DNA from: Syntrophobacter sp. SbD2
GTDB lineage: Bacteria > Desulfobacterota > Binatia > UBA9968
Reading direction: 5' to 3'
Length of the DNA: 34,467 bases
NCBI GenBank assembly: GCA_945889495.1
Contig: CAMDBU010000055.1
Span: forward strand, 1 to 34,467
Shown here: piece after piece, positions 1 through 34,467 of the stretch
Layout: each line of letters begins with the position of its first letter
Numbering within the stretch: the stretch's first letter is position 1
Program-made: the position numbers and the translations under genes
The notes under the pieces: model-generated
Seen by the model: the letters and a program-made list of their open reading frames with translations, nothing else
Told to the model about the DNA's origin: nothing
Databases searched by the model: none

Positions 1-123
1 GAAGCGCGCGTCCGGCTTGCCTCGAGCGATGGCCCGGTAAACGTCGTAGATTTTCCGGCCGCCGTAATAAAGCGAGCCGGCGGCGAGCACAACAAACAAA
101 ATCTTTTCAAATGTAGTCAACAT
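1..123 (-). CDS. Membrane protein, N-terminal fragment (cut by window edge)
   Basis: An open frame of 41 codons starts at the ATG read from 123 and runs off the left edge. The peptide begins MLTTFEKILFVVLAAG, a short charged start followed by a hydrophobic segment (about residues 8-20), then a basic stretch (YYGGRKIYDVYRAIARGK). This resembles the first transmembrane helix and cytoplasmic loop of membrane-bound Fe-S reductases of the heterodisulfide-reductase/nitrate-reductase-gamma type, but too little is present to prove that. The Shine-Dalgarno is weak. The gene lies downstream of the IclR regulator on the same strand, 285 bases away, with a hairpin repeat between them. Confidence 0.55.
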   Translation of the reverse strand, partial: MLTTFEKILFVVLAAGSLYYGGRKIYDVYRAIARGKPDARF

Positions 124-290
124 CGCGGTGCAACCGCCCTCCGTTTAGATCCCTACTTAACGTTGACTGGATGAATTTGTCAAAATACCTGGCGAGAATT
201 TATTTCCAGCGCGGCAATCCCCCCGCCACCCCGCCACATGTCTATCAACCAAAACAGCGACCCTTAGTCACCGAACACTAGGAAAGCCGA

Positions 291-379
291 ATTTTCACTA
301 CGAAGTTCACGAAAGACACGAAGGTTTCGGGAATCCAATTCCGAACTTCGTGCCCTTCGTGTTTTTCGTGGTGAAATTC
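291..379. repeat. Intergenic hairpin repeat, TTCGTG family, copy 1
   Basis: The two ends are near-perfect inverted copies: TTTCACTACGAA on the left and TTCGTGGTGAAA on the right. Between them lie further CACGAAG / CTTCGTG repeats, so the whole 89 bases can fold into one long imperfect hairpin. A second copy lies at 19138-19246. It occupies most of the gap between the IclR gene and the partial membrane gene. No promoter was recognised in the remaining bases of 124-408. Confidence 0.7.
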
Positions 380-408
380 GCCGATCCGATCCCAGCGCGT
401 TGACTCGA

Positions 409-1188
409 CTACGCAGCAAAACCCAAGCGCCGCGACAGCTCTTCGCCGGCGCGCAATAGGCTCGGCGTGATATCCTTGGCGATCGACTCGTCGGTCAAAC
501 GCTGGCTCGGTCCCACCACCGCCAGGGTGCCGACCAAGGTGCGCGTGTAGTCGCGCACCGGCACCGCCACCGAATGGACCTCCTCGGTAAACTCGCCCTT
601 CTCGATGGCGTAGCCGGCGGTGACGATCTGGCCGATATGTTCGTCCAGGGCGCTACGATCGACAATGGTCTTGTCGGTGAAACGTTCGAGCCGTTCGGCG
701 AGGGTCTGGCGCACCGCGCCGTCGGCTTCGAAGGCCAGATGAATTTTCCCCACCGCCGTGCAATGGGCCGGCAACGCCGTACCCAGGAACGACACCACGC
801 GCACGGCGCGCTGGGGCTCGACGAAATCGAGCGGCATGATCACGCCGCCCTTGCGGATGCCAACATAGACGCTTTCGCGGGTCGACTTGGCCAACGCTTC
901 AAGGATAGTGCGCGACTGCATCAGCAAGCCCATCTGATGAATATAGGTCTGGCCGATTTGCAGACACTTGAGACCGAGCCGGTAATTTTCCGAGGATTTG
1001 TTCTGCTCGATGTAGCCGCGCGCTTCCAGCGTCGCCAACAAACGAAACACATTGTTCTTATGCAGTTTTAACCGCTTGCTCAGTTCGGTGACGCCGATCT
1101 CGTCGACGTTACCGCTGAACTGCTCCAACACATCGAGGGCATGGGACACCGATTGAATGACGTAATTAGCTTTCTCGCGCCGAACCAT
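409..1188 (-). CDS. IclR-family transcriptional regulator
   Basis: The 259-residue protein has the standard IclR layout and length. A winged helix-turn-helix covers about residues 10-72 (VSHALDVLEQF, then VTELSKRLKLHKNNVFRLL and the wing LEARGYIEQN). An effector-binding domain follows from about residue 85 to the end (ALPAHCTAVGKIHLA, GYAIEKGEFTEEVHSVAVPV). IclR proteins usually control genes for breakdown of aromatic or other organic acids and respond to a small molecule. The start is supported by CGGAGG four bases upstream of the ATG. No catabolic gene sits next to it on the same strand, so its target is unknown. An interrupted palindrome lies upstream at 1294-1307. Confidence 0.93.
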   Translation of the reverse strand: MVRREKANYVIQSVSHALDVLEQFSGNVDEIGVTELSKRLKLHKNNVFRLLATLEARGYIEQNKSSENYRLGLKCLQIGQTYIHQMGLLMQSRTILEALAKSTRESVYVGIRKGGVIMPLDFVEPQRAVRVVSFLGTALPAHCTAVGKIHLAFEADGAVRQTLAERLERFTDKTIVDRSALDEHIGQIVTAGYAIEKGEFTEEVHSVAVPVRDYTRTLVGTLAVVGPSQRLTDESIAKDITPSLLRAGEELSRRLGFAA

Positions 1189-1293
1189 TTTGCCTCCGTG
1201 AAACCGCTAAACGCTGGCCCCTGACGGCTGTGGATAACCACCCCGGACCCGCGGCCAGAAATGGCGTTTTAAGCTAACCCAAGGTGCTTGTCA

Positions 1294-1307
1294 AACCGTG
1301 GCCGGTT
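1294..1307. promoter_or_regulatory. Interrupted palindrome upstream of the IclR gene (possible operator)
   Basis: AACCG-TGGC-CGGTT is a perfect five-base inverted repeat with a four-base spacer, about 105 bases upstream of the IclR start codon. IclR regulators often bind such palindromes and repress themselves, but the site could be chance in GC-rich DNA. Confidence 0.25.
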
Positions 1308-1460
1308 AAGCCGCAACACCGCGATGAGTGCTTCACTGCCGGGTAATTCCCCGCGGCCCTGCCTCGGTGATTATCAACCAGCGTCGCAAAATGACCCGCC
1401 GTTGAGCCTAAGTTGGCGCCCACGCCGGCGCGCTTGACGGCTTATGATCTATCCGGCACT

Positions 1461-1544
1461 ATGCAGGGCATGACGCGTTTGGCGAAAAATCTTTGGCCTG
1501 GCTGGCGGCGCTGGCACACAACCCAGCGGCTGCACCATGGCTGA
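1461..1544 (+). CDS. trpL: trp operon leader peptide (attenuator control peptide)
   Basis: A 27-codon frame upstream of trpE contains three tryptophan codons close together (residues 12, 15 and 18, in LWPGWRRWHT). Tryptophan is rare, so three in seven codons directly before a terminator hairpin and trpE is the signature of a ribosome-sensing leader. Its TGA stop overlaps the first strand of the antiterminator stem. An internal ATG at 1470 would give a 24-residue version. Neither start has a strong Shine-Dalgarno, so the exact start is uncertain. A TATGAT sequence at 1443-1448 could be a -10 element, but no matching -35 was found. Confidence 0.75.
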   Translation: MQGMTRLAKNLWPGWRRWHTTQRLHHG

Positions 1545-1583
1545 TTGCGACGCGCGATCGAACTGACACAAGGGCCATAGGTG
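1533..1583 (+). promoter_or_regulatory. trp attenuator: antiterminator stem
   Basis: Bases 1533-1541 (CACCATGGC) pair with 1574-1583 (GCCATAGGTG) in nine base pairs with one bulged A at 1579. The right strand is the same stretch that forms the left arm of the terminator at 1570-1600, so the two folds exclude each other. A ribosome stalled on the Trp codons (1494-1514) would leave 1533-1541 free and let transcription continue. A ribosome finishing at the TGA would cover it. A weaker alternative pairing of 1496-1501 with 1535-1541 could protect the terminator when there is no translation. Confidence 0.72.
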
Positions 1584-1609
1584 ATTCACTTATGGCCCTT
1601 TTAATTTTT
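1570..1609 (+). terminator. trp attenuator: intrinsic terminator before trpE
   Basis: Bases 1570-1583 pair with 1587-1600 to give a 14-base-pair hairpin (AAGGGCCATA arm, three-base loop, one G-T pair). A T-rich run TTTTAATTTTT follows at 1599-1609. It lies six bases before the trpE start codon, which is the expected place for an attenuator, not for the end of an upstream gene. The region 1189-1460 upstream holds no recognisable gene. Confidence 0.85.
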
Positions 1610-1614
1610 CCACC

Positions 1615-3102
1615 ATGATCCAACCCGATTTCAAAGAATTCTCCCGGCTCGCCAAGCAGGGCAACCTGGTGCCGATCTATCAAGAGCTGTTGATGGATCT
1701 GGAAACGCCGCTATCGTTTTTCAAGCGCCTCGAGCGCGACCGCTACGCGTTTATCTTGGAAAGCGTCGAGGGTAGCGAACGCTGGGCGCGCTATTCGTTT
1801 CTCGGCACCCGGCCGCAGCGGGTATTCAAAGCGCGCGGCGATCAAGTGGAATTGATCGACAACGGCAAGGTCAGGAAATGGCAAACCGCCACGCCACTCA
1901 AGGCCCTCGAAGAACTATTGAAAGATTACCGGCCGGTGCCGGTGGCCGGCGTGCCGCCATTTTTTGGCGGCGCCCTGGGCTATGTCGCCTACGACGCGGT
2001 GGCGCAGTTTCACGGCATTGTGAATGACAAAAAAGATCCCCTGGGCATGCCGGAGATTTTTTTCTTGTTCGTCCAGACGCTGGTCGCCTTCGACAACTTG
2101 AAACACACCATCAAAGTCATCGACAACGTGCAGATCCATCCGGGCAAGAATCTGCGCCGCGCCTACGACGACGCGGTGAAACGGATTCATAAAGTCATCT
2201 CGACATTACAGAAAAAGCCCCGCGGCATCGAGCCGCGCGACCTGAGCCCGGCGACGGGCAAGCGTAAATTCCGCTCCAACTTGAGCCCCAAAGCGTTTCA
2301 CCAGGCGGTCCATCGGGCCAAGGAATATATTAAGGCCGGCGACATCATTCAGACCGTGCTCTGTCAAAGACTGGAAACCGAAACCGACAGCGATCCCTTC
2401 GAGATCTACCGGGCGCTGCGCTTCGTCAACCCGTCGCCCTACATGTATTATCTGGAACTCGACGACCTGCGGGTGATCGGCTCGTCGCCGGAAACTCTCG
2501 TGCGTTTGACCGGCGACACCATCGAGCTCCGCCCCATCGCCGGCACGCGCAAGCGCGGCGCCACGGCGGAAGAAGAGCGCGAGCTCGAAGCCGAATTGTT
2601 GGCGGACCCGAAGGAATGCGCCGAGCATATCATGCTGGTCGATCTCGGCCGCAACGACGTCGGCCGGGTGGCCGCCATCGGCAGCGTCGAAGTCAATGAA
2701 CTCATGGCTATCGAGCGCTATTCGCATGTCATCCATATCGTCTCCAACGTGCGCGGCAAGCTGGCGCCGGACAAAACCCCCTTCGACCTGTTCGTCTCGG
2801 CGTTTCCCGCCGGCACGTTGTCGGGAGCGCCGAAGATTCGCGCCATGCAGATCATCGCCGAGCTGGAGCCGCAAAAACGCAGCCTCTACGGCGGCGCCAT
2901 CGGCTACTTCGGCTACAACGGCAATCTCGACACCTGCATCGTCATCCGCACCATCGTCATGAAGGGTAAGAAGTTATTTATCAACGCCGGCGCCGGCATC
3001 GTCGCCGACTCCGACCCGGCGCTGGAATATCAGGAGACCTTGAACAAGGCCCGCGCCATGCTGCGCGCCGTGGAGTTGGCCGAACAGTGGAGGAAGCGAT
3101 GA
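1615..3102 (+). CDS. trpE: Anthranilate synthase component I (TrpE)
   Basis: The 495-residue protein makes anthranilate from chorismate, using ammonia delivered by the TrpG subunit; this is the first committed step of tryptophan synthesis in the cytoplasm. The N-terminal domain carries the LES motif (residues 48-50) that binds feedback tryptophan. The C-terminal chorismate-binding domain has the conserved blocks GSSPETLVRL, RPIAGTRKRG, LVDLGRNDVGRV and PAGTLSGAPKIRAM. Length is normal for the family. The N-terminus MIQPDFKEFSRLAKQGN matches usual TrpE starts, although no Shine-Dalgarno precedes this ATG because the attenuator hairpin lies right there. Its stop overlaps the trpG start (ATGA). 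The two subunits are separate, as is usual. Confidence 0.97.
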   Translation: MIQPDFKEFSRLAKQGNLVPIYQELLMDLETPLSFFKRLERDRYAFILESVEGSERWARYSFLGTRPQRVFKARGDQVELIDNGKVRKWQTATPLKALEELLKDYRPVPVAGVPPFFGGALGYVAYDAVAQFHGIVNDKKDPLGMPEIFFLFVQTLVAFDNLKHTIKVIDNVQIHPGKNLRRAYDDAVKRIHKVISTLQKKPRGIEPRDLSPATGKRKFRSNLSPKAFHQAVHRAKEYIKAGDIIQTVLCQRLETETDSDPFEIYRALRFVNPSPYMYYLELDDLRVIGSSPETLVRLTGDTIELRPIAGTRKRGATAEEERELEAELLADPKECAEHIMLVDLGRNDVGRVAAIGSVEVNELMAIERYSHVIHIVSNVRGKLAPDKTPFDLFVSAFPAGTLSGAPKIRAMQIIAELEPQKRSLYGGAIGYFGYNGNLDTCIVIRTIVMKGKKLFINAGAGIVADSDPALEYQETLNKARAMLRAVELAEQWRKR

Positions 3103-3665
3103 TTTTACTCATCGATAACTACGATTCCTTCACCTACAATTTGTATCATTATCTCGGCGAGCTCGGCGCCGAAGTGCGGGTTGTCTACAACGACAAGATC
3201 ACGCTCGACAAGATCGCCGCATTGAAGCCGGAGAAAATCGTCATCTCGCCGGGTCCCTGCACGCCGAAAGAAGCCGGCATTTCCTGCGCCGTCATCAATC
3301 GCTTCGGCGCCCAGACGCCGATCCTCGGCGTCTGCTTGGGCCACCAGTCCATCGGCGCCGCCTACGGCGGCCAGATCATCCGCGCGCCGTCGATCATGCA
3401 TGGCAAACTGTCCGACGTCAGCCATGACGGCAAGACTATCTTTGCCAATTTGAAAAATCCCTTCGCCGCCATGCGCTACCACTCGCTGGTGATCGATCCC
3501 ATCAGCCTGCCGGCGGAACTCAGCGTCAGCGCCCGCACCGGCGACGGCGTCATCATGGCCGTGCGCCACCAGAGTTTTCCCGTCGAGGGCGTACAGTTCC
3601 ATCCCGAGTCGATCCTCGCCGAAGAGGGCAAAAAGCTGCTTAAAAATTTCCTCGACCGTTACTAG
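3099..3665 (+). CDS. trpG: Anthranilate synthase component II, glutamine amidotransferase (TrpG)
   Basis: The 188-residue class I glutamine amidotransferase releases ammonia from glutamine for TrpE. The catalytic triad is visible: Cys79 in GVCLGHQSI, and His168 and Glu170 in FHPES. The oxyanion region SPGPCTP (residues 50-56) and MHGK are also present. The start chosen is the ATG at 3099, which overlaps the trpE stop by two bases and has GGAGG at 3089-3093 five bases upstream; a start at 3087 would lack this. TrpG proteins of this type can also serve PabB in folate synthesis, and no separate pabA is seen here. The ATGA overlap implies translational coupling with trpE. Confidence 0.96.
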   Translation: MILLIDNYDSFTYNLYHYLGELGAEVRVVYNDKITLDKIAALKPEKIVISPGPCTPKEAGISCAVINRFGAQTPILGVCLGHQSIGAAYGGQIIRAPSIMHGKLSDVSHDGKTIFANLKNPFAAMRYHSLVIDPISLPAELSVSARTGDGVIMAVRHQSFPVEGVQFHPESILAEEGKKLLKNFLDRY

Positions 3666-3668
3666 ACG

Positions 3669-4088
3669 ATGAAACTGCTCTGCTTCCAAGCCAAGCGCTT
3701 TCATTGGAAAAGCCATTCGAAGACCTTGCCCGAGGTCGCCGACCAAGATGTCGACCAGGAAGTCAGTGAGACGGTCGTCGTGTTCATTCACGCCGAGGCC
3801 GCCGACGGCGAAGCCGAACGGAGCGCGTCGGTGCTGCGCCAGAGCCTAAAGCATGTCAAATGGCTGGCCAACAAGCGCGAACTCAAAAACATCGTGCTCC
3901 ATTCCTTCACCCACCTGGGCGGCGTCACCGCGCCGGCCGAACTCGCCGAGTCATTCATCACGACATTGCAGCAGCGCTTGAGCGACACCGGTTATCAGGT
4001 CTGGACCACCCCCTTCGGCTATTTTTGCGAATGGGATCTGAGCGTCTACGGCGAGAGCCTGGCCAAGGTTTGGAAAGAGATTCACTAG
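3669..4088 (+). CDS. Free-standing threonyl-tRNA synthetase editing-domain protein
   Basis: The 139-residue protein resembles the N-terminal editing domain of archaeal threonyl-tRNA synthetase, a D-aminoacyl-tRNA-deacylase-like fold that removes serine wrongly attached to tRNA-Thr. Supporting segments are the opening MKLLCFQAKRFHW, LKNIVLHSFTHLGG (72-85), the regular L..RL...GYQVWTTPFGYF (100-119) and the final EWDLSVYGESLAKVWKEI. The catalytic and tRNA-binding parts of a synthetase are absent. It starts three bases after the trpG stop without its own Shine-Dalgarno, so it is probably translated by coupling as the third gene of the trp unit. Whether it edits tRNA-Thr in trans or has another deacylase role cannot be seen here. 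Confidence 0.72.
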   Translation: MKLLCFQAKRFHWKSHSKTLPEVADQDVDQEVSETVVVFIHAEAADGEAERSASVLRQSLKHVKWLANKRELKNIVLHSFTHLGGVTAPAELAESFITTLQQRLSDTGYQVWTTPFGYFCEWDLSVYGESLAKVWKEIH

Positions 4089-4140
4089 CCGATCGGGCTT
4101 GCCGGTCTGGCGCGAAATTTCCACCGCCCAATCGTCACCA

Positions 4141-4149
4141 TGCTATAAT
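4141..4149 (+). promoter_or_regulatory. Extended -10 promoter for the SH3 lipoprotein
   Basis: TGCTATAAT combines a perfect TATAAT box with the TGn extension that allows weak -35 elements. No good -35 is found 16-18 bases upstream. The start codon follows 31 bases later, with GGGAGG at 4169-4174. Confidence 0.6.
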
Positions 4150-4180
4150 CTCGCCAGTGAACCCAGTTGGGAGGTAATCC

Positions 4181-4741
4181 ATGGCACTTAACGTGAGAAA
4201 TATGAATGGCTGGACAATCGCACTGGCGCTGATCTTGACGGCCACGGCGTGCAAAAACGCTGAAGAAGTCGCCAGTCCTGACACGCTCCCCGATCTGAAC
4301 AAACAAACCCGTCCCTACGTGGCGATCGAAAACACCAAGCTGCGCAGCGGCCCTGGGCCGCAATTCCGCGCCATCGCCGACATCCCGGCCAACGCCAAGA
4401 TTCATATCGTCGGCCGCGACGGCGATTGGGCTTTGCTGATATCCAAGAAGGGCAACGCGCCAGGATTCATCGAGCTGGCGGCGATCAAACCCGGCGAAGG
4501 CGAGAGCACAAAGCAGGAGTTCGGCGAAGCGCGCCGGATCGAAGGCAAATTCACCGTGGTCGCCGACACCCAGGTGCGCAGCGGTCCAGGGCTGCACTTT
4601 CCCAGCCTCGCCGACATCGCCAAAGGCACCACCATCAACGTTGTCGAAGAAGAAAAAGGTTGGCTCAAAGTCGAGTCCCGCCGCGGCAACAAACCTGGCT
4701 ATGTGGATGTCACTCTGGCGAAACCGTTAGGCGATAAGTAG
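4181..4741 (+). CDS. Lipoprotein with two bacterial SH3 domains
   Basis: The 186-residue protein starts with a basic and hydrophobic signal (WTIALALILTATAC) ending in a lipobox-like site, with Cys24 as the likely lipid attachment point. Two bacterial SH3 (SH3b) repeats follow. The first is at about residues 46-104 (ENTKLRSGPGPQFRAIADI, then GDWALL and GFIELA). The second is at about 122-183 (ADTQVRSGPGLHFPSLADI, then KGWLKV and GYVDVT). Such domains bind peptidoglycan or wall-associated ligands, so an envelope role outside the inner membrane is likely. A perfect Shine-Dalgarno, GGGAGG, lies six bases before the ATG. It has its own promoter, separate from the trp unit, and a related SH3 domain ends the protein at 7598-9145. 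Confidence 0.85.
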   Translation: MALNVRNMNGWTIALALILTATACKNAEEVASPDTLPDLNKQTRPYVAIENTKLRSGPGPQFRAIADIPANAKIHIVGRDGDWALLISKKGNAPGFIELAAIKPGEGESTKQEFGEARRIEGKFTVVADTQVRSGPGLHFPSLADIAKGTTINVVEEEKGWLKVESRRGNKPGYVDVTLAKPLGDK

Positions 4742-4774
4742 CGCAGCTGCCGAATCGCTGCTGAATTCGCACAC

Positions 4775-4852
4775 CTCGCGCCAAGCACGCCAAGGACGCC
4801 AAGTTCGGAAAATATATTCTTACCTTTGCGTCCTTAGCGGCCTTGGCGCGAG
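4775..4852. repeat. Intergenic hairpin repeat, GGCGCGAG family, copy 1
   Basis: The outer ends CTCGCGCCAAG and CTTGGCGCGAG are inverted copies, and inner CGCCAAGGACGCCAAG faces CTTTGCGTCCTTAGCGGCC to give a long imperfect hairpin. It sits between the convergent ends of the SH3 lipoprotein gene and the amidohydrolase gene. Related copies are at 14332-14412, 18131-18208 and 22711-22813. Confidence 0.75.
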
Positions 4853-4873
4853 ATATTCCCAATGATGGCGCCG

Positions 4874-5842
4874 CTAAATTTTCAACAACCGCATCGCCGT
4901 GCCACCGAGCATATCCTCTCTCGCCTTTTCACTGAGTGGCAAGTGGCGCACCGCTTCGACGTAATTCCTCAGCTCGGTCATGCCCCGGCCGGTGTCGGTG
5001 TTGACGCCGGTGAAGTCCTGCGGATAGTCGCTGGCGAAAACTAACCTGTCGGGACGAATCCCTTCGAGGGCGCAGTTGAGCGCAGTGGTGGCGCCTTCGA
5101 AACCCGCCATGTCGAAGTAGACCATCTCGTAGTATTCGAGAAACGGTTTCTTGAGCGTGCCGAAGCGGTAGCCCTTGTTGACCAGCCGGTCCTTAACTGC
5201 GGCGATGCCGCCGCCGAAGTGGGCCATGACGATTTTTAAGCTTGGATAGCGGTCGTAAATCCCGCCGGCGATCAAGCGCGTGGTCGCCACCGTCAAGTCG
5301 ACTTCGCGGCCCAATACTCGCGGCAGGTCGTAATCCTGCAAATGCTCGTAGCCGGTGGGCACCAGGGCGGGATGGACGAACACCGGCGCGTCGAGCTCGC
5401 AGGCGAGCTCGTACAAATCGTAGAGCTTGGGCGAATCGAGCGACAGGCCGTTCACCTGGGAGGTGATGGTCAAGCCATGCAAGCCGAGATCGGTGAGCGC
5501 ACGGCGCAGCTCGGCGATGGCGGGCTTGCCCTCCAGCACCGGCGCTTGGGCCAGGCCGACGAAGCGGCGCGGATATTTTTTCTCGATGGCCGCCAGATCG
5601 TCGTTGATGAAGCGGCATTCGTCGAGCGGCGCCGACCAACCGAGCAGACAGGACAGTACTGAAATATCGACGCCGGCCTCGGCCATGTCATCCAACTGCA
5701 AATCGAGATCGTAGAGCCGCTGGTGCATGGTGGTCGCCGGCAGACCGCCTTCTTGAAGCAGGGTTCGGCCAGTATCGGAATAGAGTCCGCGCTTCTTGGC
5801 CAGCTCGACTGGGATGTAATGATGTTGAAAATCGACGACCAT
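4874..5842 (-). CDS. Amidohydrolase-2 family protein (ACMSD-like metal hydrolase/decarboxylase)
   Basis: The 322-residue TIM-barrel enzyme belongs to the amidohydrolase-2 group, which includes aminocarboxymuconate-semialdehyde decarboxylase and related decarboxylases and hydrolases of aromatic breakdown. Visible blocks are VDFQHHYIP at the start, FVHPALVP in the middle, VMAHFGGGI, and RLVFASDYPQDF near the end with the metal-binding Asp. The first HxH metal motif reads QHH, so the first His is Gln. The start at 5842 is chosen because AAGGAG lies seven bases upstream. The upstream MFS gene ends one base before this start, so the two are translationally coupled and the transporter may carry this enzyme's substrate. 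The substrate cannot be named. Confidence 0.85.
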   Translation of the reverse strand: MVVDFQHHYIPVELAKKRGLYSDTGRTLLQEGGLPATTMHQRLYDLDLQLDDMAEAGVDISVLSCLLGWSAPLDECRFINDDLAAIEKKYPRRFVGLAQAPVLEGKPAIAELRRALTDLGLHGLTITSQVNGLSLDSPKLYDLYELACELDAPVFVHPALVPTGYEHLQDYDLPRVLGREVDLTVATTRLIAGGIYDRYPSLKIVMAHFGGGIAAVKDRLVNKGYRFGTLKKPFLEYYEMVYFDMAGFEGATTALNCALEGIRPDRLVFASDYPQDFTGVNTDTGRGMTELRNYVEAVRHLPLSEKAREDMLGGTAMRLLKI

Positions 5843-5843
5843 C

Positions 5844-7280
5844 TTAGCTCTCCTTAATTTCGCCCGGTGAATTTTTCCGCCCACGCGCGCGCAAGCCGAT
5901 CCCTATGGCTAGTAACCCAATCGGCACCAACCAGGCAAACGCAAACTGCTGCGCGCCGGCGAACACCGCCGGCGACTTCCACAGCGCGTCATGGCCGGCG
6001 AGCTCCATGAGCGCGACGACCAGCGTCGTGCCGATGGTGCCGGCGGCGGTGCCAAAGGAACTGAGCATCGCCGCCAACACGCCGTAGTCTTCTTTCGCTA
6101 CGGAAGCGAAGGCGAGCTTCTGGTTGGCCGGGGTGAAAAATCCCACCCCGGCGCCGAGCAAGGCCAACACCGCGCCCACCGCGGCGAAGTGGCTATCGAC
6201 GCCCAGAAAGGCATAGGCGGCGATGGCGGCAACCAGCAGGGCGACGCCCACGGTGGTCACCGACGCGGCGTCGAAGCGGTCGGCCAAGCGGCCGCTCAGC
6301 GGCGACGCCAACGCCGTCGACAGCGGCATGAGCGCGAGCAGAAATCCCGCCGCCAAGGCGCTGGCGCCAAGCACGTTTTGCAAATAGAGCGGCGCGGTGA
6401 GCGCCACCGGATTGTAAATCATATGGCTCAAGATCAGCGCCACCATCGCGGCCGACAGCGCGCGGCTGCGAAAGATGCGCAGATCGATCAATGGTTTCGC
6501 GGCGCGCAACTCGACGCCGATAAAACTCGCCAAGCCGATCGCGGCGATGGCGAACCAGCCGATCACCCACAACGAGCTCCAGCCCAGCCGAGCGCCGAAG
6601 CTCAAGCCGACCAGCAGTGCCGGATAGCCGATTAGCAGCGTCAGCGAACCCCAGGCATCGAATTTTTCCGGCCGCCGTTCACCGGCGCCGCGAAAGATTT
6701 TCACCACCGCCAAAGTCACGGCGAAGCCAACGACAAAATTCATCCAGAAGATCCAAGTCCAACCGCCCAGCTGCAAGAGAAATCCGCCCACCGTCGGGCC
6801 GGTCATGCGGCCGACGGCGACGGCGGAGGCGAAAGTCCCGAGCGCCTGGCCGCGCCGTTCGGCGGCGACGCTGCCGGCGAGCAGCGCCGTCGACATCGGC
6901 AACGCCATCGCCAAGCCCAGCGCCATCACGGCACGCGCCAGCAAGAGTTGCCGGAAAGAAAACGCCAAGGCGCCCAGGCCGGCGCCGGCGCTGTAAAGCG
7001 CCACGCCGATTTTATAAAGCCGGCGCTGGCCGAGGATGCCGCCGGCGCGGCCGAAGCAAAACGACAAGCTCGAGATCGTCACCACGCCCATCAAGGTGAC
7101 CCACTGGATCTCCGCCAGACTATTGCCGAACTGTTTTTGAATCGTCGGCAAAGCGACGCTGATGCTGCCGAAGCTGTTGAAGAATAAAAACGCCGCCAAG
7201 CAGGTCACCATGAGAATCGCCCGCTCCTCGGCGCGCGAGAGCTCGGTGGTCGAAGTGACGGATCGGTTGTGCGGCGTCAT
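5844..7280 (-). CDS. MFS transporter (drug:H+ antiporter-2 type)
   Basis: The 478-residue integral membrane protein has about 14 hydrophobic helices, the layout of the DHA2 branch of the major facilitator superfamily. The motif-A region is recognisable as GRAGGILGQRRLYKIG after helix 2, with a second half-motif SGRLADRFDAASV in the middle. Members export drugs or move small organic solutes using the proton gradient. The gene ends one base before the amidohydrolase start, so the pair form an operon. No clear Shine-Dalgarno precedes the chosen ATG, and a later start near the first helix is possible. The last residues are charged and cytoplasmic. Confidence 0.9.
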   Translation of the reverse strand: MTPHNRSVTSTTELSRAEERAILMVTCLAAFLFFNSFGSISVALPTIQKQFGNSLAEIQWVTLMGVVTISSLSFCFGRAGGILGQRRLYKIGVALYSAGAGLGALAFSFRQLLLARAVMALGLAMALPMSTALLAGSVAAERRGQALGTFASAVAVGRMTGPTVGGFLLQLGGWTWIFWMNFVVGFAVTLAVVKIFRGAGERRPEKFDAWGSLTLLIGYPALLVGLSFGARLGWSSLWVIGWFAIAAIGLASFIGVELRAAKPLIDLRIFRSRALSAAMVALILSHMIYNPVALTAPLYLQNVLGASALAAGFLLALMPLSTALASPLSGRLADRFDAASVTTVGVALLVAAIAAYAFLGVDSHFAAVGAVLALLGAGVGFFTPANQKLAFASVAKEDYGVLAAMLSSFGTAAGTIGTTLVVALMELAGHDALWKSPAVFAGAQQFAFAWLVPIGLLAIGIGLRARGRKNSPGEIKES

Positions 7281-7597
7281 GGCAGGTTAACGTGGAGTGA
7301 TTTTTTGTAGCCCAAGTGACGCCTGAGCGCCAGCGCCGCGCTCCAGCGCGGGATCGTTTCCTGGCCCAATCCCGCCAGCACCAGCCGGCCCCGGCTGAGC
7401 CACTAACAGTTTTGCTCGCGGCTGACCAATTTGTCCGGCCGGATTGTCCGCAAACGCTGTAGTAATTGTCTTGTCATGTGTCCAAACATCTCTAAATCTC
7501 CCTTGTTTGTCTCTGTACGCCGGCCGTTTCGCCAAGTGGCACGGCTTTCGCGATGTCCAGGTTTAAAATCAGCCTCATAAGTGGACGGGAGAACGCG
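7281..7597. other. Divergent intergenic region, no supported gene
   Basis: These 317 bases separate the MFS gene (minus) from the coiled-coil gene (plus). A short TTG-started frame on the minus strand (7287-7535) has Ala/Gly/Pro-rich low-complexity content and no recognisable domain, so it was not called. Promoters for both flanking genes should lie here; only a weak TAAAAT near 7563 was seen. Confidence 0.5.
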
Positions 7598-9145
7598 ATG
7601 GAAAGCATGTTCCTTTGGATCGTAATGTTTTCAGGAGCAGCGGTGTTGCTACTCGGGGTATTTCTGGTCTCCTCTGAGCGCGAGCTCAAGAAGAAGCGCG
7701 CCGAGATCAACCAGCTCCTCGACCGCCTGGACGCGGTACCCGCCGCCGCCAGCGGAGCAAACAACGGCGCCGAGGTTACCGGCCTGCGCACCAAGACCCA
7801 GGAGCTGCTCAAGGAAATTGCCACGCTCCAAGATGATCTCGACGCCGCCCATCGCGCCATTGACGAGTTGCGCGCCGGCAAGCCGGCGCCGACCAACGAC
7901 GTCACCCTCGCCCAAGTCGAACAGCTACGTTACGCCAATAGCCAATTGGACGCCCAAATAGAGGAGCTGCGCGGCAAGTTGCAGGCCAGCGAAGCGCGCC
8001 TCATGGGCGCCGGCACCGTCGATCCGAACAGCCAACAACGCCAGACCCAATTGGAAAATTCGCTGATCGAGCTCAAGCAGCAATTTGAACGCAGCCAGGC
8101 GCGCGTGCGCGAACTGGAAAGCGCGCCGGCGCCGGACGCCAGCGTCAACGCCGCGCAGCAGCGCGACGGGACCGACAAACTCGAAGCCCGCATCGCCCAG
8201 CTTCAAGAGAGCCTCAACGCCGCCGCCGAAAGCGCCTGCCAAACCGACCTTCTGCGCCAACGGCTGGGGGATTCGGAGAAGAGCGCCCAAGAGCTGCGCG
8301 AGGCGCTGCAACAGCGCGACCAAGAGCTGCCGCGTTGGCGTGAACAGCTCGCTGCCAGCGAGGAAATTAAGAGCCGACTGCTGGCGCTGCAACCGGTCTA
8401 CGACCAACTGGTGGCCAAGCAAAGCGCGCTCATCGACCATCAGCGCGCCTACCACGGCGAGCTCAAATCCTTCGCCGAATTTCTCTCGGCATCCCATGAT
8501 GGTACCATTGCGCCGCGGACCAACAGCTATTTCGAGCCCGAGAGCGTTGGCGAGGCGAGCGTACCAACCCAATTGATGCTCACGTCCATGGCCGCCGCGG
8601 CGACTCAAGCGACGCTCGACGCGCCGGCTTTGCCAACAGCGGTGAGCGCGATTCAAACCAACGGTGACGGCGCGGCGAGCGCCGCCGAAGCCAAGGGTGG
8701 CTTCGGGATCTTTCATGCCTTGATCGCCTTGCTAGTGGGTGGCGCCCTGGTAGCGCTATTCTTGAGCCAGAGCGGCAATAATCCCTCGGCCAACGCGGCC
8801 AAGCCGCTGCCGCAAAGCGCGCCGGCGCAAAAGCCCGCAACGCAACCGGCGACTCCGCCGAGCGAGATCGCTAGCGCGCCCGCCAAGCCAGCCATCGAAG
8901 CGCCGGCGCCGGCCAAAGAGCTGCCCAAGAAAGCGGCCGTGACAGCCGCGGGCGTCTACCAGGTCACCCAATCGACCCGAGTGTTCGCCGCGCCGGCTGA
9001 ATATGCCCAACAGGTCGGCGAAATCGAACCGGGCTTGAAAGTCACCGTGGTCAACGCCCGCGATGGCTGGTTGGAAATTCACTCCAAAAATGGGCGCCCG
9101 CCGGGGTTCATCCGCAGCAACGCCGCGGCGCGCATCGACGGCTGA
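7598..9145 (+). CDS. Membrane-anchored coiled-coil protein with C-terminal SH3 domain
   Basis: The 515-residue protein begins with a transmembrane helix (about residues 3-22, FLWIVMFSGAAVLLLGVFLV). A long Glu/Leu/Gln/Arg-rich coiled coil follows to about residue 300, with many A-x-L-x-E-L heptads (ERELKKKRAEINQLLDRL and similar). A second hydrophobic helix lies near 365-385 (FHALIALLVGGALVALFL). Then comes an Ala/Pro/Lys linker, and a bacterial SH3 domain ends the protein (STRVFAAPAEYAQQVGEIEPG ... GFIRSN). The start at 7598 is chosen because GGGAG lies six bases upstream; a start at 7553 adds 15 residues without a signal. The layout suggests an envelope scaffold tying the membrane to the wall, but no named family was recognised. 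Confidence 0.82.
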   Translation: MESMFLWIVMFSGAAVLLLGVFLVSSERELKKKRAEINQLLDRLDAVPAAASGANNGAEVTGLRTKTQELLKEIATLQDDLDAAHRAIDELRAGKPAPTNDVTLAQVEQLRYANSQLDAQIEELRGKLQASEARLMGAGTVDPNSQQRQTQLENSLIELKQQFERSQARVRELESAPAPDASVNAAQQRDGTDKLEARIAQLQESLNAAAESACQTDLLRQRLGDSEKSAQELREALQQRDQELPRWREQLAASEEIKSRLLALQPVYDQLVAKQSALIDHQRAYHGELKSFAEFLSASHDGTIAPRTNSYFEPESVGEASVPTQLMLTSMAAAATQATLDAPALPTAVSAIQTNGDGAASAAEAKGGFGIFHALIALLVGGALVALFLSQSGNNPSANAAKPLPQSAPAQKPATQPATPPSEIASAPAKPAIEAPAPAKELPKKAAVTAAGVYQVTQSTRVFAAPAEYAQQVGEIEPGLKVTVVNARDGWLEIHSKNGRPPGFIRSNAAARIDG

Positions 9146-9378
9146 TCGCACCTCGCTCATCGCTTCCCGCTTCGGCGCCGCCAGCCCAGCAGCGCCAAAC
9201 CACAAACCTCAATTCACTTCAGCAACAACGGCTTTCTTTTTCGCCGCGATCTTGGCACAGTTTCGCCTGCTGCGTGGCGCGGCGCGAACCCATGCGGCTC
9301 GTCGGGGAATTGGCGCGTCACGGGCCAACGCTGTCTACTAGGTTGTGAGCAGATTTCTCGTGGCGGAAGAGTAGTGAA

Positions 9379-10866
9379 ATGTCGACCACCGCAAACCTCA
9401 CCCTCGAACAACTGCTCCAACGCGCCAGCGCCGGCGAAAAATTCAACCGGCATAATTTGTATCGTCCCTCGCTCAGCTACTACCTGCTCAAAGATCCGTT
9501 CTGGCTCTGGTGCCAGCATCACGCGCCCAAGAGCGCCGCCGTCGATGAAACCACCCGCTATGAAAAACTGCGCATGCAACAAGGCATCGACTACGAAGCG
9601 CATTGGGTCAAAGCCAACTACCCCGACGCGGTGGAAATCAAACCGAGCTTCGGCTTCGCGGCGCTAAAAAACACCTGCCAAGCGCTCCTCGCCGGCGTGC
9701 GGGCGATTTACCAGCCGCAACTTTGGGATCTTGAGCAAGCGACCTACGGCAAGGGCGATTTGCTCATCCGCGACGACTCGGCGCCGTCGGAGCTCGGGCC
9801 TTACCACTACCGGGTGATTGAGATTAAGCGCTCACAATCGCTGCAAAGCTCCCACGCCCTCCAGGCCGCTTTCTACAACGACAATATCGCCAAGCTCCAA
9901 GGATATTTGCCAGGCGAATTCACCATCGTGCTCAAGGATCATCAAGAATCGGTGGCGCACTCGGGCCAAGCGGAAGGAATTATTTCAGCGCGACAGCTGT
10001 GGCAGGAACTGCGCGCCGGCAGCGTGGTGCCGGAAATGAACCGGCCGCCCAACGGCGCCAGCTCGCCCTGGCGCCACTACGCCAACCAGCGCACCATAGA
10101 AAATCGCGATCTGATCCTGCTCGCCGGCATCGCCAAGCGTGAGCGCGACAAGCTGCGTGGCGCGGGCATTGTTAGCGTCGATCAGCTTTGGGACAAGCGG
10201 CAAGAGGAGCTCAGTGAAATCATCGGCCCGCGCTACGGCGAGATCGCTTACCACGTCAGCCAAGCCTACAAGCTCGGCGGGCCGGTGATGAAGCCCGGCC
10301 ATGAACTAAACATTCGCCGCGCCAAGCGCCGGCTCTATTTCGACTTCGAAACTTCCGACTCGGTGCATCCGAGTGAGCCGCCGCATACTTACTTGATCGG
10401 TTGCTACGACGATGCGCGCGACCAGTTCGTGAAATTTCTCGCCCGTGGCGCCGAAAACGAAGCGCGCATCTTCAGCGAGTTTTTCGATTATGTCGGCGAC
10501 GCGCGTGATGTTTGCCTCTACCACTGGACGGACTTTGAGATTCACCAGATGCGCCGGGTGGCGCGCCGCTGGCCGCAGTTATCGCCGTCCATCGAAACGA
10601 TCATCGGCAACTGCGTTGATCTGAAACAAGTCATCCAAGCCGCGGTCTATCTGCCGGTGCCGACCTTTTCGATCAAGTCGGTCGCCCCGGCCCTGGGCTT
10701 TCACTGGCGCCAGAAAGACATCGGCGCCTATCAATCGATGGTCTGCTACTGGGATTATTTAGATAACACCGACCTGTTCGCCATCGATCGCGCGCTCGTC
10801 TACAACGAGGACGACTGCAAGGCGATGTGGCATGTGGATCAGGAACTGGCGCGCCGGCTAAGTTGA
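9379..10866 (+). CDS. TM0106-type RecB-like nuclease with DEDD exonuclease domain
   Basis: The 495-residue protein joins two nuclease folds. Residues about 25-215 form a RecB/Cas4-like PD-(D/E)xK domain, with Asp127 in GKGDLLIRD and Glu148/Lys150 in VIEIKRS. Residues 240-300 look like helix-hairpin-helix DNA-binding elements (LAGIAKRERDKLRGAGIVSV and LSEIIGPRYGEIA). Residues 315-495 form an RNase H-like exonuclease with a DEDD set: Asp322 and Glu324 in YFDFET, Asp385 in HWTDFE, and Asp478 or Asp479 in YNEDDC. No helicase part is attached and no CRISPR array is nearby. Its cellular role, probably DNA repair or RNA/DNA clearance, is not established. A moderate Shine-Dalgarno, GGAAGAG, precedes the ATG. 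Confidence 0.85.
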   Translation: MSTTANLTLEQLLQRASAGEKFNRHNLYRPSLSYYLLKDPFWLWCQHHAPKSAAVDETTRYEKLRMQQGIDYEAHWVKANYPDAVEIKPSFGFAALKNTCQALLAGVRAIYQPQLWDLEQATYGKGDLLIRDDSAPSELGPYHYRVIEIKRSQSLQSSHALQAAFYNDNIAKLQGYLPGEFTIVLKDHQESVAHSGQAEGIISARQLWQELRAGSVVPEMNRPPNGASSPWRHYANQRTIENRDLILLAGIAKRERDKLRGAGIVSVDQLWDKRQEELSEIIGPRYGEIAYHVSQAYKLGGPVMKPGHELNIRRAKRRLYFDFETSDSVHPSEPPHTYLIGCYDDARDQFVKFLARGAENEARIFSEFFDYVGDARDVCLYHWTDFEIHQMRRVARRWPQLSPSIETIIGNCVDLKQVIQAAVYLPVPTFSIKSVAPALGFHWRQKDIGAYQSMVCYWDYLDNTDLFAIDRALVYNEDDCKAMWHVDQELARRLS

Positions 10867-10883
10867 CGGCGGCTACGCCGTCA
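10864..10883. terminator. Convergent hairpin overlapping both stop codons
   Basis: TGACGGCG pairs perfectly with CGCCGTCA around a four-base GCTA loop. It spans the nuclease stop (10864-10866) and the stop of the opposing MmgE/PrpD gene (10873-10875). No T run follows on either strand, so it is a weak or non-classical terminator that could serve both directions. Confidence 0.4.
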
Positions 10884-12273
10884 GCAGTTGGGCGATGGCC
10901 GAGACATCGGGAGCTTTCTCTAAGTTTAGAATAAACTCGATGGCGTCGTCGATTTTCGCCGGCGTTAACGGCAGGGCCGAGTAGCCCGCCATGGAGCGAA
11001 AGCTTTCGACCAGTTCGGCCGAGGTCACGGGATTTTTCGGATTGCCCTTGGGGTAGTCGACGCGCTCGCGGTAGGACTGGCCGTCGCGGGTGATAATTTC
11101 CAAGAGCTGCGGTTTGACGTCCAGCGGCCAGTTGTCGAGCTCCGGACGGAGAATCGTCGTCACCCGGCCGGCGAGGCGCAAAATATCTTCGTTGCCGAGC
11201 TCGGCGTCGGTGAATTCTGCCAACGACAGCCGGCCGCGCAAGAGCGTCGCCGCCACCGTGTAGGGAATACTGAACTGGGCGTCGACGATGCCGCGCGGGC
11301 GGTATTTGTTGCGCTTGTCCTCCTCGGTCCAACCGCCCACAGAGCGCATGTCACGCTCGCCGATCTCGACCCGGACTTCGGCGATATCATCGGCGCGCAG
11401 CGAATGTTTGCCGAGCAAACTCAACACCCCGGTCACCGCCGGATGGGTGTAGCGGCAGGAGGGATAAGGCTTCGGTCCGACCTCGACGATCTCGAAGCGC
11501 TGGCCCAGCTGATCGAGGATCGAAGCGTAATCGCCCTCCTGGTTGAAAAAGAAATTGTAGTAACCGCCCTTGCCCTGAAATAATTCTCCGGCGCCGGGAA
11601 AGCCGGCCTGCGCCAGCAAGGCCGCGAGCACGCCGCTCTGGGCCGCGAAGCCGATGCCCAACCGCTTGGTCAAGGAGGGCGACACCGTGCTGTTGCCGGT
11701 AAACGACACCCGGCAATAGGCGATGCCCAAGGTATCCGCCATGCCGTCCGCGTCGAGACCGAGAAGCTTACCGCAGGTGACCGCCGCGGCGAGCGGACCG
11801 AGCGCGATCGCCTGGGCGTGCACCGGTTTGGGATTGGTCGCCAATCCTAAACGAATGCCGAAATCGACGCCAACGCATACCGCGGCGATAAAATTTTTGC
11901 CGCTGAAGCCGCCAAATTTTTCCGCCAACGCCAAGCCGGCGGGCACCGCGGCGACACTCGACTTGTAAGCGATGCGGTCGTCGTTGATGTCCAACTCGCG
12001 GCTATGGGCCATGGAAGCGTTGACTAGCGCGGCCGCCGGCGCCGGCAATTTTTCACCGAACGGCAACACCGAACTCTCCTGCCCCGCGCCAAACGCGCGC
12101 GCTCCGGCGCGAACTTCCTGAGCCCCCGGCGCGCTCGATCCGGCGAGCACCGTGCCCAGAGTGTAAAGAATATGCTCCTTGGTGACCCGCAGCGCGGCGC
12201 CGTCGAGGGCGTCATAATTCACCCCGGCGAAATAACTTGCCAGTTGTTTTGTTAAGGTGCCGCTACCGATCAT
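10873..12273 (-). CDS. MmgE/PrpD family protein (2-methylcitrate dehydratase-like)
   Basis: The 466-residue protein matches the length and layout of the MmgE/PrpD family. It has an all-helical N-terminal part (TKQLASYFAGVNYDALDGAA, DTLGTVLAG-like segment HILYTLGTVLAGSS) with the HSRELDINDD region, and a smaller C-terminal domain ending in alpha helices. Known members dehydrate 2-methylcitrate in propionate breakdown or act on related tricarboxylic acids; many environmental homologues have unknown substrates. The chosen ATG has AGGTG six bases upstream. It is the last gene of a minus-strand unit after two substrate-binding proteins, with a 16-base gap, so uptake of its substrate by those proteins is a reasonable inference. 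Confidence 0.88.
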   Translation of the reverse strand: MIGSGTLTKQLASYFAGVNYDALDGAALRVTKEHILYTLGTVLAGSSAPGAQEVRAGARAFGAGQESSVLPFGEKLPAPAAALVNASMAHSRELDINDDRIAYKSSVAAVPAGLALAEKFGGFSGKNFIAAVCVGVDFGIRLGLATNPKPVHAQAIALGPLAAAVTCGKLLGLDADGMADTLGIAYCRVSFTGNSTVSPSLTKRLGIGFAAQSGVLAALLAQAGFPGAGELFQGKGGYYNFFFNQEGDYASILDQLGQRFEIVEVGPKPYPSCRYTHPAVTGVLSLLGKHSLRADDIAEVRVEIGERDMRSVGGWTEEDKRNKYRPRGIVDAQFSIPYTVAATLLRGRLSLAEFTDAELGNEDILRLAGRVTTILRPELDNWPLDVKPQLLEIITRDGQSYRERVDYPKGNPKNPVTSAELVESFRSMAGYSALPLTPAKIDDAIEFILNLEKAPDVSAIAQLLTA

Positions 12274-12289
12274 GGATTCACCTGCGCCC

Positions 12290-13279
12290 TCAGCGATACA
12301 AACGATCGATGTAACCGGACTTGTCGAGTTCTTCGAGAAATCGAATGTCGACGAAGTCTTTCGGGTCGGCGGTCTTCGCCGCCGGTATCTGATCGACCAG
12401 ATCGGCGAGAATGGTTTTGATTCCTTCCAATGACGGATACGGTTTGATCAGCGCGACGCGCTTGAGCAGCTGGTAGGTCTCCTCCAACTCGCGCTCGTCG
12501 TTGAGGCGCATCACCCGGTTGATCGCTTTCTTGGCGACGTCCGGATTGGTACGCATCAAGTGAATACCGTCGACAAACGACTTCACCACCCGGCGCGAGA
12601 TGTCGGGATTTTTGGCGACGTAGCGTTGCGTCGTCACCAGGCCGGTGTGCTGGAATGGAATTTTCATTTCTTCCAAATTGGCCAGCATGGTCATGCCAGC
12701 CTCCACCGCCTTGTTGAAACGCGGCGGTTGCAACAAGGTCGCGTCCACCGACTTGCCGAGGAGCGCGGTTAACAAAGTCGCCTCGCTGCCGATCTGCACG
12801 AAGGTCATGTCCTTGTCGGGATGGATGCCCAGCTTGGGCAGCGCCAGACGCGCGGCACGGTCCAGCGCCGCGCCGAAGCGCGAAGTGCCGAAACGCTTGC
12901 CTTTGAGATCAGCGGCACTCTTGATATCGCCGCGCGCCACCAGACGAAACAGCAAACGGTCGACGAAGCCCATGACCATGATCACATCCGCGCCCTGCAA
13001 GCGCGGCGCCGACAAGAGCGCGCCGGTCATCTCGCCAAAGGCGATCTCGCCGGCGATCAACGCCCGCTGCACCAGGGCGCTTTCGAGATAGAGCACTTCG
13101 ACATCCAAATTATTACGCGCGAATACTTTGCCCTCGTGGGCGATCCACAGCGGCGCCATGGTCACTGACGGCGCGCCGTAGCCGATGCGCAGTTTGTCGA
13201 CAGCCGGCAGAACCGCCGGCGAAAGAAAAACCACGAACAGAAGCAGGAGAAAATATTTCAATCGACCTGTCATATCCAC
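12290..13279 (-). CDS. ABC-type substrate-binding protein, NMT1/SsuA-like
   Basis: The 329-residue exported protein has a signal peptide (LKYFLLLLFVVFLSPAVLPA), then a type II periplasmic binding fold opening with DKLRIGYGAPSVTMAPLWIA. This is typical of the NMT1/THI5 and SsuA/TauA group, which bind small organic ligands such as sulfonates, pyrimidines or aromatic acids. The segment LKGKRFGTSRFGAALDRAAR is the usual ligand-loop helix. It starts with GTG at 13279, three bases after the upstream gene's stop; an ATG at 13273 is an alternative. It lies between another binding protein and the MmgE/PrpD gene. No permease or ATPase gene accompanies it, so its partner is elsewhere or it acts otherwise. 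Confidence 0.87.
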   Translation of the reverse strand: MDMTGRLKYFLLLLFVVFLSPAVLPAVDKLRIGYGAPSVTMAPLWIAHEGKVFARNNLDVEVLYLESALVQRALIAGEIAFGEMTGALLSAPRLQGADVIMVMGFVDRLLFRLVARGDIKSAADLKGKRFGTSRFGAALDRAARLALPKLGIHPDKDMTFVQIGSEATLLTALLGKSVDATLLQPPRFNKAVEAGMTMLANLEEMKIPFQHTGLVTTQRYVAKNPDISRRVVKSFVDGIHLMRTNPDVAKKAINRVMRLNDERELEETYQLLKRVALIKPYPSLEGIKTILADLVDQIPAAKTADPKDFVDIRFLEELDKSGYIDRLYR

Positions 13280-13282
13280 CGG

Positions 13283-14311
13283 CTATTTCTTGGCCCGCTC
13301 GACCAGCTCTTTGTAAAAACCGCTTTGCTTAACCCGGCGCACCGAGTCGTCGTTGACGACGTCCTCGATGCGCACCGCCTTGACCTTGGGATTGCTCAGC
13401 GCCAACAGCCGCTGCATGTTGCGGATGCCGGTCACTTCCGGCGCCACGTCAAGATTGTAAAGCCACTGCAAGGCGTTGTAACCGATCTCGGCTTCGCGCG
13501 CATCGGTGAGGCGCAAGTTTTTCATCAGCGACCGGACCACCGTATCCTTGCGCGCCGGGGTTTGCACGAACGCCACGGCATCGAGGACGCCGCGCAGCAC
13601 CGCGTCGGCGAGCGCACTGTTTTGTTTCAAGTACGCGCTCCGGCCGATCAACCCCAACCCTTGATAGGGAATCGTCGCTTTGCCGAGATCGAGGATGACG
13701 CGAAAGCCTTTGGCCTTGAGACCGCTGCTGAACGCGTAGCCGAGATAGGCGGCGTCGATGATGCCGTTGGCCAACGCCTGGGCGATCACCGATTGATCGC
13801 CGCCGATGACCATGACGTTAATCTTGTCGCGGCCCGGTTCCAAGCCAAAATGTTCCAGCGCCAGCATGGTCTGCGACCAGATGCCGCCGCCGATGCTCTG
13901 CACGCCGACCCGTTTGCCCCGCAAATCTTCCGGCGACCGGATCGCCGGCGCGACCATGATATCGCCCTCGGCTTTGTTGACGATGCCGCCGAACATCGCC
14001 AGATCCATGCCGCCCGCCGCCGCGCTCAACACCACGGCGGGAATACTGTAGACCATCTGAATCTCGCCGCTCGCCAAAGCCGCGACGGTCTGCGGCCCGG
14101 TGCGAATGTACACCAGCTGAACGTCGACCCCATGCTTGCGAAAAAAACCTTGCTCGACGCCCAACCAGAGCGCGACAACTTTCTCATTGAACGCCGCATG
14201 GGCCAAGCGCACCACCGGCAGATCGGCGGCAACTGCGGGCGCGGATAACAAACCGAAACAGCAAACAAGCAACCAAAGGGTTTTCAGTCTTGTGTGTAAG
14301 TAGTGTGCCAT
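13283..14311 (-). CDS. ABC-type substrate-binding protein, NMT1/SsuA-like
   Basis: The 342-residue protein starts with a signal peptide (LKTLWLLVCCFGLLSAPAVAA) and continues with PVVRLAHAAFNEKVVALWLG, the first strand and helix of the NMT1/SsuA-like periplasmic fold. LRGKRVGVQSIGGGIWSQTM matches the family's second ligand-binding segment. The open frame extends upstream to 14383, but those extra 24 residues are translated hairpin repeat (14332-14412), so the ATG at 14311 is preferred even though it has no clear Shine-Dalgarno. Its stop lies three bases before the next gene, another binding protein, giving a tight two-protein unit before MmgE/PrpD. The sequences differ enough that two different ligands are likely. 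Confidence 0.84.
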   Translation of the reverse strand: MAHYLHTRLKTLWLLVCCFGLLSAPAVAADLPVVRLAHAAFNEKVVALWLGVEQGFFRKHGVDVQLVYIRTGPQTVAALASGEIQMVYSIPAVVLSAAAGGMDLAMFGGIVNKAEGDIMVAPAIRSPEDLRGKRVGVQSIGGGIWSQTMLALEHFGLEPGRDKINVMVIGGDQSVIAQALANGIIDAAYLGYAFSSGLKAKGFRVILDLGKATIPYQGLGLIGRSAYLKQNSALADAVLRGVLDAVAFVQTPARKDTVVRSLMKNLRLTDAREAEIGYNALQWLYNLDVAPEVTGIRNMQRLLALSNPKVKAVRIEDVVNDDSVRRVKQSGFYKELVERAKK

Positions 14312-14331
14312 ACAGACGAAATTCGGAACAT

Positions 14332-14412
14332 CTCGCGCCAAGCACGCAAAGAACGCAAAGGAATTGGCTAAATAATATCCCAACTTTGCGACCTTGGCGC
14401 GCTTGGCGCGAG
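14332..14412. repeat. Intergenic hairpin repeat, GGCGCGAG family, copy 2
   Basis: CTCGCGCCAAGC (14332-14343) and GCTTGGCGCGAG (14401-14412) are perfect 12-base inverted ends. The inner GCAAAGAACGCAAAG faces CTTTGCGACC. It lies between the radical SAM gene and the substrate-binding protein gene, both on the minus strand, and supplies the false upstream extension of the latter frame. Confidence 0.8.
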
Positions 14413-14458
14413 GATTATCCGAATCCGAGTTGTTTCGACTTCTAAAAAGAAAAAATTC

Positions 14459-15865
14459 TCACGCATTCGCATGCCCATGCACACAGGCCTTCAAGCCATT
14501 TTTCAGCGCGTCGTCGACCCGCGCTTCGTAGTCGGCCACTTCGTTGAGCAAAATAATATCGTCGTAGGTGCCGTGGCCGCGCCCCATGATGCGGGTCTCG
14601 GGATGGACGCTGTTGTGCGGCGCGATCGGCAGGCTGTATTTCTTCCAGGTGGCGTAATAGTTGGCCATCAGTTCTAGATAGAATTCCAACGGGATGGTCG
14701 GCTGGGCGTGACTTGAGACCAGATTGGAACCAGGCTCACGGCGCCACTGGTTCAAACGCGGAAACACCCCATGCTTCATCATGAAGTCGAAACCCGCGCT
14801 GGTGGATTTCACGGCGTCCTTGACGTTGTCGAAGCCGTAGGGGCGCGCCATCTCGACGCCGCTGACAAAATTGGGCCGGACGTTGGTTTCGCCGAACACG
14901 TCTACCGCGTCGACCATGCCCTGCACCCAGTTGTCCCAACCGACCCGGCGATTCTTACCCGGATTAATCCATTCGAATAATTTGCGGTCCCATACCTCCA
15001 TGTTGGCGTGGTGGCCGTCGACGCCGGCGGCGCGCAAGCGTTTGAGCGCGGCTTTGTCCTTGGCATTGGTCTGCAAATAAACATGACGCCGGCGGCCGCT
15101 CCACTTGAGCGCCTCCGCATATTCGCAATAAAAAGTGTCCTCGTCTTTACCATGCAAGGTTTTGGTGATCGTCCCGCCGGTGATCAGATAATCGATTAGC
15201 GGCGTGAAGCCGACTTCCTCAGTGGCGTCTTGTTCAATGGAGCGCGCCACCTCGACCATGTAGTCCATCGGTTTCACCGGTGGATTGAAGGTGAAATCTT
15301 TCGAGTCCTTCATCTGCCGGGCATTGATATTGATGTCGCAAAAACGGCACTCCTCGTCCGGCCCCCAGTACTGGCAGTTGCGAAACGCGGTGACGAAATA
15401 GCCGTAGGCGATGATCTCGTGATAGGCGGTGCCGTCGGGAAATTTGCGCGTGTAATATTTCAGCGGCGGCGGGAACGCCACGTCACACAGCTCTTTGCCC
15501 TGAAGAAACAACTTCGGCTTACCGTCCACCGCGTCGATGACGTAGGGCGAATTTGAATTCAACGTCGTCTGCACCGTCACCGGCCGCAGGCCATAGATTC
15601 CGCCGCGCATGGTAAACCACTCGGTGATCTTGCGATGCTCCTTGCGCTTCATGTCCTTCATCGGCATCAGATCGTAGGAAAACAGCCGGTAGGATTTCAC
15701 TAGCGCGTCCGACGCCAGCTCAAGTGCCGCGTCGGTGAACCAGTGACCGTCGCGCAACAGATCATGCTTGAGCACGACTTCGCGCGGCATATGCGAGTAG
15801 TTTTTGAAATAGCCTTCGAGCTCGTTCAACGTCCGGCCAGTGTCAGTTTGCGCGACCGCTTCCAT
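14459..15865 (-). CDS. Radical SAM protein with CX8CX2C cluster motif
   Basis: The 468-residue protein has three close cysteines, Cys164, Cys173 and Cys176, in NCQYWGPDEECRFCDINI. The last part (C-R-F-C-D-I-N) looks like the end of a radical SAM motif that binds a 4Fe-4S cluster and S-adenosylmethionine, but the first gap is eight residues, not the usual three. A glycine-rich strand follows (LIDYLITGGTI), and YLQTNAKDKAALKRLRAAGV and ANMEVWD fit later barrel strands. The N-terminal 150 residues match nothing I recognise. The start at 15865 has AAGGAG six bases upstream; a start at 15907 does not. It is divergent from the RidA gene. The reaction is unknown. Confidence 0.78.
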   Translation of the reverse strand: MEAVAQTDTGRTLNELEGYFKNYSHMPREVVLKHDLLRDGHWFTDAALELASDALVKSYRLFSYDLMPMKDMKRKEHRKITEWFTMRGGIYGLRPVTVQTTLNSNSPYVIDAVDGKPKLFLQGKELCDVAFPPPLKYYTRKFPDGTAYHEIIAYGYFVTAFRNCQYWGPDEECRFCDININARQMKDSKDFTFNPPVKPMDYMVEVARSIEQDATEEVGFTPLIDYLITGGTITKTLHGKDEDTFYCEYAEALKWSGRRRHVYLQTNAKDKAALKRLRAAGVDGHHANMEVWDRKLFEWINPGKNRRVGWDNWVQGMVDAVDVFGETNVRPNFVSGVEMARPYGFDNVKDAVKSTSAGFDFMMKHGVFPRLNQWRREPGSNLVSSHAQPTIPLEFYLELMANYYATWKKYSLPIAPHNSVHPETRIMGRGHGTYDDIILLNEVADYEARVDDALKNGLKACVHGHANA

Positions 15866-15920
15866 GGGCGACTCCTTGGGTTTGGGTAATGGGTTTATCC
15901 TTGCCATAGCACCGATTTTT

Positions 15921-15948
15921 AGCCGGCGCCAGTGAGCCGGCGCCAGTG
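15921..15948. repeat. Tandem 14-base direct repeat
   Basis: AGCCGGCGCCAGTG occurs twice with no gap in the divergent region between the radical SAM and RidA genes. It may be replication slippage or paired binding sites for a regulator. Confidence 0.55.
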
Positions 15949-16012
15949 AGCTAGACCAGCCTCAGCGGGCGTGCTATGAGGGGGAGCAACAACTCGGACA
16001 AGGAGACCTACT

Positions 16013-16393
16013 ATGGCAAAACGCAAAAGCATCCATATCCCCGGCATGGAACATGGCGCGCCGATCCCCAACGGCGTGGTCATCGGCAACATGGTTTTCT
16101 CCTCCGCCATCGGCGGCAAAGACGCCAAGACCGGCGTCATGTCGGACGATCCCGACGAACAGGCCGCGGCGATGTTCCGCAACTTAGCGCTTTTCATGGA
16201 AGCCGTCGGCGGTTCGCCGGACAACATCGCCTACATGAAGGTCTATTTAAAAGACGAAAAATACCGCGACAACGTCAACGGCCCCTGGGAAAAGATGTTC
16301 CCCGATCCCCACGACCGCCCGGCGCGCCACGCATTGAAGGTCGACCTGCGCGGCAAGAACTTGTTTCAAATCGAAGTAACCGCGGTGCTTTAG
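16013..16393 (+). CDS. RidA/YjgF/YER057c family protein
   Basis: The 126-residue protein has the RidA fold size and key segments: the N-terminal PIPNGVVIGNMVFSSAIGG, central EQAAAMFRNLALFMEAVGGSPDNIAYMKVYL, and C-terminal RPARHALKVDL followed by QIEVTAVL, where the family's ligand-binding Arg and Glu normally sit. RidA proteins hydrolyse reactive enamine/imine intermediates released by PLP enzymes; distant members work in specific catabolic pathways. AAGGAG lies seven bases before the ATG. It begins a plus-strand pair with a cupin gene, facing a radical SAM gene on one side and an amidohydrolase on the other, so a pathway-specific role is plausible. Confidence 0.92.
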   Translation: MAKRKSIHIPGMEHGAPIPNGVVIGNMVFSSAIGGKDAKTGVMSDDPDEQAAAMFRNLALFMEAVGGSPDNIAYMKVYLKDEKYRDNVNGPWEKMFPDPHDRPARHALKVDLRGKNLFQIEVTAVL

Positions 16394-16408
16394 CGCGCTG
16401 CGCGCGCG

Positions 16409-16505
16409 GTTCCAATGGTTCCAGCCGTTCCAAATGTTCCAATCGTCAAAAACGCGCGAATTCGAGACCCATTGGAACGACTGGAACTGCTGGAACGAAT
16501 GGAAC
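16409..16505. repeat. Hairpin built of 9-10-base GTTCCA units, copy 1
   Basis: The left arm (16409-16442) carries GTTCCA four times at 9-10 base steps. The right arm (16471-16505) carries TGGAAC four times at nine-base steps. The arms pair over about 34 bases around a 28-base loop. It lies between the RidA and cupin genes and could end or modulate transcription after ridA. Confidence 0.75.
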
Positions 16506-16510
16506 AAAAT

Positions 16511-16538
16511 ATTAGATCGAAGAAATTAGATCGAAGAA
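16511..16538. repeat. Tandem 14-base direct repeat before the cupin gene
   Basis: ATTAGATCGAAGAA occurs twice in tandem, directly after the GTTCCA hairpin and 64 bases before the cupin start codon. The unit length equals that of the repeat at 15921-15948, though the sequences differ. Confidence 0.55.
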
Positions 16539-16602
16539 GAAGAAAGTGACTCGCAACCTCGAACAACACCAAAATACTGAGAATAGACGCGGAGGATAAC
16601 TT

Positions 16603-16992
16603 ATGCCCATCGAAGTCATCGACATGGTCGATTTCGCCCACCAGGAGAAAAAGCGCAAAGAGATCTTCAACACGCCGCGCTTCCATTCCTGGATGCACTA
16701 TTACAAACCCGGCCACAAAGACGACATGCACTGCCACAACGCCGACCAGACGTTCTACGTCATCGACGGCGAGTGCACCATGCGCTTTCCCGACGGCGGT
16801 GTCGCGGTTTTGAAACCCGGCATGGCCGCCACCATCACCGGCGGCTCCTTCTATCAATTGGAAAATTGCAGCGACCAGCCGATGATCATGATGGGCAACC
16901 GCTCTGGCCCGTCGGAAAATATCCAGATCATCGACTACGTCACTCGCAAAGACACCCGGCAAAAAGTTGAAGAGCAGTTCGAAAAGGCGTAA
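16603..16992 (+). CDS. Cupin domain protein
   Basis: The 129-residue single-domain cupin has motif 1 as HCHNADQTFYVIDG, where two His are present but the usual Glu position reads Gln. Motif 2 lies around PGMAATITGGSFYQLEN, with no obvious His. Metal binding is therefore doubtful, or involves an altered ligand set. Small cupins act as isomerases, dioxygenases or ligand-binding partners in catabolic clusters. GGAGG lies seven bases before the ATG. It follows RidA on the same strand but 209 bases away, with a hairpin and a tandem repeat between, so separate transcription is possible. Confidence 0.86.
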   Translation: MPIEVIDMVDFAHQEKKRKEIFNTPRFHSWMHYYKPGHKDDMHCHNADQTFYVIDGECTMRFPDGGVAVLKPGMAATITGGSFYQLENCSDQPMIMMGNRSGPSENIQIIDYVTRKDTRQKVEEQFEKA

Positions 16993-16997
16993 CAACT

Positions 16998-17094
16998 CGT
17001 TCAAAATTTTCAATCCGTACAAAACGTCTTCGGATTTGGACCTCCGGAAACGATTTGAACGGCTTGACGTTTGGAACTATTTGAACCAGTTCAA
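16998..17094. repeat. Hairpin built of TTGAAC/GTTCAA units, copy 2
   Basis: GTTCAAAATTTTCAATCC on the left faces a right arm with TTTGAAC units at 17053-17059 and 17080-17086, giving a long imperfect hairpin with 9-10-base internal periodicity. It lies between the convergent ends of the cupin and amidohydrolase genes and may act as a bidirectional transcription end. Confidence 0.6.
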
Positions 17095-17096
17095 TC

Positions 17097-18101
17097 CTAA
17101 AGCCGGTAAAGCTTCTTGGGATTATCGTAACTGATCTTGCGCTTGGCCGCCTCGGGGATATCGTTGCGCTCGACGAACTCTTCCACCGCTTTCTTCATGC
17201 TGACGATGCCCTCATGGGGAAAGTCTGATGCCCAAAACAAACATTCGTCGCCGAGTAGTTCTAAGTCGCGCCCCGTGGTCATCTCTTCGCCGCACTGAAA
17301 ATAAATCTGCCCACGCTCGATCAATTTCGCCGGCGGTAGGGCTTCGCCCATGCGATTGCCCATCTTGCTCATCAGATAAGGCACCCAGCCGCAGCCGGCT
17401 TCTAAGAAAGCGATTTTCAAATCCGGCAACCGGCCGAGAATTCCCGAGAACATGAAATTGGTGAACTGGCGCATCTGCGGCCAGACATGGGCCAAGGTCG
17501 CCGCCTCGCCGCGGTACATGAACAGATCGTTGTTGCGCAAAGAGTTTTGCGAGTGCACGGCGAGCATGCAACCCAGCCGATTGGCCTCTTCGTAAACCGG
17601 ATGAAACTCCGGGTGGCCCAACGGCCGCGGCAAACCGTCAGCCGGCAGCACCGCGCCGACCATGCCGAGATCCTTGACCACCCGGCGCAGTTCAGCGACC
17701 GCGGCGGGAACATCCTGCATGGGCAAGATCGCCATCCCTTTCAAACGCGGCTCATGGCGCAGAAAACGATCGTGGAGATAATCGTTATAAGCCTTGCTCA
17801 GATCGACGGCGAAGTCGGTCATGCCGACCTGGCCGATATGCATGAAGCGGGTCGGATAAATCACCGCCGCTTCGAGCTCGCCAATGTCGAGCGCCTGTTG
17901 CCAATCTTGCAGCGTCGGAATCAAAAACGACCGGCCGATCCCTTCCCTGCCCGCCTGCCGATGCCAACCATGATGCGGCAAGAGCGGGAAATACATCACC
18001 GCCTCGCGCCGCGCCTTGTAATAGTCCGGCAAATACTCGAACACATCCTCCTCGACCTCGCGAATATGCCCATCGGCATCGATCATCTTCCAGTCATGCA
18101 T
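17097..18101 (-). CDS. Amidohydrolase-2 family protein
   Basis: The 334-residue protein opens with MIDADGHIREVEEDVFEYLP; the DxDxH opening is characteristic of one branch of the amidohydrolase-2 family, metal-dependent hydrolases or decarboxylases of small organic acids. Further blocks are AVHSQNSLRNND in the middle, and ECLFWASDFPHEG near the end with the metal-binding Asp and a following His. The start at 18101 is chosen because GGAGG lies five bases upstream, inside a four-codon extension starting at 18113. It differs clearly from the amidohydrolase at 4874-5842 and keeps its metal His. It faces the RidA-cupin pair, and shared function with them is an inference from position. Confidence 0.88.
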   Translation of the reverse strand: MHDWKMIDADGHIREVEEDVFEYLPDYYKARREAVMYFPLLPHHGWHRQAGREGIGRSFLIPTLQDWQQALDIGELEAAVIYPTRFMHIGQVGMTDFAVDLSKAYNDYLHDRFLRHEPRLKGMAILPMQDVPAAVAELRRVVKDLGMVGAVLPADGLPRPLGHPEFHPVYEEANRLGCMLAVHSQNSLRNNDLFMYRGEAATLAHVWPQMRQFTNFMFSGILGRLPDLKIAFLEAGCGWVPYLMSKMGNRMGEALPPAKLIERGQIYFQCGEEMTTGRDLELLGDECLFWASDFPHEGIVSMKKAVEEFVERNDIPEAAKRKISYDNPKKLYRL

Positions 18102-18130
18102 TTGAACCTCCATTAATCTCGGATGTTACT

Positions 18131-18208
18131 CCCGCCAAGGCGCAAAGGCGCCAAGTTCGGAAGTAGAGTTTCTTCTTAAACCCTTTGCGCCTTGGCGCCT
18201 TTGCGAGA
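18131..18208. repeat. Intergenic hairpin repeat, GGCGCGAG family, copy 3
   Basis: CGCAAAGGCGCCAAG (18141-18155) and CTTGGCGCCTTTGCG (18191-18205) are a perfect 15-base inverted pair with a 35-base loop. It lies upstream of the amidohydrolase gene and downstream of the sirtuin gene. Confidence 0.82.
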
Positions 18209-18226
18209 GAAATTCCGACTCCGATT

Positions 18227-18305
18227 TTGTGTACTATGCGTTCTTTGCGGCCAACCTTCCGAATCCGAATCTTATTTTGTGCCCTATGTGCTCTTTGTGG
18301 TTAAA
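18227..18305. repeat. Two direct half-copies of a TTTGCGG-type repeat
   Basis: TTTGTGTACTATGCGTTCTT followed by TGCGGCCAA is repeated, with changes, as TTTGTGCCCTATGTGCTCTT followed by TGTGGTTAA. The units run in the same direction, so this is a tandem of single arms without the matching inverted arm. It directly follows the hairpin at 18131-18208 and overlaps no gene. Confidence 0.55.
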
Positions 18306-18323
18306 TTCCGATCCGACTCCCCT

Positions 18324-19076
18324 TCACCCGTCGGCGATCATCTCGCCGAACTTGCCGCAAAACTCGCCAATAGAACCGTTATGGACGAAGTCGGCCAAGC
18401 CATCCAACGGTCCTTCTTCGCGATTGATGATCGCCAAGAGCGCGCCGTTGCGTTTGGCCACCACCGGGAACGACGCCGCCGGTTGCACCTGCAAGGACGA
18501 GCCCATGACGATGAACACCTTGGCCTGCTCGGTCCAGCCCTGGGCGATGCGCATGGCTTGCTCGGGCATCGCCTGGCCGAAGGACACCGTGGCGGATTTG
18601 AGAATGCCGCCACAGCTATCGCACTTGGGCGAGGCGAAGTCGCCGACCAAGCTATTGATGATCGGCTCCGGCGCGAACTCTTTTGTGCAGCTCATGCAGA
18701 GAATTTTTCGGTTCGAGCCATGGAGCTCGACGATTTTGTCGTCGGCCAACCCGGCCATGCTGTGCAGGCCGTCGACGTTTTGCGTGATCAAGCCGATCAA
18801 CTTCTCCTTCAAGCTCAACGCTTGGATAAAATAATGGCCGACATTGGGCTTGGCGGCGCGATACTGCTCCCAGCCGTCGAGGCGCCGCTTCCACGCCTCG
18901 ATACGCGCCACCTCGCTGGTCATATACTCCTGAAAGGTCACCGGCCGGTAGCGCGTCCAAATACCGCCCGGACTGCGAAAGTCCGGGATGCCGGACTCCG
19001 TGCTGATCCCCGCGCCTGTGAAAACGACGATCTCATCGCTCTCGCGAATCTTCGCCGCGAACTCATCGAGCTTCAT
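18324..19076 (-). CDS. NAD-dependent protein deacylase, Sir2 family (sirtuin)
   Basis: The 250-residue protein has all sirtuin landmarks. GAGIS (21-25) and PDFRSPGG bind NAD, TQNVDGLH (98-105) is the core motif, and His119 in ELHGS is the catalytic base. The zinc cysteines are Cys127/Cys130 (CMSC) and Cys152/Cys155 (CDSC), and VMGSSLQVQPAA completes the NAD pocket. It removes acyl groups from protein lysines using NAD in the cytoplasm. Length is typical of bacterial CobB-type enzymes. No Shine-Dalgarno precedes the ATG, and a promoter at 19087-19116 would start transcription within a few bases of it, so the message may be leaderless. Confidence 0.95.
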   Translation of the reverse strand: MKLDEFAAKIRESDEIVVFTGAGISTESGIPDFRSPGGIWTRYRPVTFQEYMTSEVARIEAWKRRLDGWEQYRAAKPNVGHYFIQALSLKEKLIGLITQNVDGLHSMAGLADDKIVELHGSNRKILCMSCTKEFAPEPIINSLVGDFASPKCDSCGGILKSATVSFGQAMPEQAMRIAQGWTEQAKVFIVMGSSLQVQPAASFPVVAKRNGALLAIINREEGPLDGLADFVHNGSIGEFCGKFGEMIADG

Positions 19077-19086
19077 AGTGAGATAT

Positions 19087-19116
19087 TTTATAGAACAGCC
19101 AGCATATCGCTTACAA
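19087..19116 (-). promoter_or_regulatory. Sigma-70-like promoter for the sirtuin gene
   Basis: Read on the minus strand, TTGTAA (19111-19116) and TATAAA (19087-19092) are separated by 18 bases. Initiation would fall about four bases before the ATG at 19076, consistent with the missing Shine-Dalgarno. Confidence 0.5.
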
Positions 19117-19137
19117 CCGAAAACTGGGATGGGGAAC

Positions 19138-19246
19138 CACCACGATAAACACGAAAGTCACGAAGGTTCCGGACAATCAGATCTCCGAACTTCGTGCTCG
19201 GAGCCTGTGGTGAGCGTAGTCGAACCATGTCCCTCGTGGTGAAACA
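19138..19246. repeat. TTCGTG hairpin repeat, copy 2, with a nested second repeat
   Basis: The left arm (CACCACGATAAACACGAAAG) and right end (CTCGTGGTGAAACA) match the hairpin at 291-379. The right arm is interrupted at about 19199-19229 by GAGCCTGTGGTGAGCGTAG followed by TCGAACCATG, which looks like a member of the TTCGACAGGCTC-type family seen at 31789-31863. It lies between the sirtuin and MFS genes. Confidence 0.65.
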
Positions 19247-19268
19247 CACTTTCGGCCACGGCACTCCG

Positions 19269-20489
19269 CTAGTGGCTCACTTTGGCCGACGCCGGTAGCT
19301 TGAGCGACATGGCGAGGACACCGGCTGCGGTGATCAACAGACCCGTGATGGTAAAGCCCAAGGCAAAAAGTTTGGCGTCGCCCATCATGCCGATAAAAGT
19401 CGGCACCGCGCCGCCGCCGATCAGATAACCGAAGGGAATCGTGAAGCCGACGGCGAGATTGCGCGCTTGGGGCGGCGCGAGAACTGCCAACGCGGCGAAG
19501 CCAGCGGGGAAAAACCACACCGCCAGCGCCGGCTGGATGATCACCACGGCGCTTATCCAACTGTCGGCGGCGAATCCCAACAGTAAAGTCAGCAGACCGG
19601 TAACGATCAAACTCACCACCATGGTGCGCTTGGGGCCCAAGCGGTCCGAGGCCCAGCCGCCGACCATGCCGAACAGCGGCCCATAGGAGCGCGACAGCGC
19701 CGTCAGCGTATTCGCCCAGCTCGCGTCAACATGGCGGTCGCTGACTAAATACACCGGCAGCATGGCGTATATCCCCACCGTCGAACTCACGCCCATGCCG
19801 AAGAGAATCAGCATGATCCAGAAAGCCGGTGCCCGCACCAGCACGCCGAAAGCGTCAGACCCCGGCGATTCACCAGCGAAACGGCCGCCTTGGCCAAAGC
19901 GAAAATAAAGAACGGTGATCAGCACCGAGGCGCCGCCCAAGACGCCCAACGCCGCGCGCCAGGTGGAATGACGCAAAAACAGCTCGGCGACAAACGGCCC
20001 GGTGAAAAACGCCAGGTTGGGCGCCAACTCGTGAATCGCGATCGCCTTGCCCCAATGACGCTGATCGACTAGCGCGGTGATCGTCGCAATCGCCGACGGC
20101 ATGTAAAGTCCGGCGGCCAATCCCAAAGCGTACAACCCGACGCGCATCGCCCACAGACTATTCGAACCCGCGAGCAGAAACAGCGCCAGACCAAGGCCGG
20201 TGCCGGAGATCAAAACGGTTTGCCGATGACTGCTGCGCGAGGAGAGAAATCCCGAACCGAGCAAGCCCGACAGATAACCTGCGGAGATGAGAAAAAAGAA
20301 AAAGCCCGCCTGGCCGTGATTGATCGCCAGCTCGGTTTCGATAGTCGGCAACAGCGGCGACAGAATCACCCGGGCAATAAAGTTAAGGAGAAAAATCGCC
20401 GCGAGGAAAAACACCGGACCGGCTTGGACGGCGAAGCCGCGCTCGTGGCTTTGGCGGTCGGGGTTAATTGATGTATTCTCAGCAAGCAT
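19269..20489 (-). CDS. MFS transporter (12-helix)
   Basis: The 406-residue membrane protein has about 12 hydrophobic helices, the standard major facilitator fold. The first half contains GYLSGLLGSGFLSSRSSHRQ after helix 2, and the second half GGWASDRLGPKRTMV, both matching the loop 2-3 and loop 8-9 motifs. It likely moves a small organic solute; the substrate is not evident. The start codon lies only 23 bases from the dipeptidase start on the other strand, so promoters of the two divergent genes must overlap the other gene's coding region. No Shine-Dalgarno is visible before the ATG. Confidence 0.9.
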   Translation of the reverse strand: MLAENTSINPDRQSHERGFAVQAGPVFFLAAIFLLNFIARVILSPLLPTIETELAINHGQAGFFFFLISAGYLSGLLGSGFLSSRSSHRQTVLISGTGLGLALFLLAGSNSLWAMRVGLYALGLAAGLYMPSAIATITALVDQRHWGKAIAIHELAPNLAFFTGPFVAELFLRHSTWRAALGVLGGASVLITVLYFRFGQGGRFAGESPGSDAFGVLVRAPAFWIMLILFGMGVSSTVGIYAMLPVYLVSDRHVDASWANTLTALSRSYGPLFGMVGGWASDRLGPKRTMVVSLIVTGLLTLLLGFAADSWISAVVIIQPALAVWFFPAGFAALAVLAPPQARNLAVGFTIPFGYLIGGGAVPTFIGMMGDAKLFALGFTITGLLITAAGVLAMSLKLPASAKVSH

Positions 20490-20512
20490 AAAATTTGTCG
20501 CGACGATCTTTC

Positions 20513-21646
20513 ATGTCTACAACCTGGCCGCCCAAGAATCCAACGACTAGCCGAGCCATAGGCCGGCGTCAGTTTCTGCGGCTCCTATTGACGCCGATCG
20601 CCGGCACGTTTGTCGGCGATCCTTTGCTGACAAGTCTGCTCGCCGACCGTCACTTACTAGCCGAGGCCGCCGAGCTCAGCCGCGAGGCCGTCACCATCGA
20701 CCTGCACTGCCATGCCAACCCGCTGGCGGCGAAAGATTTTCCCGCCGTCAAAGGCCAACTGGCGGGCCAACTGGCGGCGAACATGAAAGCCGGCGGCGTC
20801 GACGCCGGTCTGTTCGCCATCCGCGGCGATCTCGGCACTATCCGCACCGATGCGTCGGGGCAGCGCATTGAACACCGCCCGGCGAAACCCGGCGAGCTGT
20901 TTCGCCGCGCTCAGGAACAATTGACGCCGCTGATCAAAGCCACGCAAAGCGGCCAACTCGCCTTGGCGACGACGCCAGGGGAAATTCTCGCGGCGAAGAA
21001 GCGCGCCACGCCCGCTGCCATCCTCGCCCTCGAAGGCAGCGATCCCTTGGAGGGCGACTTGGCGCGGGGCAAATTTTTTCATGAGCGCGGCGTGCGCGTC
21101 ATGCAACTGCTGCACTACCGCATCAACGAGATCGGCGATATCCAAACCGCCGCGCCGCGCCACAACGGCCTGACGCCCTTCGGCCGCGAACTCGTCGCCG
21201 AACTGAACCGCCTGGGCATGGTCATCGACACCGCCCACGCTTCGTCTACCACCCTCGACGGGGTGCTCGCCGCCAGCCGCGCACCGGTGATCTTTTCCCA
21301 CACCGCACCGCGGGTGCAGCGCGCCAACTCGCGCCGCCTCGAGGACGACGACATCAAAGCTATCGCCAAGCATGGCGGCGTCATCGGTATCTGGCCGACC
21401 TTGGGCAGCCGCGACAGTTTCGAGACCTTTCTCAAACGACTGGACTATATGAAACAGCTGGTTGGCGCCGATCATTTCGGCGTCGCCAGCGATTTATTCG
21501 GCCTGCGCGGGCGCACGGCGCTGCCGACCCACAGGGAGTTCCCGCTGCTGCCCGCCGGCTTGCTCAAACGTGGCTATTCGGAAAGCGATACGGAAAAAAT
21601 CGTCGGCGCCAATTTCATGCGGCTATTTCGCGAGGTCACGGCATGA
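20513..21646 (+). CDS. Tat-exported membrane dipeptidase, peptidase family M19
   Basis: The 377-residue enzyme has a twin-arginine signal (RRQFLRLLL, residues 18-26) followed by a hydrophobic stretch, so it is exported folded. The M19 metal sites are visible: DLHCHAN at 63-69, LEGSDPL with the bridging Glu, VIDTAHAS and IFSHTAPR with the metal His, and GVASDLFG with the Asp. The opening HxD of typical renal-type dipeptidases reads HxH here. M19 enzymes cleave dipeptides, including D-amino-acid ones, or related amides. The ATG at 20513 is preferred over an upstream TTG at 20495; neither has a clear Shine-Dalgarno. A substrate-binding protein gene follows 60 bases downstream. Confidence 0.88.
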   Translation: MSTTWPPKNPTTSRAIGRRQFLRLLLTPIAGTFVGDPLLTSLLADRHLLAEAAELSREAVTIDLHCHANPLAAKDFPAVKGQLAGQLAANMKAGGVDAGLFAIRGDLGTIRTDASGQRIEHRPAKPGELFRRAQEQLTPLIKATQSGQLALATTPGEILAAKKRATPAAILALEGSDPLEGDLARGKFFHERGVRVMQLLHYRINEIGDIQTAAPRHNGLTPFGRELVAELNRLGMVIDTAHASSTTLDGVLAASRAPVIFSHTAPRVQRANSRRLEDDDIKAIAKHGGVIGIWPTLGSRDSFETFLKRLDYMKQLVGADHFGVASDLFGLRGRTALPTHREFPLLPAGLLKRGYSESDTEKIVGANFMRLFREVTA

Positions 21647-21706
21647 CGGTCTGCGCGAAGCTTGGCATTGTCGGCTAACTCGTTTAGAAAAGTCGACGGA
21701 GGAAAC

Positions 21707-22696
21707 ATGCACACTGATAGATTTCGAACTTTGCTGGCCATCGTCGCCCTGCTCGCAATCGCTCCGGCGAGCTGGGCGGCGACAACTTTAACCCCCATAC
21801 GGCTCCTCTACCCGAGCTTCGCCGGCAGTTGGGCCACCGCGTGGATCGCCAAGGAGGCGGGATATTTCGCCCAAGAAGGTTTGGATGTCGAGCTCATCCG
21901 CGTCGGCGGCAGCACGCGCATGGTCGCCGCACTGCTCGGCGGCAGCGCACCGATCGTTCAGGCCGGCGCGTCGGCCGCCTTGGCCGCCACCGCCGCCGGC
22001 AGCGACGTGGTGATCATCGGCTCCACCGGCACGGTGTCGCCGTTTCGTTTGATCGCCCGCGCCGAGATCAAATCGCCAGCCGAATTGAAAGGCAAGAAAG
22101 CAGGCATCACCACCTTCGGCTCGACCTCAGACCAGATGGTCCGCATCGCGCTGAAAAAATTCAACCTCGAACCGAACAAGGATGTCGCGCTCCTCACCTT
22201 CGGCGCCCAACCCGAAGCCTTCGCGGCATTGATGAACGGCATCGTCCAAGTCGCCGCGCTGAGCTACCCGCTCTATCCCAAGGCGATCAAAGTCGGCATG
22301 CGCGAGCTGGTCAACTTCGGCGAGCTCGGCGTCGAGGACATCAACGGCACGGTGATCACGACGCGGGCGTTCCTGGCGCAACACCGCGACACCGCGCTGC
22401 GCTTCCTGCGCGGATTTACCCGCGGCATGCAACGCTATCGCACCGACAAGGAATTCAGCAAGAGAGTTCTCGGCAAATACGGCAAGATCAACGACGAGGA
22501 AACCTTGGAAGGCACCTGGCAGGACTACGCGCCGACGTTGCAGAGAAGCCCGCGCCCGGCGCTGAGCGCGGTGCAATACTTGATCGAGAATCAATTCGCC
22601 GGCAAAAAGCCGCTGCCGAAGCTCGAACAGTTCGTCGACACCTCGCTCGCCGATCAGCTGGAAAAGAGCGGCTTTGTCGACGCGCTGTATAAATGA
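21707..22696 (+). CDS. ABC-type substrate-binding protein, NMT1/SsuA-like
   Basis: The 329-residue exported protein has a signal peptide (FRTLLAIVALLAIAPASWA) followed by TPIRLLYPSFAGSWATAWIA, the first strand and helix of the NMT1/SsuA fold. LKGKKAGITTFGSTSDQMV is the usual second ligand-binding segment. The start at 21707 has GGAGG four bases upstream; a frame start at 21662 adds 15 residues without support. It lies between the Tat dipeptidase and a secreted amidohydrolase on the same strand, suggesting capture of a product or substrate of those enzymes. No permease or ATPase gene is in the window. Confidence 0.88.
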   Translation: MHTDRFRTLLAIVALLAIAPASWAATTLTPIRLLYPSFAGSWATAWIAKEAGYFAQEGLDVELIRVGGSTRMVAALLGGSAPIVQAGASAALAATAAGSDVVIIGSTGTVSPFRLIARAEIKSPAELKGKKAGITTFGSTSDQMVRIALKKFNLEPNKDVALLTFGAQPEAFAALMNGIVQVAALSYPLYPKAIKVGMRELVNFGELGVEDINGTVITTRAFLAQHRDTALRFLRGFTRGMQRYRTDKEFSKRVLGKYGKINDEETLEGTWQDYAPTLQRSPRPALSAVQYLIENQFAGKKPLPKLEQFVDTSLADQLEKSGFVDALYK

Positions 22697-22710
22697 TGAT
22701 TCGGAAAGTT

Positions 22711-22813
22711 CTCTCGCAAAGGCGCAAAGACGCCAAGTTCGGATAAGAAGAATATTTCGTTTTCGAAGATTTTTCATTCTCCGAATTTTGCGAGCTTAGC
22801 GTCTTTGCGAGAG
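22711..22813. repeat. Intergenic hairpin repeat, GGCGCGAG family, copy 4
   Basis: CTCTCGCAAA (22711-22720) and TTTGCGAGAG (22804-22813) are perfect inverted ends. Inner GGCGCAAAGACGCC faces a diverged right arm. The element lies between the substrate-binding protein and the amidohydrolase, and its right end supplies a false N-terminal extension to the amidohydrolase frame. Confidence 0.72.
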
Positions 22814-22861
22814 ATATTCCGAGTTTCTGTAGCACGGCAAACAAACCTAGGAGATAGCTTC

Positions 22862-24556
22862 ATGAAACTTCTCAAATACCTCAGCGCACTCGCCTTCATC
22901 CTGCTGCTCATCGGGCAGGCGTCGCCAAGCGCCGCGCAACGACTCACGCCGCTGGTGATCCAAGGCGGTACGCTGATCGACGCCACTGGGCGCGAGCCGA
23001 TCGCGGACGCGGTCATCGTCGTCGAGGGGGAACGCATCACAGCGGTCGGCAAGCGCGGCCAGGTGGCGATCCCGCGCGGCGCGAAAATTATCGACGCCAA
23101 GGGCAAAACGGTTCTACCGGGATTCATCGACGGCCATTGTCATCTACTCGACTTCGTCGGCGAGATTTATCTTCATCTCGGCATCACCACTTGCCCCGAC
23201 GTCACCCAGAACGACGACGAGTGGACGCTGGCGCAAAAGCACGGCACCCAGTTGGGCAAAATCCGCGGCCCGCGCATCTGGTCCACCGGCGGTCGCCTGG
23301 TCGGACCGCCGCCCAGTTGGGCGCTGCGCGGCGAGCGCGGCTATTTAGTCAAAACGCCCGAGGAAGCCCGTGAAGTCGTGCGCAAGAAAAAAGCCGCCGG
23401 CTTCGACATCGTCAAATTCAACGAATACGTCGCGCCCGAAGTGATCAAGGCCGGCGCCGAGGAAGCCAACAAATTGGGCTTGCCAATCACTTGCCATTGT
23501 CTCGATGTGTTTCTCGCCGCGGAAAATAACTTCTCCGGCGTCGAGCACCATTGGGGCATGGGCATGACCACCATCGGCGACGTGAAAAAGCGCTGGGACG
23601 TGCACCAGCAGCGCATGACCGGCAAGATCAACACCGCCGATCTATCCTATTATTACGAACCGGAAAATTTCGACAAGGTGGTCAAGGCCGCGGTCGACAA
23701 AAACATCACTTGGAGCCCGACCATCGCGACATGGTATCGCCCGTTATCGCCCAGCGTCGCAAGATTCAAGGAACGGGAGCTATCGATCCTCGATCAGAAA
23801 AACGCCGGCTACCTGCCGCGGGTCCTGCGCGAACAGGCGCTCGGCCAGTACGAGCGCTACGCCAAATTCGCGCCCGAACGGCTGGCGCGAGCGAGCGAGG
23901 GCTACAAGAAGTTGGAAGATCTCATGCGCCGCTACGTCAAAGCTGGCGGCCTGTTGCGCGCCGGCTCGGACCCGAACAACGGGCTGCCCGGCCTCGGCTT
24001 GCATCAGGAAATGGTCATGTTCGTCGAAGCCGGCATCACCCCCATGCAAGCGATCCAGGCCGGCACCATCAACAGCGCCAAAGCGTTTCGCAAGGACAAG
24101 GACTACGGTAGCGTCGAGGCCGGCAAAGTCGCCGACATTGTTTTGATCGACGGCGATCCGCTGCAAGACATCTGGGCGGTGCAAAACGTCAAACTGGTCA
24201 TTCTCGCCGGCAAGATCGTCGACCGCGAGTTTCACGCCAATTATAAAAATCCGATCCCAGCCATCCGCGCCTGGCGTTCGACGCCGCAAGAAATCGACCT
24301 CGCGCCGCGCTCGCTGGTCCAGAACGGCAGCGGCATCATCAAAGTCAGCGCCCGGCGCGGCTTCGATAAATTCCACCGGGTGATGTTGAACGGCAAGGAA
24401 CTGGAAACAAAATTTATCAGCGCCAGCGAACTGGAAGCCACCGTGCCAGCGCAATTGACCAAGGAGATCGGCACCTACCCGGTCATCGTCGTCGGCCAAG
24501 GCGACTCCGCATCGCGCTCCGCGCCGGCCTATTTCATCGTGTCATTCAAGAACTAG
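22862..24556 (+). CDS. Secreted amidohydrolase (imidazolonepropionase-like) with C-terminal beta domain
   Basis: The 564-residue protein has a signal peptide (LLKYLSALAFILLLIGQASPSAAA-like, residues 1-24) and the amidohydrolase-1 TIM-barrel layout. Its blocks are GTLIDATGREPIADAVIVVEG, FIDGHCHL with the HxH metal pair, a Lys in FDIVKFNEYV that may be carboxylated, ITCHCLD with the next His, LRAGSDPN with the catalytic Asp, and GKVADIVLIDGDPL. After the barrel, about residues 480-564 form a beta-rich segment resembling an IPT/TIG domain (FHRVMLNGKELETKF, ending YFIVSFKN). The start at 22862 has TAGGAG eight bases upstream; earlier codons are hairpin repeat. It probably hydrolyses amides or peptides in the periplasm. 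Confidence 0.85.
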   Translation: MKLLKYLSALAFILLLIGQASPSAAQRLTPLVIQGGTLIDATGREPIADAVIVVEGERITAVGKRGQVAIPRGAKIIDAKGKTVLPGFIDGHCHLLDFVGEIYLHLGITTCPDVTQNDDEWTLAQKHGTQLGKIRGPRIWSTGGRLVGPPPSWALRGERGYLVKTPEEAREVVRKKKAAGFDIVKFNEYVAPEVIKAGAEEANKLGLPITCHCLDVFLAAENNFSGVEHHWGMGMTTIGDVKKRWDVHQQRMTGKINTADLSYYYEPENFDKVVKAAVDKNITWSPTIATWYRPLSPSVARFKERELSILDQKNAGYLPRVLREQALGQYERYAKFAPERLARASEGYKKLEDLMRRYVKAGGLLRAGSDPNNGLPGLGLHQEMVMFVEAGITPMQAIQAGTINSAKAFRKDKDYGSVEAGKVADIVLIDGDPLQDIWAVQNVKLVILAGKIVDREFHANYKNPIPAIRAWRSTPQEIDLAPRSLVQNGSGIIKVSARRGFDKFHRVMLNGKELETKFISASELEATVPAQLTKEIGTYPVIVVGQGDSASRSAPAYFIVSFKN

Positions 24557-24565
24557 GAGCAATCA

Positions 24566-25660
24566 ATGACGCTGGCCGCATTACTTGATACGCAAACCGC
24601 ATCCTCTCCGGCTTCCCACCTTCCCCCTCGATGGGGGAAGGCAAGGATAGGGGTGCTCCGAGTCTTGCCAACAATGCTACTCATGATTGCGCTGTTGAGT
24701 GCATTCAGCGCCAGCGCCGCCGCCCAATCCGACACCCTGCGCGTGTTTTTTTACCCGCCCTGGAATATCAGCAAGCTGCCCATGTACATGGCGCGCGACG
24801 CCGCTATCTTCGAGCGCAACGGCTTGAAGCTCAGCTGGACCAATCCTGGCTCCAACGACAAACTGCTCGCGGCGATAAAGAATGGCGAGGCCGACATCGT
24901 CGTCGCCAGCGCCAACCATATCGCCCACAACAACGCCTCGGGAGGTCCGGCACTGCGCCTGGTCGGCAACAGCGGTTTCAACTACTCGGCATTTTTCGCC
25001 GACGGCACGATCAAGAACGCCGCCGAACTCAAGGGCAAAAAAATCGGCACCGGCGAGCCCGGCAGCACGCCGGATCAGTTGACCCGGCTGGCGCTGCGCA
25101 AGTTGGGCATCGATCCGGACAAAGATGTGACGCTGATTCCTTTTGACGAAGGCAGGAACACCGACCGGGTGAAGGCGCTACTCGGCGGCAGCGTCGCGGC
25201 GATGATGATCACCGCGGAAACGATGTATGACATGGAAAAATCCGGCGCGATCAAGAAGGTCACGCGCTTGACCGACCACCGGCAGTTGAAAATTTACGCC
25301 GGCGGCGGCGCCGACTACGCGATTTCAGCGGCGCTCCTCAATAGCCGTCGTGACGACGCTAAGAAGTTCATGAGCGGTATCTGCGAAGGCATCTCACTTG
25401 CGCGCAAAGATCAAGCGAAGGCCAAGGAATTTGTCGCAAAGACCGGCAGGAACATGGACGCGGCGGGCATCGACTATCTGTACAAGCTCTACATGGCCGA
25501 CGTGATTCCAGCCAAGCCGTATCTCAAACCCGAAGGCGTCGATCTGGCGCTGCAAATGACCTCGGCCTTACTCCCCGCGGTGGCGGCGATGAAACCGGAA
25601 CAGCTCACCGACGCCGCGTTAGTGCCGGAGTTGGAAAAGGAAGGTCGCTGTAGTTTTTAG
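24566..25660 (+). CDS. ABC-type substrate-binding protein with repeat-derived N-terminal extension
   Basis: The 364-residue protein has a hydrophobic export segment at about residues 33-53 (LPTMLLMIALLSAFSASAAA), then the NMT1/SsuA fold (DTLRVFFYPPWNISKLPMYM; LKGKKIGTGEPGSTPDQLTR). The start is supported by TAGGAG six bases upstream, nine bases after the amidohydrolase stop. The first 32 residues are unusually long for a signal n-region. They contain SHLPPRWGKARIG, the in-frame translation of a CCCCCTCGATGGGGG hairpin repeat at 24619-24641. Either the repeat inserted in frame and export still works, or translation starts further in. It closes the unit with the binding protein and amidohydrolase upstream. 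Confidence 0.84.
   Translation: MTLAALLDTQTASSPASHLPPRWGKARIGVLRVLPTMLLMIALLSAFSASAAAQSDTLRVFFYPPWNISKLPMYMARDAAIFERNGLKLSWTNPGSNDKLLAAIKNGEADIVVASANHIAHNNASGGPALRLVGNSGFNYSAFFADGTIKNAAELKGKKIGTGEPGSTPDQLTRLALRKLGIDPDKDVTLIPFDEGRNTDRVKALLGGSVAAMMITAETMYDMEKSGAIKKVTRLTDHRQLKIYAGGGADYAISAALLNSRRDDAKKFMSGICEGISLARKDQAKAKEFVAKTGRNMDAAGIDYLYKLYMADVIPAKPYLKPEGVDLALQMTSALLPAVAAMKPEQLTDAALVPELEKEGRCSF
24619..24641. repeat. CCTTCCCCC hairpin repeat inside a coding region
   Basis: CCTTCCCCC and GGGGGAAGG form a perfect nine-base-pair stem with a TCGAT loop. The sequence belongs to the same type as 32703-32752 but lies within codons 18-26 of a substrate-binding protein gene, keeping the frame open. Confidence 0.7.
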
Positions 25661-25664
25661 CGGG

Positions 25665-25682
25665 TTCAGGGCTTGACCTGAA
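25665..25682. terminator. Small hairpin between convergent genes
   Basis: TTCAGG and CCTGAA pair around a six-base loop, directly after the substrate-binding protein stop and over the end of the opposing BON gene. A TTTTT precedes rather than follows it on the plus strand, so it is at best a weak terminator. Confidence 0.3.
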
Positions 25683-25977
25683 TATTGTTGACGACGCTCT
25701 TGACGCCGTTCACTTTGCCGGCGATCTCGCCGGCTTTGTTTTTCTTATCTTGCGAATCGACGCTGCCCTTCAACTTGGCGACGCCGTCGTCGACATCGAC
25801 ATCGATGCCCTGAACCGTCGCCCGGTCTTCACGCGCCAACTGAGCCTTGATGGTGGCAGTCAATTTGGCGTCCTCGAAATCCGGTCCGGACATTTTGTCT
25901 TTGATCGCCTGACAGCTGCCAAGGGCCGCACTGAGCAGCAGAACCACCGTGACAAACCGGATACGCGAAAATTTCAT
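25666..25977 (-). CDS. BON-domain lipoprotein
   Basis: The 103-residue protein has a signal with lipobox LGSC (Cys22), placing it in the envelope. One BON domain follows, about residues 35-101 (FEDAKLTATIKAQLARED, VDVDDGVAKLKGSV, VNGVKSVVNNIQVKP). BON domains bind phospholipid membranes, and homologues such as OsmY respond to osmotic or envelope stress. AAGGGA lies about eight bases before the ATG. It is transcribed downstream of a similar BON lipoprotein on the same strand, but a large folded element at 26001-26130 separates them. Confidence 0.9.
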   Translation of the reverse strand: MKFSRIRFVTVVLLLSAALGSCQAIKDKMSGPDFEDAKLTATIKAQLAREDRATVQGIDVDVDDGVAKLKGSVDSQDKKNKAGEIAGKVNGVKSVVNNIQVKP

Positions 25978-26000
25978 AAAACTTTCCCTTCACCCCGAGT

Positions 26001-26130
26001 AGACTGTGTCGCAATTCCGTTCATGGTTCGAGAACCTCACCACGAACGGAATTGCGGTTCTGCGAATTCAAGCACTTCCCCGTTCGTCCTGATGCCCTCG
26101 AAGGGCGAACATCCGATTGCGACACAGTCT
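26001..26130. repeat. Cloverleaf-like nested inverted repeat
   Basis: The outer arms AGACTGTGTCGCAAT (26001-26015) and ATTGCGACACAGTCT (26116-26130) are perfect 15-base inverted copies. Inside, AATTCCGTTC (26013-26022) pairs with GAACGGAATT (26044-26053), and GTTCGTCCT (26082-26090) pairs with AGGGCGAAC (26102-26110) with one G-T pair. The inner parts resemble the TTCGACAGGCTC/CCGTTCGTCCTGAG family at 31789-31863. The element fills the gap between the two BON genes. Confidence 0.8.
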
Positions 26131-26201
26131 GGAGGTGGGAAGCAGATTGAGTTGAACTCCCAGCGCTGGCGCGGGCCCACCGTCGGACAGCCGCAACGAT
26201 T

Positions 26202-26510
26202 TTACGGCCCGACTTGCAGAGTATTGTTCACGCCCTTGACGCCACTGACCGTGCGACTCACCTGTTCGGCGCGGGCGCGGTCGGCAGCGGACTGCACCAC
26301 ACCAGTGAGATTCACGACCCCGCGCGTCGTATCGACGCTGACCCGCGTCAAGGTTGCCCCCTTGTCCGCCGCCAACGCGGCTTTGACGCGGGTAGTAATT
26401 CCGGTGTCGTCGATATTCTCGCCAACGGTCGATCCGGTCAGGGATTGACAGCCGGCGAGCACCAAAAATAGCACGACTAACGGTAGAATCGGTTTAAGCG
26501 TCTTCAACAT
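26202..26510 (-). CDS. BON-domain lipoprotein
   Basis: The 102-residue protein has a hydrophobic signal with lipobox LAGC (Cys21). A single BON domain follows, about residues 33-100 (IDDTGITTRVKAALAADKG, VDTTRGVVNLTGVVQS, VSGVKGVNNTLQVGP). It probably sits in the outer membrane or periplasm and binds phospholipid. GGAGG lies seven bases before the ATG. It is a diverged relative of the BON lipoprotein at 25666-25977, consistent with an old local duplication. The rhodanese-channel gene lies upstream on the same strand. Confidence 0.91.
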   Translation of the reverse strand: MLKTLKPILPLVVLFLVLAGCQSLTGSTVGENIDDTGITTRVKAALAADKGATLTRVSVDTTRGVVNLTGVVQSAADRARAEQVSRTVSGVKGVNNTLQVGP

Positions 26511-26591
26511 ATGCGCACCTCCGGGATTGATGTGTCACCGCATATCACGGCGGCGCACAGCAGACAAGAAACAACTTCAATCGAAACAACT

Positions 26592-27545
26592 TCAACCGAT
26601 CCGGCGCGCCAGCTCTTGGATTTGATCCATGGAATCTTTCAATTCAGGCGCGTAGGTGCGCGGCACGCACTCGCCGCAAATGTCGTTGGCGAGGTTGGCG
26701 ATGGATTTGAATCCCGCGGTCAAGTTAGCCGACCGACTCGGCAGCGAGCCGCCGATATCCGCCAAGCCCTGTAAGCAGATGATCAAATTGGCGAGCAACG
26801 ACGCCATGGTCTCTTCATCGGGCATCACCCGGCAGCGGTAGAGCAGATCATGCACCGCCTGAAGCTCGCCACGAAACACCCGCACGGTGCTTTCAAGCCG
26901 GCGCAGCACCAGCTCCGGCAACACGCCCTGCTCCACTTGCAGTTGCTGCACCGAACCGAGGTCGGAAAAGACTAGATGCAAATTGGTCCGCACCCGGTCG
27001 AGCCGGTCTTCGAAGGTCGTGCGGTGAATCTCCTCGGTGAGCTCCTCCTGGCGGCGCGAGACGAGTTTTGAAATCACGCAGCCAAAGATCAGCAAACCGG
27101 CGGCGCCTTCGACGATTGCCGCCAGGCGAAACCAGCCGAGCGGCACGACATCGCCGTAGCCGATCGACAGAGCGGTGACGAAGCTAAAGTAAATCGCCGT
27201 GACCAATCCCTGGCCGTCGGCTTTGACCGCCTGGTTGCCCGCCTGCAAACCCATGCCCATGCCGACGCCGGCGATCCAGTAGAGCAAACCGAAAACCACG
27301 ATCATGGCGAGCCAAATAGCGATCAATCGCTCAAGCGAAAGCGCGGCGACTTTCTCCAGCCAGGATAGCCGTGGTGCTGCGACGGCAGCCGCGCCGGGGC
27401 TTGTCCCATTCGACAATGGAACCACAGCGCTAGTCGCCGGCTCCACCGCCCCGCCGCTCCCCAGCCACTCCGCCATGCCGCCAACGTAGTAACGCAAGTT
27501 GGTATAGCCGATCTCAGCGAGCAAGCCGACCGCCTGCTTGCCCAA
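26592..27545 (-). CDS. Two-helix potassium-type ion channel (downstream part of a rhodanese fusion)
   Basis: This frame begins two codons after an in-frame TGA and contains the second half of a rhodanese domain (KQAVGLLAEIGYTNLRYYVG and GMAEW), then an ion channel of the two-helix type. The first helix is at about residues 71-95 (ERLIAIWLAMIVVFGLLYWIAG), the pore has the selectivity filter SIGYGD (127-132), and the second helix is at about 141-161. A long helical cytoplasmic tail of about 150 residues follows. A split start at TTG 27545 makes little sense because it would begin inside the rhodanese fold; an ATG at 27476 is another possible internal start. The whole gene is best read with 27549-27791, see the TGA entry. 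Confidence 0.85.
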   Translation of the reverse strand: MGKQAVGLLAEIGYTNLRYYVGGMAEWLGSGGAVEPATSAVVPLSNGTSPGAAAVAAPRLSWLEKVAALSLERLIAIWLAMIVVFGLLYWIAGVGMGMGLQAGNQAVKADGQGLVTAIYFSFVTALSIGYGDVVPLGWFRLAAIVEGAAGLLIFGCVISKLVSRRQEELTEEIHRTTFEDRLDRVRTNLHLVFSDLGSVQQLQVEQGVLPELVLRRLESTVRVFRGELQAVHDLLYRCRVMPDEETMASLLANLIICLQGLADIGGSLPSRSANLTAGFKSIANLANDICGECVPRTYAPELKDSMDQIQELARRIG

Positions 27546-27551
27546 CGGTCA
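27519..27551 (-). promoter_or_regulatory. In-frame TGA with following hairpin: candidate Sec codon and bacterial SECIS
   Basis: The TGA at 27549-27551 interrupts a frame that is otherwise continuous from 27791 to 26592 (399 residues plus this codon). After it, GGGCAAGC (27543-27536) pairs with GCTTGCTC (27526-27519), eight base pairs with one G-U. The nine-base loop AGGCGGTCG has G as its second base. Bacterial SECIS elements have this general form, but here the loop starts about 13 bases from the TGA, a little closer than the usual 16 or more. A nonsense mutation or sequencing error remains possible. Confidence 0.45.
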
Positions 27552-27791
27552 AGTCGGCCCAGCGCAATAGATCGCGATTTCTTGTTGGAGGTTGGACAGC
27601 AGCTGAAGCGCTTTAGTGGGAATATCGGCGATGGGCAAACTCAGCGAACCGGGAATGTGACCGGCCTTGAACGAGTCGGCCGGCATGACGTTGACGATCG
27701 CCAGGGCGCGGTCTTGCAGGCGGGCGAGGATTTCCTCGCGGGGAATTAGCGAATATGAATGAACCGTTTCTGCGTTTTTCGGGTTTGCCAT
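27549..27791 (-). CDS. Rhodanese domain, N-terminal part up to in-frame TGA
   Basis: The 80 residues before the TGA are the first two-thirds of a single rhodanese domain: IPREEILARLQDRALAIVNV, the conserved FKAGHIPGSLSLPIADI, and IAIYCAGPT with catalytic Cys76. The rest of the domain (PLGKQAVGLLAEIGYTNLRY and YVGGMAEWL) follows in the same frame after the TGA. In the YCxGPxC rhodanese group, the residue five after the catalytic Cys is normally a second Cys, and that is exactly the TGA position (codon 81). The gene as a whole would encode a rhodanese joined to a potassium-type channel, as if a sulfur or redox signal controlled ion flow. Confidence 0.75.
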   Translation of the reverse strand: MANPKNAETVHSYSLIPREEILARLQDRALAIVNVMPADSFKAGHIPGSLSLPIADIPTKALQLLSNLQQEIAIYCAGPT

Positions 27792-27858
27792 CGTGTCGAG
27801 ATCTCAGTGACCGAGATTCCCAATTAGATGCGCGACGAGCGCAAAAGGTTGCACCCCC

Positions 27859-28989
27859 TTACACGCTCCCCCACACATCCCGCGCGACCTTGGCGACCAA
27901 TGTCAACTTGGCGATCTGATCTTCCACCGTCAACTTGTTGCCCAACACCGTGCTGGAGAAGCCGCACTGCGGCGCGATGCCCAGTTGGTCGAGGGGCGCA
28001 ACTTTAGCGGCCTCATCGATGCGCCGTTTAAGATCGTCGGCCTTTTCCAACTCGCCGCTCTTGGTCGTGACCAAACCGAGCATGATACGCTTGCCCCTGG
28101 GCAGGTAGCGCAGCGGCGCGAAGTTGCCGGCGCGCGGCGAGTCGAATTCCAAGAAGTAGCCGTCGACTTTCAGTTCATTGAACAACACCTCGGCGACCGG
28201 ATCGTAGCCCCCTTCGGCGACCCAGGCGCTGGCAAAGTTGCCGCGGCATAGGTGGGTATAGACCAGCATGTTGGCCGGGCGGTCTTTGATGCACTGGTTG
28301 ATCAGGTTGGCGTAGAGCGACGGCAGGCGGTCGGGGTCTTCGCCGATTTTCTTGGCGCCCTCGCGCATCTTGGGATCGCAGAGGTAAGCCAAGTTGGTGT
28401 CGTCGATCTGCAAGTAAGTGCAGCCCGCCGCCGCCAACGCCTGGATCTCCTCGCGATAGACCCGCGCCAAGTCGATAAAAAATTGTCCTATCTCCGGATA
28501 AGCCTCAGCGCTCACGCCGCCGCGTCCGCCGCGAAAATGCAGCACCGAAGGGGATGGGATCGACAGCTTCGCGGTAACCTTGGACACGGATTGGGTGAAT
28601 TTGAAATTCTCGACTTCATGCTCGCGCACGCGTTGCAATTTATCGGTGACTTCGAAGCGGGTCGGCGAGCGTTGCAAGTTGGCGTCGCCGCCTTGAAAGG
28701 ATTTGCCCGCCTCCTCGGCGAGTCCTTCTTTGACTAGCACTCCCTCGAACTTCCGCACGAAGTCGACGTTCCAAAGTTTCCGCCGGTACTCGCCGTCGGT
28801 CACCGCTTGCAGGCCGATGTCTTCCTGCATCTTGACCACGTCACCGATGCAGCGATCCTCGACCGCACGCAGCTGGCCGTCGTCAATCTCGCCGCGTTCC
28901 CGTTTGTCGCGCGCTTCCAACAACGCCGCCGGCCGCAGCAAGCTGCCCACATGATCCGCGCGAAACGGTGGGGCTTTCTTCTCCGCCAT
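27859..28989 (-). CDS. MetE C-terminal-like cobalamin-independent methyltransferase
   Basis: The 376-residue protein resembles the catalytic C-terminal half of cobalamin-independent methionine synthase, as in stand-alone YxjG/YxjH-type proteins. It has RADHVGSLLRP at the start, LQIDDTNLAYLCD, the zinc segment VYTHLCRGN (His and Cys), FLEFDSPRAGNFAPLRYLP with the Glu, GLVTTKSGELE, and IAPQCGFSST with the second zinc Cys. The N-terminal MetE half is absent, as in other short members, which may use simpler methyl donors or acceptors. GGGAG lies six bases before the ATG. It is divergent from the alpha/beta hydrolase at 29070. Whether it makes methionine is not shown. Confidence 0.87.
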   Translation of the reverse strand: MAEKKAPPFRADHVGSLLRPAALLEARDKRERGEIDDGQLRAVEDRCIGDVVKMQEDIGLQAVTDGEYRRKLWNVDFVRKFEGVLVKEGLAEEAGKSFQGGDANLQRSPTRFEVTDKLQRVREHEVENFKFTQSVSKVTAKLSIPSPSVLHFRGGRGGVSAEAYPEIGQFFIDLARVYREEIQALAAAGCTYLQIDDTNLAYLCDPKMREGAKKIGEDPDRLPSLYANLINQCIKDRPANMLVYTHLCRGNFASAWVAEGGYDPVAEVLFNELKVDGYFLEFDSPRAGNFAPLRYLPRGKRIMLGLVTTKSGELEKADDLKRRIDEAAKVAPLDQLGIAPQCGFSSTVLGNKLTVEDQIAKLTLVAKVARDVWGSV

Positions 28990-29069
28990 GGAATTCTCCC
29001 TTTATAGTAACGTTTGAAATCTTCGTCAGCTGCGCCATAGTGGCGCCAAGATTTCCGCAAGGAGCCAAC

Positions 29070-29891
29070 ATGCGCACCGAACTTATCAGAATCGAAACCC
29101 CAACGCACCCGCTCGACGGCGCCTATTACACCCCCGATGGGCCGAGCAAAGGCGCGGCGATGTATTGCCACGGCAACCAGATGAACTTTTACGTCTGCGC
29201 GGCGCGCTTCTTGGCGCCGCACATCACCGCCCTGGGCTACGAATATCTCGCCTTCAACCGCCGTGGCCATGACTCGGTGAGCACCTTCGACAGCCGCGAG
29301 TGCGTCGGCGGCGCCTATCAAACCGTCGCCGAAGGCGTCGAAGACAACGCGCTGGTGGCAAAATACTTAGCCGGCAAAGGGTTCGCGAATCCGATCGTCA
29401 TCGGCCACAGCAACGGCGGCGTGCTCGCCGCCGAACATGTGGCACACCACCCGGAGACCAAAGCGTTGATCTTGCTCTCCGCCCACACCGGCGGCAACCG
29501 CATGGTGCACCAACGCGCCGCGCGCAACTATTCGCTCGCCGGCGACGTCGACAAGCAAAGAAAAGCAGCCGAAGCGCTCGTCGCCGCCGGCAAACCCAGA
29601 GAACTCATGCTCATCCCGGCCTGGTGGTGGGTGATCTCCGCCAGAACTTTCCTCGACCGCCTGACCAACGCCCCCGACCTGCTAGAGAACGCCAAGAAGA
29701 TCACCTGCCCGGTGCTGTTCATCCGTGGCGATCAAGAGCCCAAGGAAAACTACCCGGCGGAAGAGTTCGCCAAGAATTGCCCCGCGCCCTGCGAAGTCGC
29801 GATCATCCCCAACTGCGACCACTTCTATGTTGGGGCAGAGGATAAGGTTTCGAAGGTTGTTACGGAGTGGTTGAAGAAGACGGTTGGATAA
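29070..29891 (+). CDS. Alpha/beta hydrolase
   Basis: The 273-residue protein has an alpha/beta hydrolase fold. The oxyanion loop CHGNQMNF lies at 33-40, RRGHDSVS at 64-71, and the nucleophile elbow GHSNGG gives Ser114. An acid in LFIRGDQEP and the catalytic His251 in NCDHFYVG complete the set. No signal peptide is seen, so it is cytoplasmic. The start at 29070 is chosen because AAGGAG lies five bases upstream; the open frame reaches back to 28968 but overlaps the divergent gene and lacks support. Such enzymes cleave esters, amides or C-C bonds in organic-acid breakdown; the substrate is unknown. Confidence 0.9.
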   Translation: MRTELIRIETPTHPLDGAYYTPDGPSKGAAMYCHGNQMNFYVCAARFLAPHITALGYEYLAFNRRGHDSVSTFDSRECVGGAYQTVAEGVEDNALVAKYLAGKGFANPIVIGHSNGGVLAAEHVAHHPETKALILLSAHTGGNRMVHQRAARNYSLAGDVDKQRKAAEALVAAGKPRELMLIPAWWWVISARTFLDRLTNAPDLLENAKKITCPVLFIRGDQEPKENYPAEEFAKNCPAPCEVAIIPNCDHFYVGAEDKVSKVVTEWLKKTVG

Positions 29892-29985
29892 CGAACCAAA
29901 GGATTATTTCCAGCGAAGTATCGCCCGTCACAGATTTCGTGTTACGCTCCGCTGGTTAGACCTTCGAGGATTAACGAATTCTAGA

Positions 29986-30693
29986 TTAGATAACATCATA
30001 ATCTTCGGAAGTGTTCGCTAGTTTCGCAGTTTCTCGCGACTCTCCGAAATAAGGATTGTATTTCTGTGCCTCCTGTAAGGATACTCTCGAAACAAAAGTT
30101 TTGAGGGAGTGTTTCCCGCCAAATGCGTCCTCGACCCGTATGATAATCCTTATTCCCCCGTTTTTCTCACGTGGGCGAAAACCGCCCCAGGACTCCGTCT
30201 GCTCGAAGTAAACAACCCCGTTCGTGCTTCTCCCGACTTCAAGATACCGCCCCGATTTGTGGGGTGATAGTTGATTATGTTGAGTAAGGAAAGGGTATAC
30301 TTTCACAAATTCGCCCAACTGGACATGGAAGTCAGTCAGGGAAACGACCTGGTGTTTTAGCCAAAACCAAAGGAATGTGTTTTTGAATGTGTAGTTATGG
30401 TACCCAATTTCAATCCTACCTATACTTGACGGCGCACTTCCCACGTTCGTTACATCAAGATAGAGGGCCAACCCAGTAATGTGAGTTTTATTACCCTTGT
30501 ACTCTCTACCTGTTGGAAAACTACAGCAGAAAGTAGGACCTTCCAATACCCGTATTTTGAACCGTGGTCGTCTTCGAAGACTTTCAAATATACCACTGCC
30601 CCATCCAAGAAGCAGGGTCATCGTGAATATGATTACGCTAATGAATCCCTCATTGTCATTGGCCAATTTGATAAATTCAGAGACGTTATTCAT
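29986..30693 (-). CDS. Hypothetical membrane-anchored protein, AT-rich gene
   Basis: The 235-residue protein has one hydrophobic segment near the start (about 18-33, ISVIIFTMTLLLGWGS), then a basic stretch RRRPRFKIRV and a beta-rich soluble domain (TGLALYLDVTNVGSAPSSIG, GIRIIIRVEDAFGGKH). I do not recognise the family; it loosely resembles small membrane proteins with an immunoglobulin-like domain. Base composition is visibly lower in GC than all neighbours, and codon use is correspondingly different, suggesting recent acquisition. No Shine-Dalgarno is seen. A 12-base perfect palindrome TTATCTAGATAA at 30697-30708 lies directly before the start. Confidence 0.65.
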   Translation of the reverse strand: MNNVSEFIKLANDNEGFISVIIFTMTLLLGWGSGIFESLRRRPRFKIRVLEGPTFCCSFPTGREYKGNKTHITGLALYLDVTNVGSAPSSIGRIEIGYHNYTFKNTFLWFWLKHQVVSLTDFHVQLGEFVKVYPFLTQHNQLSPHKSGRYLEVGRSTNGVVYFEQTESWGGFRPREKNGGIRIIIRVEDAFGGKHSLKTFVSRVSLQEAQKYNPYFGESRETAKLANTSEDYDVI

Positions 30694-30696
30694 TTA

Positions 30697-30708
30697 TTAT
30701 CTAGATAA
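30697..30708. promoter_or_regulatory. 12-base palindrome at the start of the AT-rich gene
   Basis: TTATCTAGATAA is a perfect palindrome ending four bases before the start codon of the gene at 29986-30693 (minus). A binding site for a dimeric regulator is possible; chance in AT-rich DNA cannot be excluded. The rest of 30694-30809 holds no gene. Confidence 0.35.
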
Positions 30709-30809
30709 CGGATAAGGCTAAAAAACCTTGAACGTACACAACTATTGACCGATATTAAAGTCTTCTAAAAGCAGATTTTGACCGCCAGCTTCTCGAACGA
30801 GACTGCGCT

Positions 30810-31805
30810 CTACCTCGAATATAATCGCTTAATAAACCCCGACCGCTCCATCTCCTCGACGAAACTGCCATCGACAAACTCTTTCGGATTCGCTTCACCC
30901 GCTTTGGGAGTTTTCCCAGCGATGTCGTCGAGCAGCGTCTTCACGCCGTCGGGCGTCGGACTGGGCACTTCGGGGAACAGTGGGCGGAAGCTGTTGTAGG
31001 TGCGCTCTAAGTTTTCCGCGTCGGTGGTGCGCAGGTATTTACCGATGATGGCTTTGGTCCAGTCTTTTTCAGTCTTATAGATGTGAATCGCTTCGGTCAT
31101 GGCGCGGACGAAACGGGCGAACACCGGGCGGCGCGCTTTGATCGTGACTTCGCGCGACAGCACGCCGGCCCAGTGGAAGGGAATTTTTAGCGCGCCGACA
31201 TCAACCAAAGTCTTGAAGCCAACCTTTTCCGCTTCGCGGACGAAAGGTTCGGTGGAGATACCGAATTGGATGAGTCCTTTGGCCATCGCGGCCACCGCTT
31301 GGGCCGTGCCGCCGACGGACAACAGCTTCACGTCCTTTTCCGGGTCGAGGCCGAAACGGCGCAGCACCAGGCGAATACCGAGATCGGTGGACGCACCGAA
31401 GCGATTGATACCGCCGCTCTTGCCGCGCAGTTCCTGAACCGAATTGATCGACTTCAGCGCGACCAATTGATTGGGAAAGGTCGGCATCACCGCCATCAGC
31501 ATAACGACATCGATGCCGGCCAGCCGCGCGCTGACCAGATTGCTCACCCCGGTGACGTTCAAATCGACATCGCCCGCGACCATCGCTTGCAGCGCCGCCG
31601 GGCTGGCATTGATCTGCACGATCTCAGCGGCGATGTTATATTTCTTGAGCAGCCCGCGTTCCTGAAGAATCCACACCGGCGCCGTGGAGCCGCCGCCGGC
31701 GTAAGCGATGCGCAGTTTGTCTTGCGCGATTGCAGCTAGAGGCACGAACAAGAAAACCAACAGCGCACAGAACAGAGATGAAGAATGCTTCGACAGGCTC
31801 AGCAT
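30810..31805 (-). CDS. ABC-type substrate-binding protein with repeat-encoded signal start
   Basis: The 331-residue exported protein begins MLSLSKHSSSLFCALLVF, then LFVPLAAIA, a working-looking signal peptide, and continues with the NMT1/SsuA fold (DKLRIAYAGGGSTAPVWILQ; LRGKSGGINRFGASTDLGI). The first residues MLSLSKHS are the translation of the hairpin repeat at 31789-31863, so the repeat supplies the start codon and basic n-region. A further upstream ATG at 31854-31856, also in the repeat and with GGAG ten bases before it, would add 17 residues. Neither start is certain. The gene stands alone on the minus strand, with no permease or ATPase nearby. Confidence 0.83.
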   Translation of the reverse strand: MLSLSKHSSSLFCALLVFLFVPLAAIAQDKLRIAYAGGGSTAPVWILQERGLLKKYNIAAEIVQINASPAALQAMVAGDVDLNVTGVSNLVSARLAGIDVVMLMAVMPTFPNQLVALKSINSVQELRGKSGGINRFGASTDLGIRLVLRRFGLDPEKDVKLLSVGGTAQAVAAMAKGLIQFGISTEPFVREAEKVGFKTLVDVGALKIPFHWAGVLSREVTIKARRPVFARFVRAMTEAIHIYKTEKDWTKAIIGKYLRTTDAENLERTYNSFRPLFPEVPSPTPDGVKTLLDDIAGKTPKAGEANPKEFVDGSFVEEMERSGFIKRLYSR

Positions 31806-31863
31806 GAACGGATTCTTGTGACGCAGTTCCGATGTAATGCCGTTCGTCCTGAGCATTGTCGAA
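31789..31863. repeat. TTCGACAGGCTCAG hairpin repeat overlapping a gene start
   Basis: TTCGACAGGCTCAGCATGAA (then CGG) and CCGTTCGTCCTGAGCATTGT (then CGAA) form an imperfect inverted pair with a 28-base loop. This sequence type is common between genes in many unrelated environmental bacteria. Here it overlaps the 5' end of a substrate-binding protein gene. Confidence 0.75.
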
Positions 31864-31942
31864 GGACTCCGAGAAGAATTTCAGGACTTTACGAAAGTGG
31901 TCCTACCCGCGTCGATTTGAACCTTCTGAACCCGGAACGGTA

Positions 31943-32662
31943 TCAAGCCATCGCCGGCCACTCCCGCAGCAGCCTGCCATAACCATTCGTCGGATACTTA
32001 TAGCCAAGCTTCGACAGCACATACCACAACATCGCCGGGTTGCTGGCAATCACCGTGGCATTCAACTCGGCCTCGATGCGCTCCAAGCACTTGATCGGAT
32101 CGAGCACCGCGCCTTGAAAGTAGATCCCGTCGACCTTGCCGGCGACCGCGAGATTTTTCTTGGTCAGCTCGAATACTTCGTCCGGCGCCATTTTTTTCGG
32201 TACGGCGAGCTCGGCGAAGGAGTTGGGCGAGATCGCGGTCACTCCGGCTTTGGCGAGGTGGGCGACGATCAGATCGTTCAACTTGGCATCGAAGGGCGTG
32301 AGCAAGAGAACTTTCGGCGCCGAATAAGTTCGCAGCGCATGGACGCAGGCGTTGAGCGCAGTGGTGTACGGAATCGACACAGCGGCGCCCAGCGCGTCAA
32401 ACAAACCGGGATTGAGCACTTCAGTCGGCGCCGCGGTGACGATCAGGCCATCCCACTTACGCTCGGCGATGAACTCTTTCACTCTTCCCAAGATCACGTC
32501 TTTCTTGTCGGAGATCTCATAAAGCGATTTGCCGTAGAGATTCAAACCCTGGAAGTCGAGCTCGACCCCCTGCGGTACCAGCGGTGTGAAGCTATTGTAG
32601 TGCGGCATGTTGCTCGACCCGCCGCTGACGAAACCGATGCGCGCTTTGATTTGCTCTGCCAT
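31943..32662 (-). CDS. Asp/Glu racemase / arylmalonate decarboxylase-like protein lacking catalytic Cys
   Basis: The 239-residue protein has the two-lobed fold of the Asp/Glu racemase, maleate isomerase and arylmalonate decarboxylase group. Supporting segments are RIGFVSGGSSNMPHYNSFTP and VPQGVELDFQGLNL at the start, DGLIVTAAPTEVL, VLLLTPFDAKLNDLIVAHL, IEAELNATVIASNPAMLWYV and the final LGYKYPTNGYGRLL. The two positions that carry catalytic Cys in active members (around AAPTE and FQGAVLD) have no Cys. The only Cys residues are at ALNACVHAL and IKCLERI. It may use a different mechanism or only bind a ligand. GAGG lies seven bases before the ATG. Neighbours are a substrate-binding protein and a TPR protein. 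Confidence 0.78.
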   Translation of the reverse strand: MAEQIKARIGFVSGGSSNMPHYNSFTPLVPQGVELDFQGLNLYGKSLYEISDKKDVILGRVKEFIAERKWDGLIVTAAPTEVLNPGLFDALGAAVSIPYTTALNACVHALRTYSAPKVLLLTPFDAKLNDLIVAHLAKAGVTAISPNSFAELAVPKKMAPDEVFELTKKNLAVAGKVDGIYFQGAVLDPIKCLERIEAELNATVIASNPAMLWYVLSKLGYKYPTNGYGRLLREWPAMA

Positions 32663-32702
32663 GATGAGACCTCAAAGAAAAGGCTTTGCTAGTTGCGAGC
32701 AC

Positions 32703-32752
32703 TTCCCCCTCCTTCATCCTCCCTCGCTTGCGGGGGAGGAAAGAGGTGGGGG
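32703..32752. repeat. CCTCCC/GGGAGG hairpin repeat, intergenic copy
   Basis: CCTCCCTCGCTTGCGGGGGAGG forms a stem with one mismatch, flanked by TTCCCCCTCCTT and AAAGAGGTGGGGG as outer arms. It lies between the racemase-like gene and the TPR gene. The copy at 24619-24641 is inside a gene. Confidence 0.65.
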
Positions 32753-32793
32753 CGCCTTCGAATCTAAACCCGCCTAGCGCCCAAGCGCTAGCC

Positions 32794-33261
32794 CTACTTC
32801 TTTTTTGCTTTATAAGTATCGATGGTCTTCTTCAGATCGTCGTACTCTTCACACTTGCCGAAAAACGGGCAGGCTTTTTTCAACGCCACCAGCTGCTTCT
32901 CCGCGTTGTCGAGCTGGTTCAGGTCGAGGTAGAGCTCGCCCAAATATTCATGGGCGCCGCGGTGATTGGCGTCGAGCTTCAATGCCTTTTGGTAAAACTC
33001 CATGGATTTATCGAAGGTGCCAACCTTGCGATAGCTGTAGCCCAGCAGGTTATGAGCATCGGCGTTCTTCGGCTCCTCTTCCACGGCTTTGGCGAAATGG
33101 CCCACCGCGGTCTTGAAATCCTTCGCCTCCACCGCTTTGCGCCCGGCGACCATGCTGGCGCTCTCTTTTTTCCCGGCCTCGGGAAGATCCATGGCGAAGC
33201 TTCGCGGCTGCCCCAGCACCAAAGCCGACAACAACATCACAAGTCCGATTAGCATTTTCAT
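32794..33261 (-). CDS. Exported TPR protein
   Basis: The 155-residue protein has a signal peptide (MLIGLVMLLSALVLGQPRSFA) and about three tetratricopeptide repeats: AVEAKDFKTAVGHFAKAVEE, AHNLLGYSYRKVGTFDKSME and AHEYLGELYLDLNQLDNAEK, with the usual A/G/Y spacing. Two Cys near the end (CPFFGKC) could form a disulfide. TPR repeats hold protein partners, so a periplasmic scaffold is likely; the partner is unknown. GGAGG lies seven bases before the ATG. It lies between the racemase-like gene and a substrate-binding protein gene, all on the minus strand. Confidence 0.9.
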   Translation of the reverse strand: MKMLIGLVMLLSALVLGQPRSFAMDLPEAGKKESASMVAGRKAVEAKDFKTAVGHFAKAVEEEPKNADAHNLLGYSYRKVGTFDKSMEFYQKALKLDANHRGAHEYLGELYLDLNQLDNAEKQLVALKKACPFFGKCEEYDDLKKTIDTYKAKKK

Positions 33262-33336
33262 AGTGATCCCTCCTCAAATAACGGTAATGGCCGAATTGTA
33301 CGCAACCTCCCGCTCAACGCAAGATCGCCGGTCCGG

Positions 33337-34299
33337 CTAGCGCTTTCTCAGCTCCGCGCGCACCTCGCGCAGGATCGACAGATCGACCAGCCGGTCGGCG
33401 GGGATCTCGGCGGCCAGCCCGGACTCCTGGCGAATCTTGTCAATGATCCCTTTCAAGGTCGCGTCATCGATGTCGCCGTCGGGGTTGAGCACCTTGAGCA
33501 AAATCTTGTAGCTTTCGCCGGCGACTTTTTGATCGAGGCCGAAATCTTTCTGGATGAACGCGATGACCTCGGCTTCGTTTTTAAGAATCAGCTCGTTGCT
33601 GCGCAAGACGGCGCGGATCATCGCTTTGACTTGCTCGCGGCGGCTTTGCACATGGCTCACCCGGCCGACGATGCCGCCCTGCAGGTCGCGCACGTCGAAA
33701 GTATCGCCAAGGTCGGCGTAGCCCGCCAAGGTCGCCATCGAAGTAAACGGCGGCGTCAAGATCGCCGCGTCGACGGCTTTGGCGGTCAGCGACTGAAAAC
33801 TGCTCGGTGTCGTGGTGGTGGCGATGTAGACGATCTTATCGTTGGCACCGTCGCGGCCGAGCCGGCGCGCCACAGTCATAGCGGCAGTGTGCGCGAGAGA
33901 ACCGATGCCGCTGACCGCGATATTACGCAGCCGCGCTCCCGTCATGCCCGGCTGGCCGACCAGAGTAAAGCTCAGCCGGGTTTGAATGAACATGTACGCC
34001 TTGAGCGGTAGGCCCTTGATCGCCGCGCGCAGCGCCACACCAGTCGACCCGCCGTAGTCGACCTCACCCGCCTGCAGCGCGGTCACGCCGATCGGCGGCC
34101 GCATGGCGATGATCTCCAGATCGATGCCTTCGCGCTCGAAGATCCCCTTCGACTTGCCGTAATAATAGGGCAGCAACGTCAACGCCTTGGCCGCCACCGC
34201 CAGGCGAACCCGTTCAAATGGTTTCTTGTCCTGCTGGGCGTGCAAGGACGGCACGGCGATGAGGATAAGAGCGAGCAACAATAACTTCGCTGTGCGCAT
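33337..34299 (-). CDS. ABC-type substrate-binding protein, NMT1/SsuA-like
   Basis: The 320-residue exported protein has a signal peptide (AKLLLLALILIAVPSLHA) followed by ERVRLAVAAKALTLLPYYYG and KSKGIFEREGIDLEIIAM, the N-terminal lobe of the NMT1/SsuA fold. AVSGIGSLAHTAAMTVARRL is the second ligand segment, and VDAAILTPPF lies in the second lobe. It is the sixth such protein in the window and, like the rest, has no permease or ATPase gene beside it. No clear Shine-Dalgarno precedes the ATG. A structured element at 34384-34446 lies upstream. Confidence 0.86.
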   Translation of the reverse strand: MRTAKLLLLALILIAVPSLHAQQDKKPFERVRLAVAAKALTLLPYYYGKSKGIFEREGIDLEIIAMRPPIGVTALQAGEVDYGGSTGVALRAAIKGLPLKAYMFIQTRLSFTLVGQPGMTGARLRNIAVSGIGSLAHTAAMTVARRLGRDGANDKIVYIATTTTPSSFQSLTAKAVDAAILTPPFTSMATLAGYADLGDTFDVRDLQGGIVGRVSHVQSRREQVKAMIRAVLRSNELILKNEAEVIAFIQKDFGLDQKVAGESYKILLKVLNPDGDIDDATLKGIIDKIRQESGLAAEIPADRLVDLSILREVRAELRKR

Positions 34300-34383
34300 C
34301 GCCGCACCGGAGGGCGACCCGCCGGTCGCCCCTTGTATAATGAAATTGAAGTGTCTGTATGCACATTGTTTAACACGAAACAG

Positions 34384-34446
34384 GATGGGACAGGCCGTTC
34401 GCCCCTCGGTCCTTGGAGACCGTTTTGTAGCATGGACCGTCCCATC
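34384..34446. repeat. Nested inverted repeat at the right edge
   Basis: GATGGGAC (34384-34391) and GTCCCATC (34439-34446) are perfect outer arms. Inside, CGGTC (34407-34411) pairs with GACCG (34418-34422), and a second GGACCG at 34434-34439 offers an alternative pairing. It may be another repeat family or a folded leader of the gene at 33337-34299. The window ends 21 bases further on. Confidence 0.5.
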
Positions 34447-34467
34447 GTGGCTCCCAAAAAGCTCGAA

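Follow-up and report, generated by a model that had tools for sequence, protein, structure and literature searches.

The window analysed here is a stretch of 34,467 nucleotides from Syntrophobacter sp. SbD2 (contig CAMDBU010000055.1 of assembly GCA_945889495.1). On its minus strand, a single open frame runs from 27791 to 26592, and its sole internal stop is a TGA at codon 81 (Table 1). An earlier note on this DNA had read the frame as one gene, broken only by this TGA, for a rhodanese fused to a potassium-type channel, and translation bore out the frame. Judged from its sequence, the gene combines a predicted rhodanese with a predicted two-helix K+-type channel. Directly downstream on the same strand lie two genes for small BON-domain proteins (25666-25977 and 26202-26510), and six NMT1/THI5-like ABC substrate-binding proteins (PF09084) are dispersed across the 34-kb window.

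Table 1. Features of the fused gene and of the surrounding window, in window coordinates
Feature	Position	Strand	Basis or remark
Whole gene: rhodanese, two-helix K+-type pore and helical C-terminal domain, with predicted Sec codon 81	26592..27791	-	
Rhodanese domain, residues 19-110, across the TGA	27462..27737	-	Pfam PF00581, 50.8 bits read through
Cys76 codon, catalytic Cys in the rhodanese loop	27564..27566	-	Invariant in family alignment A3
UGA codon 81, predicted Sec	27549..27551	-	TGA in 23/24, TGT in 1/24 distinct genes
Predicted bacterial SECIS hairpin (stem of 7 bp, GGUCG loop, 17-nt spacing from the UGA)	27520..27538	-	RNAfold, kept by most relatives
First pore-domain helix, residues 153-178	27258..27335	-	AlphaFold2 model; Ion_trans_2
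Selectivity filter SIGYGD, residues 209-214	27150..27167	-	
Second pore-domain helix, residues 221-245; the long helix continues beyond in the model	27057..27131	-	AlphaFold2 model
C-terminal helical domain, residues 246-399, without a named family	26595..27056	-	Predicted model, residues 245-399
C-terminal CxxC (Cys372, Cys375) within ICxxCVP	26667..26678	-	22/22 genes with a complete 3′ end
Terminal TGA of the fused gene, read as stop	26592..26594	-	
PF09084 proteins	12290-13279, 13283-14383, 21662-22696, 24566-25660, 30810-31856, 33337-34299		

The sequence upstream of the TGA alone matched the Pfam Rhodanese family at 33.3 bits, compared with 50.8 bits when the TGA was read through (cut-off 22.2), in agreement with the earlier claim that the TGA splits one rhodanese domain. 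Cys76 was kept in all 23 family genes in which this position is visible (L070 is cut). Residue 81 lies five positions after Cys76, at what we take to be the end of the rhodanese active-site loop. Rhodaneses filled the structural match lists of the full-length model; among them were 3nhv (Z 17.8, rmsd 6.1, 123 residues aligned) and 3tp9 (Z 17.6, rmsd 1.5, 104 residues aligned).

The two-helix channel with an SIGYGD filter that the earlier note had placed downstream was recovered as an Ion_trans_2 match (Pfam) at residues 161-245 of the window protein, with 47.8 bits. The selectivity filter of the window channel is TALSIGYGDVVP. A GYGD or GFGD filter is present in all 24 distinct genes of the family described below, Ion_trans_2 was matched in each of the 14 members scanned, and the family profile matched KcsA chains at E 5.7e-8. 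In an AlphaFold2 model of the full-length protein, made with an alignment of 14 members (pLDDT 79.2, pTM 0.40), the order is rhodanese, low-confidence linker (residues 120-142), helix 153-178, pore helix, second long helix and helical C-terminus.

Folded alone, C-terminal residues 245-399 gave a confident model (pLDDT 89.0, pTM 0.82). No convincing family match was found for this domain, single members being matched at chance level, and Foldseek gave no PDB match at E of 0.001 or below. The best hit in a sequence search of the PDB was a designed protein (E 0.013). The best VIA-align match was 7uc6 (STAT5a; rmsd 2.8, 132 residues aligned) with Z 12.6, which is in the range described by the tool as common among helical bundles. 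An ICxxCVP motif, overlooked in the earlier note, was found in this domain in all 22 family genes with a complete 3′ end.

When 395 genomes of the phylum were searched, two relatives apart from the window came up, each carrying a single TGA. Named genome contigs, when scanned, yielded 23 loci; of these, 13 encode relatives of the fused protein (a contig end truncates two of them) and 10 match the channel region only. Within the window's class, 148 genomes were searched with a profile, and 19 carriers including the window were found, each with exactly one TGA. After removal of repeats, 24 distinct genes were left (the window, L030-L042, L059-L063, L065, L066 and L068-L070). The 13 named relatives, which are all from MAGs labelled Deltaproteobacteria, Acidobacteria, Candidatus Binataceae or Proteobacteria, range from 74% down to 40% identity with the window protein.

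For these 24 genes, we compared the codon at position 81. It was TGA in 23 genes and TGT (Cys) in one, L037, which encodes a full-length Cys form of the fused protein; the frame ran on in all 24. In the tree, L037 was placed within a 15-row group beside 14 Sec genes (support 100/99). A change from Sec to Cys in L037 would fit this placement, with the midpoint root of the tree serving for drawing only.

Outside the family, a tblastn search of plasmids gave 12 matches to the rhodanese region with 34-39% identity, seven of which are annotated as ArsR/SmtB-family regulators. Cys was present at the Sec site in all eight of the 12 that were inspected, and their loops read YCRGPYC (six), YCRGPWC (one) or YCSNPAC (one). 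The earlier note states that YCxGPxC-type rhodaneses carry a second Cys five positions after the catalytic one. No relative was confirmed among the viral contigs searched, and nothing in the phage records matched the fused protein at 1e-5.

The TGA at codon 81 might be a true stop, in which case the locus would code for two separate proteins or be a pseudogene, or its sequence would contain an assembly error. The TGA does formally split the frame, standard gene calling divides the fused gene into two ORFs, and a separate ORF starting with TTG at 27545 exists downstream. However, we rejected two ORFs or a pseudogene because the identical TGA recurs in 23 of the 24 genes, in many genomes, with the protein conserved on both sides. 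The full-length Cys form in L037 also argues against a stop, which would break the domain inside its active-site loop, so that we regard this explanation as highly improbable.

An open frame over the TGA would fit readthrough of any kind, including general or suppressor readthrough with insertion of a residue other than Sec, for instance Trp or Gly. Against this, TGA serves as a normal stop elsewhere in this DNA, as stated in the earlier note, in which general reassignment of the code was judged unlikely. It terminates 11 of the 32 hand-picked ORFs of the window, the fused gene included, and 10 of the 21 complete genes with TGA at codon 81; for this reason, we also rejected code reassignment. 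Relatives have Cys at the site and the genome has a complete Sec pathway, which leaves insertion of another residue with a very low probability.

This pathway was found in the source genome (G000; 5.64 Mb, 95.6% complete) as selA (614.4 bits), selB (411.2 bits) and selD (377.2 bits), in a row on contig C26, and as a tRNA-Sec on contig C78 (73.1 bits), which was called by ARAGORN as tRNA-SeC with anticodon tca. Across the family, selA was found in 23 of 24 carrier genomes. Within the class, it was found in 123 of 148 genomes and in 18 of the 19 carriers; selA is thus common across the class, and its co-occurrence with the fused gene says little.

A tRNA-Sec match of at least 60 bits was found in the genomes of nine of the 13 named relatives. 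Two further relatives' genomes passed the gathering score for tRNA-Sec only near 50 bits, and these matches may be tRNA-Ser. In the genome of L030, a draft of about 670 contigs and 93% completeness, neither selA nor tRNA-Sec was found over the cut-off; in that of L031, selA was present and no tRNA-Sec was found over the cut-off. The genome with the Cys gene L037 has selA, too, plus a tRNA-Sec of 71.5 bits.

The selD of the source genome (L025:1501-2427, contig C26), adjoining selA and selB, is itself a predicted selenoprotein gene, with a TGA at SAGUAAK. This fits the UxxK motif with which SelD is listed in Table 1 of PMC13188914.

A hairpin follows the UGA, as the earlier note had it. The stem that is preferred by RNAfold in the window and kept by most relatives has 7 bp (27538-27532 with 27526-27520) and the loop GGUCG, and the family consensus is AGCAGGC-loop-GCCUGCU at nt 11-29 downstream of the UGA. 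The 8-bp register given in the earlier note (27543-27536 with 27526-27519), which had been drawn up by eye, is one of two possible pairings and the less conserved one. The remark that the hairpin is slightly closer than usual did not hold either, because 17 nt separate the loop of the conserved stem from the UGA, within the published 16-37 nt.

The published criteria for a bSECIS are a loop of 3-9 nt, a stem of 4-16 bp, a G in the first two loop places, a spacing of 16-37 nt and an energy of -7.5 or lower (PMC13188914, Fig. 2 legend). Scored with a custom script using hairpin-only energies, the window hairpin falls within all of these limits (7 bp, loop GGTCG, spacing 17, energy -9.9). With the window counted, 17 of the 23 TGA genes passed, compared with 8.9% among 7546 other codons of these genes; the six that failed were L035, L038, L042, L065, L066 and L070. 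The Cys gene L037 failed at -7.0, with five of the seven pairs left and these non-contiguous. Among the plasmid Cys rhodaneses, two of eight passed with hairpins located elsewhere; at most two of the seven stem pairs were kept in seven of the eight, and five in the other.

Within the family, at least six of the seven stem pairs were kept in 20 of the 23 TGA genes (L035 had four, L038 and L065 five each). In total, 147 of 161 pair cells were paired, compared with a mean of 111.7 in synonymous recodings (sd 4.7; maximum 128 among 5000 sets). This excess suggests that codon choice favours the stem beyond the demand of the protein, although relatedness among the genes calls for caution.

Covariation of the hairpin was not above that of shuffles, with 91.3% of cells paired, one double-changed pair and 94 to 130 of 500 shuffles reaching an equal value. 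Folding energy relative to synonymous recodings gave a weak signal for single genes (p 0.195 for the window); mean z was -1.27 over the 23 TGA genes, and z was +0.08 for the Cys gene. The conserved hairpin was absent from the best structure of L035, L038 and L042 in 45-nt folds, and a longer-loop alternative was preferred by L030 and L059 in the 33-nt fold. Rfam gave no match at gathering score within the window; near the fused gene, two weak matches at E up to 10 were far below that score.

The Sec machinery, the comparison at codon 81 and the hairpin all support the proposal of the earlier note that TGA 81 stands for Sec. Of the checks suggested in that note, the three computational ones, namely Sec genes in the genome, the residue at position 81 in homologues and the scoring of the SECIS, each came out in favour of the proposal. 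In comparative terms, the fused gene thus has the marks of a predicted bacterial selenoprotein gene, and we consider it almost certain that its UGA 81 encodes Sec. The family, which is easily missed because gene calling yields two ORFs, should be annotated as one selenoprotein.

Clustering of ORFs over the 24 loci gave no neighbour common to more than four loci, and those shared by three or four came from close relatives. One cluster of eight loci consisted of opposite-strand ORFs overlapping the fused gene itself. Near the fused gene, L068 and L069 have in common a membrane protein that resembles a SulP-type transporter, by eye only. In the genome of L040, a gene lying some 100 bases upstream of the fused one (L028:2810-4183, minus strand) encodes a diadenylate cyclase (CdaA_N and DAC; 106.3 bits for DAC) fused in frame to YbbR (42.7 bits). 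As c-di-AMP controls K+ transport, a diadenylate cyclase beside a channel gene is suggestive, and a link between c-di-AMP and K+ is possible in this relative, which is one of 24 loci.

We propose the following working of the fused protein. The cell's own SelA, SelB, SelD and tRNA-Sec would translate UGA 81 as Sec, with the downstream hairpin as the directing signal. The product would be a two-helix K+-type channel similar to KcsA, presumably tetrameric, that has the loop C76-x-x-x-x-U81 in its N-terminal rhodanese and a CxxC in its C-terminal domain; the tetramer, the cytosolic placement and the K+ selectivity would follow by analogy with KcsA and from the GYGD filter. Cys76 may take sulfane sulfur or become oxidised, and the reactive Sec81 may then give a fast, reversible Cys-Sec or perselenide state. 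This change of state, perhaps relayed via the CxxC, would open or close the pore, and K+ flux would thereby be coupled to reactive-sulfur or oxidant stress.

The presence of a thiol-selenol pair on one side of a K+-type pore and of a CxxC on the other suggests such persulfide or redox control of K+ flux; the earlier note had already proposed that a CxxxxU pair could gate the channel or sense for it. That the rhodanese or the CxxC acts on the pore is something we infer; none of the computed results links either part to the pore, the full model having a pTM of 0.40, and neighbouring genes are common to close relatives only. The account as a whole, a selenoprotein K+ channel with redox- or persulfide-gated K+ flux, is the one that we favour, with moderate confidence.

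The protein might instead be a selenoprotein whose rhodanese is a membrane-tethered sulfurtransferase, with a pore that exports or merely adjoins the product and a Sec that speeds catalysis without any gating. The rhodanese fold is intact, its catalytic Cys is present, and YgaP offers a precedent as a cytosolic rhodanese with two transmembrane helices, hypothesised to be an exporter of SCN- (PMC4730233). However, a K+-type pore, as indicated by the GYGD or GFGD filter throughout the family, would be a poor path for an anion, and the invariant C-terminal CxxC would be left without a role. We therefore consider a tethered sulfurtransferase unlikely.

The Cys/Sec pair and the CxxC might also serve as ligands for a soft metal or metalloid (Hg, As, Cu or Zn), the occupancy of which would gate or localise the channel. 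CxxC is a common metal ligand pair, and the plasmid rhodanese relatives include proteins annotated as ArsR/SmtB metalloregulators; CxxxxU, however, is the rhodanese active-site loop, and we know of no metal site of this form. Several transporter-type selenoproteins have been linked to resistance against metals or metalloids (PMC13188914, section 7), but no metal-resistance gene was found among the shared neighbours of the family loci. Metal binding as the signal seems to us quite improbable.

For the proposed redox- or persulfide-gated channel, translation without Sec would yield 80 residues and not reach the pore, and selenium supply would thus also decide whether a channel is produced. In its fullest form, the proposal is that of a first selenoprotein ion channel, Cys-Sec-gated through its rhodanese, with the CxxC as relay, a K+ flux tied to persulfide or redox state and a selenium-dependent synthesis; we put this forward tentatively, as an idea that may well prove wrong in one part or another. 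If true, it would extend selenocysteine chemistry to the control of ion flow. It would also make the fused family a simple system, UGA versus UGC, in which to ask what Sec adds to a sulfur sensor.

A recent inventory (PMC13188914, 2026) lists 119 prokaryotic selenoprotein families and subfamilies, among them five rhodanese forms with the motifs UxxS, UxxG, CxU, UxxG and UxxxxU. Forms 1-4 likewise have a predicted Sec in a rhodanese, but their motifs are not CxxxxU and no channel is named for them. Its section 7 and Table 1 have no CxxxxU rhodanese and include transporter-type selenoproteins but no channel, the word 'channel' occurring 0 times in the text of the paper. Under its rule, forms that differ in Sec motif count as separate subfamilies, and the fused family would therefore be a new one. 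In the PMC literature searched, a rhodanese-channel selenoprotein was not found.

The nearest known selenoprotein is TsoB (NF045694), a rhodanese/DsbD fusion-like selenoprotein that is rhodanese form 5 in Table 1 of PMC13188914. Like the window protein, it is predicted to be a selenoprotein, joins a rhodanese to a second part and has a Sec five positions after the first loop position (UxxxxU). In contrast to the window family, which has Cys at the first position in all 23 visible genes, TsoB has two Sec, the first position being Sec, and its partner is by name DsbD-like, not a K+ channel. The window protein scored 24.3 bits against NF045694, compared with a cut-off of 805, and is not TsoB.

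The closest rhodanese domains found beyond the family are those of the plasmid YCxGPxC rhodaneses, which have Cys for Sec and are without a channel. E. coli YgaP also has a rhodanese followed by two transmembrane helices, but it is described as dimeric, with a short transmembrane domain and a proposed function in SCN- export, and Sec is not mentioned in the abstract and opening text of that description (PMC4730233). KcsA, named pH-gated in its entries, and other two-helix K+ channels are without rhodanese or Sec, but share with the fused protein the pore helix, the GYGD filter and the two-helix pore.
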